Shown piece after piece: positions 1 through 64,000 of a DNA stretch of 64,000 bases. The notes under the pieces are model-generated. The model saw nothing but the letters and a program-made list of their open reading frames with translations, was not told the DNA's origin and did no database searches. Positions within the stretch are counted from its first letter, which is position 1. The number at the start of each line of letters is the position of its first letter. The stretch spans positions 55,368 through 119,367 of the forward strand of contig JAHDWA010000027.1 of the NCBI GenBank assembly GCA_023382535.1, written 5' to 3'. The position numbers and the translations under genes are program-made. The DNA is from Anaerolineae bacterium (GTDB taxonomy: Bacteria > Chloroflexota > Anaerolineae > 4572-78 > J111).

Positions 1-408
1 GCCACCGGGGAGCTGACCGCTGCGTCCGGGCTTCTGCTTGGCCTTGCTGGGTTGGCGGTGGCCTTACTGGCGCTTATCGGCCTGGTTGTTCGGGCCAGCC
101 GTTGGCACGTAGATCAGGACGGGATTGGCGGTCGAAACAACTGGCTCGTCTATCATCGCCTCGATTGGTCGGAAATCGAGTCCGTTGAACCCTGGTTGAT
201 TCCCGGATACCCGTATTTACAGGTGAACGGGGGCGGCAAGCGGCGGGTCTTCTGGCTGCCCTTATTCTTCACCGACATGCCCGGATTTCGGTCAGCGGTA
301 GCGCGGTATGCCCCTCCCGTAAACCCGTTGCGGCGCTACCTGGAGCAACACCCGCCGCACCACGCGGCTGACCAACAGGGACCTGATCGGAGAGGTGAGG
401 ATGAGTGA
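1..408 (+). CDS. Membrane protein with PH-like domain, 5' end outside window
   Basis: The frame is open from the first base, so the gene starts upstream of the window. The visible part begins with a hydrophobic leucine/alanine-rich helix ending near LVVRASRWHVD. A small beta-rich segment follows (WLVYHRLDWSEIESVEPW), which looks like a bacterial PH (DUF304-like) fold facing the cytoplasm, and then a hydrophilic tail. Function is unknown. Its stop overlaps the first codons of the next gene by 8 nt, so the two are probably co-transcribed and translationally coupled. The PH assignment rests only on the pattern of hydrophobic strands and tryptophans after a membrane helix. Confidence 0.6.
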   Translation, partial: ATGELTAASGLLLGLAGLAVALLALIGLVVRASRWHVDQDGIGGRNNWLVYHRLDWSEIESVEPWLIPGYPYLQVNGGGKRRVFWLPLFFTDMPGFRSAVARYAPPVNPLRRYLEQHPPHHAADQQGPDRRGEDE

Positions 409-967
409 GCGCAGCAAGCTGTGGCCCTGGCTGGCAACTGCCGCCGTTTTGATCCTGGCAGCGGTCATACTCCATCTCCAGGGGCGGTTGTGGTGGTGCG
501 CCTGCGGCCAGATTTACCTCTGGGCGGGGGACATCTGGAGTTCGGACAACTCGCAGCACCTGCTTGATCCATACAGCTTCACCCATGTCCTGCACGGCTT
601 CGTCTTTTTCTGGCTGCTGGCCTGGAGTTTGCCCCGGCTGGCCCCGGCCTGGCAACTCTGTCTGGCCCTGACCGTCGAGGCGCTGTGGGAGGTGATCGAG
701 AATTCCGAGTTCGTCATCGAACGCTACCGCGAGGCGACCCTGGCGCTTGGCTACCAGGGCGATACCATTATCAATTCCCTGAGCGATATCGTGCTCTGCG
801 GCCTGGGCTTCTTGCTCGCCCGGCAGCTTGGCTTCCGCCGCTCGCTGGCGCTCTTTGTGATAACGGAACTGGTTTTACTGCTCTGGATCAAAGACAGCCT
901 GATTTTGAATGTAATTATGCTGCTGTATCCCATCGAGGCGATCAAAGCGTGGCAGATGGGGTCTTAA
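401..967 (+). CDS. DUF2585 (UPF0314) family membrane protein
   Basis: A protein of 188 residues with about five membrane helices. After the first helix it carries a CACGQIYLW segment followed by SSDNSQHLLDPYSFTHVLHGF, the hallmark Cys and Asn-Ser-Gln-His-rich region of the DUF2585/UPF0314 family. The fourth helix region holds WEVIENSEFVIERYR and GDTIINSLSD, also typical of the family. Biochemical function is unknown. I chose ATG 401 over an in-frame GTG at 395 because GGAGAGG lies about 6 nt upstream of the ATG. The gene overlaps the end of the preceding membrane protein gene. Confidence 0.75.
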   Translation: MSERSKLWPWLATAAVLILAAVILHLQGRLWWCACGQIYLWAGDIWSSDNSQHLLDPYSFTHVLHGFVFFWLLAWSLPRLAPAWQLCLALTVEALWEVIENSEFVIERYREATLALGYQGDTIINSLSDIVLCGLGFLLARQLGFRRSLALFVITELVLLLWIKDSLILNVIMLLYPIEAIKAWQMGS

Positions 968-1050
968 TCTGAATTAGCGCACCCTTCGATACGCCTTTCA
1001 CTATGTTCAAGGCTACGCAGGATGCGATTAAGAAAACTTCGACTCAGGCC

Positions 1051-1983
1051 TTACCAATTCTTGCGCCAATTGGCAGTGACAATGGATTTGTCGTAAGTCA
1101 CCTCGACCTCAATCGGCTCCGACAGCGCGCCCGTGGCGGTGCGCTGGTCGTTGGTGGTCACGATGGTCAGAACCCACTTGCAAGGGACCGGCTTGGTCGC
1201 CAGCGTAATATCGTAAAAACCGGGCGGCCAAAAGGCTCCTTCACCATTCAGCCCGCCGATCGGGCCAGAGGGGTTGGAGATGGCGGAGAAACCGCCGCAA
1301 CTGGCCTGAACGTAGACCCCGTTGACCGGGTTGCCGGCGGGATCGGTGATATTGCCCAGGAAACGGGTCAGGCCGTAGTTGGTGTCGGCGTACCAGCCGG
1401 TCGGCTCGAACTGGTACTTGGGCTTTTCCGGGGTAGGCGTCGCCGCCGGGGTTGGGGTAGCCGGCGGCGGCGGGGCGACGACCAGCGGCACATTGGCCGT
1501 GTTGCTGGCCTGCACCACCGAATTGGCCACCCAGCCGCTCGCTCCATCGGCGTTGCTGATCTGCCACCACGAAGCTTCGTTATTGCGTCCGGTAATCGGC
1601 ACCACCAGATTCGGCGGCAGCGCGGCGACGACCGGGTAATTTGTACCGGGGCCGGAACGGACATTGACCGTATTGGCAGCGGCCAACTGCGCTCCTGGGG
1701 TTGGTGTCGGGGTCGGGGTGGGCGGCACAGGTGTAGGCGTGTCCGGGACGGGGGTCGGGCTGGGGGCAATCGTGGGAGTCGAGGTGGCCGTGGGCGATGG
1801 CGTGGCAGTAGGAATGACGACCACCGCCGTCGGCGGGACCGGGGTAAAGGTGGGCGCTGGCGTTCGGGTGATCTGGACGGCTTCGCTGCGCACCCGGAAA
1901 AGCCAGGCAAACAGGGCGGTTGCCGCCAGATAAAGGACGAGAATTAATAAAACGATCAGGCTGAGGTAACGAACTTTTTGCAT
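1051..1983 (-). CDS. Membrane-anchored stalk protein with SH3b domain
   Basis: A protein of 310 residues. One N-terminal membrane helix (residues about 6-28, VRYLSLIVLLILVLYLAATALF) is followed by a Pro/Thr-rich stalk (about 39-95, tandem TPTP), a bacterial SH3 domain (about 97-165, with the diagnostic VNVRSGPGTNYPVV), a second short Pro/Thr linker, and a C-terminal beta-rich module (about 190-310) with FEPTGWYADTN and DPAGNPVNGVYV. The layout implies an enzyme-free, extracellular wall- or ligand-binding protein tethered to the membrane. The same C-terminal module recurs in the products at 6687, 7828 and 8622. Ligand unknown. Confidence 0.8.
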   Translation of the reverse strand: MQKVRYLSLIVLLILVLYLAATALFAWLFRVRSEAVQITRTPAPTFTPVPPTAVVVIPTATPSPTATSTPTIAPSPTPVPDTPTPVPPTPTPTPTPGAQLAAANTVNVRSGPGTNYPVVAALPPNLVVPITGRNNEASWWQISNADGASGWVANSVVQASNTANVPLVVAPPPPATPTPAATPTPEKPKYQFEPTGWYADTNYGLTRFLGNITDPAGNPVNGVYVQASCGGFSAISNPSGPIGGLNGEGAFWPPGFYDITLATKPVPCKWVLTIVTTNDQRTATGALSEPIEVEVTYDKSIVTANWRKNW

Positions 1984-2031
1984 CAGTTATCAGTTTAGCC
2001 AGCTAACCAGGAATCGGCAAATGAAACAAAA

Positions 2032-2059
2032 AGGAGTCCAAAATATATTTTGGACTCCT
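2032..2059. repeat. Perfect 28-bp palindrome
   Basis: Two 14-nt arms (AGGAGTCCAAAATA and its exact complement) meet with no spacer. It is the first of three consecutive palindromes between the stalk gene start (1983) and the aminotransferase stop (2155). Confidence 0.85.
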
Positions 2060-2069
2060 GTCACCACTT

Positions 2070-2108
2070 GCAGGCTCGTTCCCACACTCAGTTCGGGAAC
2101 GAGCTTGC
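2070..2108. repeat. Hairpin repeat of the CTCGTTCCC...GGGAACGAG type
   Basis: A 14-nt arm (GCAGGCTCGTTCCC) pairs with GGGAACGAGCTTGC (one G-T pair) around an 11-nt loop. The core CTCGTTCCCA...GGGAACGAG resembles a palindromic REP-like sequence recurrent in many bacterial genomes. That resemblance is recalled knowledge, not a search result. Confidence 0.75.
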
Positions 2109-2115
2109 ATTAATT

Positions 2116-2141
2116 GGGGTGTCAAAGGGTTTTGATACCCC
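2116..2141 (-). terminator. Hairpin after the aminotransferase gene
   Basis: GGGGTGTCAAA pairs with TTTGATACCCC (one G-T pair) around GGGT. On the minus strand it lies 14 nt past the stop of the aminotransferase gene. There is no U-run of more than two bases after it, so it may act as an mRNA end stabiliser rather than an intrinsic terminator. Confidence 0.45.
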
Positions 2142-2154
2142 TGCCCAGAGCAGG

Positions 2155-3396
2155 CTAAACCGGAACCGTCTGACTTGTGCCTATTTTGTCGTAAAGGACC
2201 CGTCCCAGCCGGGCGATACCCTCGCGGATGCTGTCCGGCGCGGCGTTGGAGAAGTTCAACCGCAGGGTGTTTTCGCCGCCGCCGTTGGGGAACATGGGCG
2301 CTCCGGGGACAAAGGCGACTTTGGCTGCCAGGGCCGCGGGCAGCAGCTCCGCCGCGTTAACGCCTTCCGGCAGCGTAACCCACAAAAACAGTCCGCCGTC
2401 GGGCCGGGTCCAATGGACGCCCGGCGGAAAGTGCTCGGCCAGGGCGGCCAGCATTACTTCGCGCCGCTCCCGGTAAACCTTCTGGATAAGCGGCACATGC
2501 TGCCGCAAAAAGTCATCGCGGACGGCCTCGTAGGCAATCATCTGGTTAAAGGTGGCCGAATGGAGGTCGGCTCCCTGTTTGGCCTGGACCAACTTTCGAA
2601 TCACTTCCAGGGGGGCTACAATCCAGGCCAGGCGTAAGCCGGGAACCAGGGTTTTGGAAAATGTGCTCAGGTAAATCACGTGACCTTCATAAGCCCCCGT
2701 ACCATTCGTTGAGGCTGGCCCGGACAGCGCCAGCAAGCTCGGCAGGGGATCACCCTCAAAGCGAAGCTGGCCATAGGCGTCATCCTCGATGATGGGGACG
2801 CCGTAATGGCCGGCCAATTCGACCAGGTGCTGCCGACGTTCCAGGGTCAAAGTCACCCCGGTGGGGTTTTGAAATGTGGGCAAACTGTAAATCAGTTTTG
2901 GCCCGACCCGCAGGGCAGGCTCCAGTTCCCCCGTGAGCATACCCTGCTCGTCCGAAGGAATCGCCAGGTATTCAGCCTCGTAAGCATTCCAGGCCTGGAG
3001 CGCGCCCATATAGGTCGGCGCTTCGACTATCAGGCGGTCGCCGGAGTTGATGAAGATTTTGCCCAGCAGGTCAAGGGCCTGCTGCGAGCCGGAAGTGATG
3101 AGAATATTTTCGGGCGAGATGGCCAGGCCGGGGGTGGACGAGTGGTTAGCCAGCCACTCACGCAACGGACGATAACCCTCAGTGGTGCTGTATTGCAGCG
3201 CCTGGGGGCCAAAATCACGCAGCACCCGGTCGGCGGCTACGGCCATCTCCTCTACCGGAAACAGGTCGGGCGCGGGCAGTCCCCCGGCAAACGAGATCAT
3301 GTCCGGCTGTTCAGTCACTTTGAGCAGTTCGCGAATAGCCGAACTGGTCATACGCTGGGTTCGCTGGGCATAACGATGAGTCCAAGAGATAGGCAT
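2155..3396 (-). CDS. PLP-dependent aminotransferase, class I fold type (LysN/MocR-domain-like)
   Basis: A cytosolic fold-type I aminotransferase of 413 residues. Visible features are the N-terminal MISFAGGLPAPDLFPVEE, the cofactor segment ITSGSQQALDLLGKI, the NPTGVTL Asn motif, DDAYGQLRFEG, and the Schiff-base lysine region STFSKTLVPGLRLAWI. These fit the 2-aminoadipate/aromatic aminotransferase group related to LysN; the exact amino-acid substrate cannot be read from the sequence. I chose ATG 3396 because AGGAG sits 7 nt upstream; a longer in-frame reading from 3459 would translate a dispersed repeat. The gene is flanked by palindromes on both sides and is probably monocistronic. Confidence 0.88.
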   Translation of the reverse strand: MPISWTHRYAQRTQRMTSSAIRELLKVTEQPDMISFAGGLPAPDLFPVEEMAVAADRVLRDFGPQALQYSTTEGYRPLREWLANHSSTPGLAISPENILITSGSQQALDLLGKIFINSGDRLIVEAPTYMGALQAWNAYEAEYLAIPSDEQGMLTGELEPALRVGPKLIYSLPTFQNPTGVTLTLERRQHLVELAGHYGVPIIEDDAYGQLRFEGDPLPSLLALSGPASTNGTGAYEGHVIYLSTFSKTLVPGLRLAWIVAPLEVIRKLVQAKQGADLHSATFNQMIAYEAVRDDFLRQHVPLIQKVYRERREVMLAALAEHFPPGVHWTRPDGGLFLWVTLPEGVNAAELLPAALAAKVAFVPGAPMFPNGGGENTLRLNFSNAAPDSIREGIARLGRVLYDKIGTSQTVPV

Positions 3397-3418
3397 CGGG
3401 AGTCTCCTAAAAAATGGA

Positions 3419-3478
3419 GGATTGGAGGGCTGGAAGGTTGGTAATTTTTCCACCTCCAAACCTCCAGCTTTCCAGTCA
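3419..3478. repeat. Quasi-palindrome, GGAAGG-type family, copy 1
   Basis: Two 23-nt arms (starting GGATTGGAGGGCTGGAAGG) are imperfect inverted copies of each other. The arms are themselves made of short GGAGG/TGGAAGG sub-repeats. It lies directly upstream of the aminotransferase ribosome-binding site. A related element is at 27181-27233 and a partial one at 13177-13222. Confidence 0.7.
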
Positions 3479-3553
3479 TATTAACACCGATAGAGCTGTT
3501 TGAGTATAACCAATTAACTCAGACCGCTTGAGGCCAATCCGGCTGCGCCAGTT

Positions 3554-4462
3554 TTACATGATCAGCCAGAGCAGAACGGTCAGGGTGGCGATGCTGGCCA
3601 GGGTGCTGACAAAAACGACAGCAGCCGTAAACTCGGCGTCGGCTCCAAATTCGGCGGCGAGGATGCTGCTGATAACAGCGGTCGGCAGGCTGGCCTGGAC
3701 GATCATGACCTGGCCAGTGATGCCCGACAGTCCCAGCAGGGCCGCTAAAGGAAAAGCAACGAGCGGAGCGACGACCAAACGGGCAGCAGTGGCCAGAGCA
3801 ATCGGTTTCCACCGTCCCCTGATCGAAACACGGGCCAGTTGCAGCCCCAGGACGACCAGCATCGCCGGGACGGCTGCCTGCCCTAAGAGAGTAATAGCTC
3901 GTTCAAGCGGCAGGGGCAGGGTCAGGTGGCCGAGATTGATGATTAGCCCCAGGGTCACAGCATAGGGCAGCGGCACCGTGACCATGTTGAACAGCGAGCG
4001 TTTGATCGAGGCTGTGCCGCGAGAGGCCAAAAAAACGCCCAGGGTATTGGCCAAAATCGCGGTAATGACAAAAAAAATCACCGCTCGCTGCAAGCCGGTC
4101 TGGCCAAAGGCGAATTCGCTGAGGGGCAGGCCGTAGTTCCCGGCATTGATCACCACTACACTAAGCATAAAGGCGCTTTCGAGCTGGCGATCAAAACGGA
4201 ATAATCGAGCCAGCAGCCAACTAATCAACGCCATCAGCATGTAAAAAAGCACAATCATCGCCGCAATCAGGCCAATTTCGTTGGCCCGCAAGTCGGATCT
4301 GGCGATACTGCCGATGATTAAAAACGGATTAAAGAGGTAGAAAATGACTCGTGATAAAACCCGTGGGTCGAGGGAAAAACGATACCCCACCAAAACAGCC
4401 AGGCCCACAATTATAAAGATGGGGGCGATGATATTGTAGATGATGTTCAGGACGGATAACAT
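3554..4462 (-). CDS. AEC (auxin efflux carrier) family transporter
   Basis: A protein of 302 residues that is almost entirely hydrophobic, with about ten predicted membrane helices in two halves. It starts with VLNIIYNIIAPIFIIVGLAVLVGYRF and contains NAGNYGLPLSEFAFG, the conserved N-x-G-x-x-x-x-P helix break of the AEC/bile-acid-sodium-symporter superfamily. Members export or import organic acids such as malate and malonate. The substrate here is not deducible. It stands alone on the minus strand, 90 nt from the aminotransferase and 141 nt from the peptidase. Confidence 0.85.
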   Translation of the reverse strand: MLSVLNIIYNIIAPIFIIVGLAVLVGYRFSLDPRVLSRVIFYLFNPFLIIGSIARSDLRANEIGLIAAMIVLFYMLMALISWLLARLFRFDRQLESAFMLSVVVINAGNYGLPLSEFAFGQTGLQRAVIFFVITAILANTLGVFLASRGTASIKRSLFNMVTVPLPYAVTLGLIINLGHLTLPLPLERAITLLGQAAVPAMLVVLGLQLARVSIRGRWKPIALATAARLVVAPLVAFPLAALLGLSGITGQVMIVQASLPTAVISSILAAEFGADAEFTAAVVFVSTLASIATLTVLLWLIM

Positions 4463-4511
4463 AGTGGAAACGGAACTCGTTGGAACGTGAAGGAACTTTT
4501 ATCGGAATTCT

Positions 4512-4579
4512 TTCTCTTGTTCTCTCGTTCCCAAACTGATCATTCGACTTCGTTCAGGACAGGGTTTGGAAACAAGAGA
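4512..4579. repeat. Imperfect inverted repeat between two minus-strand genes
   Basis: The segment TCTCTTGTT...TTCCCAAAC at 4512-4535 is complementary to GTTTGGAAACAAGAGA at 4564-4579, with six extra bases in the left arm. It fills most of the 141-nt gap between the peptidase stop and the AEC start. Role unknown; the bulge makes it a weak terminator candidate. Confidence 0.4.
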
Positions 4580-4603
4580 GGAAGTGGGTAGCGAAATCGG
4601 GCT

Positions 4604-6664
4604 TTAGGGCGAAAGTCTGTACTCGTAGCTGGCCGGCTGGGTGGTGACAGGGGTTAAGCCGCTGATCATAAGTACAGCCCGGTCGAGGGTTGTGCCAAGA
4701 CCTTCAAGAGTCAAGACGCCGTGATTATCCGCATCCAGCGGAATTTGCCGCAAGTTAACCGTATCGCCCACTTCCAGTACCTGAACCAGAAAGTGCTGGG
4801 GCAAAATATTATCCATACGCACAAAACCTTCAGCCTGCCAGCCGTTGGGGCCGCTTTCGACATCGTCGTAAAAATCAATTTCAGGAATACTGATATCGTC
4901 AAGAGTCCAGCCGGGGCGGTTGACCGCATCATCGGTGACATACTCAAAGCGGATCAACACTTCCTGCCCGGCATAGGCGGAGATGTCCAGGCTCTCGTCC
5001 AACCAGGTAGGTCCCTCGCCCGCCAAACCGGTGTAACCGGGGCCATAAGCGTTTCCGCTGGGATTGGTGGTAACACTGTGGGGCGCCTGGAGAATGGTCC
5101 AGGTCTCCCCGCCATCCGTCGAGATTTCGACATAGCCATAATCCCAATCAGTTTCAATATCATACCAGGTTGCGTAATTGAGCGTCGCCGAGCTAACATT
5201 GCGCAGGTCAAAAGCACGGGTCAGGCGGGTGTTGCTATCATCCCCCCGCAAACCGTACCATTGATACTGGCCGCTGTAGGCATCGTTGTTAACCACCTTC
5301 ACCTCAGTGGCGCCCGTGAAATCAAGGGTCACATTACCCGCGCCGCTCAGTTCAATATAATCTGTCCCATACTGGTACACTGTTGTTTGACCCTCAACCG
5401 GGTAAACACTGTGATGTTCGGCAACACCGACCGGCTCGGGTGAGAAATCTTTATAACCCCAGCGGCCATCGCCAATAGTCGCATCGTTCAAATAATTAGC
5501 TACCACAAAATCGGCAAACACTTCATTGAACTGTTCGCTCCGGCCATGCTCGGCCAAAACCGCGTTAAAACCCGCTATGCCGTTGTTGGGGTTGGCCACT
5601 ACCGCCTGGGTCATCTCTTCGCCGTAACGCTGCAAAAAATAGGCCATAAAGCGAAAACTGGCGCCATAGTTAACTACGGCGGCGCTGGGCGGGCTGGCCC
5701 AACTGGTCAACTGAGTATCCGTGGCGCCCGAAAAAATATTGGAGAAACTGCTTGGTCCATAACCGTTGATAAACGCCGCCAGCTCGCTCATGCCTTCGTT
5801 GACCCAGGCATCCTCGTTACGATCCTGGGCAAAATGAATCATATGTTGAAATTCATGAGCCAGAACACTGTCAAAATAGGCGCTGCCGGGCGGAACAGAC
5901 TGGAGGTTCATAAAAAACATCTCGCGCTCATTGCTGTAGGGTTCGGCCAGGCGGGAATATTCGTTGGCGGCATAGAAAAAACCAGCTACGCCGGGCAAGT
6001 CGCCCATAAAAATATGGACACGGATATCTCCGTCAATTCCGGGCGACCACTCACTGCCAAAAAAAGCACGATTGGTAGGATAAGTATGGTTTTCAAACTG
6101 CTCAGCGGAACGCTGCAAATCAGCTTCGGGCGCATTGTAACCGTCGGCAACCCACCAATAGGAATGAGCCGTGATATAGCGTAGGGTAGCGTTGGCTTGA
6201 AATACCCGGGGTGGGGTTTGGCTGCTATCCGTGACCCAGAAGGTGTCGCTATCACCTAATTGGTAAGGGGCAGCCGTCTTTTTAACGATTTCTGGAATTT
6301 CCCGGCCGGCATGTTTGAGACGCATAGCCAGCAGCCGCTGATCCCGGGCCGGCAGGATAGTTTCCAGGAGAAGTTGTTCGGTGGCCGGTTGCAAGGGGCT
6401 GGCCTGACCGGTGGTACCGATTCCGGCTGCCGTTGGTTCAACGTTTGGAGCAGCCAGCGGTGTTGGGGTCGGGGTATTGGAAATAGCCGTTGGGCTAGGA
6501 GTAAGGGTAGGGACGACAGCAGGTGTCGCCGGAGACGTAGTGGCCGCAGCGGGGACATTTGCCAGCCGAGCGACTCGAGGCGCTCCGAGGAGAATAGCTG
6601 CCAGGCAGAATAACAGAGTTACTGCAAGCAGGCTACTCCTAATAAAGGTAGTTTTTTGAGACAA
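4604..6664 (-). CDS. Secreted stalked gluzincin metallopeptidase with immune-inhibitor-A-type C-terminal domain
   Basis: A protein of 686 residues. A signal/anchor helix (about 10-28) is followed by a Pro/Thr stalk (about 42-75) and a peptidase domain with zinc site HEFQH at 270-274. Glu290 in WVNEGMSE is the likely third ligand (HExxH-x15-E), as in M6/M30-like gluzincins. From about 430 a jelly-roll region follows, with YVEISTDGGETW and AGQEVLIRFEYVTD, typical of the immune inhibitor A C-terminal region. It probably degrades extracellular protein. Start is TTG at 6664 with AGGAG about 8 nt upstream. The 6687 stalk gene ends 22 nt before it, so the two may be co-transcribed. Confidence 0.82.
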   Translation of the reverse strand: MSQKTTFIRSSLLAVTLLFCLAAILLGAPRVARLANVPAAATTSPATPAVVPTLTPSPTAISNTPTPTPLAAPNVEPTAAGIGTTGQASPLQPATEQLLLETILPARDQRLLAMRLKHAGREIPEIVKKTAAPYQLGDSDTFWVTDSSQTPPRVFQANATLRYITAHSYWWVADGYNAPEADLQRSAEQFENHTYPTNRAFFGSEWSPGIDGDIRVHIFMGDLPGVAGFFYAANEYSRLAEPYSNEREMFFMNLQSVPPGSAYFDSVLAHEFQHMIHFAQDRNEDAWVNEGMSELAAFINGYGPSSFSNIFSGATDTQLTSWASPPSAAVVNYGASFRFMAYFLQRYGEEMTQAVVANPNNGIAGFNAVLAEHGRSEQFNEVFADFVVANYLNDATIGDGRWGYKDFSPEPVGVAEHHSVYPVEGQTTVYQYGTDYIELSGAGNVTLDFTGATEVKVVNNDAYSGQYQWYGLRGDDSNTRLTRAFDLRNVSSATLNYATWYDIETDWDYGYVEISTDGGETWTILQAPHSVTTNPSGNAYGPGYTGLAGEGPTWLDESLDISAYAGQEVLIRFEYVTDDAVNRPGWTLDDISIPEIDFYDDVESGPNGWQAEGFVRMDNILPQHFLVQVLEVGDTVNLRQIPLDADNHGVLTLEGLGTTLDRAVLMISGLTPVTTQPASYEYRLSP

Positions 6665-6686
6665 GGGTCTGCTCCTGCAAGATCAA

Positions 6687-7751
6687 TCACCGACGGAAAC
6701 CATCTTTGTATAACCCTTTATCGCAATCCCAGTGACAAACCCAGTCGGCGTTGATAATCGTCTCGTCAGGCCAGTTGACCATAATCTTGACATCTTCCGA
6801 TAGGCGGGTAAATTGCTTACACTGCGCGTCAAAGCGGGCAAAAAAGTCGGGGCAATCATAGCGGACTACGGTCAAATACCACCAACCGACCCCATTGCCC
6901 AAATCTTTATTGGGAATAACCACATCCCATTCACCGTCACCTTTTTCGGGATAGTGATGACTGGCCCCACTGGGGTGAGACACTACGCTCCACGACCAGT
7001 TATCCACCAAAACACTATACCCGTTGACCAGGTTGCCTTGTTCATCTCTAATCCGGCCTTTAAAATGGACAATCGCAGCGTTGCCAGAGGCGTGCCAGCC
7101 GGTCGGAGTGAATTGATACTTTTTCTCGGGGACCGGGGTTGGCGGGACCTCAGTCGGCACGGGCGTAGGCGTAGGCGGTGGCGGCGGTGGCGCCTGGGCA
7201 ATTTCGACTCCCTGGGGGTCGCCGGTCACCTGGACCAACTCGGCGAAGACCCAACCGGCGCCATCGGCGCTGGGATATTCGATTTTGAGCCAAGTGCCGT
7301 CATCATTGCGGCCAAGCACTTTGGTAGATTGTCCCACCTTGCCGGCCCCAATAACCGGATAATTGGTGCCAGGTCCGGAGCGGACGTTCATATTTTGCAG
7401 CACCGTCACTGTAACGCCTTCAGGCGTTGGCGTGGCCGTTGGTTCCGCCGGCGTAGGCGGCGGCAGGGTAGGGGTTGGCAGCACCGATTCGGGTTGAGTC
7501 ACCTCCGCCGCTGGTTGGACCTGGGGGGCGGCTGCATCGTCAGGTTCGGTATTAACCGGAGCCACTTCGACAAATGCCCCTCCTTCAGCCGTGGGGGTGA
7601 AGGTGGGCATCGGTGTCCGTGTGGGCGCAAACTGGGTATGGCTGCTTGACTCCGCCAAGACGCTTGTCAGTGCACAACCTAACGAGACCAGGGCCAAAAT
7701 AATCGGCAGCGCAAAAATGACAATTTGAGAGTTATGATTAGATGTTTTCAT
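6687..7751 (-). CDS. Lipoprotein-like stalk protein with SH3b domain
   Basis: A protein of 354 residues. The N-terminal hydrophobic segment IVIFALPIILALVSLGCALT ends in LVSLGC, a good lipobox, so it is probably lipid-anchored. Next come a Pro/Thr-rich stalk, an SH3b domain with MNVRSGPGTNYPVIG and a second PT linker. The C-terminal module begins FTPTGWHASGN and contains DEQGNLVNGYSV, like the product at 1051. The last 40 residues are rich in Trp, Cys and Asp (VCHWDCDKGLYKDG). I chose ATG 7751 because GGAGAG precedes it at 7 nt. It lies upstream of the peptidase gene in the same direction and may share its transcript. Confidence 0.8.
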   Translation of the reverse strand: MKTSNHNSQIVIFALPIILALVSLGCALTSVLAESSSHTQFAPTRTPMPTFTPTAEGGAFVEVAPVNTEPDDAAAPQVQPAAEVTQPESVLPTPTLPPPTPAEPTATPTPEGVTVTVLQNMNVRSGPGTNYPVIGAGKVGQSTKVLGRNDDGTWLKIEYPSADGAGWVFAELVQVTGDPQGVEIAQAPPPPPPTPTPVPTEVPPTPVPEKKYQFTPTGWHASGNAAIVHFKGRIRDEQGNLVNGYSVLVDNWSWSVVSHPSGASHHYPEKGDGEWDVVIPNKDLGNGVGWWYLTVVRYDCPDFFARFDAQCKQFTRLSEDVKIMVNWPDETIINADWVCHWDCDKGLYKDGFRR

Positions 7752-7827
7752 CCCTATCTCTCCAGAACCGGTACTGCTCATTTATTAAACACAAGTGAGT
7801 ATAGTCGAATAGAGCTAATTTTCAAGC

Positions 7828-8619
7828 TTATTGCTGCTGCTTGAAAAACTCAAAGTGAACGTACTGGCGCGGCTCGGCGCTCAAATTGATTTCAACTTCC
7901 GGTGAAACTTGAACGCCACCCTCGACGAGTTGAATTTTATAAATCCCCGAGGTATACGGCCGGATCTCCAATTTAGTGTTCATCCGATGATTATCCCCGG
8001 TGCCGGGCATCGTACTATCTGCCGTGCCCGGGCCGGATAAGTCGCTCAGATAAGTATTCCCATCAGGAGCCAAAGCCTTGATTTGAAAGTTAGATAATGT
8101 TTTAAATTGACCGGGGCCAATATCCAGTCGGATCCAGCCAGTGATGCGCGTTTCACCCGGCGAGCCGGTATCATGAGTATAGTAGACAACGTTAAACGGA
8201 AAAGCCGGGGTAGGCGTTGCCGCTGGTTCTGCCGGAGGGAGTGTTGCCGTCGGTTCTGCCGGAGGAGGGGGAGCGGCAGCTTCAACGGCTGCCTGGGCCG
8301 GCTCGGATGTGTTCGCCACGGCTGGGGTCGGAGTCGGGGTTGAGGTTGGGGTCAGGGTGGGAGATGGCGTCTCGGTTGGGATAGGAGTGAGGGTAAAGGT
8401 AGGGGTCCAATTCGGTGTAAAGGTAAAAGTCGGCTGCGGTGTTTTGAAGGGAGTCGGGGTAGGTGTACTAACCTGGACAATTAAACTCCCCACCGAACAA
8501 CCTAGACTAACCCCCAAGCCAACCAAACTAAAAATGACCAAAAACCAAAACCCGCTGGCAGAACGTTGACTGAATCTTTTTGGATTATTTTCTAACATCG
8601 AGGTGGTCAAATTGGGCAA
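7828..8619 (-). CDS. Stalked lipoprotein with C-terminal beta module
   Basis: A protein of 263 residues. FLVIFSLVGLGVSLGCSVGS gives a lipobox GVSLGC, followed by a very long Pro/Thr/Phe stalk (about 50-140) and a roughly 120-residue C-terminal module (VVYYTHDTGSPGETRITGWI ... PRQYVHFEFFKQQQ). There is no SH3 domain. The end resembles the C-terminus of the next product upstream (PEQWVWDFIIFKKK), so the two are paralogues. Start is uncertain: TTG 8619 lies 2 nt after the upstream stop with AAGAAG before it (translational coupling); ATG 8598 has no Shine-Dalgarno. Ligand unknown. Confidence 0.72.
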   Translation of the reverse strand: MPNLTTSMLENNPKRFSQRSASGFWFLVIFSLVGLGVSLGCSVGSLIVQVSTPTPTPFKTPQPTFTFTPNWTPTFTLTPIPTETPSPTLTPTSTPTPTPAVANTSEPAQAAVEAAAPPPPAEPTATLPPAEPAATPTPAFPFNVVYYTHDTGSPGETRITGWIRLDIGPGQFKTLSNFQIKALAPDGNTYLSDLSGPGTADSTMPGTGDNHRMNTKLEIRPYTSGIYKIQLVEGGVQVSPEVEINLSAEPRQYVHFEFFKQQQ

Positions 8620-8621
8620 TT

Positions 8622-9398
8622 TTACTTCTTCTTAAAGATGATGAAATCCCAAACCCACTGCTCCGGGGCCGTACTGTAAGATAACGGCACTACCGGCGAA
8701 AGTGTTGTTCCCCCTTCGTCGGCCAGATAAATATTCCAGGTACCGTCAATAAAGGGGCCGGGTTCAAATTTTACATTGCCCTGTTTCACATAACCACAAT
8801 TCAAACAGTTGGCCGTGCTGTAATTCCACGTAGAAAGCGGGCTTTCAGTGTGCATACCTGTTGGGGTATGATCTCCTACAATCTTTATACCACCCAAGGG
8901 TGTATTGTTCTGATCAACTATAGCAGCATAAACCGTAACACCGTTGTAAGTTGTTTTTTGAAACTCCCGATTCCCCTGCTCGGCAATGGCAAAAGGAAAG
9001 TCCGGTGTTGGGGTAGGGGGAGGCGGCGCGGGCGTTGGGGTATCGGCAGGCGGCGCGGGGGGCCGGGTCGGTGGCGGGGGTGGGGTATCGGTGGGTGCCG
9101 GCGTATCAGTGGGGAACGGGGTATCTGTCGCCACCGGGGTGGGAGTCTCGGTAGGAATGGGAGTTATCGTCGGCGTGGCTGTATTGGTTGGGGTCGGCGT
9201 ATAGGCTGGGGTCGAGGTAAAGGTAGGCCGGGGTGTGGGCCGCTGCCGGGTCGCTTCAGCATTACCCGAGCGTGAAGCCAAATTGCCCAGGGTTTCACTG
9301 GAACGGATGCGGTCAACAAGGCCGCAGCTCAGCGAAAAAAAGGCAAACAAAATTAACGCCGCCAAAAAGGGGCGCGGAGTTCCCTTCATAAAGATCAT
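8622..9398 (-). CDS. Stalked lipoprotein with C-terminal beta module
   Basis: A protein of 258 residues. FLAALILFAFFSLSCGLVD carries the lipobox FSLSC. A long TPTP/APPPP stalk follows (about 50-135), then a module starting FAIAEQGNREFQKTTYNGVT with DQNNTPLGGIKI, which matches the D-x-x-G-x-P-x-x-G pattern of the neighbouring stalk proteins. A Cys-x-x-Cys (ANCLNCGYVK) may form a disulfide. ATG 9398 is preceded by AAGGAAGG; ATG 9389 is an alternative. It is the first gene of a two-gene operon with the lipoprotein at 7828. A cell-surface carbohydrate or peptide binder is a guess. Confidence 0.72.
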   Translation of the reverse strand: MIFMKGTPRPFLAALILFAFFSLSCGLVDRIRSSETLGNLASRSGNAEATRQRPTPRPTFTSTPAYTPTPTNTATPTITPIPTETPTPVATDTPFPTDTPAPTDTPPPPPTRPPAPPADTPTPAPPPPTPTPDFPFAIAEQGNREFQKTTYNGVTVYAAIVDQNNTPLGGIKIVGDHTPTGMHTESPLSTWNYSTANCLNCGYVKQGNVKFEPGPFIDGTWNIYLADEGGTTLSPVVPLSYSTAPEQWVWDFIIFKKK

Positions 9399-9548
9399 CT
9401 TCCTTCCTTCAGCATTCAAACAAAAATTGATTATAAGCGTGGTGGGGAAAGCTGGCAAAAAAAGAAGTGGAAGAAGCTAGAGAGCGAGGAGACGATGGCT
9501 GGCGAGGCGAAGAAAAGAGCAGTTTTCTTCTGCCTCCTGTATGCCGCC

Positions 9549-10319
9549 TCAAGTCAGGTTTATTCTCACGTCTGCGCCGACGCCGGCTATGGCCAATTGA
9601 TTCTTGATCACGGCCACACTGGCTTTGTAGGCGGTAGCGATGCTGTCCTGTTGGGTCCAGGCTTCCGTCTGAATCCAGAGGCGGATGCCGGCAATTTCGG
9701 CCAGCGGAAATCCGGCCGGGTAATTATCCGGGCTAAAGGGGTTGTCCTCACTAGGGGCGGTAATAAAAAGAAAAACGCTGCCTGAGTGCCTGATAATCGC
9801 CCGCAGCCGGCCAAGCAGGTGACGCAGCAATCCGGGTTCTGTGTTGCCTAGCAAATCAGCCACGACACCCATGGTCACCAACACCAGTCCATCGCGATTG
9901 GCGACGCTTTCCAGGGTGGTCAGGGCCTCAAAAACCGTTGCCGGGCGGGTGAGCAGGAGGTGTGGGGCAATCAAGCCACAACGTTCGGCCTGCCAGGGAT
10001 CGAACTCTTGGCTCAGATCAATAATCGTCACGATTTGCTGTTTGCGCTGTACCTTGGCCGCAATCCCCGCCGCGAGCAGCAATGCACCGCTGCTCGCGCC
10101 TGCTTCTACACTGATCAACTCGGTAATTTTACCTCGAGGCAAGCCGCCAATGCCCAGGGCTTTATCGAGCGAGCGAAAACCGGTGGCAAGCGTCAACACA
10201 TCCGGCGCTGGCCGAAAGTTAAACACGGCCGGCAAACTGGGGCGCGAAAGACGACCGGCAAACAGTGCCGTTACACTCTGAATAACTTGTTTGGCTCCCC
10301 GTGAACTCTTGACTGCCAC
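9549..10319 (-). CDS. RecA/ImuA-like ATPase-fold protein with degenerate Walker A, SOS-controlled
   Basis: A protein of 256 residues. Residues 45-63 (ATGFRSLDKALGIGGLPRG) match the RecA core that precedes the P-loop. Where RecA has a G-x-x-x-x-G-K-[ST] loop, this protein has VEAGASSGALLLAA with no lysine, so ATP binding in the usual way is doubtful. DLSQEFDPWQAERCGL and the downstream LLLTRPATVFEAL resemble the ImuA/SulA-like RecA paralogues that work with ImuB in SOS mutagenesis. The start is GTG 10319 with AAAGG upstream. The promoter (10351-10380) carries a LexA box. No imuB or dnaE2 lies next to it. Confidence 0.72.
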   Translation of the reverse strand: MAVKSSRGAKQVIQSVTALFAGRLSRPSLPAVFNFRPAPDVLTLATGFRSLDKALGIGGLPRGKITELISVEAGASSGALLLAAGIAAKVQRKQQIVTIIDLSQEFDPWQAERCGLIAPHLLLTRPATVFEALTTLESVANRDGLVLVTMGVVADLLGNTEPGLLRHLLGRLRAIIRHSGSVFLFITAPSEDNPFSPDNYPAGFPLAEIAGIRLWIQTEAWTQQDSIATAYKASVAVIKNQLAIAGVGADVRINLT

Positions 10320-10350
10320 CCCAGCTACCTTTCTTGGTCTTGATAAACTG

Positions 10351-10380
10351 ATTATACCAGAACATACGTTCTAAAGTCAA
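10351..10380 (-). promoter_or_regulatory. Sigma-A promoter of the RecA-like gene
   Basis: On the minus strand: -35 TTGACT (10380-10375), an 18-nt spacer, and -10 TATAAT (10356-10351) preceded by TGG, an extended -10. The transcript would start about 10344, roughly 25 nt before the GTG start codon. Confidence 0.8.
10359..10372. promoter_or_regulatory. LexA (SOS) box in the promoter spacer
   Basis: AGAACATACGTTCT is an inverted repeat AGAAC-N4-GTTCT and fits the Gram-positive/Chloroflexota LexA operator core GAAC-N4-GTTC. It sits exactly between the -35 and -10 hexamers of the promoter for the RecA-like gene, where LexA would block RNA polymerase. No other GAAC-N4-GTTC was noticed in the window. 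Confidence 0.8.
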
Positions 10381-10432
10381 GAAGTTATCTTTATTTTTAA
10401 ACTTTGAATTTAGGCTATCCCTGCCCTGTCTG

Positions 10433-10441
10433 TGGTATAAT
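10433..10441 (+). promoter_or_regulatory. Extended -10 promoter of the arginase gene
   Basis: TGG followed by TATAAT gives a consensus extended -10 element 27 nt before the arginase ATG. No good -35 hexamer is seen at 16-18 nt, as is common for extended -10 promoters. Confidence 0.6.
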
Positions 10442-10468
10442 AGCCCAGTCTACCAGCGAGGTAACTTT

Positions 10469-11359
10469 ATGACGACAACGGTAAACATTATTGGTGTGCC
10501 CATAGACTTGGGCCAATCCCGGCGGGGCGTAGACATGGGCCCCAGCGCCCTGCGTTATGCCGACCTGGACAATCGCCTGCGCCGCCTTGGCTATGAGGTC
10601 ATTGATAAGGGCAACATCAATATTCCGGTCAGAGATATGCTGCCGCCTGAAGGCGGGCTGGCTTTCTTGCCGGCGGTCGTCCGCGCCGGGGAGGCCATGT
10701 ATCAGGCTGGCCAGGCTGCCATCGAAGCGGGTCACTTGCCTCTCTTCATTGGCGGTGACCACTCCATCGCGGTCGGTACTTTGGGCGGGGTAACCCACAC
10801 CGGGCCGGCCGGCCTGATCTGGATTGATGCGCATGGCGACTTCAACACCCCCGCAAGCTCGCCCAGCGGCAATCTGCATGGCATGCCTCTGGCTGCCTTG
10901 CTGGGCTTGGGCGCAGCCGAGTTGGTCAATCTGGGCCGGCCCAGTCCTAAATTGCAGCCCAGCGAAGTAGTCCTTATTGGCGTGCGCGACCTGGACTCCC
11001 AGGAAAAAGTTTTGCTCAAAGAGAGCCAGGTTCGAGTCTATACCATGCGAGAAATTGACGAGCGGGGCATAGCCGCCGTGGCCGGCGAAGCCCTGGAGCG
11101 CCTGAGCCACCTGCCCCGGCTGCATATCAGCCTGGATATGGACAGCCTCGATCCCCGTGAAGCGCCCGGCGTGGGCACACCTGTCCCAGGTGGGCTAACC
11201 TCCCGTGAAGCCCACCTGCTCATGGAAATTATTGCCGACTGCGCCTGTGTCGGCTCGGTTGACGTGGTTGAAATCAATCCGATTTTGGATGAACGGAATC
11301 AAACGGCTAAAATTGCTGTGGAATTGATCGCCTCGCTGCTGGGACAAACTATCCTGTGA
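10469..11359 (+). CDS. rocF: Arginase/ureohydrolase
   Basis: A cytosolic binuclear manganese hydrolase of 296 residues. The metal ligands are His98 (GGDHSI), Asp120, His122 and Asp124 ([10 protein letters not shown]), and Asp223 and Asp225 (SLDMDSLDP). [10 protein letters not shown] (His137 region) and DVVEINP are arginase-type substrate-site segments, and the N-terminal [19 protein letters not shown] is typical of arginase rather than agmatinase. It would convert arginine to ornithine and urea. GAGGTAA precedes the ATG. The GAF-SpoIIE gene follows after only 6 nt, so both are probably on one transcript, although no functional link is evident. Confidence 0.9.
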
Positions 11360-11365
11360 GGTCGC

Positions 11366-13171
11366 ATGTCTGCCCATAAAGATTTGATCAAACACCTGAC
11401 CACCTTGAATAAAATTGCCGAAATCCTTAACCAGGCGACCGATGTACGCAGCACGCTTGACTCTGTGCTAGTCCGGCTGCTTGATTTGATGGAACTGGAA
11501 ACCGGCTGGATTTTTCTGGTGGATCCCACCTCGCAGAACCGCTGGGCCGGCAAGGGTTACGTTTTGGCGGCGCATCACAATTTGCCCCCGGCGCTGGCTC
11601 TGGACAAGGCCCGGCCCTGGAAGGGCAACTGCGACTGCCAGACTCTGTGCCAGAAAGGCAAGTTGGCCGGCGCTTACAACGAGGTCCACTGCAGCCGCCT
11701 GCTCAATGCCCCCGGCGACCGGCGCGGGCTGGTCATGCACGCCTCCACCCCCCTCCGCAGCGGAGATAACGTTCTGGGTATTTTGAATGTGGCCGGCCCG
11801 GATTGGACTCACTTCAGCGCCGAGTCGCTGGCCTTGCTGACCAATGTTGGCAGCCAGATTGGCATTGCCCTGGAACGGGCCAGGCTGTACGAGTTAATCC
11901 GCGAACGGCGCATCCATGAGCAGGCGGCTCTCCTGACCTTATCGAACCAACTGCTGAGCCAAACCAGCATGGACGATTTAATCTGCTGCCTGGTCGAGGA
12001 GGTGCAGGGGCTGCTGCAAGCGGACGGCTGTGCGCTCCTGCTGCCGGATGAAAAATCGGACAGCCTGGCCTTTTACGCCGCTGTTGGCTGGCGGGTTGAC
12101 CCGGTAGCAGCCCAGCGCCGCGTGCCCGCCGACGAGCGCAGCGGCTCGGGCCGGGTCATGCTCACTCAGGAGTCTTTACTGATCTACGACCTTCAACACC
12201 ACGACCCTACCCCCTGGAGCGCCGACTGGCTGGAGTCTGAAGGGTTTCGCAGCCACGCCGTGGTCCCGCTCATTGCCGAAGGCCGTTCGATTGGCGTCTT
12301 GATGGTGGATATGCGCCAGCCCCATGAATTTAGCGAGGATGAGGTCCGCTTTTTATGCCTGATGGCCAACCAGGCGGCGATTGCCATCGAGAAGACTCGG
12401 CTGCACCAGGCGGAAATCAAACGCCAGCGTCTGGAAGAGGAAATGACCGTGGGCCAGCAAATCCAGTTGAGCCTGCTGCCGGAAGCCCCGCCAACTGCCC
12501 CGGGTTGGGAGTTTGCCACGTTTTATCAACCGGCCCGGCTGGTTGGTGGCGACTTTTACGATTTTTTTGAACTGCCGGCGGAGTCGGGGGGCGGGTTGGG
12601 CATGGTTATCGCCGATGTGGCCGACAAGGGTGTTCCGGCAGCCCTGCTGATGGCCTTGAGCCGTTCCATCATCCGCACCAAGGCGATGTCACCCGGCCTT
12701 AATCCAGCCGAGGTGCTGCAGCGGTCCAACCATTTGATTATGAAGGACAGTCGCTCTAAACTTTTTCTGACCGCCTTTTACGCCGTCCTGGACACAAATA
12801 CAGGCCGGCTTCGTTACAGTATTGCCGGCCACAACCGGCCGGTGTGGCTGCATGCCGCCAACGGCGCTGCTGCCGAACTGAGCGGCCGGGGGATTGTTTT
12901 GGGCATTTTTGAGAACATTGAGCTGGAAGAGCGCGAGGTCAACATCGCGCCGGGTGACCTGCTGGTTTTCTACACTGATGGCCTGACCGAAGCCATGGAT
13001 GAGGAACATCATCTTTTCGGTGAGCAGCGGCTACACGCCGTCATAACCGCCCACCCCAAAGCCAGCGCCCAGGAGCTCCTGGACGCTATTATGACTGCTG
13101 TTTACACCTTCACCAATCTCGCCCCCCAATCCGATGATTTGACCCTGTTTGTTGTCAAGCGACAAAATTAA
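11366..13171 (+). CDS. GAF-GAF-SpoIIE (PP2C-type) serine phosphatase
   Basis: A protein of 601 residues. GAF domain 1 (about 10-170) contains an unusual cysteine set, Cys89, Cys91, Cys95 and Cys109. GAF domain 2 (about 190-345) ends in EIKRQRLEEEMTVGQQIQ, a signalling helix. The SpoIIE phosphatase domain (about 370-600) has LVGGDFYDFF, IADVADKGVPAALLMA, and VFYTDGLTEAMD with the metal-binding aspartates. Such proteins dephosphorylate STAS anti-sigma-antagonists in partner-switching. A STAS protein is encoded at 45231, but no anti-sigma kinase was found. The gene is coupled to arginase. Confidence 0.9.
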   Translation: MSAHKDLIKHLTTLNKIAEILNQATDVRSTLDSVLVRLLDLMELETGWIFLVDPTSQNRWAGKGYVLAAHHNLPPALALDKARPWKGNCDCQTLCQKGKLAGAYNEVHCSRLLNAPGDRRGLVMHASTPLRSGDNVLGILNVAGPDWTHFSAESLALLTNVGSQIGIALERARLYELIRERRIHEQAALLTLSNQLLSQTSMDDLICCLVEEVQGLLQADGCALLLPDEKSDSLAFYAAVGWRVDPVAAQRRVPADERSGSGRVMLTQESLLIYDLQHHDPTPWSADWLESEGFRSHAVVPLIAEGRSIGVLMVDMRQPHEFSEDEVRFLCLMANQAAIAIEKTRLHQAEIKRQRLEEEMTVGQQIQLSLLPEAPPTAPGWEFATFYQPARLVGGDFYDFFELPAESGGGLGMVIADVADKGVPAALLMALSRSIIRTKAMSPGLNPAEVLQRSNHLIMKDSRSKLFLTAFYAVLDTNTGRLRYSIAGHNRPVWLHAANGAAAELSGRGIVLGIFENIELEEREVNIAPGDLLVFYTDGLTEAMDEEHHLFGEQRLHAVITAHPKASAQELLDAIMTAVYTFTNLAPQSDDLTLFVVKRQN

Positions 13172-13176
13172 AATTC

Positions 13177-13222
13177 GGAAAGTTGGAAGAATGGAAGGCT
13201 GGTAAGTGCTGACCAATCTTCC
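13177..13222. repeat. Partial GGAAGG-family quasi-palindrome, copy 3
   Basis: GGAAAGTTGGAAGAATGGAAGGCTGG followed after a short spacer by CCAATCTTCC, a truncated version of the elements at 3419 and 27181. It starts 5 nt after the stop codon of the SpoIIE gene. Confidence 0.5.
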
Positions 13223-13297
13223 TTGATTATCGAGATTACCAATTTTGAAAACATAAGATTTGAGAAATCTTTGGGATCCCTCACCGCTAACTGTACC

Positions 13298-13326
13298 AAA
13301 GGACAGGTTGATTGCCTGTCCTTTTT
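13298..13326 (+). terminator. Intrinsic terminator after the arginase-SpoIIE operon
   Basis: AAAGGACAGG and CCTGTCCTTT form a perfect 10-bp stem around TTGATTG, followed by TTTTTG. It lies 127 nt past the SpoIIE stop, in the gap before the convergent MFS gene. Confidence 0.85.
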
Positions 13327-13425
13327 GCTTGGGGTCAGTCTGGTCCGTTACCTGGTGCAGCGGGTCGTTTTTTTGAGTAAGATGGAGAAAGAGAATAGTC
13401 ATGCAAGGAATAACGGGGGATATAC

Positions 13426-14748
13426 TTAACCCCAGCGGGCCATAGCCAGACCGCTTCCGATTCGCAAGGCAGCAATAATAAACAGCGCCTCGCGCAAACC
13501 GACCACATCAGCCAGAAGCGGTCCCAACATCGTGCTGGACAGAGTTGCCACATTCAAAGCCAGGTTGTAAAGGGCGAGATGAGAAGGCCGTTTATCTTCA
13601 GGGGTCACTTCCAGGAGCCGGTTGACCAAGGCCCCGCTCAAAATCGCCCAGACGATACCGCCGACCACGCTGGTTACCAGCAGCAGGGGCAGGCCATAAC
13701 TCAGCGCAGTAATTAAAGGATACGAGGCCAGTAGAATTGAGCCAACGACTGTCAGCCGATAACTGCCTGTGTAACGGGTAAGCGGCTCCAGGAGAGGCGA
13801 AACCAACAACATGGTCAGGTAAAAAAGAGCGTTGATCCAACCGATTTCGCCATCGGTCAGGTGAACTTCACGCACCCAAAAAATAGGAAAGAGGGCAGTT
13901 GGCAGGAGTTGGGTAAAGTGGAAGAGCAAAAAAGCCAGCATGACTCCCCAATAGCGCGGTGAAATGCCGCTGAGCCACTCGCCCTTCGTCGGTCGCCAGC
14001 GCAGCCAGAGGCGCTGAGTAATGTACATCCGTTGGGGAATGTCGCCGGCTTGACCCACGCCGCGCCCGGGTTGGGCGCGGTCTTGCAAGGGCCGAATTTG
14101 AAACTGGGGAATAGGTGGAACCTGCAGCCGGCTGAGATGATAGGTGCTCATCCCGCCGCCCAGCGCCCCTAAAGCAAATACGGCAGCATAACCCCACTCA
14201 AAGGGGAGCTGATCTAAAAGCCAGCCGCTGAGTAAAAAAGCCAGCATGATGGTTCCTGCCAGTAAGGCATTGCGCCGGCCGACCACCCGCCCCCGCGCTT
14301 CGGGAGGCACCGTGGAGGCCAGCAGGGCGTTGAAGCCAATCGCCAGGGCGGTACCGGGTATGGCCATTAACAGGGTTAACAGGAGAACAGCCCAAACTTT
14401 GAGCGGGTCGGGTAAAAGGAGCGGTAAAGGGATCATCAAGAAGAAACCGAGACGCTGCCAAATTGCCGTTTTTACCACCGCCTGCTGTAGGGATCGGTTT
14501 TCGAGCCAGCGTCCCGCCGGCAAAGTGACCAGGGCGTTGACCAGCGCCGGACCGGCGCTCAGCAGGCCAATCTGCCACCCGGCCGCCCCCAGCCGCGTCG
14601 CAAAGACGGCCAGAAAGGAGAGCGTGCTGCCATAAGCCACCCCGTACCAGGCTACGTCCCAATATAGGTGAATAAAATTGGCCGCCTGAGTTTCCGAGGC
14701 GACCATTTGCTGCTGAGTCGTTACTTCTTTGGAAGGTGGTGTAGACAT
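13426..14748 (-). CDS. MFS transporter
   Basis: A protein of 440 residues with about twelve hydrophobic helices. After an N-terminal cytosolic tail come VAWYGVAYGSTLSFLAVFATRLGAAGWQIGLL and LPAGRWLENRS, the helix 2-3 loop of the major facilitator superfamily. A long hydrophilic central loop (about 215-260, with LQDRAQPGRGVGQAGD) separates the halves, and GRRNALLAGTIMLAF matches the helix 4-5 region. Substrate unknown; the lack of acidic or basic residues inside most helices gives no hint. The gene is divergent from the Rieske gene with 92 nt between. Confidence 0.85.
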   Translation of the reverse strand: MSTPPSKEVTTQQQMVASETQAANFIHLYWDVAWYGVAYGSTLSFLAVFATRLGAAGWQIGLLSAGPALVNALVTLPAGRWLENRSLQQAVVKTAIWQRLGFFLMIPLPLLLPDPLKVWAVLLLTLLMAIPGTALAIGFNALLASTVPPEARGRVVGRRNALLAGTIMLAFLLSGWLLDQLPFEWGYAAVFALGALGGGMSTYHLSRLQVPPIPQFQIRPLQDRAQPGRGVGQAGDIPQRMYITQRLWLRWRPTKGEWLSGISPRYWGVMLAFLLFHFTQLLPTALFPIFWVREVHLTDGEIGWINALFYLTMLLVSPLLEPLTRYTGSYRLTVVGSILLASYPLITALSYGLPLLLVTSVVGGIVWAILSGALVNRLLEVTPEDKRPSHLALYNLALNVATLSSTMLGPLLADVVGLREALFIIAALRIGSGLAMARWG

Positions 14749-14761
14749 TTAGAAGTCCTGT

Positions 14762-14791
14762 TTGTGGTCTTTAAAAGTTAAAAGTTATAAT
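14762..14791 (+). promoter_or_regulatory. Promoter of the Rieske gene
   Basis: TTGTGG at 14762-14767, an 18-nt AT-rich spacer and TATAAT at 14786-14791, 50 nt before the ATG. GGAAGGA serves as the ribosome-binding site. Confidence 0.55.
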
Positions 14792-14840
14792 AATCCCAGC
14801 AATCGTGGAAAGCAAAAGTAATCTGGAAGGATAATCACCC

Positions 14841-16574
14841 ATGAGTAAAGTCAGAATTGCCAGCAAAGCCGAGGTGGCCCAGCCCGGCTGCCGGGTTTAT
14901 CATGTTAACGGGCATACCCTGGCCCTCTTTACTTCCGAGGCCGGGTTGTATGCCATTGATAACCGCTGCCCGCATATGGGCTTTCCGCTGGATAAAGGCA
15001 CAGTCCGCAATGGCATTCTAACCTGCCACTGGCACCATGCCCGCTTCGACCTGGCCTCTGGTGGAGCGTTTGATCTCTTTGCCGACGATGTCACCGCCTA
15101 CCCGGTCACGGTTGAAGGAGATGACGTGTGGGTTGACCTGAGCCAGCAGCATGATCCTCGGACCTACTACCAAAAGCGGCTGCGCGACGGCCTGGAACAG
15201 GAACTTAATCTCGTTATCGCCAAGGCCGTGATTGCCCTCATGAACCCAGCCGACCCCAGCAGTGGTAATGAACCTTTCCAAATCGGCCTAATATTTGGCA
15301 GCCGGTATCGCGCCGGCGGCTGGGCGATGGGCCAGACCATCAATACCTGTATGCGCAACCTGCTTCCTCACCTCGACCCGGCAGACCGGCCCTTGGCGCT
15401 CTATCAAGGCCTGACGGCTGTGGCCAGAGATACCGCCGGGATGGCTCCGCGCTTTGCCATAGACCCGCTGCCTGGTCCTACGGTTGATCTAAAAACGCTC
15501 AAGACTTGGTTCCGCCAATTTGTTGAAGTGCGTGATGGCGAAGGCGCGGAACGTTGTCTGGCAACGGCGCTGCAAGCCGGAGCATCACCTGCTCAGATTG
15601 CCGACATGCTCTTTGCCGCCGCCACCGATCACCGTTACCTGACCATCGGCCATGTGGCCGATTTTACTAACAAGGCTTTGGAAGCATTAGATCAGGTCGG
15701 CTGGGACCATGCGCCCCTGGTGCTGCCCAGCCTGATCCCGGCCTATGTCAACGGAACCCGCATGGAAGAACGCAATGCCTGGCGGCATCCGGTAGACCTG
15801 GCGGCCATCCTTGAGGCGGCCTTTGAGCGTATCCCGGCGGCGCTGGCTCAAGGTCAAGACCGTACCGCCTCAGCCCACACCTTGAGCAGCAATCTTTCTA
15901 TTCTGCTGGGCGAAGATCCTCAGGCTATTGCCGACCTGCTGGTGCAGTTGCTGGCCGAGGGCGTGGAACCGGCCGGATTGGCCCAGATGGTCAGCTATGC
16001 CGCGGCCCGGCGCATCGCCCACTTCCATACCTCCAACGAATTTGGCGATTGGGATACGGTGCTGCACACTTTTACCTATGCTAACGCTATTCAGCACGCC
16101 GTCCGCCGCGCCCCCTCCCTTGAGCTGCTGCGGGGCGTCTTTGATGCCGCCATGTCAGTCTACCTGGATCGGTTTCTCAATATTCCGGCTGCTCCCCTGC
16201 CTAAAGTCGAGCCAACTTCTACCCCGCCGGAACTCCTTCTGGCCGAATTTCCGGCCCTGCTCAACAAGCAGCAGCAGGTCAACGAAGCAGGCCGGCTGGT
16301 GGCTCAATACCTGGCTAATGGCGGCCAGCCTGAACAAATAATCGCCGTTTTGGGAGCAATGTTGTTACGCGAAGATCAGGATTTCCATACCACTCAGACT
16401 GTCGAAGCAGCCGTCAGCCAATACCGGCTGCTGCAAGATCAGCCCGAAGCCGGACACGTGCTCATCGCCGCCGCCCGCTACCTGGCGGCTCACGCCCCGA
16501 CCCCGCGCGCACAAAATCAAACCTATCAGATCGCTTTACGGCTGCACCGGGGGGAAAGGTTGTTTGAAGGCTGA
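14841..16574 (+). CDS. Rieske [2Fe-2S] domain fused to a long helical repeat region
   Basis: A protein of 577 residues. The N-terminal Rieske domain (1-105) has all four ligands: Cys43-x-His45 (RCPHMG) and Cys62-x-x-His65 (TCHWHH), spaced as in ferredoxin-type Rieske proteins. Residues 120-577 are mostly alpha-helical. They hold at least three related segments of the form AL-x-x-G-x-x-x-x-x-I-x-x-x-L-x-x-A followed by a histidine (at about 245, 375 and 490, e.g. ARRIAHFHTSNEFGDW). This could be a helical oxidoreductase partner domain, but no catalytic motif was recognised. There is no signal peptide, so it is cytosolic. Confidence 0.8.
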   Translation: MSKVRIASKAEVAQPGCRVYHVNGHTLALFTSEAGLYAIDNRCPHMGFPLDKGTVRNGILTCHWHHARFDLASGGAFDLFADDVTAYPVTVEGDDVWVDLSQQHDPRTYYQKRLRDGLEQELNLVIAKAVIALMNPADPSSGNEPFQIGLIFGSRYRAGGWAMGQTINTCMRNLLPHLDPADRPLALYQGLTAVARDTAGMAPRFAIDPLPGPTVDLKTLKTWFRQFVEVRDGEGAERCLATALQAGASPAQIADMLFAAATDHRYLTIGHVADFTNKALEALDQVGWDHAPLVLPSLIPAYVNGTRMEERNAWRHPVDLAAILEAAFERIPAALAQGQDRTASAHTLSSNLSILLGEDPQAIADLLVQLLAEGVEPAGLAQMVSYAAARRIAHFHTSNEFGDWDTVLHTFTYANAIQHAVRRAPSLELLRGVFDAAMSVYLDRFLNIPAAPLPKVEPTSTPPELLLAEFPALLNKQQQVNEAGRLVAQYLANGGQPEQIIAVLGAMLLREDQDFHTTQTVEAAVSQYRLLQDQPEAGHVLIAAARYLAAHAPTPRAQNQTYQIALRLHRGERLFEG

Positions 16575-16575
16575 T

Positions 16576-16612
16576 GTGTCGCAGCGCACAGCCAAGTTGT
16601 GCGATCCGACAC
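16576..16612 (+). terminator. Hairpin after the Rieske gene
   Basis: GTGTCG...GCGCAC pairs with GTGCG...CGACAC around AGCCAAGTT directly after the stop codon. It has small internal mismatches and no U-run, so it is a palindrome that may stabilise or end the transcript. Confidence 0.45.
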
Positions 16613-16678
16613 AGCCAAATTGAGGCAGAGATGTTATCATCATGAACATTGACGGGTTTTGAGAGAGGTCAATCATTG

Positions 16679-16885
16679 ATGGTAGTACTAGCCAATCTGC
16701 ACTTTCCGGCGATAACGGCCCAGGATGTGGGCCGGGAGGTCTATCATGGCCGGCATGAGATGGTGCGCATTATCGGCGATGAGAGAAGTTTGGGCAAGAT
16801 TGCCTGGATTTTTCAGCGAGTGCCGGATATGTTTGAGGTGCAGCACCAGACCTCCGGGCTGATCGTGCGCCGAGGTGGTCGCTAG
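16679..16885 (+). CDS. Small hypothetical protein, 68 residues
   Basis: The ATG at 16679 is preceded by GAGAGAGG at about 9 nt. The product (MVVLANLHFPAITAQDVGRE ... QHQTSGLIVRRGGR) has a plausible alternation of hydrophobic and charged residues and codon use like its neighbours, but I recognise no family. A strong terminator follows at 16959, which supports a transcribed unit. It could also be spurious. Confidence 0.45.
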   Translation: MVVLANLHFPAITAQDVGREVYHGRHEMVRIIGDERSLGKIAWIFQRVPDMFEVQHQTSGLIVRRGGR

Positions 16886-16958
16886 GGCAGTTGGCTTTTA
16901 CCACGCTGCCTCAAGTTGGGAACTTGGGAGCAGTTCAATCCAGGGTCGGGTGGGGATT

Positions 16959-16990
16959 AAAGAGCCGGGGTAACTCGGCTCTTTCTGTTT
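16959..16990 (+). terminator. Intrinsic terminator
   Basis: AAAGAGCCG and CGGCTCTTT form a 9-bp stem around GGGTAACT, followed by CTGTTTT. It ends the Rieske/small-ORF unit. The rest of the 370-nt gap to 17256 holds a promoter at 17073 and AT-rich sequence, without another gene that I can support. Confidence 0.8.
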
Positions 16991-17072
16991 TGTATATGTT
17001 AACGACTTTTCGAACTAAAAAGAACCAGCATACCTGACCTTTTTACAGAAAATGTAAACTCGTTATGTTTGG

Positions 17073-17101
17073 TTGCTGTTTTTATGATTTTGTGGTACTA
17101 T
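17073..17101 (+). promoter_or_regulatory. Promoter of the LPDWL-array gene
   Basis: TTGCTG at 17073-17078, a 17-nt spacer and TACTAT at 17096-17101 preceded by TGG (extended -10). This leaves a leader of about 150 nt. A second TATAAT at 17147-17152 without a clear -35 could be an alternative start. Confidence 0.55.
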
Positions 17102-17255
17102 AGTGATTGTGGCAGCCACCGTGTAAAGACCATTGCAAACCATTGCTATAATATTTTTTGGTGAGTTATTACCAATTCAGGGGTAGAATTCTCCCTCTGG
17201 ATTGGCTGTCGGTTTTACACCGATATTTCTATACGCCGGGGCAAGGGCAAAAATT

Positions 17256-20252
17256 ATGGATGATTTAAAGAAGAACCCCGAGGATGAAGTTGAAGGTAAC
17301 GAGGTCGAGTCGCCGGCAGACGGCCCTATGCCCGATTGGATGCGTCTGGCGACCTCGGGCGGCAGCGGTAGTTCGTTGACAGAGGAAAATACGCCCGCCT
17401 GGCTCAAATCAATTCGCTCTGGACAGGGTCTTTCTAAAGATAAACCTACTGAGCCAGCCCAGCCAGCTCCACCCCCGTCTCAAGCCAGCGACGACAGCCT
17501 GTCGGATTTAGAACGACTGCTGGCCGAGGAGGGTATTGACCTCAACACCGTCGCCGAAGAACGCCCGGAGGGGGCCGAGGATATGTCGGCGCGGGATTGG
17601 CTGATTGCCACCTCCAGTGAAGAGATCATTCGCAATAAACTCGGCGCTCAACCGGCTGAAGAAGAGGCGGCGCCGCCGCCAGTTCCAACCATCGCGCCGC
17701 CCGATACTCCCCCATCCCCGCCTCAAGCGCTGCAAGCGAGTGATGACAGCCTGTCGGATTTGGAACGGCTGTTACGTGAAGAGGGTATCGAACTCGGCTC
17801 TGTCACCGAAGAGCGCCCGGAAGGGGCGGGCGGCATGTCTGCCCGTGATTGGCTGATTGCCACCTCCAGTGAAGAGATCATTCGCAATAAACTCGGCGCT
17901 CAACCCGTTGAAGAGGAGCCTGCGCCGCCTCCTGCTCCAGCTACCCCACCGCCCAACTCATCGCTGAGCGACGACAAAATGGTCGTCGAGGAAGACCTGC
18001 CCGATTGGCTGCAAGAAATTGCCGCTGACGCCTCGGAAGTCGAACCCTCTCTGGCCTTTGACACGGCGCTGGACGAGCCTGCCGGCCCGACTGAGGAGGG
18101 GCAGTTTGTAGTTGAGGAAGAACTGCCCGATTGGCTGCGGGATATGGCCGAAGAACCGGTCGCGGCCGCCGAACCGGAAGAACCTTTAACTCCGGCTGCC
18201 CCCGCTTCCTTCGCAGACGATAAAATGGTGGTTGAAGAAGATTTACCTGACTGGCTAAAAGACATGGCCGAAGAACCGGCCGCAGCAGATATAGGAACCG
18301 CTCCGCCAGTTCAAAAGCCGCCAATCTCTTCTGTGGATGATGGCCTGGTGGTTGAAGAGGATTTACCGGATTGGTTACGTGAGGCTGCCGAGCCGGTAGA
18401 GGCAGATTTACCCGAACCTGATTGGACCGATTCAGCCCCTGCTGAAGCAGACAAAATGGTAATCCAGGAGGATTTACCCGACTGGCTTCAGGAAATCGCA
18501 GAAGAACCAGCCCTCCCGGCCGAACTTAATGTAACTGGGTTGGCCGCCCCGACTCTGCCCTTCCAGGCTGAAGATAAAACAGTGGTCGAAGAGGATTTGC
18601 CGGATTGGCTGCGTGAAGCTGCTACCGATTCCGCAGCAGCTCCTGAACCGGAATTACCGCCATCCCCTCCAACTCCGATCAGTACCGACAAGATGGTCGT
18701 CGAGGAAGATTTGCCCGATTGGTTGCGCGAGGTCGAGGTTGGCAGCAGTGAATCTGAGGTGATGGCGGCGCCAACTGAGCTGAGCGGTGCTGATTTGGGC
18801 GAAGCTGAGGGGGATGAAGATTTACCCGACTGGTTGCGTGAGGTGGAGGTCAGCAGTCTGGAAGATAACCTAGCTTTACCCCTGGTGAAACCTCAGGCCG
18901 AAGCGCCCTCCGAATCAGACTTTACCATTAGCACGCCACTGGGGGATGAAGAACTTGACCTGCTCGACGAAGAAGATTTACCAGCCTGGTTAAAAGAAGT
19001 GCAAGAGCGGAATGGTCAAGAACCGGGTGATGCCTCAGCTCTTCCAACAGTTACCCCTGTAGACAGTTCCGAGTTAATTGAGGAAGCAGAGTTACCCGAT
19101 TGGTTGCGTGAAGCTCAGGAGGAGACGACTCCCCTGACTTTTGAAGAGGTGGAGCCAATAGCCTCAGAGGACCAAATGACGGGCGGCGAAGAGTTGCCAG
19201 ATTGGTTACGCGAAGAACAGTTTAGCCTCGATGAACCATTTGAAGCCTCAGAACCCAGCCCGGAAACCCTGATCGAGACCGTTGCCGAAAGTGACATGGT
19301 TATAGCTGAGGACCTGCCTGATTGGCTGCAAGAAGTTCGAGACGAAACGCCGGAGGAAGCGTCTCTCGAAGCGGAGATACCCGCTCCAGTTCCGGCGGTT
19401 AGCCCCACCCACCTTGACACCGACGAACTGGTAGACGAGGAGGGTCTGCCTGATTGGCTGCGCGACGCCGCCGAAGAGGAAGAGGAAGCTAAGCCGCTGG
19501 TGGTCGAAGAAGCGCCCGTTCCTGTCGCCGTAACCAGCCCGACCTCCCTTGACGTTGACATAATGATAGACGAGGAGGGTCTGCCTGATTGGCTGCGCGA
19601 CACCGCCGAAGAGGAAGAGGAAGCTGAGCCGCTGGTAGTCGAAGAAATGTTATCGGCTCCTGAACCAGTGGTAATAGCTAGTGAAACTGTGGCTGCCGCG
19701 GTCGAGGTAGAAGAAATCGAAGAGGCAGTGCCGGCGGAAGAAATGTCGGAGGAGGAGGAAATCACTCCGGTGAGCCAGCCTGAGCCTGAACCTGCTGTCG
19801 TGAGCGAACCCGAAAGGGTATCCGCCCCTAGTGGGATTCCCGACTGGCTGCAAAAGCTGCGCCAAGTTGACGAGGAAGAAATTGTACCGGTGTCCGTCAC
19901 CCCTATGCCGCTGCCAGCACCGGCCGCTGCAGCCAGACCTGCGCCTCAACCCGTGTACGCCCAGGCAGTAGCGGCCCCGCCCCCCGACATCCCGGCTGAC
20001 GCGGAAGAGCGGCTCAAACACGCCCGAACGGCGCGCGATAAGGGTGACATTAATGAGGCGGTGGGTATTTACGACTCGCTGGTGGTGAATGGCGTTTACC
20101 TGAACAAAATTATTGAGGATATGCAACAAATCATTAAGCTGCATCCGGGCAACTATCTCCTCTATCAATTAATGGGCGATGCCATGATGCGCGATGGCCG
20201 TTTACAGAGCGCCCTCAATGCCTACCGCGAAGCCCTCTCAAAACTATCGTAA
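17256..20252 (+). CDS. Acidic protein with about 19 LPDWL-type motifs and C-terminal TPR-like domain
   Basis: A protein of 998 residues, very rich in Glu, Asp, Pro and Ala, with no signal peptide or membrane helix. About 19 short motifs, mostly EEDLPDWLREAAEE-like, are spaced 25-60 residues apart and joined by disordered acidic/proline linkers. The first few are divergent (PMPDWMRLAT, TPAWLKSIRS, SARDWLIATS). The last 90 residues (AEERLKHARTARDKGDINEA ... NAYREALSKLS) look like tetratricopeptide helices. A scaffold that displays many copies of a docking peptide is the natural inference. I chose ATG 17256; an earlier start at 17202 lacks a Shine-Dalgarno. Function unknown. Confidence 0.75.
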   Translation: MDDLKKNPEDEVEGNEVESPADGPMPDWMRLATSGGSGSSLTEENTPAWLKSIRSGQGLSKDKPTEPAQPAPPPSQASDDSLSDLERLLAEEGIDLNTVAEERPEGAEDMSARDWLIATSSEEIIRNKLGAQPAEEEAAPPPVPTIAPPDTPPSPPQALQASDDSLSDLERLLREEGIELGSVTEERPEGAGGMSARDWLIATSSEEIIRNKLGAQPVEEEPAPPPAPATPPPNSSLSDDKMVVEEDLPDWLQEIAADASEVEPSLAFDTALDEPAGPTEEGQFVVEEELPDWLRDMAEEPVAAAEPEEPLTPAAPASFADDKMVVEEDLPDWLKDMAEEPAAADIGTAPPVQKPPISSVDDGLVVEEDLPDWLREAAEPVEADLPEPDWTDSAPAEADKMVIQEDLPDWLQEIAEEPALPAELNVTGLAAPTLPFQAEDKTVVEEDLPDWLREAATDSAAAPEPELPPSPPTPISTDKMVVEEDLPDWLREVEVGSSESEVMAAPTELSGADLGEAEGDEDLPDWLREVEVSSLEDNLALPLVKPQAEAPSESDFTISTPLGDEELDLLDEEDLPAWLKEVQERNGQEPGDASALPTVTPVDSSELIEEAELPDWLREAQEETTPLTFEEVEPIASEDQMTGGEELPDWLREEQFSLDEPFEASEPSPETLIETVAESDMVIAEDLPDWLQEVRDETPEEASLEAEIPAPVPAVSPTHLDTDELVDEEGLPDWLRDAAEEEEEAKPLVVEEAPVPVAVTSPTSLDVDIMIDEEGLPDWLRDTAEEEEEAEPLVVEEMLSAPEPVVIASETVAAAVEVEEIEEAVPAEEMSEEEEITPVSQPEPEPAVVSEPERVSAPSGIPDWLQKLRQVDEEEIVPVSVTPMPLPAPAAAARPAPQPVYAQAVAAPPPDIPADAEERLKHARTARDKGDINEAVGIYDSLVVNGVYLNKIIEDMQQIIKLHPGNYLLYQLMGDAMMRDGRLQSALNAYREALSKLS
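17481..17925 (+). repeat. 252-bp tandem duplication inside the LPDWL-array gene
   Basis: The unit starting at 17481 recurs at 17733, a period of 252 bp (84 codons). A stretch of 55 nt encoding GWLIATSSEEIIRNKLGAQP-like residues (17599 and 17851) is identical even at synonymous positions, so the duplication is recent or gene-converted. Confidence 0.85.
19434..19645 (+). repeat. 135-bp tandem duplication inside the LPDWL-array gene
   Basis: Two copies of a segment encoding DEEGLPDWLRDxAEEEEEA start at 19434 and 19569, a period of 135 bp (45 codons), with only a few base differences over about 77 nt. This is a second, independent expansion of the motif array. Confidence 0.8.
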
Positions 20253-20259
20253 TAACAGG

Positions 20260-20288
20260 GGCAGGTCTTTGACCTGCCTCTCCTTTGT
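20260..20288 (+). terminator. Hairpin directly after the LPDWL-array gene
   Basis: GGCAGGTC and GACCTGCC form an 8-bp stem around TTT, followed by TCTCCTTTG. It starts 8 nt after the stop codon. Confidence 0.6.
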
Positions 20289-20294
20289 CAGATA

Positions 20295-20326
20295 GAAAAA
20301 AGCCGGGGTAATGCCCGGTTTTTTTG
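20295..20326 (+). terminator. Intrinsic terminator before ndk
   Basis: An A-run and CCGGG pair with CCCGG and a run of seven T around GGTAATG. The second terminator in 70 nt, it separates the LPDWL-array gene from the ndk operon. Confidence 0.7.
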
Positions 20327-20336
20327 TGGGCAAAAT

Positions 20337-20365
20337 TTGTCAACTCTGCCTTCCTCTGATATGCT
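20337..20365 (+). promoter_or_regulatory. Promoter of the ndk operon
   Basis: TTGTCA at 20337-20342, a 17-nt spacer and TATGCT at 20360-20365 preceded by TGA (extended -10). It lies just after a terminator and 47 nt before the ndk start. Confidence 0.6.
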
Positions 20366-20412
20366 GGACTGTCTCAGATTTTAATATATTCATAATTTTC
20401 CAGGAGATTACG

Positions 20413-20862
20413 GTGGAACGAACGCTGATTATTATCAAACCCGACGGGGTTGAGCGGGGTCTGATCGGCCCGATCATTACCCGTTTTGAACAGCGCGGCT
20501 TGAAAATTGTTGGGATGAAGATGCTGCAAGTATCGGACAAATTGGCCCGGATGCACTATGCTGTTCACGAAGGTAAATCTTTCTTTGAACCTTTGATTCA
20601 ATATATTACTTCTGCCCCGGTTGTGGTCCTGGCCTTGGAAGGACCGCAGGTGGTTCAGGCGGCGCGCAATACCATCGGCGCAACCAAACCGGTCGAAGCT
20701 GCCGCTGGCTCGATCCGGGGTGATTTTGCCATGATGGTGGGGCGAAACCTTGTTCATGGCTCCGACAGTCCGGAAAACGGGGCGGCTGAAATTGCCCTGT
20801 GGTTTAACGAGTCTGAATTAATCAGCTATGACCGGGCCCTGGATCGCTGGATCTTGGAGTAG
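20413..20862 (+). CDS. ndk: Nucleoside diphosphate kinase
   Basis: A protein of 149 residues, the usual family length, when read from GTG 20413, which has AGGAG 7 nt upstream; an in-frame start at 20311 would add an untypical extension. It transfers the gamma-phosphate between nucleoside triphosphates and diphosphates in the cytosol. The N-terminus ERTLIIIKPDGVERGLIG and the active-site His115 in NLVHGSDSPENGAAEIALWF are canonical. It is the first gene of a likely four-gene operon with the beta-solenoid protein, a small membrane protein and nnr. Confidence 0.96.
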   Translation: MERTLIIIKPDGVERGLIGPIITRFEQRGLKIVGMKMLQVSDKLARMHYAVHEGKSFFEPLIQYITSAPVVVLALEGPQVVQAARNTIGATKPVEAAAGSIRGDFAMMVGRNLVHGSDSPENGAAEIALWFNESELISYDRALDRWILE

Positions 20863-20887
20863 TCGTACAGAAAGAAGGAGATTATTT

Positions 20888-21496
20888 ATGGCCAATGAGG
20901 AGGCTACACCCTCAAACCAAAGTGAAATTAATGTCACCGGCCAGAGTGTCAATAATATCCAGGCTGACCATGTCAACGTGCGTTATGGCCGCACCGGCGA
21001 TATTAAGGCCAATACGGTGACTGTTTCCCAGGCCGGGGCCGACCATATTGAAGGCAGTACCGTGGAATTGCGCCAGGCCGGAGCCAGAACTGTGAAAGGT
21101 TATCAAGTTACCATTCGGCAGGGTGGGGTTGTGGAAGCCAGGGCCGATACCCTTTCTGTGAGCCAGGGGGGGGTGGTCTTTGCCGAAACCAAAGAAGCTA
21201 ACCTGAACACCTCCAGCGCCGGGGCGATTCTGGCCAATGGTGACGTCACGCTTGATCAGAGCAGCGTCAAAGCTGTCTTGACCCGTGGGGAGGTCAAGAT
21301 GGACCAGAGCGGCAGTGGAGTGGTGCTGGCCCGGCGAGTTTCGACGGGGAGCAACACCGGCGTTATTTTGCTAATCGCCGGGCGGGTTGACGGCCCGGTC
21401 AATGCCGTGTTTGGCCCGGCCGCCGGGGCGGCTTTTGGCGCAGTCTTTGCCCTGGCCATTGCTCTAATTTGGTGGATCAGGCGGCGGCTGGGGTAA
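20888..21496 (+). CDS. Beta-solenoid-like protein with C-terminal membrane helix
   Basis: A protein of 202 residues. About 150 residues are made of short strand-turn units with alternating hydrophobic residues (NTVTVSQAGADHIEGSTVEL, ADTLSVSQGGVVFAETKEAN, GDVTLDQSSVKAVLTRGEVK), the look of a right-handed beta-helix like bactofilins or polymer-forming proteins. The last 30 residues form one membrane helix ending in IRRRLG, so the solenoid is tail-anchored. ATG 20888 has AAGGAG at 9 nt. It lies 25 nt after ndk and 19 nt before the next small membrane protein. No enzyme motif; a structural or scaffolding role is a guess. Confidence 0.7.
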   Translation: MANEEATPSNQSEINVTGQSVNNIQADHVNVRYGRTGDIKANTVTVSQAGADHIEGSTVELRQAGARTVKGYQVTIRQGGVVEARADTLSVSQGGVVFAETKEANLNTSSAGAILANGDVTLDQSSVKAVLTRGEVKMDQSGSGVVLARRVSTGSNTGVILLIAGRVDGPVNAVFGPAAGAAFGAVFALAIALIWWIRRRLG

Positions 21497-21515
21497 AGGT
21501 GTCAAAGGATTGACC

Positions 21516-21806
21516 ATGCAAAAAACCATCTTACGCTTGGTGTGGCCCTATTTGCAGCGCTATCTGGCCAAACAGACTGCCGATTACCTGGCGCAACGGC
21601 GTCAACAGAAACGCCAACTGAAAGAGGACGAGGCTCGCCTGGCCGAGCTGGCCCAGGATTTATCGCCTGCAGTCTCCGCTGAACCCGGCGCGGGTCCACC
21701 ATCGAAGCTTTTGACCGCCGATGCTGTCTGGTACATCCTGGCCGGCGTGCTGGTGGGGAGTGCCCTGACCGTGATTCTGACAAACGTACTGCGAGAAGAG
21801 ACCTGA
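21516..21806 (+). CDS. Small membrane protein, 96 residues
   Basis: The N-terminal 50 residues are basic and probably helical (YLQRYLAKQTADYLAQRRQQ, then an acidic coil). A single helix (AVWYILAGVLVGSALTVILT) sits near the C-terminus. No family recognised. AAAGGA precedes ATG 21516. The stop overlaps the nnr start codon by one base (TGATG), so translation is coupled. Like its upstream neighbour it is C-terminally anchored, so the two may form a membrane complex. Confidence 0.65.
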   Translation: MQKTILRLVWPYLQRYLAKQTADYLAQRRQQKRQLKEDEARLAELAQDLSPAVSAEPGAGPPSKLLTADAVWYILAGVLVGSALTVILTNVLREET

Positions 21807-23482
21807 TGTATATTGTCACCACCCAACAAATGCAGGCTGTCGAAAAAGCGGCCGACGCCGCCGGCCTAAGCTACGAGCAGATGATGGAGAACGCCGGTCA
21901 CGCTGTGGCCGAGGCGATTGCAGCCCAATTTGACATCAGCGGAGTGCGTGTCCTAGTCCTGGTTGGACCGGGCAACAATGGCGGCGATGGGCTGGTGGTC
22001 GCCCGTTACCTGGCCCAAATGGGGGCAACGGTCACAGTATACGTGTGGCAGCGCCAGACCAACGGCGATAAGAATTGGGCCTTACTGGATGCCGCCGGCG
22101 TGGAAAAGGTTATGAGCAGCGACTCCGATAGCCAAGCCCACCTGGCTCACCTGTTGGCTGAGTCAGGAGTGATTGTGGATGCGCTGCTGGGCACGGGTGT
22201 CTCCCGGCCTATCGAGGGCAGCCTGGCCGAGCTGTTGGAATATGTCAAAACGGTAGTAGCCAAGCGGCGCGGCCTGGAGGAAGGAACGCTGGTAGAACCG
22301 GCCCGGCCTATGCTCGACTCCGAGTTTGGTCCGGTGGTTGTAGCCGTAGATGTCCCCTCCGGCCTCAACAGCGATACCGGCGCGGTTGATCCTTACACGC
22401 TAAGGGCCGATTTGACCGTGACATTGGCCGCGGTCAAACGAGGCCATGTCTTGCTGTCCGGTCCGGAAGTGACCGGCCAATTGCTGGTGGGTGAAATCGG
22501 CCTGACGGATGAGCATTACCCGGAAGGCATAACTTTAGAAATGGCTACCCCGGCCAAAGTGGCGGCGCTGCTGCCACCGCGTCCAGTCAATGCCCACAAG
22601 GGTACGTTTGGAACGGCCTTACTCGTGGCCGGTTCGATGAGTTATACCGGCGCGGCAATCCTGGCCGGACAGGCTGCCACTCGCAGCGGTGCGGGCCTGG
22701 TCACGCTGGCCCCACCCCAGGTAATCCATCCGATTCTGGCCTCACGCCTGGCCGAAGCCACCTATATCCCTTTACCTCACGCAGAAGGGGCCATTGCCCC
22801 GGAGGCGGCCCGGCTTTTATTCTCAAAATTGGATGGCGTAGACGCGCTGTTGATTGGGCCGGGTTTGAGCCAGGCGGCGCCAACCGTCGCCTTTTTGAAA
22901 GAGTTCCTTTCCGGCAAAGCGGGATTGCCTCAGCGGGCCGTGGGATTTCGCCAGCCGGAGGCTGAAAGCCCTTCGCCGGATGAAAGCCCCTCCATCCCCC
23001 CCCTCATCGTTGACGCCGATGCGCTCAATATTTTGGCCGGGCTGGAGAAGTGGTGGCAGCTCCTGCCCCCTAACTGTATTCTCACTCCCCATCCCGGCGA
23101 AATGGCCCGGCTGATGGGGAGCAGCATTAAAGATGTTCAGGCGCGGCGTTTGGAAATTGCCGGAGAAATGGCTGATCGGTGGCAGCAGGTGGTGCTCCTG
23201 AAAGGAGCGCATACGGTTGTTGCTGCGCCGGATGGCCGGATGATGATCCTGCCCTTTGCCAACCCGGCCCTGGCCAAGGCCGGTTCGGGCGACGTGCTGG
23301 CCGGGGTTATTGTCGGTTTGCGAGCGCAGGGACTGGGAGCATTCGAGGCGGCTGTGGCCGGGGGCTACCTGCACGGTTTGGCGGGTGAACTGGTTCGTGA
23401 GAATTTAGGGGTAAGCGGTGTGATCGCCGGGGATTTAGTGGGTTATTTGCCGCTCGCCCTGCGGGAAGTGTGCGGAGAGTAA
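21806..23482 (+). CDS. nnr: Bifunctional NAD(P)H-hydrate epimerase / ADP- or ATP-dependent dehydratase
   Basis: A protein of 558 residues that repairs hydrated NADH and NADPH. The epimerase half (1-230) has GPGNNGGDGLVVARYLAQMG and DALLGTGVSRP. The dehydratase half (about 245-555) has KGTFGTALLVAGSMSYTGAA, LLIGPGLSQ, LTPHPGEMARLMG, LLKGAHTVVAAPDGR and the catalytic NPALAKAGSGDVLAG. Both halves carry insertions: about 25 residues before VVVAVDVPSGLNSDTGA, and about 25 Pro/Glu-rich residues before IVDADALNIL. Last gene of the ndk operon, closed by the terminator at 23497. Confidence 0.93.
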   Translation: MYIVTTQQMQAVEKAADAAGLSYEQMMENAGHAVAEAIAAQFDISGVRVLVLVGPGNNGGDGLVVARYLAQMGATVTVYVWQRQTNGDKNWALLDAAGVEKVMSSDSDSQAHLAHLLAESGVIVDALLGTGVSRPIEGSLAELLEYVKTVVAKRRGLEEGTLVEPARPMLDSEFGPVVVAVDVPSGLNSDTGAVDPYTLRADLTVTLAAVKRGHVLLSGPEVTGQLLVGEIGLTDEHYPEGITLEMATPAKVAALLPPRPVNAHKGTFGTALLVAGSMSYTGAAILAGQAATRSGAGLVTLAPPQVIHPILASRLAEATYIPLPHAEGAIAPEAARLLFSKLDGVDALLIGPGLSQAAPTVAFLKEFLSGKAGLPQRAVGFRQPEAESPSPDESPSIPPLIVDADALNILAGLEKWWQLLPPNCILTPHPGEMARLMGSSIKDVQARRLEIAGEMADRWQQVVLLKGAHTVVAAPDGRMMILPFANPALAKAGSGDVLAGVIVGLRAQGLGAFEAAVAGGYLHGLAGELVRENLGVSGVIAGDLVGYLPLALREVCGE

Positions 23483-23496
23483 GCAGCAGTCAAAAG

Positions 23497-23527
23497 AAAA
23501 AGGCGAGGAGAATTTCCTCGCCTTTTT
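23497..23527. terminator. Bidirectional intrinsic terminator
   Basis: A 13-bp perfect stem (AAAAAGGCGAGGA / TCCTCGCCTTTTT) with a GAATT loop and A/T runs on both sides, placed between the convergent nnr and YtxH-like genes. It can serve both. Confidence 0.92.
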
Positions 23528-23541
23528 TGATTGCAATCTGG

Positions 23542-23916
23542 TTAGGCGTCAGCCGCATTATCCTTAGCGCGGTTGAGCGCCTGGGCGACAGTTTCCTTAC
23601 CCCGGCTGATCGCTTCCGAAGCGGTGTGTTTGCCCTTCTCCAGGGTCTCCTTGCCTTTCTCTTGCAAGCCCGCTACCTGGCCCTGTAAATGAGTCACCTG
23701 CTCTTGCAGCGAGGCCAGTTGGGTCTGCGCTCGCTGGCGAGCTTCCATCACGCCTTCTTCCGCCCGATCTTTGAATTCAAGGCTTTTGTCACGGAGTTGA
23801 GCACGGGTTTCCTCGCCCGACTGCGGGGCCAGCAACAGAGCCAAAGCCGCTCCCACTAAACCACCGATTACCAAACCGGCAAAAAATTCGACGCCGCCAC
23901 TATTTTGGTCTGACAT
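23542..23916 (-). CDS. YtxH-like protein
   Basis: A protein of 124 residues. A glycine-zipper membrane segment near the N-terminus (FFAGLVIGGLVGAALALLLAPQSGEETR) is the YtxH/gas-vesicle-like signature, followed by a long amphipathic helix (EFKDRAEEGVMEARQRAQTQ ... KGKETLEKGKHTASEAISRG) likely to form a coiled coil. Members are stress-related envelope proteins of unknown mechanism. AAAGGAG precedes the ATG. A second membrane protein gene lies 45 nt upstream in the same direction. Confidence 0.8.
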   Translation of the reverse strand: MSDQNSGGVEFFAGLVIGGLVGAALALLLAPQSGEETRAQLRDKSLEFKDRAEEGVMEARQRAQTQLASLQEQVTHLQGQVAGLQEKGKETLEKGKHTASEAISRGKETVAQALNRAKDNAADA

Positions 23917-23961
23917 AATTTGTTACTCCTTTCAGTTTTACCTCACCATTTTTTGTTAAGG

Positions 23962-24444
23962 CTAACGCCGGAAGAGGGTACGAAAGACAGCTCGCACTCC
24001 TGCAACAGCGCTCGCCGTAGTAATCACAGGTTTTACTGCTTGCTCAGATAAAAAGGCGGTTGTGCCACGGGCTGTGTTCAGGGTTGACTGCACTTGAGCC
24101 AGCATCGGCTTGATTTCCCGGTTGAGCATCCCTATCAGATCATTGATTTTGAGCACCAGATAAATGGTCATCACAATGAGGGCAATCAATAGGAGTATAA
24201 CCAGAAAAACGCCCAAACCCAAAAAGATAATGAAAATATCGCGTAAAACCGCAGTAGCTTCGGGATTAGAAAACAGCCACCACCCCAATAAACCAAATAA
24301 AATTACAATAGCCAGGGCAACAATACCCCCGATAATTAGCGGACGTTTATCCATCGGCTTGGGCGAAAGTTCAGCCCAGCGGTTATCTGCTTCAGCGGTG
24401 TAATAAGATTCACTTACAACGGGGACAAAAGTTTCTTCAGGCAT
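23962..24444 (-). CDS. Membrane protein with two helices and a cytosolic coil
   Basis: A protein of 160 residues. An acidic N-terminal tail is followed by two hydrophobic helices (about 38-60 RPLIIGGIVALAIVILFGLL and 70-98 IIFLGLGVFLVILLLIALIV) and a helical region (LKINDLIGMLNREIKPMLAQVQ ... AVFRTLFRR) that resembles DUF948-type stress membrane proteins. With the YtxH-like gene downstream, it suggests a small envelope-stress unit. ATG 24444 was preferred to an in-frame GTG two codons earlier; neither has a strong ribosome-binding site. Confidence 0.65.
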   Translation of the reverse strand: MPEETFVPVVSESYYTAEADNRWAELSPKPMDKRPLIIGGIVALAIVILFGLLGWWLFSNPEATAVLRDIFIIFLGLGVFLVILLLIALIVMTIYLVLKINDLIGMLNREIKPMLAQVQSTLNTARGTTAFLSEQAVKPVITTASAVAGVRAVFRTLFRR

Positions 24445-24530
24445 GCCCACTTTTCTCGATAATTATTAATGAAATTAGTCTCAACATTCTAACATGGTCT
24501 CGCGTTCTGAGAAAATTATCATCACGCCGA

Positions 24531-24779
24531 TTAAACTTTCAGCCATTTCATCAGAAACAAGCTAACCCAACTGCCAACTGTAGCCTCGACCACATGCACA
24601 GAGCCAATCATAAAGACATTCAGTTCCAGCAAATTACCCACCGCCTGCCCGACCCCAAAACCGATAATCCCGGTTAAAAAGTAAATGATTAAATCCCGGA
24701 TGGTTTTGCCCTGCCAGAAGTGAAAGAACGCGCCATAAATGCCACCCAACAAAAATGAGAGCACCAGATACGGGGCCAT
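24531..24779 (-). CDS. Small membrane protein, 82 residues
   Basis: Two or three hydrophobic stretches with glycine-rich packing (MAPYLVLSFLLGGIYGAFFH, IIYFLTGIIGFGVGQAVGN, VEATVGSWVSLFLMKWLKV). No recognised family. The ATG lies 3 nt after the mnmA stop, so it is translationally coupled to mnmA and belongs to that operon. Confidence 0.65.
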   Translation of the reverse strand: MAPYLVLSFLLGGIYGAFFHFWQGKTIRDLIIYFLTGIIGFGVGQAVGNLLELNVFMIGSVHVVEATVGSWVSLFLMKWLKV

Positions 24780-24782
24780 AGA

Positions 24783-25877
24783 TCACTGGCGAGGAAGGGA
24801 TTTCTCGATAATGCCGCCGCCGAGGATTTGATCGCCCTCAAAAAACACAACTGCCTGTCCCGGCGTGATGTCACGCAGCGGCGATGCAAAAATCAAGCGG
24901 GCGCGGGCATCCGGCAGCGGGGTCAAGGTGGCTTCGACTTCCCTGGCCTTGTAGCGAATTTTGGCGGTGATGGGCATTGAGCCAGCCGGAGGGTAGCCGC
25001 TAATGTAAGTCACCTGGCCGGCGGTCAACTCGATCTGGCCCAACTCCGCCAGCCCACCAACAATCAGGCTGTTGCTGGGGGTATCCAAATGCAGGACATA
25101 CAGCGGTTCGGGCGCGGCCAAACCCAGGCCCTTGCGCTGGCCGATGGTATAAAAGGCCAGGCCCTGATGCCGGCCCAACACCTGACCCCTGCTGTTGATA
25201 ATCGGGCCAGGCTGGACCACTTCCGGGGCACGGCGCTGCAAAAAGGCGCGATAATCTCCCTGCCCCAGAAAGCACAGATCCTGGCTGTCGGGCCGGTTGA
25301 AAACTGGCAGCCGCTTGGCCTCGGCAATGTGGCGGATTTCGGCTTTAGTGTGCCGGCCCAAAGGGAACATAACCCGCGCCAGCCGCTCCTGAGTCAACGT
25401 GTACAGAATGTAGCTTTGGTCTTTGGCCGGGTCAATCCCCTTGAGCAACTGAAAAGCGCCATCGCTGCCCTGCTGCACCCAGGCATAGTGACCTGTGGCC
25501 AGGTAATCGCCGCCGAGACTGATTGCTTCCTTCAGCAGCTTGTCAAAGCGAATATCGCGGTTGCAGACCACGCAAGGATTGGGGGTCACGCCCTGGGCGT
25601 AGCCCTCGATAAAGAAGTCAACGACAGTCTGCTTGAAGGTCTCCTTGTAGTCACGAACATAGAACGGAATGCCGAGTTGGTCGGCGACGCGGCGAGCATC
25701 GGCGACGGCATCGGGCGTGCAGCAGCGATTGGCGGCTCCGCCCGCCTCGGCCCACAGTCGCAGCATCAGGCCGATGACCTCATAGCCCTGCTCAACCAGC
25801 AGCGCCGCTGCTACCGAACTATCCACGCCGCCGCTCATGGCGACGACGACTCTTTGGGTGCTACCGTTATTTGTCAT
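24783..25877 (-). CDS. mnmA: tRNA-specific 2-thiouridylase
   Basis: A protein of 364 residues that makes 2-thiouridine at wobble U34 of tRNA Lys, Glu and Gln. The PP-loop VVVAMSGGVDSSVAAALL activates the base. The catalytic cysteines are in NPCVVCNRDIRF and the later persulfide-receiving DSQDLCFLGQGDYR, and GHYAWVQ is also conserved. The first codon is uncertain: ATG 25877 fits the family length, while a GTG six codons upstream is possible; neither has a clear Shine-Dalgarno, and a palindromic repeat sits just upstream. The cysteine desulfurase gene upstream (25973) is the natural sulfur donor. Confidence 0.94.
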   Translation of the reverse strand: MTNNGSTQRVVVAMSGGVDSSVAAALLVEQGYEVIGLMLRLWAEAGGAANRCCTPDAVADARRVADQLGIPFYVRDYKETFKQTVVDFFIEGYAQGVTPNPCVVCNRDIRFDKLLKEAISLGGDYLATGHYAWVQQGSDGAFQLLKGIDPAKDQSYILYTLTQERLARVMFPLGRHTKAEIRHIAEAKRLPVFNRPDSQDLCFLGQGDYRAFLQRRAPEVVQPGPIINSRGQVLGRHQGLAFYTIGQRKGLGLAAPEPLYVLHLDTPSNSLIVGGLAELGQIELTAGQVTYISGYPPAGSMPITAKIRYKAREVEATLTPLPDARARLIFASPLRDITPGQAVVFFEGDQILGGGIIEKSLPRQ

Positions 25878-25917
25878 TGGTATTAAAATGATCACCGAGC
25901 ACCGACCCCCACCCTAA

Positions 25918-25946
25918 CCCTCCCCCTAAGAGGGGGAGGGAAGGGA
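25918..25946. repeat. CCCTCCCCCT palindrome, copy 1
   Basis: A 10-bp perfect stem (CCCTCCCCCT / AGGGGGAGGG) with AAG loop, flanked on the left by CCCCACCCTAA. It sits between the cysteine desulfurase stop and the mnmA start. The reverse complement of 25905-25927 matches about 24 nt at 45591-45617 closely. Confidence 0.8.
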
Positions 25947-25972
25947 GGAGGTGGCAGTCGGCGGTCACCCCT

Positions 25973-27154
25973 CTAGGCTGGCTCATAGGCTGGATTGAGT
26001 TGCCGCACTTTTTCGATGATGCCAGGCAGGATTTCCAACACGGTATCAATGTCGGCCTCGCTGGTTTGCCGCCCGACGGTCAGGCGCAGCGCGCCGAGGG
26101 CCAAATCGTGCGGGAGGCCCATCGCCGTCAGGACGTGGCTGGGTTCGGGCATGCCGGTAGTGCAGGCGCTGCCGCTGGCGGCCTCAACGCCGACCATATC
26201 CAGGTGCATCAGCATGGCGTCGGCCTCGCAGCCCTCGAAGACAAAGCTGGCGTGGTTGGCCAACCGCCGGGTGGGGTGACCGGTCAAGTGACTGCCGGAG
26301 ATAGTTCCCAGGACACCGGCAACCAGGCGGTCGCGCAGCACCGCTTGCCGTGTATTTTCCGCCGGACGATGGGTCTGGACCAGTTCCAGCGCCTTGGCTA
26401 TACCGACGATATACGGCACATTTTCCGTGCCAGGCCGGCGGCTGTTTTCGTGGCTGCCGCCGGTAAAAGGCGACAGCAGCGGTGTGTTCTTGCGTACGTA
26501 CAAGATGCCGATGCCTTTGGGCGCGTAAATTTTATGGCCTGAAATCGCTAACAGATCAACATTCAACGAGTCCACATTCAACGGCTCGTAGGCCGCGGCC
26601 TGGACCGCATCGGTGTGGAAGGCAATGCCTCGCTCGCGGGCCAGCGCCCCAATTTCGGCAATCGGCTGTAAGGAGCCGACCTCATTGTTGGCGTACATCA
26701 CGCTGATCAGCACCGTCTCAGGCCGGATAGCGGCGGCGATATCGGCTGGATTAACCACACCATAACTATCTACCGGCACCACCGTCTGCTCAAAACCAAA
26801 TTTATCGCACAACTGGTTGAAAGTGTGATCTACGGCATGGTGCTCGATGGGGGTGGTAATCAGATGATTGCCTTTGCCGGCTTGCCGCTGCGCCCAGGCC
26901 ACACCGCGAATGGCAATGTTGTCGCTCTCACTGCCACAGGCGGTGAAGACGATTTCTTTGGGCGAGCAGCCCAGAATGTCGGCCACGGTGCGGCGGGCAT
27001 CCTCAACGGCGCGGGCGCTGGCGCGGGCCTGTTTGTGCAAGCCGGAGGCGTTGCCGTAAATCTGGCTAAAATAAGGCAGCATCACCTCGACCACCTGCGG
27101 GTCGGTGGGCGTAGAGGCGGCGTGATCCAGATAAATTTCTCTTTGTGGACTCAT
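25973..27154 (-). CDS. iscS: Cysteine desulfurase (NifS/IscS family)
   Basis: A PLP enzyme of 393 residues that takes sulfur from cysteine. IYLDHAASTPTDPQVVEVML starts the protein. The PLP lysine is in AISGHKIYAPKGIGILYV, TPIEHHAVDH provides the stacking histidine, and the catalytic persulfide cysteine lies in ASGSACTTGMPEPSH. The short active-site loop is group I-like. It precedes mnmA on the same strand, so it probably supplies persulfide for tRNA thiolation. No iscU or other Fe-S scaffold gene is adjacent. Confidence 0.94.
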   Translation of the reverse strand: MSPQREIYLDHAASTPTDPQVVEVMLPYFSQIYGNASGLHKQARASARAVEDARRTVADILGCSPKEIVFTACGSESDNIAIRGVAWAQRQAGKGNHLITTPIEHHAVDHTFNQLCDKFGFEQTVVPVDSYGVVNPADIAAAIRPETVLISVMYANNEVGSLQPIAEIGALARERGIAFHTDAVQAAAYEPLNVDSLNVDLLAISGHKIYAPKGIGILYVRKNTPLLSPFTGGSHENSRRPGTENVPYIVGIAKALELVQTHRPAENTRQAVLRDRLVAGVLGTISGSHLTGHPTRRLANHASFVFEGCEADAMLMHLDMVGVEAASGSACTTGMPEPSHVLTAMGLPHDLALGALRLTVGRQTSEADIDTVLEILPGIIEKVRQLNPAYEPA

Positions 27155-27180
27155 AACATCACCTTAACACTTTACTTTCA

Positions 27181-27233
27181 GGAAGATTGGAAGGCCGGAA
27201 AGTTTTCTCAACCTTCCCAACTTCCAGCCTTCC
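27181..27233. repeat. GGAAGG-family quasi-palindrome, copy 2
   Basis: Two 24-nt arms (GGAAGATTGGAAGGCCGGAA... and its imperfect complement ending CCAGCCTTCC) around a 5-nt loop. The arms consist of GGAAGG-type sub-repeats. It sits between the K+ channel gene's stop and the cysteine desulfurase start. Confidence 0.75.
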
Positions 27234-27280
27234 AGCATAGTTAACTATACCCAAAAAAGCTCCTATCCCCAAACGCTACC

Positions 27281-28273
27281 TTAACCCTTGACCAGCCGGA
27301 CCAGGTTATTCAACTCTGCGTCAATGCCCATGACGATGATTTCTGCGCCAGGGAGCAGCTTGGTATCGGAGGTGGGGTGGGCCAGCCGGGTCTGCTCTGG
27401 GTGAGAAACGGCCAGGACGGTGACATTGAGCTGGGCTTCCCGCAGGGTCAGACCGGCCAGCGCAGAGTTGGGACCGATGATAAACTCTTCCAGACGCATT
27501 TGCTCACCGCCAAACTCCAAAATGCCATCCAGAAAGCTGGTCACGGTGGGATGGGTCAATAGTTGAGCCACCCGCCGCCCGGCAATAGCGTAGGGCGAGA
27601 TGACGGTCTCGGCCCCGGCCCGTTCGAGTTTGGGAATAGATGCCTCTGAATGGGTGCGGGCGATGATCGGCAAATCGGGCCGGATGCTTTTGGCGGTGAG
27701 GATGATAAAGACATTCTCGGCATCGGAGTTGGCCGCCGCCACCAGCGAACTTGCCCGTTCGATGCCGGCCTCGCGCAAAATACGCTCATCGGCGGCATTG
27801 CCCTGCACCGCCGGCCAACCCAGGTGATGGCATTTATCAATGGCGTCGCCATTTTGATCAATCACAATAAACGAAGCGCTGCGGATTTTTAACTCGCCTG
27901 CCAGCGAACGCCCCATCCGGCCAAAGCCGCAAATGATACAGTGCTGAGTAATCTGGGCCAATGCTCTGCGCCTCCTGCGTTCGTGAAACTGCTCTTGCAG
28001 CTCGGCTGAAGTAAAAAATTCAATCACTTTGCCGATGGAGTAGGTGGCCGTGATGACTCCAAAAACGATCAGGGTCAGGGTAAAAATGCGCCCCTCGGTG
28101 GAGAGCGGCTTGACCTCACTGAAGCCGATGGTGGCCATCGTGATGACGGTCATATAGAGGGCTTCGATAAAGGTCCAGCCCTCGATGAGCATGTAGCCGC
28201 TGACGCCAAAGACCAACAATGCAGCCAGGAGGTAGATGACGAGAAGATTGGACTGCTTGAAAAGGATGTTCAC
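27281..28273 (-). CDS. Two-helix potassium channel with RCK/TrkA regulatory domains
   Basis: A protein of 330 residues. The pore module has helix 1 (LLVIYLLAALLVFGVSGYML), the pore helix and filter segment MTVITMATIGFSEVKPLS, and helix 2. The filter reads TIGFSE instead of the classical TVGYGD. A cytosolic TrkA-N domain follows (IICGFGRMGRSLAGELK, NAD-binding glycines) and then a TrkA-C-like domain from about residue 245. It would conduct K+ gated by a nucleotide or ion ligand. The ATG overlaps the stop of the phosphorylase gene by 4 nt (ATGA). Third gene of sppA-pdp-channel. Confidence 0.88.
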   Translation of the reverse strand: MNILFKQSNLLVIYLLAALLVFGVSGYMLIEGWTFIEALYMTVITMATIGFSEVKPLSTEGRIFTLTLIVFGVITATYSIGKVIEFFTSAELQEQFHERRRRRALAQITQHCIICGFGRMGRSLAGELKIRSASFIVIDQNGDAIDKCHHLGWPAVQGNAADERILREAGIERASSLVAAANSDAENVFIILTAKSIRPDLPIIARTHSEASIPKLERAGAETVISPYAIAGRRVAQLLTHPTVTSFLDGILEFGGEQMRLEEFIIGPNSALAGLTLREAQLNVTVLAVSHPEQTRLAHPTSDTKLLPGAEIIVMGIDAELNNLVRLVKG

Positions 28274-29574
28274 TCAATAATCATCAACGTATGCGGCGGC
28301 GCAGGGATTGCCGACTCGCTCCAGGCAACCGCTGCCAGGAGACGCTGGCGGGCGGCTTCGAGTTTGGCTTGATCGTTAGCATGGATGGTGAAAAGGGGAG
28401 CGCCTTCCGCCAAATACGTACCTGCTTTGGCGTGGACAAGAATGCCAACAGCATAATCAATCGGGTCGCCCTTTTTGGCCCGGCCGCCGCCCAAATCCAC
28501 CCCGGTCTTGCCGACTTCGGCGGCATCCACCCCGGCGATAGTGCCGCTTCGCGGAGCTGCAACCGTTTCAACCAGTGAAGCGGTCGGCAGCAGGCCAGGA
28601 TTTTCCAACTGGCTGCGGTCGCCGCCCTGGGCGGTGATCCACTCAACGAATTTGGCCCAGGCCCGGCCGTTGTCCAGCGACTCGGCCAGCATGGCCTGGC
28701 CCTCTTCCAGATTGCCCGCCTTGCCGGCCAGTTCCAGCATTTTGCCACCAATCGTCACACAATGCTCACGGAAATCGGCCGGACCGCCGCCGCGCAGAGT
28801 CTCGATTGTTTCGCGGACCTCCAGCGCATTGCCAACAGCCGCACCTAACGGCTGGTTCATATCGGTCAGCACGGCCGCTACCTTGCGCCCGACGCCCTGC
28901 CCGATTTTAACCATGAGCCGGGCCAGCGCCTCGGCATCGGCCACGGTTTTCATAAACGCGCCTTTACCCACCTTGACATCCAGCACAATGGCGTCTGCCC
29001 CCGCCGCGATCTTTTTACTCATGACGCTGGCGGCAATCAGGGGCAGGCTTTCGACGGTGGCCGTTACATCCCGCAGCGCATAAAATTTGCCGTCAGCCGG
29101 GGCCAGATCGGCGCTCTGGCCGGAGACGACGACGCCATGCCGGTCCAGCATGTCCATAAATTGGGCGGTGGTCAGGCTGACGTTGAAGCCGCGAATGCTT
29201 TCCAGTTTGTCAATGGTCCCGCCGGAAAAGCCCAGGCCGCGCCCGCTCATTTTGCCCACCGGCAGCCCGTGACAGGCCACTAAAGGGGCCACGACCAGCG
29301 TGGTTTTGTCGCCCACCCCGCCGGTCGAGTGTTTGTCCACCACAAAGGGGGCAATGGCGTGCAGATTGAGCGTATCGCCGGAATGGGCCATGTGCAGGGT
29401 CAAAGCGGTCGCTTCAGGCTCGGTCATGCCGTTCAGCAGCACGGCCATGCACCAGGCGCTGGCCTGGTAGTCGGGGATGTCGCCCCGGGTGTAACCCTCG
29501 ACGAAAAATTTGAGTTCATCGCTGGTCAATTCTTGCTTGTCTCGTTTTTTAGCAATAATGTCAACAGCGCGCAT
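28270..29574 (-). CDS. pdp: Pyrimidine-nucleoside (thymidine) phosphorylase
   Basis: A protein of 434 residues that splits thymidine/uridine with phosphate to base and (deoxy)ribose-1-phosphate. The signature KHSTGGVGDKTTLVVAPLVA with KMSGRGLGFSGGTIDKLES is complete, and the C-terminal PYNP domain (GTIAGVDAAEVGKTGVDLGG) is present. Start ATG 29574 has AAAGGAG at 4-6 nt, inside the end of sppA; the two genes are 10 nt apart. The role is nucleoside salvage. Confidence 0.94.
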   Translation of the reverse strand: MRAVDIIAKKRDKQELTSDELKFFVEGYTRGDIPDYQASAWCMAVLLNGMTEPEATALTLHMAHSGDTLNLHAIAPFVVDKHSTGGVGDKTTLVVAPLVACHGLPVGKMSGRGLGFSGGTIDKLESIRGFNVSLTTAQFMDMLDRHGVVVSGQSADLAPADGKFYALRDVTATVESLPLIAASVMSKKIAAGADAIVLDVKVGKGAFMKTVADAEALARLMVKIGQGVGRKVAAVLTDMNQPLGAAVGNALEVRETIETLRGGGPADFREHCVTIGGKMLELAGKAGNLEEGQAMLAESLDNGRAWAKFVEWITAQGGDRSQLENPGLLPTASLVETVAAPRSGTIAGVDAAEVGKTGVDLGGGRAKKGDPIDYAVGILVHAKAGTYLAEGAPLFTIHANDQAKLEAARQRLLAAVAWSESAIPAPPHTLMIIE

Positions 29575-29584
29575 AACACTCCTT

Positions 29585-30541
29585 TCAGGGGGCAATGTAA
29601 AGATACATCAACGGCGACCCCGCGTTGAAATGGAGCAGTTGTTTGACCTCTTCGAGAGGGCTGGGGCGATTGAAGGCGCCGCCGAGGGCTTCAAAAAAAC
29701 TAACCGGGCGGTTATACTCCACAATGCGCGGCTCGCCGCTGATGCCGCCCAATTCGGCGGCCCGGTCTATGGCGTCGGGCAGGTAGCCCAGGTTGTCTAC
29801 CAGGCCCATTTCTTTGGCCTGCTTGCCGGTGCAAACCCGGCCATCGGCAACGGCCCGGACCTGCTCTTCGCTCATCTTGCGCCCTTCGGCCACGATACGG
29901 ACAAAGCCAGCATAGGCTTCATCAATAATCGCCTGCCACAGAGCTTGATCTTCGGGCGTGAACTCGCGGAAGGGGTTGCCGGTATCCTTGAATTTGCCGC
30001 TCTTGACCGTGACCGCCGTAACTCCATACTCCTCGGCAAATTCCTCCAGGTTAAGAAACTGGCTGATGACGCCAATGGAGCAGGTCAGGGTGTGTGGGCT
30101 GGCCCAGATTTCCTGGGTTGGAGCGGAGACATAGTAGCCGCCGGAAGCGGCCAGACTGCCCATCGCCGTAATAATGGGTTTGCTCATCTCTTTAATTTGC
30201 AGGTAGATTTCATCGGAGGCAAAGACACTGCCGCCCGGACTATCCACAAATAAGATCACCGCTTTGACGCTGTCATCTTCGTCGGCCTTTTTCAGGTTTT
30301 CGATAACCTCCTGGCTGAAAGCGCCGCCGCTATCGGCGCTAAAGGGATTCGGCGCGGGGGCTTCACCGGGGAGGATGACGCCTTCGACGCGCACAATGGC
30401 GACCGCATCGCCAAAAGCCGGGCCACGATCCGTGCGGTCCATACTGCTGGCGGCCCACAAGCCCAGGCCCACAAAGGCTGCGCAAACCAGCAGTCCGACC
30501 ACGGTCAGGCCAATGATCCAATACCAAGTCTTTCTCTTCAT
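29585..30541 (-). CDS. sppA: Signal peptide peptidase SppA
   Basis: A protein of 318 residues with one N-terminal membrane helix (WYWIIGLTVVGLLVCAAFVG), making it membrane-bound with an extracytoplasmic S49 serine protease domain. The Ser nucleophile lies in AMGSLAASGGYYVSAP and the general-base Lys in VKSGKFKDTGNPFR; LFVDSPGGSVFASDEIY is the oxyanion region. Short single-domain form, as in Gram-positives. It degrades cleaved signal peptides. First gene of the sppA-pdp-channel operon. Confidence 0.93.
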   Translation of the reverse strand: MKRKTWYWIIGLTVVGLLVCAAFVGLGLWAASSMDRTDRGPAFGDAVAIVRVEGVILPGEAPAPNPFSADSGGAFSQEVIENLKKADEDDSVKAVILFVDSPGGSVFASDEIYLQIKEMSKPIITAMGSLAASGGYYVSAPTQEIWASPHTLTCSIGVISQFLNLEEFAEEYGVTAVTVKSGKFKDTGNPFREFTPEDQALWQAIIDEAYAGFVRIVAEGRKMSEEQVRAVADGRVCTGKQAKEMGLVDNLGYLPDAIDRAAELGGISGEPRIVEYNRPVSFFEALGGAFNRPSPLEEVKQLLHFNAGSPLMYLYIAP

Positions 30542-30570
30542 AGATTACTCCTTAAAAAAACAGTAGCCAG

Positions 30571-30619
30571 GTAATCAGTAAGTAGCGAACAGTCTGACTG
30601 ATTCCCGCTTACTGTTCAC
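30571..30619. repeat. Quasi-palindrome with CAGTAAG/GAACAGT sub-repeats
   Basis: Two 24-nt arms (17 of 24 positions pair) around a single T, 30 nt upstream of sppA. The arms mix AATCAGTAAG and GAACAGT units. The rest of the 326-nt gap 30542-30867 holds only this element, AT-rich sequence and the terminator at 30796. Confidence 0.55.
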
Positions 30620-30795
30620 AAGATATGAGACATCAAAGATTGTCATGAGATAGGGGTTGAGGCTTAGTGTATAGATTATACCACACCTGGGGGCAAACGT
30701 TTCAATCTGCCTGGGGGGACTGGAAGGTGAGGCTTAACTGCCGCAGCAGGAGGACAATGATTCTGACCAAAAGGAAGGCCAGCAGACAGAGAGTT

Positions 30796-30828
30796 AAAGA
30801 GGAGCAAGCCTTAGGCCTGCTCCTCTTT
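30796..30828 (-). terminator. Intrinsic terminator after the 50-residue ORF
   Basis: AAAGAGGAGCA and TGCTCCTCTTT form an 11-bp stem with an inner GCC/GGC pair. On the minus strand it lies 40 nt past the stop of the small gene at 30868 and is followed by TTTAACT. Confidence 0.75.
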
Positions 30829-30867
30829 ACTGGGTGGAAATGAACTTCTTATATATTTCCGAACGCT

Positions 30868-31020
30868 TTAACGATTGGCGACCATCCCGTAGCCATAACC
30901 ATAGGCATCGGCAAAGTTCTGCCAGCTAAAGGCCTGATCCGGCCAGGAGAAGTAGGGAATCAGGATAACTCCCGAAAAGAAGATGGCGAGGGGGATTAAA
31001 AAGCGAACAAACCTGGACAT
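30868..31020 (-). CDS. Small membrane or secreted peptide, 50 residues
   Basis: The ATG at 31020 has GGAAGGAG at 8 nt, one of the best ribosome-binding sites in the window. The product begins MSRFVRFLIPLAIFFSGVIL, a positively charged start plus one hydrophobic helix, and ends with an aromatic/glycine tail (DAYGYGYGMVANR). A terminator follows. It lies between the DUF2723 gene (stop 31129) and sppA on the same strand. No family recognised; it may be a single-pass membrane peptide or an uncleaved signal-anchor. Confidence 0.6.
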   Translation of the reverse strand: MSRFVRFLIPLAIFFSGVILIPYFSWPDQAFSWQNFADAYGYGYGMVANR

Positions 31021-31128
31021 TGAGTAAACTCCTTCCAAAACTTGCAGTTTAAATTAACGATCTCACTTATTGGGCTAAATCCTCTATCTCTTTTGAGCCT
31101 CGGAAAAGCAGCCTGCTGGGACCACTGT

Positions 31129-32664
31129 TTACCAAATCATGTAAACATACTCTACTTCATTGAGCAGCAAGCGATACACCGGGCCAACTGGTTTAGCTTC
31201 TACATTGGGCACTTGAGGCGGTATACTATCCACATAAACCGGACGACGTGTAATCTCATGTTGGATCAGCCGCCGCATATCTTCAGGGGCGATCAGAAAA
31301 CGATTAATCGCTTTCACATCCGGGCGCTGCCCTTCGACAAATTGCAGATATTCAATTAGAGGCACGGTCTGCCAGTACCCAAAGATGAGGGCATTGGGCC
31401 GTAGTTCGTGCAAAATTTCCTCACCCCGTTCACGCGCGCTCCAATCGTCCGAAAGATCAACCAGATGCCAGTTCCAACTTAGAGCCACCAGCACTGCGCC
31501 GACCATAACCCCAGGGAGCAGCCATCGCTCCACCCGGGTTACCCCCAAGGTAGCTGACTGCCGGTTGGTCCAATCCAGCATCCACTGATACCCTATACCC
31601 ACCCACAAAGCCCAAATCAAGTAGGTGGGTAAAAACATAGTATCTTTATCAATTACGCGGTAGTCAATATAGAAAGCGGCATTAAAGCCAAACATTAACA
31701 ACAGGGCACAGCCCAGCCGCCAATCACGGCGCAGCAGAACAACCAGTCCCACTAATCCCGGTCCAATCCCGATGATAAAAAAGGCCCGCCACAACTGGCT
31801 GACAAAGTGACCTATCTCACCCCACAATTCAGCTCCCTGATAAGCCCACATTGACCCGGCAAAGGCTCGCCCCGATAAAAGCCACCATATCCCTTGCGGT
31901 GTTTGCAGATTGAGCGGCACAAAAGTACCGCTGGCATCATAGTGCCCCGCATAGTTGAAGGCCGGGGCAGCGCCGTAGCGCCAGGGCAGGTACAGATAAA
32001 TACTCAAGCCGACGAGAAGCGCTCCCACAGCCGGCAGGAAAGCACGCGGCGCCAGGGCCTGACGGGGGTGGACCGTCAAGATGTACCAGGCACAGCCCGG
32101 CAGGAGCAGCACGGTCGCCACGTGGTGCCCCAGGCTCAGGCCGACCAGCAGGACAACGGAGGCCAGGCGCGCCGGTGCAGGCTGGTCGCTCCAATGGAGC
32201 AGCAGGAGGATGATTCCTGCCATCAGGGCCGTGTGCAGGGTATAGACCTCGGCGATGAGCGAAAGCGCCCAGAAAAAAGGGGCACAGGCCAGCAAGCCCA
32301 GCGCGCCAATCATGGCCCACGGCCCAACACGCCAGCGCCGTAAAATCAGGCTGGCCAGGGCTACCGTCAGCGCCCCAGTAAAAGCCGAGAAAAGGTTCAT
32401 GCGGTAGCCCACATCACCTACAGGCAGCCACGACCAGAGCCAGCCCAGCACCAGGTAAAGCGGGTAGCCGGTGGCCCGCACCAGGCCCCCTGTAGCCGCC
32501 GCCGTCGTTAGCTCGGCGCTATCAAGATTGTAGACTGTGGGAGCCAGAGTTAAAATATATAAGCTAAATGGCAGTCCAAAAGCCAAGGCAAAACGCCAAT
32601 CAAAAAACTTTAACCAGGAGTGCCATTGCAGCGAGGTCTTGATAGTGAGTATACCTTCATTCAT
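31129..32664 (-). CDS. DUF2723 (TMEM260-like) membrane protein, putative GT-C glycosyltransferase
   Basis: A protein of 511 residues with about ten membrane helices. The N-terminal loop LTLAPTVYNLDSAELTTAAATGGLVRATGYPLY is the DUF2723 signature, with the conserved Asp-Ser-Ala-Glu and the GxPLY. By analogy with TMEM260 and GT-C enzymes, it would move a sugar from a lipid carrier to an extracytoplasmic acceptor; that is inference. A soluble C-terminal domain (about 400-511, EILHELRPNALIFGYWQTVP) follows the membrane part. Stands alone on the minus strand. Confidence 0.85.
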   Translation of the reverse strand: MNEGILTIKTSLQWHSWLKFFDWRFALAFGLPFSLYILTLAPTVYNLDSAELTTAAATGGLVRATGYPLYLVLGWLWSWLPVGDVGYRMNLFSAFTGALTVALASLILRRWRVGPWAMIGALGLLACAPFFWALSLIAEVYTLHTALMAGIILLLLHWSDQPAPARLASVVLLVGLSLGHHVATVLLLPGCAWYILTVHPRQALAPRAFLPAVGALLVGLSIYLYLPWRYGAAPAFNYAGHYDASGTFVPLNLQTPQGIWWLLSGRAFAGSMWAYQGAELWGEIGHFVSQLWRAFFIIGIGPGLVGLVVLLRRDWRLGCALLLMFGFNAAFYIDYRVIDKDTMFLPTYLIWALWVGIGYQWMLDWTNRQSATLGVTRVERWLLPGVMVGAVLVALSWNWHLVDLSDDWSARERGEEILHELRPNALIFGYWQTVPLIEYLQFVEGQRPDVKAINRFLIAPEDMRRLIQHEITRRPVYVDSIPPQVPNVEAKPVGPVYRLLLNEVEYVYMIW

Positions 32665-32901
32665 GAGCAGATTTATTCAAGAAGCGTATTTTGAAACATC
32701 AACAAGGGTAGTAATTACAGCGGCCGGCTGGGGTTAAGCCAGCGTCCAATGCGCCTATGATACTTTTTTACTGCCCTCTTTTCTACACTAACTTGGGCGA
32801 TTTTTAAGGTAAAAAAGAATTATTTTTTCAATAGCTCTTTTTGAAGCCAGATATCAAATATTCTTTACAAGGGCCGGCAAAGAACTCTAAAGCTTGGGGG
32901 G

Positions 32902-32942
32902 TAGTGGCTAACTTTGGAGACAACCTCTAAAGCCACTATAAT
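32902..32942 (+). promoter_or_regulatory. Promoter overlapped by an inverted repeat, upstream of the UbiB-like gene
   Basis: TTGGAG at 32914-32919, a 17-nt spacer and TATAAT at 32937-32942. An inverted repeat TAGTGGCT (32902-32909) / AGCCACTA (32931-32938) brackets the -35 and touches the -10, as an operator would. The GTG start is only 15 nt after the -10, so the mRNA would have almost no leader. Nothing else is seen in the 293-nt gap 32665-32957. Confidence 0.55.
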
Positions 32943-32957
32943 CAGTAAAAAACTACA

Positions 32958-34772
32958 GTGAAAGCGATCAAACGCGTGTATAATCACCAACGGACCCCGG
33001 AAGAAATTCAGCAAGATTTACACCGTGAGCTTGGTCAGATACTCCACCCCGGGGGCCTCCAAGCTGACCCCGCCAAAATTGATTGGCAGCGCTATCGCAA
33101 GGTGCGCCGGTTTTTTGCCAGAGCTTTTCTGCATGTCATTTGGTGGGATCTTATTCTCAACCGGCCGGGGCTGAACTGGCTGCGCACCCCCCCACTGCCC
33201 CGCTGGCAGGAGATTGCCCGCCGCTATCGCACCCTGGCAGTGGAAATGGGGGGAGTATTGATCAAGCTTGGCCAATTCCTGAGCATCCGGGTGGATGTTC
33301 TGCCCAGCGAAGTCACCCGTGAGCTGGCCGGCCTGCAAGACGAAGTGCCATCCGAACGTTTAGAAGCGGTCATCGCCCAGATCGAGGCTGATTTTGGCCG
33401 GCCAATGGCCGAAATATTTACCTGGTTCTCACCGCAGCCGGTTGGGGCGGCCTCACTGGCCCAGGTCCACCTGGCCCGGCTTCCCTCAGGAGAAGAGGTG
33501 GTGGTTAAGGCGCTGCGTCCCGGCATTGATGTGCTGGTCGAGACAGACCTGAGCGCGATCGCTCTGGCCATTCGCTGGCTGAAGTTTTACAAGCGCATCA
33601 GTAAGCGGGTTGACCTCGATTGGCTGGCTGAGGAGTTTACGACCGTTACGCGCAACGAGCTGGATTTTAAAGCGGAAGGCCAAAACGCCGAACGCTTTGC
33701 CCAAGATTTTGCCGCGGACCCGCAAGTATATATTCCTAAAGTTTACTGGGATTACTGCGCCGCTCGCACCCTGACCCTGGAAAATGTGGGCTATATCAAG
33801 ATTGGAGATTTAGCCGCCATTGAGGCAGCCGGTATCAGCCGGTCACAGGTAGCCAAAAAGTTTTACAGCATCTACATGCGCCAAACCTTTGTGACCAACT
33901 TTGTTCATGCCGACCCTCATCCCGGCAATGTCTTTGTCAAGCCTTTACCCCACCCCAATGAGGCAGCGGGAACCCGCTTTGGCCCCAACGATCCTGTGCC
34001 TTATCAGCCTGACCGCCCGTTTCAAATCGTTTTTGTAGATTTTGGCATGGTCGCCGTTATCCCTGACCGGCTGCGGGCAGCCCTGCGCGAGTATGCTATC
34101 GGCGTAGGGACGCGGGATGCTCATAGGATGGTGCAATCTTATGTCGCTGCCGGGGTGCTCCTGCCCGGAGCAGATTTAAAGCGGTTGGAAGAAATACACG
34201 AAGCCATGTTTGAGCGTTTCTGGGGGGTGCGCATGGGCAAGATGCGGGACGTTGCCCTGAATGAGGCCCGCTACTTTGTGCGCGAGTACCGGGATATCAT
34301 CTATGATGCCCCCTTCCAATTTCAAGTTGACATGCTTTTTGTAGTGCGCGCAGTGGGCATTCTGTCCGGCATGGCCACCAATCTCGATCCCGAATTTGAT
34401 CCCTGGGCCGAAACTATCCCTTTTGCCGAGCAGTTGGCGAAAGAAGAGCTGCAGCAAAATTGGCGCGGCTGGCTGCAAGAAATTGCCAGCCTGGGCCAGT
34501 TAGCCCTCAAACTGCCCGCCGAGTTGGACCGGATGTTGATTCAAGCACAGCGGGGCAGCCTGGTCGTCCAAACCTCGCTGGCCCCCGACGCCCGGAAAAC
34601 CATTCAACGCCTGGAGCAAGCCCTTCATCGCCTTACCTGGGCTGTGGTGGCCGTTGGTTTGCTGATTGCCGGGGTTAATTGGCAAACGGGCAGCAGTAGC
34701 GATAACCCTGGATACTGGTTAATGATTTTGGCCCTGCTGGCCTTTTTGTGGGGCACGTTCAAGCGGGGGTGA
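32958..34772 (+). CDS. ubiB: ABC1/AarF/UbiB family atypical kinase
   Basis: A protein of 604 residues. Family motifs are in order: LIKLGQFLSIRVDVLP (the KxGQ inhibitory motif), GAASLAQVHLARLPSGEEVV (Ala-rich nucleotide loop), VVKALRPGI, FVHADPHPGNVFV and FVDFGMVAVIPD (metal aspartate). Two hydrophobic segments at the C-terminus (WAVVAVGLLIAGVNWQ and WLMILALLAFLWGTF) anchor it. These kinase-like ATPases support isoprenoid quinone or lipid handling; no quinone biosynthesis gene is adjacent. GTG start, no Shine-Dalgarno, very short leader. An insertion of about 20 residues follows FVKPLPHPNEAAG. Confidence 0.9.
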   Translation: MKAIKRVYNHQRTPEEIQQDLHRELGQILHPGGLQADPAKIDWQRYRKVRRFFARAFLHVIWWDLILNRPGLNWLRTPPLPRWQEIARRYRTLAVEMGGVLIKLGQFLSIRVDVLPSEVTRELAGLQDEVPSERLEAVIAQIEADFGRPMAEIFTWFSPQPVGAASLAQVHLARLPSGEEVVVKALRPGIDVLVETDLSAIALAIRWLKFYKRISKRVDLDWLAEEFTTVTRNELDFKAEGQNAERFAQDFAADPQVYIPKVYWDYCAARTLTLENVGYIKIGDLAAIEAAGISRSQVAKKFYSIYMRQTFVTNFVHADPHPGNVFVKPLPHPNEAAGTRFGPNDPVPYQPDRPFQIVFVDFGMVAVIPDRLRAALREYAIGVGTRDAHRMVQSYVAAGVLLPGADLKRLEEIHEAMFERFWGVRMGKMRDVALNEARYFVREYRDIIYDAPFQFQVDMLFVVRAVGILSGMATNLDPEFDPWAETIPFAEQLAKEELQQNWRGWLQEIASLGQLALKLPAELDRMLIQAQRGSLVVQTSLAPDARKTIQRLEQALHRLTWAVVAVGLLIAGVNWQTGSSSDNPGYWLMILALLAFLWGTFKRG

Positions 34773-34792
34773 AACAGGGCCTGGCTAGACAG

Positions 34793-35980
34793 TTAGTTGG
34801 GGATCCGCTCGCGCCGTTGGCTGGCCGGCTGCCCGACTCGCCCGCTCGTCGGCCGGCTCTCCGGCTCATGGCGATAATCAGGGATGCCATACACATGGAC
34901 GGGGCCGCGTTTACCCTTGACCAACACTTCGCCCAAATCCACAAACAGAACCGGCCTTCTGGCCCGTTCTTTCTCGTCCAGCTCCTCATAAAGCGTCGAA
35001 CTCATCACCTGGATTTGATTCTTGACCCTTTGCTCCAACGCCTCGTATACCTCCAGGCTCAAAATAATATCGTAGCCGTCTACGTTGCGGGTTAAGGCTT
35101 GCAGCCGAGCCGCCAGGTTAACGGCATCGCCGATAATTGTGTACTCGAATTGCTGTTCCGTGCCAATAGGTCCGGCGACCACAGGGCCAATACTCAAGCC
35201 CATACCCACTTGAATTGACGGCATTCCCAAAACACCCCACCGTTCACTCATTTCTTCCATTGCATCTTCTAAAGCCAGCGCCGTCAAGAGCGCGGCGGTT
35301 GAGGACTTTGAGGCTGGTTCAGGTGTAGGTGCGCCAAAAAAGGCCAGAATAGAATCGCCGGCATATTTGCCGATAATCCCACCGCCGCTGTGGACCTGGT
35401 TAGCGATGGTGGTGTAGTAATCATTTAAGAAAAAGATAAGCTGTTCCGTGTTGTGATGGCTTTCGGTAATCCGGGTAAAGTCCCGGATATCAATAAAGAG
35501 CACACTAACCACCTGGGTAATACCCCGAAAATCTAAACCCTTTTCCAACAGGGATTGCCGCACCGCCGGCGACATTGTGCGGCTTAACAGGTCCCAACTC
35601 CGCTGAAGATGATCCAAATTTTTAACCATGGTGTTAAAAGATTGCGCTAATTGGCCAATTTCATCCTCGCTCTGGTCGTCAATCTGAACGGCTAAATTCC
35701 CCTGAGCCACCTGTTCGGCGGCCCTTATAATTTGCTCAATCCGCCGGACGACATGCCGAGCAACGAAGAGTCCCGGCCCAATGAAAGCGGCAAAGGAGAT
35801 AATAGAAATGATGAGCAAAGCCGGGGGGATCTGGCCCGTGCTTAGATAAGAAAACCCTAAAGCTAAAACAATGAGGACAAACAACATCAACAACGGAATA
35901 ATAATCCAGAATCTTAAATTGGGATTAATCAACCGTTTTACCAGGGTCTGCTTTTTTGGGTAAAAATTGGGCCAGGTCAT
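34793..35980 (-). CDS. Membrane-bound class III adenylate cyclase with HAMP domain
   Basis: A protein of 395 residues. Two membrane helices (about 24-45 and 52-74) are followed by a HAMP linker (75-128, ending DEIGQLAQSFNTMVKNLDHL) and a class III catalytic domain (about 155-345). The metal aspartates are Asp164 (LFIDIRDFT) and Asp209 (KYAGDSILAFFGAP). Lys205 at the purine-selecting position fits ATP, so cAMP is the likely product. There is almost no extracytoplasmic loop, so the stimulus may act in the membrane. It converges on the ubiB gene, 20 nt apart. Confidence 0.9.
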   Translation of the reverse strand: MTWPNFYPKKQTLVKRLINPNLRFWIIIPLLMLFVLIVLALGFSYLSTGQIPPALLIISIISFAAFIGPGLFVARHVVRRIEQIIRAAEQVAQGNLAVQIDDQSEDEIGQLAQSFNTMVKNLDHLQRSWDLLSRTMSPAVRQSLLEKGLDFRGITQVVSVLFIDIRDFTRITESHHNTEQLIFFLNDYYTTIANQVHSGGGIIGKYAGDSILAFFGAPTPEPASKSSTAALLTALALEDAMEEMSERWGVLGMPSIQVGMGLSIGPVVAGPIGTEQQFEYTIIGDAVNLAARLQALTRNVDGYDIILSLEVYEALEQRVKNQIQVMSSTLYEELDEKERARRPVLFVDLGEVLVKGKRGPVHVYGIPDYRHEPESRPTSGRVGQPASQRRERIPN

Positions 35981-36116
35981 CTACCAATTTTTGGTTTTAC
36001 TGATGAAGTAATCATTGATACAACCAAACACAAACTCCACTGATAATAACACCTCATGATAACCTAGACAAGTAAAGACCCGGCAGGTGTTAGCAGCCTG
36101 TTGGACCTGCCCGGAG

Positions 36117-36145
36117 TTTGAGACCACGTTCCTTTGTGCTATCAT
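36117..36145 (+). promoter_or_regulatory. Promoter of the radical SAM gene
   Basis: TTTGAG at 36117-36122, a 17-nt spacer and TATCAT at 36140-36145 preceded by TGC (extended -10). It precedes a 50-nt leader holding a hairpin. Confidence 0.5.
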
Positions 36146-36154
36146 ATCCAACGC

Positions 36155-36184
36155 GACGCCCCTCGTTGCCGGGCGTCATCTTTT
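36155..36184 (+). promoter_or_regulatory. Leader hairpin before the radical SAM gene
   Basis: GACGCCC and GGGCGTC form a 7-bp stem around CTCGTTGCC, followed by ATCTTTTA, between the predicted transcription start and the ribosome-binding site (GAGGGGG). It could be a weak attenuator, as in the proS leader, or an mRNA-stabilising structure. Confidence 0.4.
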
Positions 36185-36202
36185 ACCGAGGGGGAATGAT
36201 TA

Positions 36203-38170
36203 ATGCAAATTGACGAACGCAAACTTGATCGAATTTTAGCCGCTGTTCAAAAGCCCGCCCGCTATATCGGCGGGGAATATAACAGCGTTGCCAAAGACTG
36301 GTCCGATCCAAAAATTCTGACCAAAGTCGCCCTGGCTTTTCCCGACGTGTACGATTTGGGCATGAGCAATCTTGGCCTGGCCATCCTGTATGATTTACTC
36401 AACAAACGGGACGACGTCCTGGCCGAGCGGGTCTACGTGCCCTGGCCCGATATGGAAGCCAAAATGCGGGCCGCTGGCTTGCCGATTTATGCCCTGGAAA
36501 GCAAACACGAAGTGCGCGACTTCGACCTGATCGGCATCAGCCTGCCCTACGAGCAGCTTTACACCAATGTCTTAACTCTGCTGGATATGGGCCGCATGCC
36601 CTTACGCAGCAAAGACCGTGACGCCAGCTATCCTCTCGTCTGCGCCGGCGGTAATGCCGTGTTCAATCCTGAGCCGATGGCCGATTTTATTGACTTCTTC
36701 GTGATGGGCGAAGGCGAGGATGTCATCATCGAAATTATCCTGGCCCTGCGCGAGGCCCAGCAGCTTGACCGGGAGACCCAACTGCGCCGTTTGGCCCGCA
36801 TCCCCGGCGTGTACGTGCCCCGCTTTTACGCGCCAAGCTACTACGAGACAGACGGGACGCTGTCCAACATCGAGCCGCTGGTCGAAGAAGCCGAGTCGCA
36901 TATTGTCAAACGCATCGTTCCCCTGATGCCGCCGCCGGTTACCCGCTTTGTGGTGCCCTTTGTGGATGTCACCTTTAACCGGGCCTCGATTGAAATTCAA
37001 CGCGGCTGCACCCGGGGTTGTCGTTTCTGCCAGGCCGGGATGATCTTTCGCCCGGTGCGCGAGCGTTCGCTCCAGGAGTTGGTTGAAACGGTAGACAAGA
37101 TCATGACCGAAACCGGCCACGAAGAGATCGGCCTGCTCTCGCTGAGCAGCAGCGATTACACCCAGATCGGCCCGCTGGTCAAAACCATTGCCGAGAAATA
37201 TGACGAACGGGCGCTGAACATCTCGCTGCCCAGCCTGCGCATCGAATCTTTTTCTGCCGATTTGATGGAGATGCTGCAGGGCAGCCGCAAGAGCAGTTTT
37301 ACCTTTGCCCCCGAAGCCGCCACCGACCGCATGCGTGACGTCATCAACAAATACATCAGCACCGAAGATTTGCTGCAAACGGCCGAGGAGGTTTACAGTC
37401 GGGGCTGGCGGCTGATCAAGCTCTACTTTATGATCGGCCAGCCCACCGAAACAGACGAAGATGTGATTGCGATTGCCAAGTTAGCCAAGCGCGTCCTGGC
37501 GATTGGCCGCAAGTATCACGGCGGCAAGGCCAAGGTCCGGGTGGGGGTCAGCACCTTTGTGCCCAAACCGCACACCCCCTTCCAGTGGGCCAGCCTGGCC
37601 AATTTGGACGACATCCGCCGCAAGCAGGATTTAATGCGCGACGAGTTCGGCCGGGCGCATGGTATTATTTTCAACTGGAACGAGCCGGAAGAAAGCCTGA
37701 TGGAAGCTTTTCTCTCCCGTGGGGACCGCCGCCTGGGAGCGGTTATCCGGACTGCCTGGGAGAAGGGGGCCAAATTCGACGCCTGGGGCGACTGGCACAG
37801 CCCAACCGCCTGGCGCGAAGCCTTTGCCGAACACGGCCTCGACCCCTGGTGGTACGCCCACCGGCCCCGCCTGGCCGACGAAATCTTTCCCTGGGATCAC
37901 ATCAACGCCGGGGTGGAAAAACGCTGGCTGCTCATGGATTGGTATTCGGCCCAGCGCGGCGAAACCAAGGTGGACTGCCGCGAGCACTGCTATCACTGCG
38001 GCATTTTGACCGCCTTCAAGGGCCTGCGGGCCAACACGCCCCCGCAAGCCTGGGAGTGTCCTCCCATCCGCAACCCCCGCTGGAAGGAATTGGCCCAGAA
38101 AGGGGAGGTCATCGGTTTGACTGCGGTGGTGAAAGAGCGGATGTCTCAGAGTAAAGTGCCGGAAATATAA
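36203..38170 (+). CDS. B12-binding-domain radical SAM protein (TIGR03960-like)
   Basis: A protein of 655 residues. The N-terminal region (about 40-250) resembles the cobalamin-binding fold of this family (LAFPDVYDLGMSNLGLAILY, VMGEGEDVI). The radical SAM core starts near 255 with Cys269-x3-Cys273-x2-Cys276 (RGCTRGCRFCQAG), and SAM-site segments SLSSSDYTQIG and FTFAPEAATDRMR follow. Three to four cysteines near the end (REHCYHCGI) may form another metal site. In many bacteria it is next to a DUF2344 gene; here that partner is absent. GAGGGGG precedes the ATG. The true substrate is unknown. Confidence 0.9.
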   Translation: MQIDERKLDRILAAVQKPARYIGGEYNSVAKDWSDPKILTKVALAFPDVYDLGMSNLGLAILYDLLNKRDDVLAERVYVPWPDMEAKMRAAGLPIYALESKHEVRDFDLIGISLPYEQLYTNVLTLLDMGRMPLRSKDRDASYPLVCAGGNAVFNPEPMADFIDFFVMGEGEDVIIEIILALREAQQLDRETQLRRLARIPGVYVPRFYAPSYYETDGTLSNIEPLVEEAESHIVKRIVPLMPPPVTRFVVPFVDVTFNRASIEIQRGCTRGCRFCQAGMIFRPVRERSLQELVETVDKIMTETGHEEIGLLSLSSSDYTQIGPLVKTIAEKYDERALNISLPSLRIESFSADLMEMLQGSRKSSFTFAPEAATDRMRDVINKYISTEDLLQTAEEVYSRGWRLIKLYFMIGQPTETDEDVIAIAKLAKRVLAIGRKYHGGKAKVRVGVSTFVPKPHTPFQWASLANLDDIRRKQDLMRDEFGRAHGIIFNWNEPEESLMEAFLSRGDRRLGAVIRTAWEKGAKFDAWGDWHSPTAWREAFAEHGLDPWWYAHRPRLADEIFPWDHINAGVEKRWLLMDWYSAQRGETKVDCREHCYHCGILTAFKGLRANTPPQAWECPPIRNPRWKELAQKGEVIGLTAVVKERMSQSKVPEI

Positions 38171-38187
38171 ATCTCGCTGGAGGACCT

Positions 38188-39990
38188 GTGCCGCCTTTTC
38201 AGTACCTGCCTTACCTACTCCCCCTGATCATCGCCGTTTTGACTCAAGGCATCCTGGCTTTTTACGCCTGGCGGCATCGCCGGACCCCGGGCGCTAAATC
38301 ATTTGCGCTCATGATGGTGGCCCTGTGCATCTGGAGTGTGGGTTATACCCTGGAACTGTTAAGCGGGGCCAACCTACCCCTCAAAGTTTTCTGGGCGAGC
38401 GGAAAATATCTGGGGGTTGTGCTTGCACCGCTGGCATGGTTCACCTTCGCCCTCGAATATACGGGCCGGGAAACATGGCTTACACCACGGCGGCTGGCCT
38501 TACTATCCATCGTCCCCTTGCTCACCTTCATCCTGGCCATGACCAATAGCGTCCACATCCTGGTCTGGAGTCAGGAGCACGTGGTGGCAGCCGGCCCGTT
38601 CCTGGCCCTGAGGGTTACTTTTGGACCCTGGTTTTGGGTTCACACGGCCTACTCCTACCTGCTCCTTTTGCTGGGCGTAATCCTGCTTGTCCAGGCACTG
38701 CTCCACCGGCCGCACCTCTACCAGGGGCAGATGACCGGTCTGCTGCTGGGGATGGCTGCTCCCTGGCTGGGCAATGCCATTTCCATCTTTGGCTTCAACC
38801 CTATTCCCGACCTTGATTTAACTCCTTTGGCCTTTACCGTTACCGGCCTGATGCTGGCCTGGAGCCTTTTTCGCTTCCGTTTGCTCGATCTTGCACCCGT
38901 AGCTCGTGAAACCGTTGTGGAGAGCATGAGTGACGGCATGATTGTGCTTGACATGCAGGCCCAGGTCGTTGATATTAACCCGGCCGCCCTGCAGATGATT
39001 GGGATGCCAGCGTCACAGGTCATTGGCCGGAAGGCCGCCGAGGTTTTTGGGGCCAGACCGGATCTGGTGGAGCGCTATCGCCACGTGACCGAGGCCCGGG
39101 ACGAGGTCGAGGCGGATGGAGAGTATTACGAACTGCAGCTCTCGCCTTTAAAAAATCGGCGAGGCAATATTATTGGCCGGGTCATTATCCTCAGAAATGT
39201 TACCGAACGTAAACAAACTGAGACGGCGCTGGCGCTGGCCCGCGATCAGGCTTTAGAAGCCAGCCGTCTAAAAAGTGAGCTAATGTCGCGGGTTAGCCAC
39301 GAATTACGGACGCCGCTGGGGATCATCCTGGGCTTTGCGGAAATGCTGCGCTATGGCTCCAATAGCCAGCTAGATGAGTGGCAGCACAAAGCCCTGGGCG
39401 AAATCATTGCTAGCACGAACGGCCTGACTGGATTGGTTAATGAGCTGCTGGACCAGATTCAGCTTGATGCCCGCGCTGTTAAGTTGCAAATTGAACCCTT
39501 TGCGCCGCAGGAGCTGCTGCGCAAGGTTGAAGCGCAGATGGCCGTATTAGCTCACAACAAAGGGTTAGACTTTATCACCACCCTTGCCCCCGACCTGCCT
39601 GCCACTTTATCCGGCGACGAAACCCGCTTACGCCAGATTCTCATTAACCTTATCGGCAACGCGATCAAATTCACCCGGACCGGCACGATCCGCACCCGCC
39701 TCTACTGTCGCGATGCCGAGCACTGGGCCATGGAAGTTGCCGATACGGGTCCCGGCATCCCCAAAGAGGCCCAACAGTATATCTTTGAACCCTTCCGGCA
39801 GGTAGATGGCTCAATCACGCGTGAACATGGCGGCACCGGCCTGGGGCTGTCCATTGTCAAGCATCTGACCGACCTCCTGGGCGGTCAGGTTATCCTGGAG
39901 AGCGAAATTGGGCAAGGGAGTACTTTTACGGTGGTGCTGCCTCTTGCTCCGTGCCGGAGCCAACAAAATGACCTGTTACCCCAGCGATAA
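38188..39990 (+). CDS. 7TM-sensor histidine kinase with PAS domain
   Basis: A protein of 600 residues. Seven membrane helices (about 8-230) match the histidine-kinase N-terminal 7TM sensor. A PAS domain (about 243-340) follows, then HisKA with phosphoacceptor His371 ([19 protein letters not shown]), and HATPase_c with [15 protein letters not shown] (N box), [12 protein letters not shown] (G1) and [14 protein letters not shown] (G2). It is a membrane sensor kinase; no response regulator gene lies in the window. The GTG start at 38188 has GGAGG at 6 nt. Probably co-transcribed with the radical SAM gene, 17 nt upstream. Confidence 0.92.
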
Positions 39991-40030
39991 CGGGTAAATA
40001 CTGAACTTTTAGCTTTAGAGGGAGAAAACC

Positions 40031-41020
40031 ATGAAAGTTTTATTCATTGGCGGCACAGGTAAGATTAGCTCGGCCTGCGCCCAGTTGGCCGTGGAGCGCG
40101 GCATCGAACTTTACCTGTTAAATCGCGGCCAAACTTCGGCCAGGCCGGCGCCCGCGGCGGCCCGCATCTTACAGGGCGACATTCGCGACAAAGGGTCAGC
40201 CAGCCGGGCTTTGGGAGATTTGACCTTTGATGCGGTGGTTAATTGGATTGCTTTCACGCCTGAGCACATCGAGCTGGACCTCGATCTCTTCCGCGGTCGC
40301 ACCCGCCAATACATCTTTATCAGTTCAGCTTCCGTCTACCAGACGCCGCCGGTCAACTTGCCCATCACCGAATCTACCCCGCTGGACAACCCTTTCTGGG
40401 AATACTCACGGGCCAAGATTGCCTGCGAAGACAGATTGGTCCAGGCTTACCGCCAGGAAAAATTCCCCATGACCATCGTCCGCCCCTCGCATACCTACGA
40501 TAAAACCATGCTGCCCTTTACCGGGGGCTATACCGTAGTTGATCGCATGCGTAAAGGTAAAAAGGTCATTGTGCATGGCGATGGTACGTCGTTGTGGACC
40601 TTAACCCATCACCGCGATTTTGCCAAAGGGTTCGTCGGCCTGTTGGGGAACAGTCACGCCATTGGCGAGGCTTTCCATATCACCTCAGACGAGTTACTGA
40701 CCTGGAACCAGATTTTTGAAATCGTGGCCAGGGCTGCCGGCGCTGAAGCCCGCCTGGTCCACATTCCCTCGGATTTTATCGCCGCTTTCGATGCGAATTG
40801 GGGGGCGGGTCTTTTGGGCGACAAAAGCCACAGCGTAATTTTCGACAACACCAAGATAAAACGGGTTGTACCGGACTTTGCGGCGCCCATCCCCTACATT
40901 CGCGGCGCTGAGGAAGTCATCGGCTGGTATGACGCCGACCCAGCCAGACAGCAAGTTGACCAGGCCTTCGATCAATTGGCGGATCGGATTATTGCGGCTT
41001 ATGAGTCGGCCTGGCCGTAA
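40031..41020 (+). CDS. NAD-dependent epimerase/dehydratase (extended SDR)
   Basis: A protein of 329 residues. The N-terminal Rossmann motif GGTGKISSACAQLA is an atypical form of GxxGxxG. SSASVYQTPPVNLP provides the Ser, and YSRAKIACEDRL is the Tyr-x-x-x-Lys pair. The C-terminal part (GEAFHITSDELLTWNQIFEI) is typical of nucleotide-sugar epimerases and of the chloroplast CSP41-like branch. Substrate not determinable. Follows the histidine kinase by 40 nt on the same strand. Confidence 0.85.
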   Translation: MKVLFIGGTGKISSACAQLAVERGIELYLLNRGQTSARPAPAAARILQGDIRDKGSASRALGDLTFDAVVNWIAFTPEHIELDLDLFRGRTRQYIFISSASVYQTPPVNLPITESTPLDNPFWEYSRAKIACEDRLVQAYRQEKFPMTIVRPSHTYDKTMLPFTGGYTVVDRMRKGKKVIVHGDGTSLWTLTHHRDFAKGFVGLLGNSHAIGEAFHITSDELLTWNQIFEIVARAAGAEARLVHIPSDFIAAFDANWGAGLLGDKSHSVIFDNTKIKRVVPDFAAPIPYIRGAEEVIGWYDADPARQQVDQAFDQLADRIIAAYESAWP

Positions 41021-41045
41021 AAAACGCCATAGCTTCGGAGCAGCG

Positions 41046-41582
41046 CTATTGGATCGCCACGGCAATAAAAGGTAAATTTCTCAGCTTCTCATCCAAATCC
41101 AGGCCATAGCCGAAAACAAACTTGTCAGGGATAGTGAACCCGATGTAATCCACCGGAATATCCACCCGGCGGCGCTCTTTTTTGTCGAGAAGCGTGCAGA
41201 TTTTTAAGCTGCCCGGCTGCCTGGCCCGCAGAATATTGGTGATGTAAGTGAGGGTGTGGCCGGTATCCACAATATCTTCCACAATCAGGACGTGACGCCC
41301 GGCGATCGGTTGATCCAAATCTTTCAAAATGCGCACCACCCCGGTTGACTCGCGGATTTCTTTGCCGTAGCTGGACACGGCCAGGAAATCAATCTCGTGG
41401 GGGATTGAAAGCTGGCGCATCAAATCGGTCAGAAACAAGACGCCCCCCTTCAAAATGCACAGTAATAACAAATCCTGGCCGGCGTAATCGGTTGAAATTT
41501 GTTGTCCTAATTCTTTGATGCGGTTTTGCAAATCGTGTTCGCTGATCAGAGTTTCGTAAGAGATGTTGTAATTTGCTTCCAT
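41046..41582 (-). CDS. hpt: Hypoxanthine phosphoribosyltransferase
   Basis: A protein of 178 residues, the family length. The PRPP-binding loop VLIVEDIVDTGHTLTYI, the catalytic flexible-loop part DFLAVSSYGKEIRESTG and the C-terminal DYIGFTIPDKFVFGYGLDLDE are diagnostic. It salvages hypoxanthine and guanine to IMP and GMP. GAGGAAATT precedes the ATG. It lies 17 nt after the CNNM protein gene on the same strand, so the two are likely one operon. In many bacteria hpt sits next to tilS or ftsH, which are absent here. Confidence 0.93.
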   Translation of the reverse strand: MEANYNISYETLISEHDLQNRIKELGQQISTDYAGQDLLLLCILKGGVLFLTDLMRQLSIPHEIDFLAVSSYGKEIRESTGVVRILKDLDQPIAGRHVLIVEDIVDTGHTLTYITNILRARQPGSLKICTLLDKKERRRVDIPVDYIGFTIPDKFVFGYGLDLDEKLRNLPFIAVAIQ

Positions 41583-41599
41583 ATATTAATTTCCTCAGT

Positions 41600-42907
41600 T
41601 TATAATTTTTCAGGCAAAGTTTGCTCACTGGCAGGTACAACCAATACTTTATCTACGCGCTTACCGTCCATATCCATCACTTCAAAGCGCAGGCCGGCCC
41701 AGTGAAAATGGTCGCCGGCCGTCGGCACCCGCCCCAGCAGCATCATGACAAAGCCTCCCAGCGTTTGATAATAATCATGTTCCTCTTCCGGCAAGATCTT
41801 AAGCTCAAAAATTTCCTTGAATTCCTCCACTGCCAGCGCCCCATCCAGCAGCCATGAGCCATCCTGGCGCTGAACCGCTTGCGGCTCGCTCACCTCGACC
41901 TCACCGACGATCGCCTCCAAAATATCGTGGAGTGTGACCAGGCCCTGCGTGCCGCCGTATTCATCAATGACCAGGGCCAAATGGGGTTGGCTGCCCCTGA
42001 ATAACTCCAGCACCTGGAAAGCCAGAACGCTTTCGGGTACAAAGATGGGTGAGCGCATCGCTGCCCTTAAATCAAGCGGCTGACCGGCCAGACTCCGCGC
42101 CAACAGATCTTTGGCTCGAACTACGCCCACAACGTTGTCAAGACTGCCCTGACAAACTGGAAACCGCGAATAACCACTCTCAGTTACTTTGGCTACCATC
42201 TCCTGGGACGAGTCTTTCAGGTCAAGCCAGATAATTTCCGGGCGCGGGGTCATCAAATCAAAGGCCCGCTGATCATTGAGCCGGAATACCGCCTCAACCA
42301 TGTCCTGTTCGGCCACTTCAAATACCCCCGCCTGCGTACCCTGCTGGATCAAAACCCTGATCTCTTCTTCCGTTACCGGTGGTTCGGTTGAAGGCTTGAC
42401 CCCCAGCAGGCGCAAGATAGTATCGGTCGAAACGCTTAAAACAGAGACTGCCGGACTAACCACGGCAGACAAGAAATTCATCGGCGCCGCTACCAGTCCG
42501 GCAATGGCTTCAGGGTTACGCAGAGCCAGGCGTTTTGGCACCAGTTCGCCGATGATGAGCGAGAGATAGGTCAGGACGACGACCATGATAACCAGGCTAA
42601 TCGCCCGGCTGTACGGCGCCAGCCAGGGTACCCGCTCCAACAAGGTTTCCAGGTCATCGGCCAGCGTTGCCTCGCCAAACGCGCCGGCCAGGATGCCGAT
42701 GAGGGTAATGCCGACCTGCACCGTGGAGAGAAAGCGGTTGGGGTTATCGGCTAAGGCCAGCGCCGCCCGCGCCCGCGCATCGCCCATGTTGGCCTGCTGT
42801 TGCAGCTTGGCTTTACGCGCCGAAATGACCGCCGCCTCAGACATGGCAAATATCCCATTCGCTATCGTCAGCAAAATAATTATCAGGATTGCAGTTACCA
42901 ATTTCAC
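41600..42907 (-). CDS. CNNM/HlyC-CorC type transporter-associated protein with CBS domains
   Basis: A protein of 435 residues. The DUF21/CNNM membrane domain (1-190) has MSEAAVISARKAKLQQQANM and the helix STVQVGITLIGILAGAFGEA. A CBS pair follows (about 205-325, e.g. LDNVVGVVRAKDLLA) and a C-terminal CorC_HlyC domain (LDGALAVEEFKEIFELKILP, VPTAGDHFHWAGLRFEVMDMDG). The family is linked to Mg2+ or other divalent efflux; the name hemolysin is historical. GTG start. Upstream the stalked metallopeptidase-like gene ends 9 nt away; the three genes 41046-44395 form an operon. Confidence 0.9.
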   Translation of the reverse strand: MKLVTAILIIILLTIANGIFAMSEAAVISARKAKLQQQANMGDARARAALALADNPNRFLSTVQVGITLIGILAGAFGEATLADDLETLLERVPWLAPYSRAISLVIMVVVLTYLSLIIGELVPKRLALRNPEAIAGLVAAPMNFLSAVVSPAVSVLSVSTDTILRLLGVKPSTEPPVTEEEIRVLIQQGTQAGVFEVAEQDMVEAVFRLNDQRAFDLMTPRPEIIWLDLKDSSQEMVAKVTESGYSRFPVCQGSLDNVVGVVRAKDLLARSLAGQPLDLRAAMRSPIFVPESVLAFQVLELFRGSQPHLALVIDEYGGTQGLVTLHDILEAIVGEVEVSEPQAVQRQDGSWLLDGALAVEEFKEIFELKILPEEEHDYYQTLGGFVMMLLGRVPTAGDHFHWAGLRFEVMDMDGKRVDKVLVVPASEQTLPEKL

Positions 42908-42916
42908 CCCTTCAAA

Positions 42917-44395
42917 TTAAAAACCGGCAAATTGGCCGCGCACTTGGTCAAGAGTAGCCCTATCGGGAGCTATAAGCAGCACTACCTGCCGCCCAACCCG
43001 GCTGAGTAGGGTTATACTGCCTGTATCTGTCCACAAAGTAGCGCTGCCGCCGGAGTGCGGCTCCAACTGCCCGCCGCGCAGTTTCATCAAGGCGGCAAAG
43101 GCGTCCACAAATTCAGCCGCCTCGGCCTCTGTTGCCCAGATAGAAGACTCAGCCAGCAAGCGCTGGCCAGCCTCGTTGACCCAGAGGGTATAGGCGTCGC
43201 CATCCCAACCCGCCGCGCCGTTGATGGCTGTCGGCTGGTCCACCCGATCAACCAGCCAGACCAGAAAACCGGCCTCGCCCAGCACATCCCGGTCAATTTC
43301 GCGCCAGCCGCTGCCTAAAGCTGGCCCCAAATCAGGCAAAGTGACCGGCGTCGGCAATTCACCCGCCAGATACTTCTCCGGGTGCATTACCTGTTCCGAA
43401 GAGACCGGCAGCTTCTGGTAAGCTTGATTGACCAAATCCCATGAAAAGCCGCCCTGAATAAAAAGATAAACTACAAAGTACTCGCCGGCAGTATAGGGGA
43501 AATAGGTAAAAATACCTAAAGCCGGCGAGACTCCTTCGATTTGGGGATGCTCGCGAAAGAGGTAGCGGTAAATATTATACTCAATCTCATCTTGGCCGAT
43601 ATTCTGCCGGGTAAACAAATCTTCGACCAGCCGGGCGTCCCCCTCGGGCAGCGAGCGAGCCGCCAGCAGGGCATCGCCCGAAAGCTGCTCCGCAAAAACA
43701 TGATTCAGATCAAAATGGTAATCCTGGAGGGCATGCACATATTCGTGGGCAAAGGTCATCTCCTCCTCAGCAAACATGTTAACCGACTCGGCGATAATAT
43801 ACATGATCTTTTCTTTGGGGGTGTAATAACCCAGCAGCAGATCGGTCTGTGAGTCAAAAGCTGCCTGCACCAGATCCACCTCCGGCTCAATCAAGTTCAG
43901 CGCCCGATAAAACTCCTGCTGGGTCTGCACCGCCTCCAGGGCAGCCACGTCAAAAGAGCTGTCGCGCCACTGGTCCCGCAACTGGCGGCGGGTTAAAAAC
44001 TCGATGGGTACAGCCGTGGGTAAAGCAAGCTGGCGATACAACTCCACAAACCGGACAATCTGCCCAATCTTATCCTTATTGATGAAGGCCGGAGCAACCA
44101 CGTAAGTGGCTGTTGGCGAGGGCGCAGCCAGGGGAGCTGTTGCGCTCGGGGGGGTGGTTGGGCTGGGGGTATTGGCTGCCGGCGGGGTGCTGGTCGGGGG
44201 AGGCGGGGGAGAGGTGGCCTCCGGGGAGGGACTTGCCGCAGGCGGTACGACCGCGACGGCTTGCGGCTGTAAATTATAATCAAGCGTGCTGGCAACCAGC
44301 CCGGTCCCGGCACAAATGCCGCACAGAATACAGGTCAGAAGGCCCAAAACAATGAACTGAAAGGGAGTAAAGCGGATGTTTTTGAAGTTAGACAC
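42917..44395 (-). CDS. Stalked membrane protein with HExxH motif, putative metallopeptidase
   Basis: A protein of 492 residues. An N-terminal helix (about 12-35, FQFIVLGLLTCILCGICAGTG) is followed by a Pro/Ser/Thr stalk (about 48-90). The extracellular domain has FAHEYVHALQDYHFD, a possible gluzincin zinc site, and downstream EGDARLVEDLF with acidic residues that could supply the third ligand. The rest resembles no enzyme I can name with certainty; it could instead be an inactive binder. Starts with GTG 44395. A sibling in design to the peptidase at 4604 and the stalk proteins near 1051-9398. Confidence 0.7.
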   Translation of the reverse strand: MSNFKNIRFTPFQFIVLGLLTCILCGICAGTGLVASTLDYNLQPQAVAVVPPAASPSPEATSPPPPPTSTPPAANTPSPTTPPSATAPLAAPSPTATYVVAPAFINKDKIGQIVRFVELYRQLALPTAVPIEFLTRRQLRDQWRDSSFDVAALEAVQTQQEFYRALNLIEPEVDLVQAAFDSQTDLLLGYYTPKEKIMYIIAESVNMFAEEEMTFAHEYVHALQDYHFDLNHVFAEQLSGDALLAARSLPEGDARLVEDLFTRQNIGQDEIEYNIYRYLFREHPQIEGVSPALGIFTYFPYTAGEYFVVYLFIQGGFSWDLVNQAYQKLPVSSEQVMHPEKYLAGELPTPVTLPDLGPALGSGWREIDRDVLGEAGFLVWLVDRVDQPTAINGAAGWDGDAYTLWVNEAGQRLLAESSIWATEAEAAEFVDAFAALMKLRGGQLEPHSGGSATLWTDTGSITLLSRVGRQVVLLIAPDRATLDQVRGQFAGF

Positions 44396-44413
44396 ATAAA
44401 CTCGCAGTGGAAG

Positions 44414-45130
44414 TTATAATTGGGTTAAAAGTTCAGCTTGTTGCGCCAGGAGCTGCTCAATCCCCTGCCGGGCCAGGGCAACCAAACCCAGCAGCGTTTC
44501 CTGGTCAAACGGAGTTTTCTCTGCCGTGCCCTGAATTTCGACAAATTTGCCGGCGCCGGTCATCACTACGTTGAAATCAACTTCAGCCGCCGAGTCTTCC
44601 TCATAGCACAAATCCAGCAGCAACTCGCTGCCAACCACCCCCACACTGACCGCCGCCACCGGTGTAACCAGCACGCTGGCCGGAACCTGATACGCCTTGA
44701 TCAGCTTTTGCAGGGCGATGGCCACGGCGACGTAACCGCCGGTAATACTCGCGGTGCGCGTGCCGCCGTCGGCCTGAATGACATCGCAGTCAAGGGTCAG
44801 GGTGCGTGCGCCCAGCTTATCCACATCCACCACGGCCCGCAAGGCGCGGCCAATCAGCCGCCGGATTTCCTGAGAGCGGGCATCCTCGCTGCCCTGCCGC
44901 CGCGAGATGCGCTGGTGGGTCGAGCGCGGCAGCATGGCATATTCGGCGGTCAGCCAGCCCCCGCCGGACTCCTCGCGCCAGGACGGTACCTTGTCTTCGA
45001 TGGTCGTATTGCACAACACCCGCGTGTTGCCGGTTTCAACCAGCACGCTGCCTTCGGCGTAAGTGGTAAAATGGGGGGTTAACTTGAGGGGGCGGAGCTG
45101 GTCGTTGAGACGGTGATCTATTCGGGGCAT
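44414..45130 (-). CDS. rph: Ribonuclease PH
   Basis: A protein of 238 residues that trims the 3' end of tRNA precursors by phosphorolysis. The N-terminus has TPHFTTYAEGSVLVETGNTR, the phosphate-binding and dimer segments include RSTHQRISRRQG, and the active-site region is DCDVIQADGGTRTASITGGY. The C-terminal EIQGTAEKTPFDQ is typical. It is the first gene of the minus-strand block down to hpt, 18 nt upstream of the stalked protein gene, and divergent from the STAS gene with 100 nt between. Confidence 0.95.
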   Translation of the reverse strand: MPRIDHRLNDQLRPLKLTPHFTTYAEGSVLVETGNTRVLCNTTIEDKVPSWREESGGGWLTAEYAMLPRSTHQRISRRQGSEDARSQEIRRLIGRALRAVVDVDKLGARTLTLDCDVIQADGGTRTASITGGYVAVAIALQKLIKAYQVPASVLVTPVAAVSVGVVGSELLLDLCYEEDSAAEVDFNVVMTGAGKFVEIQGTAEKTPFDQETLLGLVALARQGIEQLLAQQAELLTQL

Positions 45131-45230
45131 TCTCGTTCCTACCTTTATTTAATTGAAACTTTTGCAGCATTGGGACGTATAGGGTTACGGAGTTGATTGA
45201 TAAGATTTACCATAAAAAGGGAGAAAACCG

Positions 45231-45560
45231 ATGATTTCACATACCATTCTGGACAACGGCGTGCACCTGGTCAATTTGGAGCAGCCCCTGCATGCCAGCC
45301 AGGCCCGGGAGACGATGCAGCTTTTCCGGGACATGTCCCAGCAAGGGGCAGAAAAAGTGATTGTTAATCTGGAGAAAGTACCTTTTATTGACAGCCACGG
45401 CCTGGCCGCGCTGGTGGTCGGCCTGAAAATCTTTGACGACGGCGAAAAACTGCGGCTGGCCGCACCCCAAGATCAACCCAGACTGTTATTTGAGTTGACC
45501 ATGTTCGACCAGATTTTCCACATTACTGAGAACGTGGCCACCGCCAAAGCCACGCTCTAG
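45231..45560 (+). CDS. STAS-domain anti-sigma factor antagonist-like protein
   Basis: A protein of 109 residues with the STAS fold. VIVNLEKVPFIDSHGLAALV contains the phosphorylatable Ser of the SpoIIAA/RsbV motif (D-S-x-G). It would be phosphorylated by an anti-sigma kinase and dephosphorylated by a SpoIIE-type phosphatase; one such phosphatase is encoded at 11366, but the kinase was not found in the window. GGGAGAAAA precedes the ATG. Monocistronic, ending before a palindromic repeat. Confidence 0.88.
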   Translation: MISHTILDNGVHLVNLEQPLHASQARETMQLFRDMSQQGAEKVIVNLEKVPFIDSHGLAALVVGLKIFDDGEKLRLAAPQDQPRLLFELTMFDQIFHITENVATAKATL

Positions 45561-45564
45561 ACGA

Positions 45565-45617
45565 CCGCCCCCCTCCCTCCCCTCCCCTCTTAGGGGGAGG
45601 GTTAAGGTGGGAGTACG
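45565..45617. repeat. CCCTCCCCCT palindrome, copy 2
   Basis: A cytosine-rich left arm and GGGGGAGGGTTAAGGTGGGAG right arm, about 90 % identical over about 26 nt to the reverse complement of 25903-25928. It fills the gap between the convergent STAS and SPFH genes and may terminate both. Confidence 0.75.
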
Positions 45618-45618
45618 G

Positions 45619-46686
45619 TCAACTCTTCATGAACTCGTCAATCGCCGCTCTACTGATCCGGTACTGGCTGCCAATCTTTTTGGCCTTCAACTGGCCGGAA
45701 TTGCATAACTCCACCACATCTTCCACCGATACACCCAAATAAGCTGCGGCCTCGGTGACGCCCATAATATCGGGGGGCACACCGCCTCCGGCCGGGGCTG
45801 CCGCAGGGGCTCCCGCCGGCTGCGCCGCTTGCTGCTGTTGCTGTCCACCGAACATCCCGGCCATCATCTGGCCCAGGCCCATGCCCGCGCCCATCCCAGC
45901 CCCCAGGCCGACGCCCGTTCCAGCCTGGCCGCCGCCCTGCGAAGCTTCCTTAATGGTGTTCATCGCCTGCAATTGCATGTACATCTGCGCATCCAGCAGA
46001 CCCATCTGCTGCAATTTCTCGGCGGAGGTTTCCAGCGGGCTGAGACCGCCAATAGTGATGCTCTTCAGCAGCAAGCCCAGTGCCTCAAACTGATCCTGGG
46101 CCTTCACTTTGATGGCCATGGCCATCTCGTCCATCATAGATTGGGCTTTCATCAGATTGCCGGGGTTGACTTCGGCAAACCAATCTGTCGCCCCTTGCAC
46201 AATCACGTTGGTCAGGCGTGTCTTCAGGTCGCGCAGCTCCAGGTAGGCCTGGCCGCCACCGACCAGCGTATCTACGACCCGCTTGGGATCTTTGACCTCA
46301 AAGCCAAACGTGCCGTGCGCGCCCAGCAGCAGCCAGCCGAGGCCCTGGGCGGGCGTCTGCATGGCAATCGGCTGGCGCGTGCCCCAGCCCTCCTGGGGGA
46401 ACTCGCGCATGGCCACATAATAAACAACCGCCGGAAAACTGCCTTTGCCAAAAACCAGGTTGCCCAAAAGGCTGGTCAGCAGGGGCACATTCGCCGTGGT
46501 CAGGGTATGGCGACCCGGCCCAAACACATCCAGCGACTTGCCATCACGGTAGAACACCGCCGCCTGCCCCTGGCCGACCACCAATTGCGCTCCAAACTTA
46601 ATATTAGCTTCACCCGATTCAGGAATACGCTGGACAATCCGCTCCCGCAGCTCCTGGGTCAATTGAATCATTTCTGATAAGGCCAT
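45619..46686 (-). CDS. SPFH/band-7 protein fused to an excisionase-type HTH
   Basis: A protein of 355 residues. The SPFH-type domain (about 20-240) starts QRIPESGEANIKFGAQLVVG and resembles the cytosolic YdjI/virion-core-like SPFH branch. A glycine/glutamine-rich linker (about 245-300, GAGMGAGMGLGQMMAGMFGG) follows, and then a C-terminal MerR/excisionase-type helix-turn-helix (about 305-353, TEAAAYLGVSVEDVVELCNS ... RISRAAIDEF). SPFH proteins form rings or membrane-associated assemblies; the HTH suggests a DNA or peptide contact. No membrane helix is seen. The partner gene upstream (46791) is 104 nt away. Confidence 0.85.
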   Translation of the reverse strand: MALSEMIQLTQELRERIVQRIPESGEANIKFGAQLVVGQGQAAVFYRDGKSLDVFGPGRHTLTTANVPLLTSLLGNLVFGKGSFPAVVYYVAMREFPQEGWGTRQPIAMQTPAQGLGWLLLGAHGTFGFEVKDPKRVVDTLVGGGQAYLELRDLKTRLTNVIVQGATDWFAEVNPGNLMKAQSMMDEMAMAIKVKAQDQFEALGLLLKSITIGGLSPLETSAEKLQQMGLLDAQMYMQLQAMNTIKEASQGGGQAGTGVGLGAGMGAGMGLGQMMAGMFGGQQQQQAAQPAGAPAAAPAGGGVPPDIMGVTEAAAYLGVSVEDVVELCNSGQLKAKKIGSQYRISRAAIDEFMKS

Positions 46687-46736
46687 CAGATTTTCTCCTT
46701 ATAGTGACTTACTGTAAATGTGAAAATGAGTTCCTA

Positions 46737-46795
46737 AACGTGATGCGTAATGAATTCACTCATCACACCTCATGTTTTCCGTATCACGCGTCACG
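46737..46795. repeat. GTGATGCGT/ATCACGCGTCACG quasi-palindrome
   Basis: CGTGATGCGTAAT near 46739 is an imperfect inverted copy of CGTATCACGCGTCACG near 46780, built from GTGAYRCGT units. Its right end overlaps the stop codon of the gene at 46791, so part of the C-terminus of that protein is set by the repeat. Confidence 0.55.
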
Positions 46796-47318
46796 CCAGG
46801 CCCGTCAGCACGTCCCGCCGCTGGTCAAATTGAGCCGAAGCATCCGTAACCGCTTTGACATAGCCCCGCACTGCCGGAGCAACAGCGCTGGCGTCGCCGC
46901 CATCCAGGGCTGTTTGGATGGCATCAATCGCCACAGCGACGCTGTCGGCCTGGAGCAGCATCTGGTTATCAAATTCATACAGCCTGTCCAGCTCGTCTTC
47001 TTTAACCTTGATGGCATCAAACAAGCCCGCGTACCCCTGGCCGGCCGTCTTTATTTTGTCAATAAAGGTTTGCAGCCGGGTATTGCCCTTATCCAGTTCT
47101 GCTAATTGGCTCATGCCAGGACCGGTCAACATTTGGGAGGCCACATCGGTGGCGCGGCGCAGTTGGGCCTCATACTGAGCGGCCAGGTGCTGCCGCAGCA
47201 GGGCATCGGCCTCACGGCGAACTTCCTTTTCCTTGTACCCTTTGTAACCGGGAATTTTACTCATTAAGGCCTCAAAGCCGCTGAGGTTATCAAAAATAGT
47301 ATTCCTTAAGTCTGCCAT
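46791..47318 (-). CDS. Helical cytosolic protein, partner of the SPFH-HTH protein
   Basis: A protein of 175 residues, all helical by pattern, starting MADLRNTIFDNLSGFEALMS with KIPGYKGYKEKEVRREADAL and long heptad-like segments (QAKLRRATDVASQ-type spacing; LQTFIDKIKTAGQGYAGLFD). No catalytic motif. Proteins of this look often accompany bacterial SPFH proteins in phage-shock-type membrane-stress modules; here it precedes the SPFH-HTH gene on the same strand. The function is not established. Confidence 0.7.
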   Translation of the reverse strand: MADLRNTIFDNLSGFEALMSKIPGYKGYKEKEVRREADALLRQHLAAQYEAQLRRATDVASQMLTGPGMSQLAELDKGNTRLQTFIDKIKTAGQGYAGLFDAIKVKEDELDRLYEFDNQMLLQADSVAVAIDAIQTALDGGDASAVAPAVRGYVKAVTDASAQFDQRRDVLTGLA

Positions 47319-47452
47319 CTAAAATTCTCCTTTATTGTTAAAGTGGAACGGGTGCAGCTAAAGCGCTGCTTAAATTCTTTTGTGTTCTGCCCCTTCCATT
47401 ATAATTCGCTTTGAGGGAAAAGTGAAAATAGTTGAGCAACTTCTTGAGCGCG

Positions 47453-47481
47453 TTGACACCCTTGCCTGCCCATGCTATACT
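47453..47481 (+). promoter_or_regulatory. Strong promoter of proS
   Basis: Consensus TTGACA at 47453-47458, a 17-nt spacer and TATACT at 47476-47481 preceded by TGC (extended -10). The transcript would begin near 47488. Confidence 0.82.
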
Positions 47482-47504
47482 TCGCCCCAGGTAAGCGAAT
47501 TTTT

Positions 47505-47530
47505 GCCGACCCGCTCCGGGCGGCATTTTT
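47505..47530 (+). promoter_or_regulatory. Terminator-like hairpin in the proS leader (putative attenuator)
   Basis: GCCG-a-CCCG and CGGG-CGGC form an 8-bp stem with one bulged A and a CTC loop, followed by ATTTTTG. It lies between the promoter and the ribosome-binding site GAGGT (47536), within a leader of only about 60 nt. It has the form of an intrinsic terminator, so read-through may be regulated. Confidence 0.6.
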
Positions 47531-47546
47531 GTTAAGAGGTCAATCC

Positions 47547-49265
47547 ATGCGTTTCTCCCAACTCTTCGGGCGCACTCTGCGCGAAGACCCGGCCGAAGCT
47601 GAGATCATCAGCCACCGCCTGTTGCAGCGGGCTGGTTTTATCAAACCGCTGGCTTCGGGTATCTATACCCAAATGCCGCTCGGCTGGCGCGTCTCAAAAA
47701 AGATTATGGATATTTTCCGCCGTGAAATGGACGACCTGGGCTGCCAGGAAATGGCTATGCCCGTACTCAACCCGGCGGAAATCTGGCAGCAAACCGGCCG
47801 CTGGGATGGGGTCGGCCCGGCCCTGGTCAAGTGGAAAGACCGCAACCAGCGCGACATGGCCCTGGCGATGACCCACGAAGAAACTCTGACCGACATCCTC
47901 AAAACGGAACTGGAGTCCTACAAACAGCTCCCCATCCTGGTTTACCACATCCAAACTAAGGTCCGTGACGAGCCTCGCCCGCGCGCGGGCCTTATCCGGG
48001 TTCGCGAATTTATTATGAAAGACGCCTATTCGGTCCACGCCGATCAGGCCGATATTGACCGCTTCTACCCCGATATGGTCCAGGCCTATCGCAACATTTA
48101 CGCCACCTGTGACCTGACCGTCGTCGAAGTCGAAGCCGACTCCGGCATGATGGGCGGCAGCGACTCTCATGAATTTATGGTTTTGAGTGACAGCGGCGAA
48201 GACACCGTTTTTATCAGCAGCGATGGCGCGTATGCGGCTAACGCCGAACGGGCTGTTTTCGATAAAGGCACGCCGCTGTCGGAAGAGTTGGGCCAACTTG
48301 AAGAGGTCTACACCCCCAACTGCAAAACCATTGCCCAGGTGGCCGACTACCTGGGGGTGCCCCAAACACGCACGGTCAAGGCGGTCTTTTATATCGCCGA
48401 AAACGAGACCCAGGATTTCCTGTTTGTGGTCATTCGGGGCGACCTGCCGGTGAACGAAGTCAAACTGAGCAATGTGTTGGGGGGACTGCGCTTCCGCCCG
48501 GCCACCGAGGCAGAGATTGAAGCCATCGGCGCGGTGCCGGGCTACGCCACGCCGATCGGCTTGGAGAAAGATTTGGGGGGCGGGCGCAAACTGATTGTCG
48601 TCGCCGACGACTCGGCGGTCCATTTCCCCAACCTGGTCAGCGGGGCTAACAAGGTGGAGTATCACTTCAAAAATACCAACGCCGGGCGCGATTACCAGCC
48701 GGACATTGTGGCCGATATTGCCCTGGCCCGCGACGGCGACAAGTGCGTTGGCAGTGAAGCAACCCTGCAACTGCGGCGCGGCATCGAGGTCGGTCACTGC
48801 TTCAAGCTGGGCAAGCGTTACAGCGAGCCGATGGGCGTCACCTTTCTGGACGAAAATGGCAAGGCCACGGTGCCGATTATGGGCAGCTACGGCATCGGCG
48901 TGGGCCGCCTGATGGCCGCCATTGTCGAGCAGCATCACGACGAGCATGGCATTATCTGGCCGGAGTCGGTGGCCCCCTTTGAGGTCCATCTCGTTTCGCT
49001 GGCCAAAAACCGGGAGGATGAGATCGGGCAGCAGGCCGAAGCGATTTACCAAACCCTGCAAGCCGCCGGCGTCGAGGTTTTGTACGACGACCGCAAAGAA
49101 AGTCCCGGCGTTAAATTCGCCGACGCCGACCTGATCGGCATCCCCTGGCGGGTCACGGTCAGCAGCCGCAGCCTGCAAAACGGCGGCGTCGAAGTCAAGC
49201 GGCGCAGCGAGGCCAAGGCAGAAGTTGTGCCTCTGGATGGGTTTATGGAGTATATGGAGTTGTAA
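47547..49265 (+). CDS. proS: Prolyl-tRNA synthetase
   Basis: A class II synthetase of 572 residues that charges tRNA(Pro). Motif 1 lies in SGIYTQMPLGWRVSKKIMDI, motif 2 in RVREFIMKDAYSVH, and motif 3 in GSYGIGVGRLMAA. An INS editing domain of about 180 residues (centred on VADYLGVPQTRTVKAVFY) sits between motifs 2 and 3, as in the bacterial-type enzyme, and the anticodon domain ends the protein. The first residues of the protein are MRFSQLFGRTLRE, from ATG 47547 with GAGGT at about 7 nt; the frame continues upstream into the promoter, so an earlier start is excluded. Confidence 0.96.
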   Translation: MRFSQLFGRTLREDPAEAEIISHRLLQRAGFIKPLASGIYTQMPLGWRVSKKIMDIFRREMDDLGCQEMAMPVLNPAEIWQQTGRWDGVGPALVKWKDRNQRDMALAMTHEETLTDILKTELESYKQLPILVYHIQTKVRDEPRPRAGLIRVREFIMKDAYSVHADQADIDRFYPDMVQAYRNIYATCDLTVVEVEADSGMMGGSDSHEFMVLSDSGEDTVFISSDGAYAANAERAVFDKGTPLSEELGQLEEVYTPNCKTIAQVADYLGVPQTRTVKAVFYIAENETQDFLFVVIRGDLPVNEVKLSNVLGGLRFRPATEAEIEAIGAVPGYATPIGLEKDLGGGRKLIVVADDSAVHFPNLVSGANKVEYHFKNTNAGRDYQPDIVADIALARDGDKCVGSEATLQLRRGIEVGHCFKLGKRYSEPMGVTFLDENGKATVPIMGSYGIGVGRLMAAIVEQHHDEHGIIWPESVAPFEVHLVSLAKNREDEIGQQAEAIYQTLQAAGVEVLYDDRKESPGVKFADADLIGIPWRVTVSSRSLQNGGVEVKRRSEAKAEVVPLDGFMEYMEL

Positions 49266-49341
49266 CTGCCGTTAGGTGGAGGAATAAACACGTGTACCCT
49301 TGCTTTGAGCAAAGCAGAAAAGATAAAGTAAGGGAGTTAAA

Positions 49342-49632
49342 ATGAGTATGAAACCTAAATTTAAGTTTTACGAAAAGGTAAAAATCATATCTACTGCTCC
49401 AAAGGCAAAAAAGGTGTATGGGGAGCTTGCGGCTGTACTTGGCCACGCCTTAGACGAACGGAATAATTGGTCCTATAGTGTCTACATATATCGTGATGGA
49501 ATATGCTGGGGCTTTGGAGAAGAGGAGCTAGAACCGATAGGAGAATTCGACAAAAGAGAAAGTTTCTTTACTGGAGAAACGATTAAAGTCAGAGTTGATG
49601 AACAAGGAAAAGGTTATACTGTTTCAAACTAG
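49342..49632 (+). CDS. Imm31-like immunity protein, AT-rich
   Basis: A protein of 96 residues. FKFYEKVKIISTAPKAKKVY, WSYSVYIYRDGICWGFGEEE and FFTGETIKVRVDEQGKGY fit the Imm31 family of polymorphic-toxin immunity proteins as I remember it. Base composition is about 40 % GC, clearly lower than its neighbours, and codons are AT-ending, so it is probably transferred. GGGAG precedes ATG 49342. No toxin gene is adjacent. Imm31-like folds may also act as general protein modules, so a toxin-antidote role is not proven. Confidence 0.6.
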   Translation: MSMKPKFKFYEKVKIISTAPKAKKVYGELAAVLGHALDERNNWSYSVYIYRDGICWGFGEEELEPIGEFDKRESFFTGETIKVRVDEQGKGYTVSN

Positions 49633-49733
49633 CATTGTCAGAAGAAACGTCCTTTAATGCTTAAATAAAGCTCGATTTGCTGACCCACACAGGTGAAGGG
49701 GAGAATGTCCTAAGGTATTCGGCTCGCGTTCGA

Positions 49734-50156
49734 TCATTTTCCCGGCACTCGGACCGTTACTCCGGATAGACGGGAAAAATGCTTGCGATCAAACGTGTAC
49801 GCCGCTGTCATCCCCTGGGCCAGCAGCCAGGCAGCGTTGTAAGCATCAATAAAGTCAACATTCTGTTCCGCGTACCAGATAATGGCCTGCCAGACCAGAT
49901 CACCCTCTATAATTTCAAGGCCAGGGGTATTTAATATAGCCATAATTTTTTCTTGAATGTCGTTTCGGGTCAATTGATAAAATGACTCCAGCGTCCAGAT
50001 GATTTCAGCCATCACCAGATTATTGGCCACCAAACTTATCTCTCCGGCAGCAGCACGTTGGAGCAACTGTTCCACTGCATCGGCTTGCTCCGGCATATCG
50101 TTGGTGAGGTAGCGGAGAAACAGGTTAGTATCGGCAAAAATGGTTTCAGTTTTCAT
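49734..50156 (-). CDS. vapC: VapC-type PIN-domain toxin
   Basis: A protein of 140 residues. PIN active-site acids are Asp9 (FADTNLFLRYL), Glu51 (VMAEIIWTLE), Asp101/Asp104 (VDFIDAYNA) and Asp123 (TFDRKHF). It would cleave RNA, often tRNA. It overlaps the antitoxin gene by 11 nt, downstream of it, as is usual for vapBC. Confidence 0.9.
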   Translation of the reverse strand: MKTETIFADTNLFLRYLTNDMPEQADAVEQLLQRAAAGEISLVANNLVMAEIIWTLESFYQLTRNDIQEKIMAILNTPGLEIIEGDLVWQAIIWYAEQNVDFIDAYNAAWLLAQGMTAAYTFDRKHFSRLSGVTVRVPGK

Positions 50157-50397
50157 CAGTCATTATCTGGCGGGCATGATTTTCAATCACTTGCTGGCGA
50201 ATGGCATTAAAATCTTGGGGAGCAGTAACCGGCACGCTCCCTCGTAAATCAAGTAAGGTACGAGTGACAGGTTGCAGCACAATCTCATCACCTCGGCGGA
50301 TAAAGGCAATTCGGTCTCCTTCCTCGATACTTAACCAGTGCCGTACCGACCGAGGCAGCGTAATCTGCCCACGCCGTCCAACTTTACTGATTACCAT
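50146..50397 (-). CDS. vapB: AbrB/MazE-type antitoxin
   Basis: A protein of 83 residues. The N-terminal swapped-hairpin DNA-binding domain reads VISKVGRRGQITLPRSVRHW, followed by IEEGDRIAFIRRGDEIVLQP. The acidic/helical C-terminus probably wraps the VapC active site. GAGGAGG precedes the ATG. The 134 nt upstream, between this gene and the GTPase gene, is AT-rich with two direct TTTGACA copies (minus strand, 50456 and 50471), which could be -35 or operator half-sites. Confidence 0.9.
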   Translation of the reverse strand: MVISKVGRRGQITLPRSVRHWLSIEEGDRIAFIRRGDEIVLQPVTRTLLDLRGSVPVTAPQDFNAIRQQVIENHARQIMTDEN

Positions 50398-50531
50398 ACC
50401 TGCCTCCTCTACTTAACTGATAAATCTGTTCCTGAAAGACATTTTAAATTTTGCCTGTCAAAATAAGATTTGTCAAATAAATAGAGTTATGACCTTCGTA
50501 AATCCAAAATCTAAAATCGTAAATTATTACC

Positions 50532-52271
50532 ATGCTTAAATCAATCCTGACCGCTTCTCAAGAAGAATTGCTCAAAGAAGAGCGCCAATGGCTGGCCGAT
50601 TTGCAGGTCATTCTGGCTCGCCTGGGCGCATCCAATGAAGACCAGACCACCCTCAGCCGCTCCATCCAGCAATTGGATGAGTTGTTCCTGCTGGTGATTG
50701 TCGGCGAGTTTAACGCAGGTAAAAGCGCCTTTATCAACGCCTTACTGGGGCAGCATGTCCTGAAAGAGGGGGTCACGCCGACGACTTCTCAAATCAACGT
50801 GCTGAAACATGGCGAGGTTAGCCAGCGGCGAGTCCAGGAAGCGCATCTGCACATCTTGATCGAGCCGGTAGAGATCCTGCGCCAGATCAATATTGTGGAC
50901 ACGCCCGGCACCAACGCCATCATTCAGGAGCACCAGGCCATTACCGAGGAGTTTGTGCCCCGCGCCGACCTGGTATTGTTCATCACCTCCGCCGACCGGC
51001 CTTTTACCGAGAGTGAACGTAATTTTATGAGCCAGATCAAGGCCTGGGGCAAAAAAGTGGTCATCGTCATCAACAAAATTGACATCCTGGAAACGGAAGA
51101 AGAATTAGATCAGGTACTCAATTTTGTGCGGGAGAACGGAGCGATTTTGTTGGGTGTCGGCGCCGTCCCCGAAGTTTTTCCGGTCAGCGCCAGGCGGGCG
51201 CTGCGAGCAAAGCAGGGCGACCCGGCGCAGTGGACCGCCAGCCGGTTTGAACCGCTGGAGCGCTACATTCACGATACCCTCGACGAAACCAGCCGGCTGC
51301 GGCTGAAATTTTTGAACCCCCTCGGCGTGGGCGACCGGCTGATTAACCAATATGTAGACATCACCCGCAATCGTCTGGACCTGCTGGCCGGCGACGTGGA
51401 GACCCTGGCTAATCTGGAGCGGCAGCTCGAGCTGTACCGCCAGGATATGCAGCGCGATTTCCAGTTTCGCATCGCCGACATCGAAAATATTTTGTACGAA
51501 ATGGAGAAGCGCGGCAACGCCTACTTTGACGAAACCTTGCGCCTGGCCCGCATCTTTGATTTGCTCAACAAAGAGCGCATCCAGCGCGGCTTTGAGGAAC
51601 AGGTTGTGGCCGACGCCCCCCAGGCCATTGAGCGAAAAGTCATGGAACTGATTGACTGGCTGGTTAACTCCGATTTGCACCAATGGCAGGGCGTGATGAA
51701 TTATCTCGACCAGCGCAAACGCGAGTACGAGGACCGGCTGATTGGCGAAGTGGGCGGCACCTTTCGTTATGACCGGGAGCATTTAATTGACTCGGTCGGC
51801 AAGTCGGCCCAGCGGGTTGTGGAAACCTACAATAAATCCCTTGAAGCCGAAAAAATCGCCGAAGGCGCCCAGTTGGCCGTAGCCGGCACAGCCCTGGCCG
51901 AAATTGGAGCGGTTGGCCTGGGCGCGCTGATCATCTCTCTCGCCACCACTGCCGCCGCCGATGTGACCGGCATTCTGGCCGCCAGCGTAGTAGCCGCTCT
52001 GGGGCTGTTTGTCATCCCGGCGCGGCGGCAAACGGCTAAAAAAGACATGTCGGCCCGAATCGCCGCTTTGCGCCAGCAGCTCATCAGCGCCATAACCGGC
52101 CAGTTTGAGAAAGAACTCAGCCGTAGTTTACAGCGCATCAACGATGCGGTCGCGCCTTACACCCGCTTTGTCCGGGCCGAGCAGGCCAAAAGCCAGCAAA
52201 CCCAGGCCGAACTGGCTGAAGCCCAACAGACCCAGGGGCGCCTGCGCGCTGAAATTGAAGCCATGCTCTAA
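50532..52271 (+). CDS. Bacterial dynamin-like GTPase
   Basis: A protein of 579 residues. G1 is GEFNAGKSAFINALLG, the G2 region VTPTTSQINVLK contains the switch threonine, G3 is VDTPGTNAI, and G4 is INKID. A long helical stalk follows (LARLFDLLNK-type coils), then a hydrophobic paddle near the C-terminus (ALAEIGAVGLGALIISLATTAA ... ASVVAALGLFVIPARR) and a terminal coiled coil rich in Gln/Ala. It probably binds membranes and remodels them or protects against envelope stress. It stands as a single gene, not as the usual pair. Confidence 0.88.
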   Translation: MLKSILTASQEELLKEERQWLADLQVILARLGASNEDQTTLSRSIQQLDELFLLVIVGEFNAGKSAFINALLGQHVLKEGVTPTTSQINVLKHGEVSQRRVQEAHLHILIEPVEILRQINIVDTPGTNAIIQEHQAITEEFVPRADLVLFITSADRPFTESERNFMSQIKAWGKKVVIVINKIDILETEEELDQVLNFVRENGAILLGVGAVPEVFPVSARRALRAKQGDPAQWTASRFEPLERYIHDTLDETSRLRLKFLNPLGVGDRLINQYVDITRNRLDLLAGDVETLANLERQLELYRQDMQRDFQFRIADIENILYEMEKRGNAYFDETLRLARIFDLLNKERIQRGFEEQVVADAPQAIERKVMELIDWLVNSDLHQWQGVMNYLDQRKREYEDRLIGEVGGTFRYDREHLIDSVGKSAQRVVETYNKSLEAEKIAEGAQLAVAGTALAEIGAVGLGALIISLATTAAADVTGILAASVVAALGLFVIPARRQTAKKDMSARIAALRQQLISAITGQFEKELSRSLQRINDAVAPYTRFVRAEQAKSQQTQAELAEAQQTQGRLRAEIEAML

Positions 52272-52284
52272 TCTATCATTAGTG

Positions 52285-52358
52285 ATTGACAATTGACAAT
52301 TAATTATTGACTGTTGATAATGGTCAACGGTCAACAGACTCAATTGTCAGTTGACAAT
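52285..52358. repeat. TTGACAAT-type quasi-palindrome
   Basis: Two 16-nt arms (ATTGACAATTGACAAT and ATTGTCAGTTGACAAT) are inverted copies with two mismatches, and an inner pair built from GTTGAT/GTCAAC lies between. The arms are made of TTGACAA sub-repeats. The element ends 5 nt before the ATG of the following SDR gene, where a ribosome-binding site would normally lie. Confidence 0.75.
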
Positions 52359-52363
52359 GCAAA

Positions 52364-53233
52364 ATGCAGAAAAAAACTCTTCTTATTACCGGCGGCAGCG
52401 GCTACCTGGGACGGTGCCTGACGGCCAGGGCTGTCGAAGCATTCGAGGTATTCACCACTTACAGTACGCATCCAGGTCAAATCAAAGCCGGACATCCTCT
52501 GCCGCTTGACCTGACCGATCATGAGGCAGTCCTGCACCTCATTGCCGATTTGGCTCCCCAGGCCATTATCCACACCGCGGCGCTCAACCCGGGTAGGGGC
52601 GGTGATGAAGCCATGCGGCGGGTCAACGTAGATGGCTCGCGCTCCGTGGCCGAAGCGGCAGCAGCGGCGGGCGCTCGCCTGGTCCACGTTTCAACCGATG
52701 TTGTCCACGATGGCCGCCGCGCCCCCTATGCCGACGAGGCTCACCCCACTCCCCTCAACGAATATGGCCGCTCCAAAGCCGCTGCCGAGGCGGTTGTAGC
52801 CAAAATTACGCCGCAGGCAGCCATCGTTCGCACCTCGTTAATTTATGGCTTAAGCGAAATGGATCGCGGCACGGAGGGTTTCGTCAAAAAATTGGAAGCC
52901 GGGCAGCCTTTGGTCTTGTTCAGCGACGTGATCCGGCAGCCGGTTTGGGTTGATTCCCTGGCCGAGGCCCTGCTGAAATTGGTTACGATAGATTTTGGCG
53001 GATTACTGAACATAGCCGGCCGTCAAGCCCTGACGCGGGAGGAATTTGGCCGGCGCATGCTGGCCTGGTGGCGGGTTGATCCTCGCGGCTTACTGCAATC
53101 GGGGCGGGCTGCGGATGTTTCTGAGACTATTCCTCTCGATTTACGGCTAAACATCAGCAAAGCAGAACAGCTCCTGCAAATGTCTCTCCCCGGCGTAGAC
53201 GAGGTAGTGGCGCGGGCAAGCGTCCACAGTTAA
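52364..53233 (+). CDS. SDR, dTDP-4-dehydrorhamnose reductase-like
   Basis: A protein of 289 residues. LITGGSGYLGRCLTARAVEA is the NAD(P)-binding motif, VHVSTDVVHDGRRAPYAD and YGRSKAAAEAVV supply the Ser and Tyr-x-x-x-Lys pair. This is the RmlD-like substrate-binding SDR type, but no other rhamnose gene is near, so the substrate may differ. There is no ribosome-binding site; a palindromic repeat abuts the start. It is directly followed (5 nt) by the helicase gene. Confidence 0.85.
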   Translation: MQKKTLLITGGSGYLGRCLTARAVEAFEVFTTYSTHPGQIKAGHPLPLDLTDHEAVLHLIADLAPQAIIHTAALNPGRGGDEAMRRVNVDGSRSVAEAAAAAGARLVHVSTDVVHDGRRAPYADEAHPTPLNEYGRSKAAAEAVVAKITPQAAIVRTSLIYGLSEMDRGTEGFVKKLEAGQPLVLFSDVIRQPVWVDSLAEALLKLVTIDFGGLLNIAGRQALTREEFGRRMLAWWRVDPRGLLQSGRAADVSETIPLDLRLNISKAEQLLQMSLPGVDEVVARASVHS

Positions 53234-53238
53234 GACCG

Positions 53239-54687
53239 ATGAGTACGGATAGACAGGACATTTCCTCTGGTTCTCCAGCCCTCCAGCCTACCCCTCCCTA
53301 CGCCTACTTCCTGGGCGGCACTCTCGTTCTGGAAGGCGTGGAGCGGACGGTTAGACCTCCCGCGCCCTTTCAATGGCTCAACGCCAGGTGGCGCTGTCCG
53401 GCGGTGCATTATCGGACCATCCGCCCCTGGCTCAGGGAGCAAGGCATTCGGAATGCTGTTCCCCGCTGGCGCGATCTAACACTGACTCTCCATGACGACC
53501 GTGAGCCGCACCCCTACCAGGCTGAGGCGCTCCAAGCCTGGCTCGAGGGCAACCGCTGGGGCAGCATCGTCCTGCCTACCGGCGCAGGTAAAACCTTGCT
53601 GGCGCTTCGGGCTATCGCTGCCACGCCGGTCAGCACGCTGGTGGTGGTCCCCACGCTTGATCTGCTGCACCAGTGGTATGCCGTTCTTGAAAACGCTTTT
53701 GGCATTACCATCGGCGTCTGGTATGGGCAGGAGAAAAAGCTAGAGCCGATCACGGTGACGACCTACCCCAGCGCCTACGCTCGCGCCGAAGCCCTGGGCG
53801 ACCAGTTCAAGTTCATTATTTTTGATGAAATCCATCACCTGCCTGCCCCGTCCTGGCACGAAATTGCCCTGATGTGCGCCGCGCCCTACCGCCTGGGGCT
53901 GACCGCCACGTATCCTGAAAGGCGGAAGGATGAGGGCGGAAGGATGAAAGGAGAGGACGAAGTTTCATCCTTCAGCCTTCAGCCTTCAGCCTTACTAGAG
54001 GAGCTGGTCGGCCCGGTTCTTTACGAAAAACAAATCGACGACCTGGCCGGCGAGCAACTGGCCGAATACCGCACGCTCCGGCTGCGGGTAGACCTGACTC
54101 CGGCCGAGCGCAGCGCTTATGATGTCGCCTTGGGGGCCTACACCGGCTATGTCCGCGAGGCCCGGCTGAGGGAGAGCCACGGCCACGGCTGGTGGTTTGA
54201 ATTAACCCGGCGCAGCGCCCACGATCACCAGGCCCGCCGGGCCAAAGTCGCCGAGTTAAAGCTGAAAGAGATCGTCCACCAGGCCCAGGGGAAATTAATG
54301 GCGCTCGATCAACTGCTGCGCGAACACCGCGACCAGCAGATGCTCATTTTTACCGCCCACAATCGCTTTGCTTACCAGATTGCCCGGCGGCATCTCATCC
54401 CAGCGATTACCCACCAGACCACCGCCGCGGAGCGAAAAGCAATTCTGGATGGCTTTCGCGCCGGAACTTACCGGGCGATTGTAACCTCGAAAGTTTTGAA
54501 TGAAGGTGTGGATGTGCCGGAGGCTAAAATTGCCGTGGTGCTGGGCGGCAGCGCCAGCGCGCGCGAGTACGTGCAGCGGCTGGGCCGGGTGCTGCGCAAA
54601 CAGGGTAACACGCAAGCGATCCTTTATGAAGTCATTGCCCGTAAAACCGTTGACGAGGGTATCGCCCAGCGGCGCAAGCCAAAATGA
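53239..54687 (+). CDS. XPB/SSL2-type DEAD helicase with repeat insertion
   Basis: A protein of 482 residues. The N-terminal region is followed by motif I VLPTGAGKTLLALRAIAATP, motif II FDEIHHLPAPSW, motif III TATYPE, and in the second RecA domain TFTAHNRFAYQIARRHLIPA, ILDGFRAGTYRAIVTSKVLN (IV/V) and VQRLGRVLRKQGN (VI). These fit XPB-like repair or transcription helicases. Just after motif III, codons 228-252 (approximately) are a 75-nt stem-loop repeat translated in frame, giving RRKDEGGRMKGEDEVSSFSL; only then does ELVGPVLYE resume. A DUF790 partner is not adjacent. Activity with the insert is uncertain. Confidence 0.88.
   Translation: MSTDRQDISSGSPALQPTPPYAYFLGGTLVLEGVERTVRPPAPFQWLNARWRCPAVHYRTIRPWLREQGIRNAVPRWRDLTLTLHDDREPHPYQAEALQAWLEGNRWGSIVLPTGAGKTLLALRAIAATPVSTLVVVPTLDLLHQWYAVLENAFGITIGVWYGQEKKLEPITVTTYPSAYARAEALGDQFKFIIFDEIHHLPAPSWHEIALMCAAPYRLGLTATYPERRKDEGGRMKGEDEVSSFSLQPSALLEELVGPVLYEKQIDDLAGEQLAEYRTLRLRVDLTPAERSAYDVALGAYTGYVREARLRESHGHGWWFELTRRSAHDHQARRAKVAELKLKEIVHQAQGKLMALDQLLREHRDQQMLIFTAHNRFAYQIARRHLIPAITHQTTAAERKAILDGFRAGTYRAIVTSKVLNEGVDVPEAKIAVVLGGSASAREYVQRLGRVLRKQGNTQAILYEVIARKTVDEGIAQRRKPK
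53919..53993 (+). repeat. 75-nt stem-loop repeat inserted inside the helicase gene
   Basis: Two 31-nt arms (53919-53949 and 53963-53993) pair with five mismatches around a 13-nt loop. Each arm is built of GAAGGCT/GAAGGAT sub-repeats (right arm: TTCAGCC three times). The length is 25 codons with no stop, so the reading frame is preserved. Confidence 0.88.
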
Positions 54688-54715
54688 TCTGATTATAACC
54701 GATTGAGGAAGATCA

Positions 54716-55858
54716 ATGACTGAACAAAGCTCTTTTTATCCATCCGGCGAGCGCTTTACCGTGCTTTACCGCCTGACCGGGAATGAGGCCGAGGCCAGGG
54801 CCAAGGCCGAACATATTTGCATTGAACAGACCGTGGAATTTCCGGCGGAGTTGATCCGCGATGAGATGATCCGCGAGCATGTCTTTGGCCGGATCGAATC
54901 ATTGCAGCCGGCAGAGCCAGATCATTACGAGGCCCATATCAGCTTTGCCATCGAAACTTCAGGCTTTGAACTGACCCAGCTCGTCAACGTCATTTTTGGC
55001 AATATCAGTCTCAAACCGGGCATCCGAGTAGAGCAAGTTTTTCTGCCCGATAGCCTGCTGCAAACCTTTCGCGGGCCGCGCTTTGGCCGGGAGGGTTGGC
55101 GCGCCCGGCTGAACATCGCTGATCGCCCCCTTCTCAGCACCGCCCTCAAACCGATGGGACTATCCGCCGAGGCCCTGGCCGAGCAAGCTTACCAGATAGC
55201 CCTGGGTGGCATTGACCTGATTAAAGACGATCACGGCCTGGCCAATCAACCCTTCGCTCCCTACCGCGAAAGGGTTGAGCGATGTGTGGCGGCGATTGAG
55301 CGGGCCAACCGGGAAACGGGCTATCGCTGTGTTTACATGCCTAACATCAGCGCGGCTCCCCCCGGTCTGTTTGAACGGGCTTTTTTTGCTAAACAGGCCG
55401 GCGCCGGAGCCGTCATGGTCGCGCCTGGCCTGGTCGGCCTGGGGGCAATGCGCCAGCTTGCCGACGATGACAATTTGGCCCTGCCTATCCTCAGCCATCC
55501 CACCGTGCAGGGCATCTTTGTCACCAGCCCCGACCAGGGGATTGCCCACGGCGTTCTTTTTGGCTTGTTGGTCCGCCTGGCCGGCGGCGACGGCACGATC
55601 TTCCCCAACTATGGCGGTCGTTTCGCCTTCAGCCGCGCGGAGTGCGCCGAAATTGCCCAGGCCACCGCCGCGCCCCTGGCTCACATCCAGCCAATCTTCC
55701 CCGCACCGGGCGGCGGCATGACCCTGGCTCGTATTTCTGATATTCTGGATTTGTACGGCCGCGAGGTTATTTTCTTGATCGGGGGAGGGCTGCACCAGCG
55801 CGGCCCCGATTTGGTCGAGAACTGCCGCTATTTTCGTGGTCTGGTTGAGACGATGTAA
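54716..55858 (+). CDS. RuBisCO-like protein (form IV)
   Basis: A protein of 380 residues with the RuBisCO large-chain fold: an N-terminal alpha/beta domain (about 1-135), then a TIM barrel. In the barrel Lys145 (ALKPMGLS) and Lys170, Asp171 and Asp172 (GGIDLIKDDHGLANQPF) match K175, K201, D202 and D203 of plant RuBisCO, but the metal ligand E204 is replaced by His173. The catalytic loop-6 lysine is missing, so it is not carbon-fixing. Enolase or isomerase of a phosphorylated sulfur or sugar compound is likely. GAGGAAG precedes the ATG. Same strand as the helicase, 28 nt apart; a hairpin repeat follows. Confidence 0.9.
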   Translation: MTEQSSFYPSGERFTVLYRLTGNEAEARAKAEHICIEQTVEFPAELIRDEMIREHVFGRIESLQPAEPDHYEAHISFAIETSGFELTQLVNVIFGNISLKPGIRVEQVFLPDSLLQTFRGPRFGREGWRARLNIADRPLLSTALKPMGLSAEALAEQAYQIALGGIDLIKDDHGLANQPFAPYRERVERCVAAIERANRETGYRCVYMPNISAAPPGLFERAFFAKQAGAGAVMVAPGLVGLGAMRQLADDDNLALPILSHPTVQGIFVTSPDQGIAHGVLFGLLVRLAGGDGTIFPNYGGRFAFSRAECAEIAQATAAPLAHIQPIFPAPGGGMTLARISDILDLYGREVIFLIGGGLHQRGPDLVENCRYFRGLVETM

Positions 55859-55902
55859 GATACTTCTAATCGGGACAAGCCAGAGCCAAGAAGGAACGCA
55901 GA

Positions 55903-55990
55903 GTTACGCAGAGACTCCACCGAGACACGCAGAGAAGTTCAAAAATTCCTCTGTGAAACTCGGTGACTTCTCCGCGTCCCTCTGTGTAAC
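55903..55990. repeat. GCAGAG/CTCTGTG quasi-palindrome
   Basis: GTTACGCAGAGACTC...CACCGAGACACGCAGAG on the left is an inverted, imperfect copy of CTCTGTGAAACTCGGTG...CTCTGTGTAAC on the right. The arms contain several CGCAGAG/ACAGAG units. Located between the convergent RuBisCO-like and cupin genes. It resembles a repeat family known from several bacterial phyla; that is recalled, not searched. Confidence 0.8.
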
Positions 55991-56007
55991 AACTTTTTGA
56001 GTCTAAC

Positions 56008-56421
56008 TCAACGGGTCGTGGCGGTCTGCACTAACTCATGAGCCACAGCCCGCAGATGCCGGCCCAGAACCGCGCACAGAAAGCCCAGGGTGTCATCCTC
56101 AGCCGCCCGGAACTGGTGAATCTCATCGGTGGGGATAAAAATCGCATCGCCAAATTTGATCGGATGCCACTCGTCACCCAGGAGCACCTGGCCCTGCCCC
56201 CGCAGAATCAAAACGGCGTGTTCGTGGACGTGCTGCTCAAGGTTACTGCTGGCGCCCGGCGCTAACTCAAAGTAACGCAGCTCTAAATTATGAGAACCGT
56301 CCTGCCGGCTGATGAAGCGGCGGGTGGTCACCCCTGGTAGTTTGTGGGTATAATCTTCAACGGCAACGCCCTCCCAATCCCAACTACCGTTTTGTCCCGC
56401 AAAATGATGAATAATGCCCAT
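56008..56421 (-). CDS. Cupin-domain protein
   Basis: A protein of 137 residues, single cupin barrel (about 30-130). The metal-binding motif 1 is ELAPGASSNLEQHVHEHAVL with His-x-His-x5-type spacing and motif 2 is IPTDEIHQFRAAEDD. The N-terminal MGIIHHFAGQNGSWDWEGVA is not informative. It is probably a small metal-dependent isomerase, dioxygenase or sugar binder; the substrate is unknown. It converges with the RuBisCO-like gene. Confidence 0.85.
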   Translation of the reverse strand: MGIIHHFAGQNGSWDWEGVAVEDYTHKLPGVTTRRFISRQDGSHNLELRYFELAPGASSNLEQHVHEHAVLILRGQGQVLLGDEWHPIKFGDAIFIPTDEIHQFRAAEDDTLGFLCAVLGRHLRAVAHELVQTATTR

Positions 56422-56460
56422 TCGTGCTGTCCTTCTTGAATTGTAAAAATTTATTTCCCT

Positions 56461-57642
56461 TCAACTATGCTTTATTTCCACATAGCGGTCAGCTTTTTTG
56501 TCTTCAATCGCTCGCTCGTAAACGTCGAGCACTTTCCTGGTTTGAGCTTTAATATCAAACCAGGTCACTTTTTTTGCTGCGGCCGCTTTGAATTGCTGGC
56601 GTAAGGTCGCGTCGTCAACCACCCGTTGAATGGCCTGGGCCAGGGCGGCGCTGTCATTCTCCGTCAGCAGTCCCTCCTGGCCGTGCGTAACGGCATCACT
56701 GGTGCCGGTCCCATCTACCGCGACAATAGGCAAACCGGCGGCCATAGCCTCCATCGTAACCAGTCCCTGGGTTTCGGTCACTGAGGCAAAGCAGAAAACG
56801 TCGGCGGCTCTCAAGTAGCTGGGAATATCGGCAAACTCAACCCGGCCGGTAAATTCAACCCGAGACGTAATTCCCAGATTTCCGGCCAACTCCTCCAGCG
56901 CTTTCCGTTCTGGCCCGTCGCCAATAAGCACCAGCCGTATGTGGTTCCTTTCCCGCATGACCTCAGCCGCAGCAATCAGTAATGTTTCAAAGTTTTTCTC
57001 TTTGGCCAGCCGGCCCACCGAAATCAAAATCAGGTCATTGCCCCACTCGTGCTGATGGCGTACAACTTCGCCATCTGCCTGGCGGAAGGGTTCAACGTCA
57101 ATACCAGTGGGAATGGCGGTGATGTAATGACCCACAACCCCGCTCTCTTCCAAAATCTGTTTCATGCTCTCGCTGGGGGTGATAATATGCTGGCACTGTT
57201 CCATGTAGCTTAGCACCCAGTCAAGGATTACGCGCTTGGTCAGTTCCTGGCTAAACGGAACATAGTGACTGTACTCCTCATAGCGCGTATGGAAGGTAAA
57301 AATATGGGGTAAGTGAAGCTCTTTAGCTTTGTTAGCTGCTACCTGACCCAACAAAAAGGGGTGGTGGCTGTGAATGACATCCAGCTTGAGAATGGGCAGA
57401 ACTTCAGAAATAAAAGGCGAGACCGGAATGGGCAGGGCATAGTCATTAATAGGGACTTCTATGGCCGGGTAGCGAAAGATAAACGGCTCTGCATCTTCAT
57501 AAGCGCTGGTATACTGGGCAAAAACAAAAACATTGTGGCCCATTTCGGTCAACTGCCGGCGAAAAGTACTCACCGAGCGAACTACCCCGCTCATCGTGGG
57601 ATAATAGGTATTGGTAAAAAAGGCAATATGCAGACGTTTCAC
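56461..57642 (-). CDS. Glycosyltransferase family 4
   Basis: A protein of 393 residues, GT-B fold. The N-terminal TNTYYPTMSGVVRSVSTFRR is the usual glycine-containing acceptor loop of GT4 enzymes, HSHHPFLLGQVAANKAKEL follows, and the nucleotide-sugar domain has SVGRLAKEKNFETLLIAAAE, EFTGRVEFADIPSYLRAADV and EAMAAGLPIVAVDGTGTSD. It probably adds a mannose or glucose to a lipid such as diacylglycerol. Starts with GTG 57642 overlapping the MBL gene stop by 4 nt, with GGAAAGGGGAGAGG upstream, so it is the second gene of a pair with the hydrolase. Confidence 0.92.
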   Translation of the reverse strand: MKRLHIAFFTNTYYPTMSGVVRSVSTFRRQLTEMGHNVFVFAQYTSAYEDAEPFIFRYPAIEVPINDYALPIPVSPFISEVLPILKLDVIHSHHPFLLGQVAANKAKELHLPHIFTFHTRYEEYSHYVPFSQELTKRVILDWVLSYMEQCQHIITPSESMKQILEESGVVGHYITAIPTGIDVEPFRQADGEVVRHQHEWGNDLILISVGRLAKEKNFETLLIAAAEVMRERNHIRLVLIGDGPERKALEELAGNLGITSRVEFTGRVEFADIPSYLRAADVFCFASVTETQGLVTMEAMAAGLPIVAVDGTGTSDAVTHGQEGLLTENDSAALAQAIQRVVDDATLRQQFKAAAAKKVTWFDIKAQTRKVLDVYERAIEDKKADRYVEIKHS

Positions 57643-58430
57643 AACCCTCTCCCCTTTCCATCAAGAACTGCTTCCAGTGAGACTGCCTGCCCCGGCGCGA
57701 CGATATGGGTCTTGACTTCCGGGGCAAGGGTGGCCGCATGGTGCGTAAAAACGTGGGGTGGATCGGTTAAAAAGCGTCCCGAATTTAACCGGCCCAGGCC
57801 CCACGGATGGAGACTACCCCAATGGATCGGAATCGCCAGACGAGGCCGCAGCAGGGACAGTGCTTTGGCCGCCTGAAGCGGGTCCATGTGGCCGGGGCCT
57901 AAGGTTGGTCCCCAGCCCCAGACCGGCAGCAGGGCCACGTCGAGGTTCTGGGACAGCTCTGCCATTTCGGGAAAAAGGTCGGTATCGCCGGGAAAATAAA
58001 TCTCATAGGAACCGGCAATGAGAAACCCCAGGGCCTGCGTTCTCAACCCAAAAGGATGGCGGGAGTCGCTGTGGTCGGCATAGGTGGCCCTGACCGCCAG
58101 TTCGCCGACCGTCGTTACCTCGCCGACCCGGATCTCTTCCACCCAGCGAAACCCGTGCCGGTGAAACAACCTGGCTGCCCCGCCCGGCACAATCAGCCGC
58201 CGGTCGTGCCCCAACAAGCGCAGCGAGGGAAAATCCAAATGGTCGTAGTGCAAGTGCGAGATGAGCACGGCGTCAACATCTTGAAACACCGCCGGATCAA
58301 CCGGCAGGCCGCGCCGCCGTAGAAAAGTAATCTGATCCCGCAGGATCGGATCGGTCAAAATACACTGCCCGTCCAGCTCAATCAGGACGGTTGCATGACC
58401 GACATAGGTTATATGAGCGGCGTTAGCCAT
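57639..58430 (-). CDS. MBL-fold metal-dependent hydrolase (UlaG/NAPE-PLD-like)
   Basis: A protein of 263 residues. ITYVGHATVLIELDGQCILT starts the fold. Zinc ligands include SHLHYDHLDFPS (the H-x-H-x-D-H motif), SPGDTDLF-type ISFPGDTD (seen as IYFPGDTDLFPE) and IPIHWGSLHP. It resembles the UlaG/N-acyl-phosphatidylethanolamine phospholipase D branch, which hydrolyses phosphate esters of sugars or lipids. ATG 58430 has AGGAA at 6 nt. With the coupled GT4 gene, a lipid- or sugar-related task is plausible. Confidence 0.87.
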   Translation of the reverse strand: MANAAHITYVGHATVLIELDGQCILTDPILRDQITFLRRRGLPVDPAVFQDVDAVLISHLHYDHLDFPSLRLLGHDRRLIVPGGAARLFHRHGFRWVEEIRVGEVTTVGELAVRATYADHSDSRHPFGLRTQALGFLIAGSYEIYFPGDTDLFPEMAELSQNLDVALLPVWGWGPTLGPGHMDPLQAAKALSLLRPRLAIPIHWGSLHPWGLGRLNSGRFLTDPPHVFTHHAATLAPEVKTHIVAPGQAVSLEAVLDGKGRGL

Positions 58431-58620
58431 AAAGTTTCCTGAAAGCATCTCGGCCAGAGGTAATCGGCTGTATCTCTTCATCATAGCCGAGATTGTTTAA
58501 TTCGCCAATCAACCTACCACTTTTGATGTAAGGTGAAGCCTGAAAGATACACTTTAAGAGGGGTGTCAGCCAAAACAATCAATGCTAGAATGAAGCCATT
58601 AAAAACAAGGAGGGGCTACT

Positions 58621-61038
58621 ATGGGCGTCATTCGGTATAAAATTTGGAGCGATTTGTGGAACAACAAAGGCCGCACCTTGCAGGTCGTGCTGATTATTGC
58701 CATGGGCGCTTTTGCCATTGGCATGATCATTGGCGGCAGCAGCGCTGTTGGTATCCGCATGGGCCAGATCTGGCAGGCTTCAGCGCCGTCCATGATTAAT
58801 CTCTGGGTAGATCCCCGGATTGACGACAACGAATTGACAGCGCTAAAAAGCGTCAAAGGGATCGAAGATATTGAAGGTTATCTATCCACCACCATTGAGT
58901 GGCGCTTGAGTCCCGATCAACCCTGGCAGCCGGGAGGCTTGATCGCCCGTGATGATTACAAAGACCAGACGTTTAATAAATTGGAACTGCTCAGCGGCCG
59001 CTGGCCGACACGCAAAGGGTTGGCCGTCGAAAAAAGTGCGGATACTTATTTTAAGATTTACCAGGGCCAGCAGCTCTATATTCGCATCAATGATCACGAA
59101 TACACCCGGCGGATTGAGGGCACCGTTTACAATCCCATGGTCAATCCACCCGGGTTCGGGGGCAAGGCTCAGTTTTACGCCAGCCGTGATGAGTACACGA
59201 ATTTGACCGGCGAAGAAGACTTTAATCAAATTCTGGCCTCTGCTCCGGTCTACGAGCCGGCCACAGTGACAGATGTGGTCGAGCGCCTGCAGCGCCAGTT
59301 GGAAAAACAGGATATAGACAGCGGCGGGGCCGCGCCCGTTGACGGCGACCGGCGGATGATTGATCCAGAAAAACACTTTTTACAAAATACCCTTGACGCC
59401 ATCTTTTTGATCCTGGGCGTGATGAGCGGCCTGGCCTTGATTTTAGGCTTGCTGCTGGTCTACAATACGATTACGGCTATTGTCAGCCAGCAAGTTAGCC
59501 AAATCGGGGTGATGAAGGCGATTGGAGCCAGTACCGGCCAGATCTTACTGGTTTATTTCAGCAGCATTTTTATTTATGGTTTCCTGGCCTTGCTGGTAGC
59601 TGTTCCGTTGGGGGCTATCGGCGCGCAGCAGTTGACGAACTTCCTGCTATACTTCTTTAATATCGAACCTGGCCCCTTCACTGTTTCGCCTGCGGCGGTG
59701 GTGGCTCAGGTGGTCATCGCCTTGCTGGCCCCATTGCTGGCTTCGCTTGGGCCGATTTTTGGGGGAGCGCGGATCACCGTGCGCGAGGCGATTAGCACCT
59801 ACGGCCTGGGTGGCGGCGGTGAGGGCCGCCTGGAACGCCTGCTGGCCAGGGTCCAGCGTCTCTCCCGGCTGGTCCTGTTGACCCTCAGCAATACGTTTCG
59901 CAACAAGGGCCGGGTAATCCTGACCCAACTGACCCTGGTCGGCAGCGGCTTGATCTTTATGATGATCATGAGCGTGCAGGACTCGGTGGCTTATACCTTC
60001 GGCGACGTTTTATTCTCCATCCTCAGGTTCAACGTTAGCCTGCAATTTGAGCATCCTGAACGGATTAAGGAAGTTGAAAGCCTGACCCGCACTTATCCGG
60101 GGGTCAAAAATATAGAGATCTGGGGCCTGACCACTATCAAAATCCGGCCGGCGGGCCAGCCAGAGTCAAACGCCGATAAAACGGCAGATACATTTGGCGT
60201 ACCCTTGCCTACTATCCTCTATGGGCCGCAGTTACGGGCCGGGCGCTGGCTGCAGCCAGGAGACCGCCATGCGGTTGTGCTCAACCAGAAGCTGGCCGAG
60301 GAAATTGGGGTGAAGGTGGGAGATTGGGTTACTTTAGACAGCGGCAGCCACGGTGAATCCAGGTGGCTGGTCGTCGGCCTGCTGTTTGATCCGATTATTA
60401 CCGCTTCGGTCCACGCACCGCGTGAAACCCTGCTGCGCGAACTTGACAGCGTCAATAAGGCCGGTACCGTCTGGATTCAAACCCATCAAACCGACGCAGC
60501 CAGCGAAGCCAACGTGGCCCTCGGGCTGCGCACCTACTATGACGCCCATGAGCTAAAGTTAAATCCAGAAGGCCCCTTTGCCGGTAAAGATACCGCCAGC
60601 CAGATTACCGCCCAAATTCTTAACAATTTTGGGATCATCGTCAAAATGCTGGCGGCTATGGCGATCATTATTGCCCTGGTTGGCAGTATTGCCCTGAGCG
60701 GGGTGCTTTCACTCAACGTGCGGGAGCGCACCCGCGAAATCGGGGTGATGCGGGCCATCGGCGCGTCGTCGTGGTCGGTGGCCGGGCTGTTCATCGGCGA
60801 GGGGTTAGTTTTGGGCCTGCTCAGTTGGCTCATTGCTCTGCCCTTAAGCCTCCCGGCAGGCTACTTGATGACCCAGGCTATCGGCGCAGCCGTAAACAGC
60901 GAAATCGTCTTTCATTACACCCCGGCTGGGGCGCTCTATTGGCTGGGCATTATTACCCTATTGGCCCTTGTCGCCAGTTGGCTGCCCGCGCAGGGCGCGA
61001 CTCGTGTCAGCGTGCGGGAGAGTTTGGCCTATCAGTAA
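58621..61038 (+). CDS. FtsX-like ABC transporter permease, two-domain
   Basis: A protein of 805 residues in a MacB/LolC-like layout: an N-terminal helix (VLIIAMGAFAIGMIIGGSSA), a large extracytoplasmic domain (about 45-250), the first FtsX block with three helices (about 260-400, ending in GARITVREAISTYGLG), a second N-terminal-like segment (LLTLSNTFRNKGRVILTQLT), another outer domain and a C-terminal FtsX block (VRERTREIGVMRAIGASSWS). It would export or mechanically couple lipoproteins or peptides with an ATPase, but no ATPase gene is adjacent. GGAGGGG precedes the ATG. Confidence 0.9.
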   Translation: MGVIRYKIWSDLWNNKGRTLQVVLIIAMGAFAIGMIIGGSSAVGIRMGQIWQASAPSMINLWVDPRIDDNELTALKSVKGIEDIEGYLSTTIEWRLSPDQPWQPGGLIARDDYKDQTFNKLELLSGRWPTRKGLAVEKSADTYFKIYQGQQLYIRINDHEYTRRIEGTVYNPMVNPPGFGGKAQFYASRDEYTNLTGEEDFNQILASAPVYEPATVTDVVERLQRQLEKQDIDSGGAAPVDGDRRMIDPEKHFLQNTLDAIFLILGVMSGLALILGLLLVYNTITAIVSQQVSQIGVMKAIGASTGQILLVYFSSIFIYGFLALLVAVPLGAIGAQQLTNFLLYFFNIEPGPFTVSPAAVVAQVVIALLAPLLASLGPIFGGARITVREAISTYGLGGGGEGRLERLLARVQRLSRLVLLTLSNTFRNKGRVILTQLTLVGSGLIFMMIMSVQDSVAYTFGDVLFSILRFNVSLQFEHPERIKEVESLTRTYPGVKNIEIWGLTTIKIRPAGQPESNADKTADTFGVPLPTILYGPQLRAGRWLQPGDRHAVVLNQKLAEEIGVKVGDWVTLDSGSHGESRWLVVGLLFDPIITASVHAPRETLLRELDSVNKAGTVWIQTHQTDAASEANVALGLRTYYDAHELKLNPEGPFAGKDTASQITAQILNNFGIIVKMLAAMAIIIALVGSIALSGVLSLNVRERTREIGVMRAIGASSWSVAGLFIGEGLVLGLLSWLIALPLSLPAGYLMTQAIGAAVNSEIVFHYTPAGALYWLGIITLLALVASWLPAQGATRVSVRESLAYQ

Positions 61039-61062
61039 GAGAGAGAATTCCCATCTCATTTT

Positions 61063-61107
61063 CGTCTCACAGGGACGTTGCGTGCAACGTCCCTGTGAGA
61101 CGATTTT
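61063..61107. terminator. Long perfect-palindrome terminator
   Basis: Two 19-nt perfect arms (CGTCTCACAGGGACGTTGC and complement) with a 2-nt GT centre, followed by ATTTTTA on the plus strand. It lies between the convergent permease and LysM-PD40 genes and can act for both. The core GGGACGTTGC/GCAACGTCCC is reminiscent of palindromic repeats in cyanobacteria. Confidence 0.88.
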
Positions 61108-62417
61108 TATTTGGACCAGGAAATCTGCTCGTCCAGCCAGTCCCGTGTAAAGTAAGGCTCGACCACTTTGGGGATTTTGTAAATACCCCCATCGTAGGCA
61201 AAAAGCTGCCGGCGCTCGCTGCCGTCGGCGCGGACGAGCCAGATGCCCCAATTCCCCCCGGCGTCCGACAGGTAAGCAATCCACTGCCCATCCGGCGACC
61301 AGGCGGGCAGCCCTTCAATGCTGCCATCGCTGGTCAGTTGGCGCTTACCGGCGCCATCGGCATTAATGATGTAGAGGTCCCAACTGCCGCCGGCCGGACT
61401 CTGGTAGGCAATTTGATTTCCTATCGGCGACCAATCGGGGTGGGCGGCTTCAGCCTCCTGGACCACCGGCCCCAGCATATTGAAGCCGGTCTCCCACGGC
61501 TTGGCCGGGATGGCCCGGGCCAGCCACAGGCCGCAGCGGTTGCCGGTCACATCACAGCCGCGATAGACAAAGCGGTCGTTGTCGGGCGCCCAGGAAGGCT
61601 GCTGGCCGGCGATACGCAAATCTTCCTCGCCGGAACCGTCGGCATTGATAACCAAAATGCGGATGATGCCGTCGCCGTTGCGGCCGGTATCAAACAACAG
61701 CCGCTTGCTATCCGGCGACCAGTCGGGGTGGGAGTCTTCCCAAAAGCCGCCGGTGCCGCGCAGCTCGGTCCCGTCGAGGGTGGTATTGGCCAGGTAGCGG
61801 GCGGGGACAGGCTCGGCGCAGTCTGCATAAGGGCTGTCCTCGCGGGTTGGCTCGCCCCAGCCGCGGAAAGCCAGCCGCGTCCCATCGGGCGAGAGGGCCG
61901 GTTCGCTGACGTTGTTCAGGACAAAGACGCGCCGGTTGGCCTGGCAGGCCGCTCCATCCTTGAGACAGGCGGGCACATCAATAACGTTGATTTCGTAAGT
62001 GCAGCGCTCCGGCGAATTGTTCCAGAAGCTAAAAGCGATGTGGCCGCTCGGATTGGTCGCGGAGACAGGGGTCTGCTGGGCCGCAGCCGCTACTACCGGC
62101 GCAGAGGGTTGCGTCTCCGCTGGCAGCGCTCCCGCTGCCGGAATCCACAACTTAGCCCCCGAAACGATGATGTTGGGATCTTGAATCAGCAGAAAACCGG
62201 CATCGTCCGCGTGTTTGGCATTGGTTGCCGTTATAATCTCGGTAAAGCGGTTGCCATCCCCCAGGTATTTCTCGGCCACTTTCCACAGGGTGTCATCGGC
62301 CTGGATGATGTAAGCCTGGCCGTCGCCTTCCTGGGCCAGGGCTACGGCTGGAACGCTGAAATAGATTCCCACGATGAGAGCCAGCCCTCCCAAAACGGCT
62401 TTCAACGAATAAGGCAT
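61107..62417 (-). CDS. Secreted LysM and PD40 (TolB-like) propeller protein
   Basis: A protein of 436 residues. A signal peptide (about 1-28, KAVLGGLALIVGIYFSVPAVALAQ), a LysM domain (about 34-93, YIIQADDTLWKVAEKYLG) and a short linker are followed by about six PD40 beta-propeller blades: LSPDGTRLAFRG, HPDWSPDSKRLLFD, QPSWAPDNDRFVYRG, HPDWSPIGNQIAYQ, LPAWSPDGQWIAYL. LysM binds peptidoglycan or chitin-like glycans, so the propeller is probably displayed on the wall. GGAGGGG precedes the ATG. Cysteines at QANRRVFV/CAEPVP may be bridged. Ligand unknown. Confidence 0.88.
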   Translation of the reverse strand: MPYSLKAVLGGLALIVGIYFSVPAVALAQEGDGQAYIIQADDTLWKVAEKYLGDGNRFTEIITATNAKHADDAGFLLIQDPNIIVSGAKLWIPAAGALPAETQPSAPVVAAAAQQTPVSATNPSGHIAFSFWNNSPERCTYEINVIDVPACLKDGAACQANRRVFVLNNVSEPALSPDGTRLAFRGWGEPTREDSPYADCAEPVPARYLANTTLDGTELRGTGGFWEDSHPDWSPDSKRLLFDTGRNGDGIIRILVINADGSGEEDLRIAGQQPSWAPDNDRFVYRGCDVTGNRCGLWLARAIPAKPWETGFNMLGPVVQEAEAAHPDWSPIGNQIAYQSPAGGSWDLYIINADGAGKRQLTSDGSIEGLPAWSPDGQWIAYLSDAGGNWGIWLVRADGSERRQLFAYDGGIYKIPKVVEPYFTRDWLDEQISWSK

Positions 62418-62541
62418 GATTCCCCTCCAAAAAATTGTTCTGATCTGGTCTATTCTTTATACTCGGCTAGGCTGAGAAGCTTCACTCCACCTCAGGGGGT
62501 GGAGTTAGCGGATAATTGCCAACAAAATTCAAACTTCTTTG

Positions 62542-62550
62542 TGGTATAAT
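62542..62550 (+). promoter_or_regulatory. Extended -10 promoter of the propeller gene
   Basis: TGG plus TATAAT, 54 nt before the ATG. No good -35 hexamer is visible. It is the same TTGTGGTATAAT-type element as at 10433. Confidence 0.55.
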
Positions 62551-62604
62551 GGAGTGGGGGAAAGATTTTCAAAATCTCAACCATTAGGTTCAAAGAGGAA
62601 CCCC

Positions 62605-63927
62605 ATGAAATTTGAATACCATCGTCTTTTGAGGTGCGCGGGCAGCATGCTGCTGGCGATTGGACTGCTGGGATTAGCTCTTGGCATGGTGCAGGGAGCA
62701 GGCAGCCTGACCCGCGTCACCACCGCCTCGCCCGCTAACCGGGACAGCGGCTTCCCCAGTGTAAACGCCGATGGCAGTAAAGTTGTCTTTATGAGCGACT
62801 CCGATTTTTTTAACCAAGGTATTGGGACGCTTGAGACCGAAATCTGGCTGTACGATACGAAAACCCTAACCCTCACGCGTCTGACCACAAAAGCGGGGGA
62901 TGGTTTTCGGCAGAGTCTGTTGCCGAGCATCAGCGCCGCTGGCAGTAAAGTTGTCTTCCAGAGCGACTCCGATTTCTTGGGCCAGGGGATTCAATCCTTA
63001 AATCAGGAAGTCTGGTTATATGGTACAACTACGATGGTTTTCACTCGTGTTACTACCTCACCTGACCGTCAATTGGACATTTTCGTTCCAAAAATTAGCG
63101 CCGATGGCAGAAAAATTGTCTTTCAAAGTGATTCGGACTTTTTCGGGCAAGGTATTCAGCCATATCAGGACGAAATCTGGCTGTACGACACCCAAACCAT
63201 GACTTTTACCCGCCTCACCACCGCTTCGCACCCTAATCGCCGCAGCAATAATCCTAATCTCACTGCTGACGGCACAAAAATTACCTTCAGCAGCGACTCC
63301 GACTTTCTGGGGTCTGGAATTCCCGCTGGACAATCCGAAGTTTGGCTGTATGATACAGGAACGATGAGCCTGACCCGGATTACCACAGCCTCACATCCTA
63401 ATCGTTCTAGTTACAATACTAATATAAGCGCTGATGGAAAGAAGATAGCCTTCCAGAGTGACTCGGATTTTTTAGGCCAAGGTATCCCTGATAATCAAAC
63501 TGAAATCTGGCTGTATGATATGGCAACCAAGGCGTTGACTCGTATTACGACAGCATCGGACGAAAATCGAGATAGTTACATAAGTAGCATCAATGCCGAT
63601 GGCACAAAGATAGCCATTACCAGCGACTCGGATTTTTTTGGCCAGGGCATCCCTGATAGCCAGGAGGAAATCTGGCTCTACAATACGGCTACCATGACCC
63701 TGACCCGCATTACTACCGCCTCGGCACCGTTACGAGACAGTTCTACCGCCAGCCTGAGCGCCGACGGCACAACGATTGCTTTTAACAGTTTATCTGATTT
63801 CCTCGGCCAGGGAATACCCACAGACCAGCTTGAAATCTGGCTTTATCGGCAAAATGACATTCCGAATGAGGGTATATTTTACAAGACCTATTTACCCCTT
63901 GTTTTGAAGCTATCACCGCAATTTTGA
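62605..63927 (+). CDS. Secreted seven-bladed beta-propeller protein
   Basis: A protein of 440 residues. A signal peptide (about 5-32, SMLLAIGLLGLALGMVQGAG) is followed by seven consecutive repeats of about 54-58 residues of the form TRITTAS-x-N-x-x-S-x-x-x-ISADGTKIAFQSDSDF-x-GQGIP-x-x-Q-x-EIWLYD. Seven blades make a closed propeller. The final residues, FYKTYLPLVLKLSPQF, look like the YLPLVLK-type C-terminal tail common in Chloroflexota secreted proteins (recalled, not searched). AGAGGAA precedes ATG 62605. No catalytic residues seen; probably binding. Nothing is seen in the last 70 bases of the window. Confidence 0.85.
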   Translation: MKFEYHRLLRCAGSMLLAIGLLGLALGMVQGAGSLTRVTTASPANRDSGFPSVNADGSKVVFMSDSDFFNQGIGTLETEIWLYDTKTLTLTRLTTKAGDGFRQSLLPSISAAGSKVVFQSDSDFLGQGIQSLNQEVWLYGTTTMVFTRVTTSPDRQLDIFVPKISADGRKIVFQSDSDFFGQGIQPYQDEIWLYDTQTMTFTRLTTASHPNRRSNNPNLTADGTKITFSSDSDFLGSGIPAGQSEVWLYDTGTMSLTRITTASHPNRSSYNTNISADGKKIAFQSDSDFLGQGIPDNQTEIWLYDMATKALTRITTASDENRDSYISSINADGTKIAITSDSDFFGQGIPDSQEEIWLYNTATMTLTRITTASAPLRDSSTASLSADGTTIAFNSLSDFLGQGIPTDQLEIWLYRQNDIPNEGIFYKTYLPLVLKLSPQF

Positions 63928-64000
63928 TTTTGAAATACAACCATTGTAACTACTCAGGCTGGTCTACTTGCCTGAGGATAAAGGAACTCAGGGCAATAGG

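What the first reader, a model, noticed from the sequence alone, without database searches (positions are those of the whole stretch)
17256..20252. A 998-residue acidic protein built of about 19 LPDWL-type motifs, apparently undescribed
The reading frame contains about 19 copies of a 10-14-residue motif (consensus E-E-D-L-P-D-W-L-R-E) in an otherwise disordered Glu/Pro/Ala chain, followed by a TPR-like domain. Such an arrangement resembles a multivalent scaffold that offers a docking peptide to one partner many times, and the TPR would be a second interaction site. No known family with this combination is recognised. It has its own promoter, two terminators after it, and is not part of a metabolic operon.
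Basis: partly seen in the sequence, partly recalled or inferred. Interest (0 to 1): 0.78.

Follow-up and report, generated by a model that had tools for sequence, protein, structure and literature searches.

The report
Bacterial disordered multi-motif TPR scaffold protein
In one bacterial phylum, an undescribed protein strings many copies of a short Trp-Leu or Phe-Leu peptide along a floppy acidic chain; it usually sits beside the gene for nucleoside diphosphate kinase, and its peptide arrays tend to occur where the genome also encodes roadblock-type signalling proteins.

Summary
ORF 17256-20252 encodes 998 residues with 19 xW[LM] motifs and a C-terminal TPR-like domain. The motifs are under selection: against the closest relative in hand, dN/dS is 0.023 in motifs and 0.231 in linkers at equal dS. 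(1) It belongs to a single-copy Chloroflexota family, usually N-TPR, acidic linker, C-TPR; the window's clade lacks the N-TPR. (2) ndk follows in 57 of 67 loci (window, named relatives, class sample) and 18 of 20 further phylum loci; in 19 of those 20 a roadblock/LC7 gene comes directly after the scaffold gene. Here two hairpins separate the gene from ndk. (3) The linker peptide changes with lineage: LPDWLxEL, PFSLEELGL (up to 31 counted) or PxIF. Linkers with 4 or more motifs track LC7 genes in the same genome: 86 of 93 with LC7, 2 of 22 without; the phylogeny-corrected test points the same way but is not significant. Best reading: a multivalent scaffold whose short helix-prone peptides dock roadblock/LC7 dimers, or something that travels with them. 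Scaffold well supported; partner inferred. No description was found in the papers searched.

The parts
17256..20252 (+). 998-residue TPR scaffold protein (P0001)
   Evidence: homologues; C-TPR profile one per matching genome
17327..17410 (+). N-terminal pair MPDWM / TPAWL, conserved among the 50 closest relatives; no N-TPR here
   Evidence: nearly invariant P26 D27 W28, P47 W49 L50; N-TPR profile negative
17490..17645 (+). first EEGIDL...MSARDWL module
17742..17897 (+). second EEGIDL...MSARDWL module
17973..19865 (+). acidic disordered array of E-E-D-L-P-D-W-L-x-E motifs, about 40 residues apart
19980..20249 (+). C-terminal five-helix TPR-like domain, the family-defining part
   Evidence: Pfam TPR_2 E 0.0067, below cut-off; AF2 pLDDT above 90; Foldseek TPR matches; A3 profile
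20257..20281 (+). hairpin without U tract after the gene
   Evidence: z -4.57
20296..20325 (+). terminator hairpin with A and U tracts, could act both ways
   Evidence: z -4.69
20413..20862 (+). ndk, nucleoside diphosphate kinase, conserved downstream neighbour
   Evidence: PF00334 E 4.4e-55

Best explanation
This is a multivalent scaffold of Chloroflexota, probably cytoplasmic (no signal peptide or membrane segment seen by eye; no predictor run). Folded TPR ends, of which the window's copy has only the C-terminal one, hold one set of partners. The long acidic disordered linker offers many copies of one short peptide (here L-P-D-W-L-x-E-L), each able to form a short helix. I infer that each peptide docks on a roadblock/LC7 dimer, the small-GTPase regulator fold that MglB belongs to. 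One chain would thus line up many LC7 dimers, bridge chains and concentrate a GTP-dependent switch, with NDK nearby in function as it is on the chromosome. SHOWN: motif array, selection on it, lineage-specific motif types, ndk linkage, LC7 linkage in the further phylum loci, LC7/motif co-occurrence. PREDICTED: disorder and short helices. INFERRED: direct docking on LC7, a GTPase circuit, clustering.
For: Selection: motif dN/dS 0.023 against linker 0.231. Predicted disorder with short helices at several motifs. Survey by the motif-free C-TPR profile: 131 of 249 genomes of the class and 89 of 301 of the phylum, one match each at E 1e-10. ndk next: 57 of 67 and 18 of 20. LC7 gene directly downstream in 19 of the 20 further phylum loci. 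Motif swap: PFSL in 10 of 75 tree rows (5-31 copies), PxIF x10 in L100. LC7 (PF03259) against 4 or more motifs: 70 of 74 with, 1 of 12 without; a later-fetched set, complete genes only, 17 of 21 and 1 of 12; all on one tree 86 of 93 and 2 of 22. Scaffold gene and LC7 in the class sample: both 103, scaffold only 28, LC7 only 20, neither 98. Precedent: in dynein intermediate chain a disordered site becomes a helix when roadblock LC7 binds (PMC9771362, passages).
Against: No interaction data. On the tree only 7 supported independent pairs differ in LC7; motif goes the same way in 3.8, the other way in 0.1, unchanged in 3.1 on average; sign test median p 0.125. Exceptions under the fixed motif rule: LC7+ but poor L101, L111, L129, L188, L180, L175, L187; LC7- but rich L158, L161. 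Among 5 LC7- genes cut by contig ends and set aside, two still show 4 or more motifs (L162, L165). LC7 loss also goes with loss of the secretion ATPase family PF00437 (present in 14 of 23 LC7- and 56 of 57 LC7+ genomes), so LC7 may mark another lost system. The LC7 gene is not near the scaffold gene in the window or any of the class and named loci of the first set. Draft-genome incompleteness can create shared absences. Some orthologues have no motif, so the motif is not essential to the family.
Confidence: 0.42

Rival explanations
1. Self-docking: the motifs bind the protein's own TPR ends, in the manner of kinesin light chain TPR domains that bind tryptophan-acidic peptides, so chains cross-link to each other without an outside partner.
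For: TPR domains can bind W-acidic peptides on the concave surface (PMC6224480, passages); matches of the C-domain include peptide-binding TPR modules; motifs and TPR lie in one chain.
Against: Domain net charges do not suit an acidic ligand: C-TPR -2 in the window, N-TPR median -9. The window's clade lacks the N-TPR and yet has 14-17 PxW[LM] motifs. The motif changes type while the C-TPR stays recognisable. Motif residues stay at low pLDDT in both AF2 models, which is weak evidence: coordinates were not inspected.
Confidence: 0.2
2. The motifs dock NDK, encoded next door, an oligomer (recalled) that would be clustered by the array.
For: Adjacency in 57 of 67 and 18 of 20 loci; an oligomeric partner suits multivalency.
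Against: ndk adjacency persists in motif-free or nearly motif-free orthologues (L083, L091, L098, L111), so ndk tracks the TPR part, not the motifs. Six loci carry a divergent longer NDK in the same place, yet five of the six have 8 or more PxW[LM] motifs.
Confidence: 0.12
3. The motifs bind some other factor (pilus ATPase, polymerase, division protein) that is lost together with LC7.
For: PF00437 loss overlaps LC7 loss.
Against: Among the 14 LC7- genomes that keep PF00437, 13 have fewer than 4 linker motifs (12 if the whole-frame count is used), so PF00437 itself fits less well. No other family was tested.
Confidence: 0.2
4. Neutral repeat expansion in a tolerant acidic spacer, without specific docking.
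For: Copy number and linker length vary greatly (0 to 46 xW[LM]).
Against: Tenfold lower dN/dS in motifs than in the spacer at equal dS; the 13 LPDWL copies use 10 different codon strings, so the array as a whole is not recent.
Confidence: 0.06

Closest known systems
SgmX of Myxococcus xanthus (TPR protein of the MglA polarity module; PMC11580455, passages)
   Same: TPR protein tied to a small-GTPase system that has a roadblock regulator
   Different: 14 TPRs, binds MglA through its last three; no motif array mentioned in the passages seen. Not compared by sequence here
Dynein intermediate chain N-terminal region (PMC9771362, passages)
   Same: Disordered chain whose site folds into a helix on binding dimeric roadblock LC7; multivalent scaffold
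   Different: Eukaryotic, one LC7 site per chain, WD40 not TPR; no homology tested or claimed
Kinesin light chain TPR with tryptophan-acidic peptides (PMC6224480, passages)
   Same: Acidic Trp peptide read by the concave face of a TPR domain
   Different: Peptide and TPR sit in different proteins; the TPR ends here are not basic
Generic bacterial TPR families (PrsT, MamA, LapB, PilW, Tgl, SctY; NCBIfam)
   Same: TPR repeats in the N-terminal part of three orthologues scanned
   Different: All are below their curated cut-offs; the nearest is SctY for L083 (64.4 of 70 bits)

Membership tests
TPR repeat proteins (fold class) | Helix pairs with TPR consensus and fold | tested here: met
   TPR_2 E 0.0067, below the Pfam cut-off; five-helix domain at pLDDT above 90; the 50 Foldseek matches listed are TPR chains judging by title, E from 1.5e-3, none at 1e-3 or better
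Chloroflexota ndk-linked TPR scaffold (this family) | C-terminal A3 profile, one per genome | tested here: met
   the window's own genome is not held
Chloroflexota ndk-linked TPR scaffold (this family) | ndk directly downstream | tested here: met
   Window ndk at 20413; 57 of 67 and 18 of 20 loci
Chloroflexota ndk-linked TPR scaffold (this family) | N-terminal TPR solenoid (in most orthologues) | tested here: not met
   Absent in the window, L001, L002, L004, L005, L006, marginal in L072; full-length N-TPR in 1 (G007, same ORF) of 7 related genomes. Not treated as a family criterion
SgmX | 14 TPRs | tested here: not met
   Only a five-helix C-domain in the window; 14 N-terminal helices plus five C-terminal ones in the relative L055
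SgmX | Binding of MglA | not testable with these tools
   No interaction test; MglA genes were not searched for
Roadblock-docking scaffold (as in dynein IC) | Peptide segment that binds an LC7 dimer | not testable with these tools
   Only co-occurrence and linkage could be tested
RHH_9 / SnAC (Pfam labels given to some relatives) | Whole-domain match above cut-off | tested here: not met
   RHH_9 18.6 of 23.4 bits, best stretch 13 residues; SnAC 12.7 of 27

The most novel reading that the evidence does not exclude
Chloroflexota use a bacterial beads-on-a-string scaffold: a TPR-capped disordered chain that strings 5-40 roadblock/LC7 dimers through a rapidly re-invented aromatic-Leu helix peptide (LPDWLxEL, PFSLEELGL, LPxIF), with NDK in the same functional unit, to build a GTP-fed signalling or polarity hub.
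Probability: 0.28. Interest if true: 0.82.

Novelty: new variant of a known kind. Interest (0 to 1): 0.6.

Why it matters
It is a single-copy protein spread through a large phylum, tied to ndk, and mostly left as "hypothetical" or "TPR repeat" in the names that the database shows. It offers a rare natural experiment: the same linker position in orthologues holds different short peptides in different lineages, and few or none where roadblock genes are missing. If the docking idea holds, it would give a group of bacterial roadblock proteins a defined peptide ligand, and a simple assay (peptide binding) would settle it.

Tried and rejected
Motif repeats in other genes: in three relatives the LPDWL DNA pattern falls almost only in this gene (11 of 13, 9 of 10, 9 of 9), so no second LPDWL array was found there. 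N-TPR moved elsewhere in the genome: no full-length match in 6 of 7 genomes, only partial TPR matches. AF2 docking of motifs on the protein's own TPRs: motifs stay at low confidence in P0001 and in the N-TPR-bearing relative L055. Fold search gave only TPR matches. Literature: no paper holds LPDWLRE, EEDLPDWL, PFSLEELGLS or LEELGLSPEEIAQLE (0 papers); the DLPDWL search listed 10 papers with 0 occurrences, of 1,238 that hold either term; joint searches on roadblock, TPR, Chloroflexi/Chloroflexus and ndk listed nothing on this protein. First motif count on the 40 extra loci was wrong because the linker was cut at the wrong place; one search replaces it, with L003 left out (no whole frame). Widening the motif to W[LMVI] was decided after seeing exceptions and gives 89 of 93 and 4 of 22; I do not rely on it.

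Full report
WHAT IS THERE. The frame 17256-20252 (+) is open for 998 residues. Of its 20 Trp, 19 are followed by Leu or Met; 17 are P[DA]W[LM], against at most 2 in 2000 shuffles. The chain is 25% Asp+Glu. The motifs between residues 240 and 870 lie mostly about 40 residues apart. Two near-N-terminal Trp belong to a separate module, EEGIDL...MSARDWL, present twice. The last 90 residues form a five-helix TPR-like domain, predicted with pLDDT above 90; most of the rest is below 60, with short helices at several motifs and modules, the modules reaching about 70. Pfam and NCBIfam have no family for it.

IT IS UNDER SELECTION. The closest relative in hand with DNA (L001, Anaerolineales bacterium H5_CFX7) is 88% identical. 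Motif codons have dN/dS 0.023, linkers 0.231, C-terminal domain 0.079, module 0.151, with dS 0.36 in motifs and 0.35 in linkers. The motif is the most constrained of these four parts. The 13 LPDWL copies use 10 different codon strings, so the array as a whole is not a recent duplication.

THE FAMILY. A motif-bearing query is biased towards motif-rich proteins (416 hits, 120 listed; those 120 have 4-23 motifs). I therefore surveyed with a profile of the C-terminal domain alone (A3). It matches 131 of 249 genomes of the class of L001 and 89 of 301 of its phylum at E 1e-10, one match each. An ORF with the domain was found in 67 of 69 of the first set, window included (not L003, L096), and in all 20 of the second. 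Most orthologues begin with a 250-residue TPR solenoid. The N-TPR profile finds nothing in the window, L001, L002, L004, L005, L006 and in nine others, some of them cut or short, and is marginal in L072. In the six genomes of the window's clade searched, no full-length N-TPR exists elsewhere; G007 has it in the same ORF. So the window's clade has most likely lost it.

THE LINKER CHANGES ITS PEPTIDE. In most class loci and in some of the 20 the repeated peptide is x-L-P-D-W-L-x-E-L or a looser xWL form. In ten of the 20 the same position holds L-x-P-F-S-L-E-E-L-G-L, 5-31 counted copies (the 5 in a gene cut by its contig). In L100 it is L-P-x-I-F, ten copies. On a tree of NDK plus C-TPR (75 rows) the states W (8 or more) 27, F 10, I 1 and none 37 need at least 13 changes. 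In the word search the three shuffles per protein reach at most 5 repeats.

NEIGHBOURS. ndk lies within 2.5 kb downstream in 57 of 67 loci, 56 on the same strand, starting 24-306 bases after the gene, and in 18 of the 20. In 19 of the 20 a roadblock/LC7 gene directly follows the scaffold gene, in 18 of them before ndk. That LC7 was not found in the fetched stretches of the first set nor in the window. In the window two hairpins separate the gene from ndk, so cotranscription here is doubtful. The ten of 67 without ndk are L055, L056, L061-L064, L066, L067, L097, L102.

THE ROADBLOCK LINK. PF03259 was searched in 88 genomes with a fetched locus: 13 have no match at E 0.001. Of 86 genomes with a countable orthologue, 70 of 74 with LC7 have 4 or more motifs (xW[LM], PFS[LF] or P[AS]IF), against 1 of 12 without. 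In the class sample scaffold and LC7 co-occur: 103 both, 28 scaffold only, 20 LC7 only, 98 neither. I then fetched all 16 remaining scaffold-positive LC7-negative genomes and 24 of 51 remaining positives, expecting the negatives to be motif-poor (the lead, not this wording, is in the notebook). Complete genes: 17 of 21 LC7-positive and 1 of 12 LC7-negative (L096 of the first set included) have 4 or more linker motifs; 8 genes cut by contig ends were set aside, 5 of them LC7-negative, of which two reach 4 (L162 with 5, L165 with 4), against my reading. On one tree with 115 rows, counting over the whole frame: 86 of 93 against 2 of 22; Fisher p 1.5e-14 takes no account of kinship. By independent pairs (7 on supported branches) motif goes with LC7 in 3.8, against in 0.1, unchanged in 3.1; median p 0.125, not significant. 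Two of the LC7-positive but motif-poor genomes (G169, G133) have only weak LC7 matches (8.6e-8, 1.5e-7). The secretion ATPase family PF00437, run as a comparison, is also missing in 9 of 23 LC7-negative genomes and in 1 of 57 positive ones; of the 14 negatives that keep it 13 have fewer than 4 linker motifs. The widespread LC7 in these genomes is a 122-residue protein with 82% mean column identity among ten chosen sequences, found in 60 of 80 genomes at E 1e-8; its neighbours vary in the loci looked at.

MECHANISM. The weight of evidence is for a multivalent scaffold. For the partner, LC7 is favoured because motif arrays and LC7 tend to come and go together and because an LC7 gene is adjacent in 19 of the 20 further loci. 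ndk is disfavoured as motif ligand since it stays adjacent to orthologues with 0-1 motifs (L083, L091, L098, L111). Self-docking on the TPRs is possible but charges do not favour it and the clade without the N-TPR has its motifs. A disordered chain that becomes a helix on roadblock LC7 is known from dynein intermediate chain (PMC9771362, passages); a TPR protein working with a small GTPase is known from SgmX/MglA (PMC11580455, passages); MglB is a roadblock protein (PMC4316618, passages). In the main text of that last survey the terms TPR and diphosphate kinase have 0 occurrences.

LIMITS. Completeness of the genomes is not told. No binding data exist. The window's own genome is not held, so its LC7 genes were not seen; its closest relative G001 has five matches. 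The small GTPases themselves were not searched for.

Noticed in passing
20828-21496 (+): 222-residue protein with repeated VxLRQAGA-like strands (beta-helix look, by eye) and a C-terminal hydrophobic stretch; no Pfam hit. Its cluster occurs two or three ORFs downstream of the scaffold gene in 7 loci (cluster 7).
   Followed up: partly
L075, L080, L085, L103, L107, L114, downstream of the scaffold gene: A divergent, longer NDK (34-40% identity over 183-187 columns) stands in the ndk position, on the opposite strand in L080; looks like replacement of ndk in place.
   Followed up: no
L135-L154 (for example L135:4755-5124): Highly conserved stand-alone roadblock/LC7 protein (82% mean column identity over 122 residues among ten sequences) with no constant neighbour seen; its ligand is unknown.
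   Followed up: partly
L008:8394-9072: Orthologue reduced to a 225-residue stub matching only the last 23 profile positions, still followed by ndk.
   Followed up: no
14841-16574 (+): 577-residue protein with an N-terminal Rieske domain and about 480 further residues without a Pfam match at E 0.01.
   Followed up: no
L187 and L175/L180: LC7-positive orthologues counted as motif-poor carry W-V variants (AWVAELREAT-like; DEIMAWVRQ-like), perhaps a fourth motif type.
   Followed up: partly
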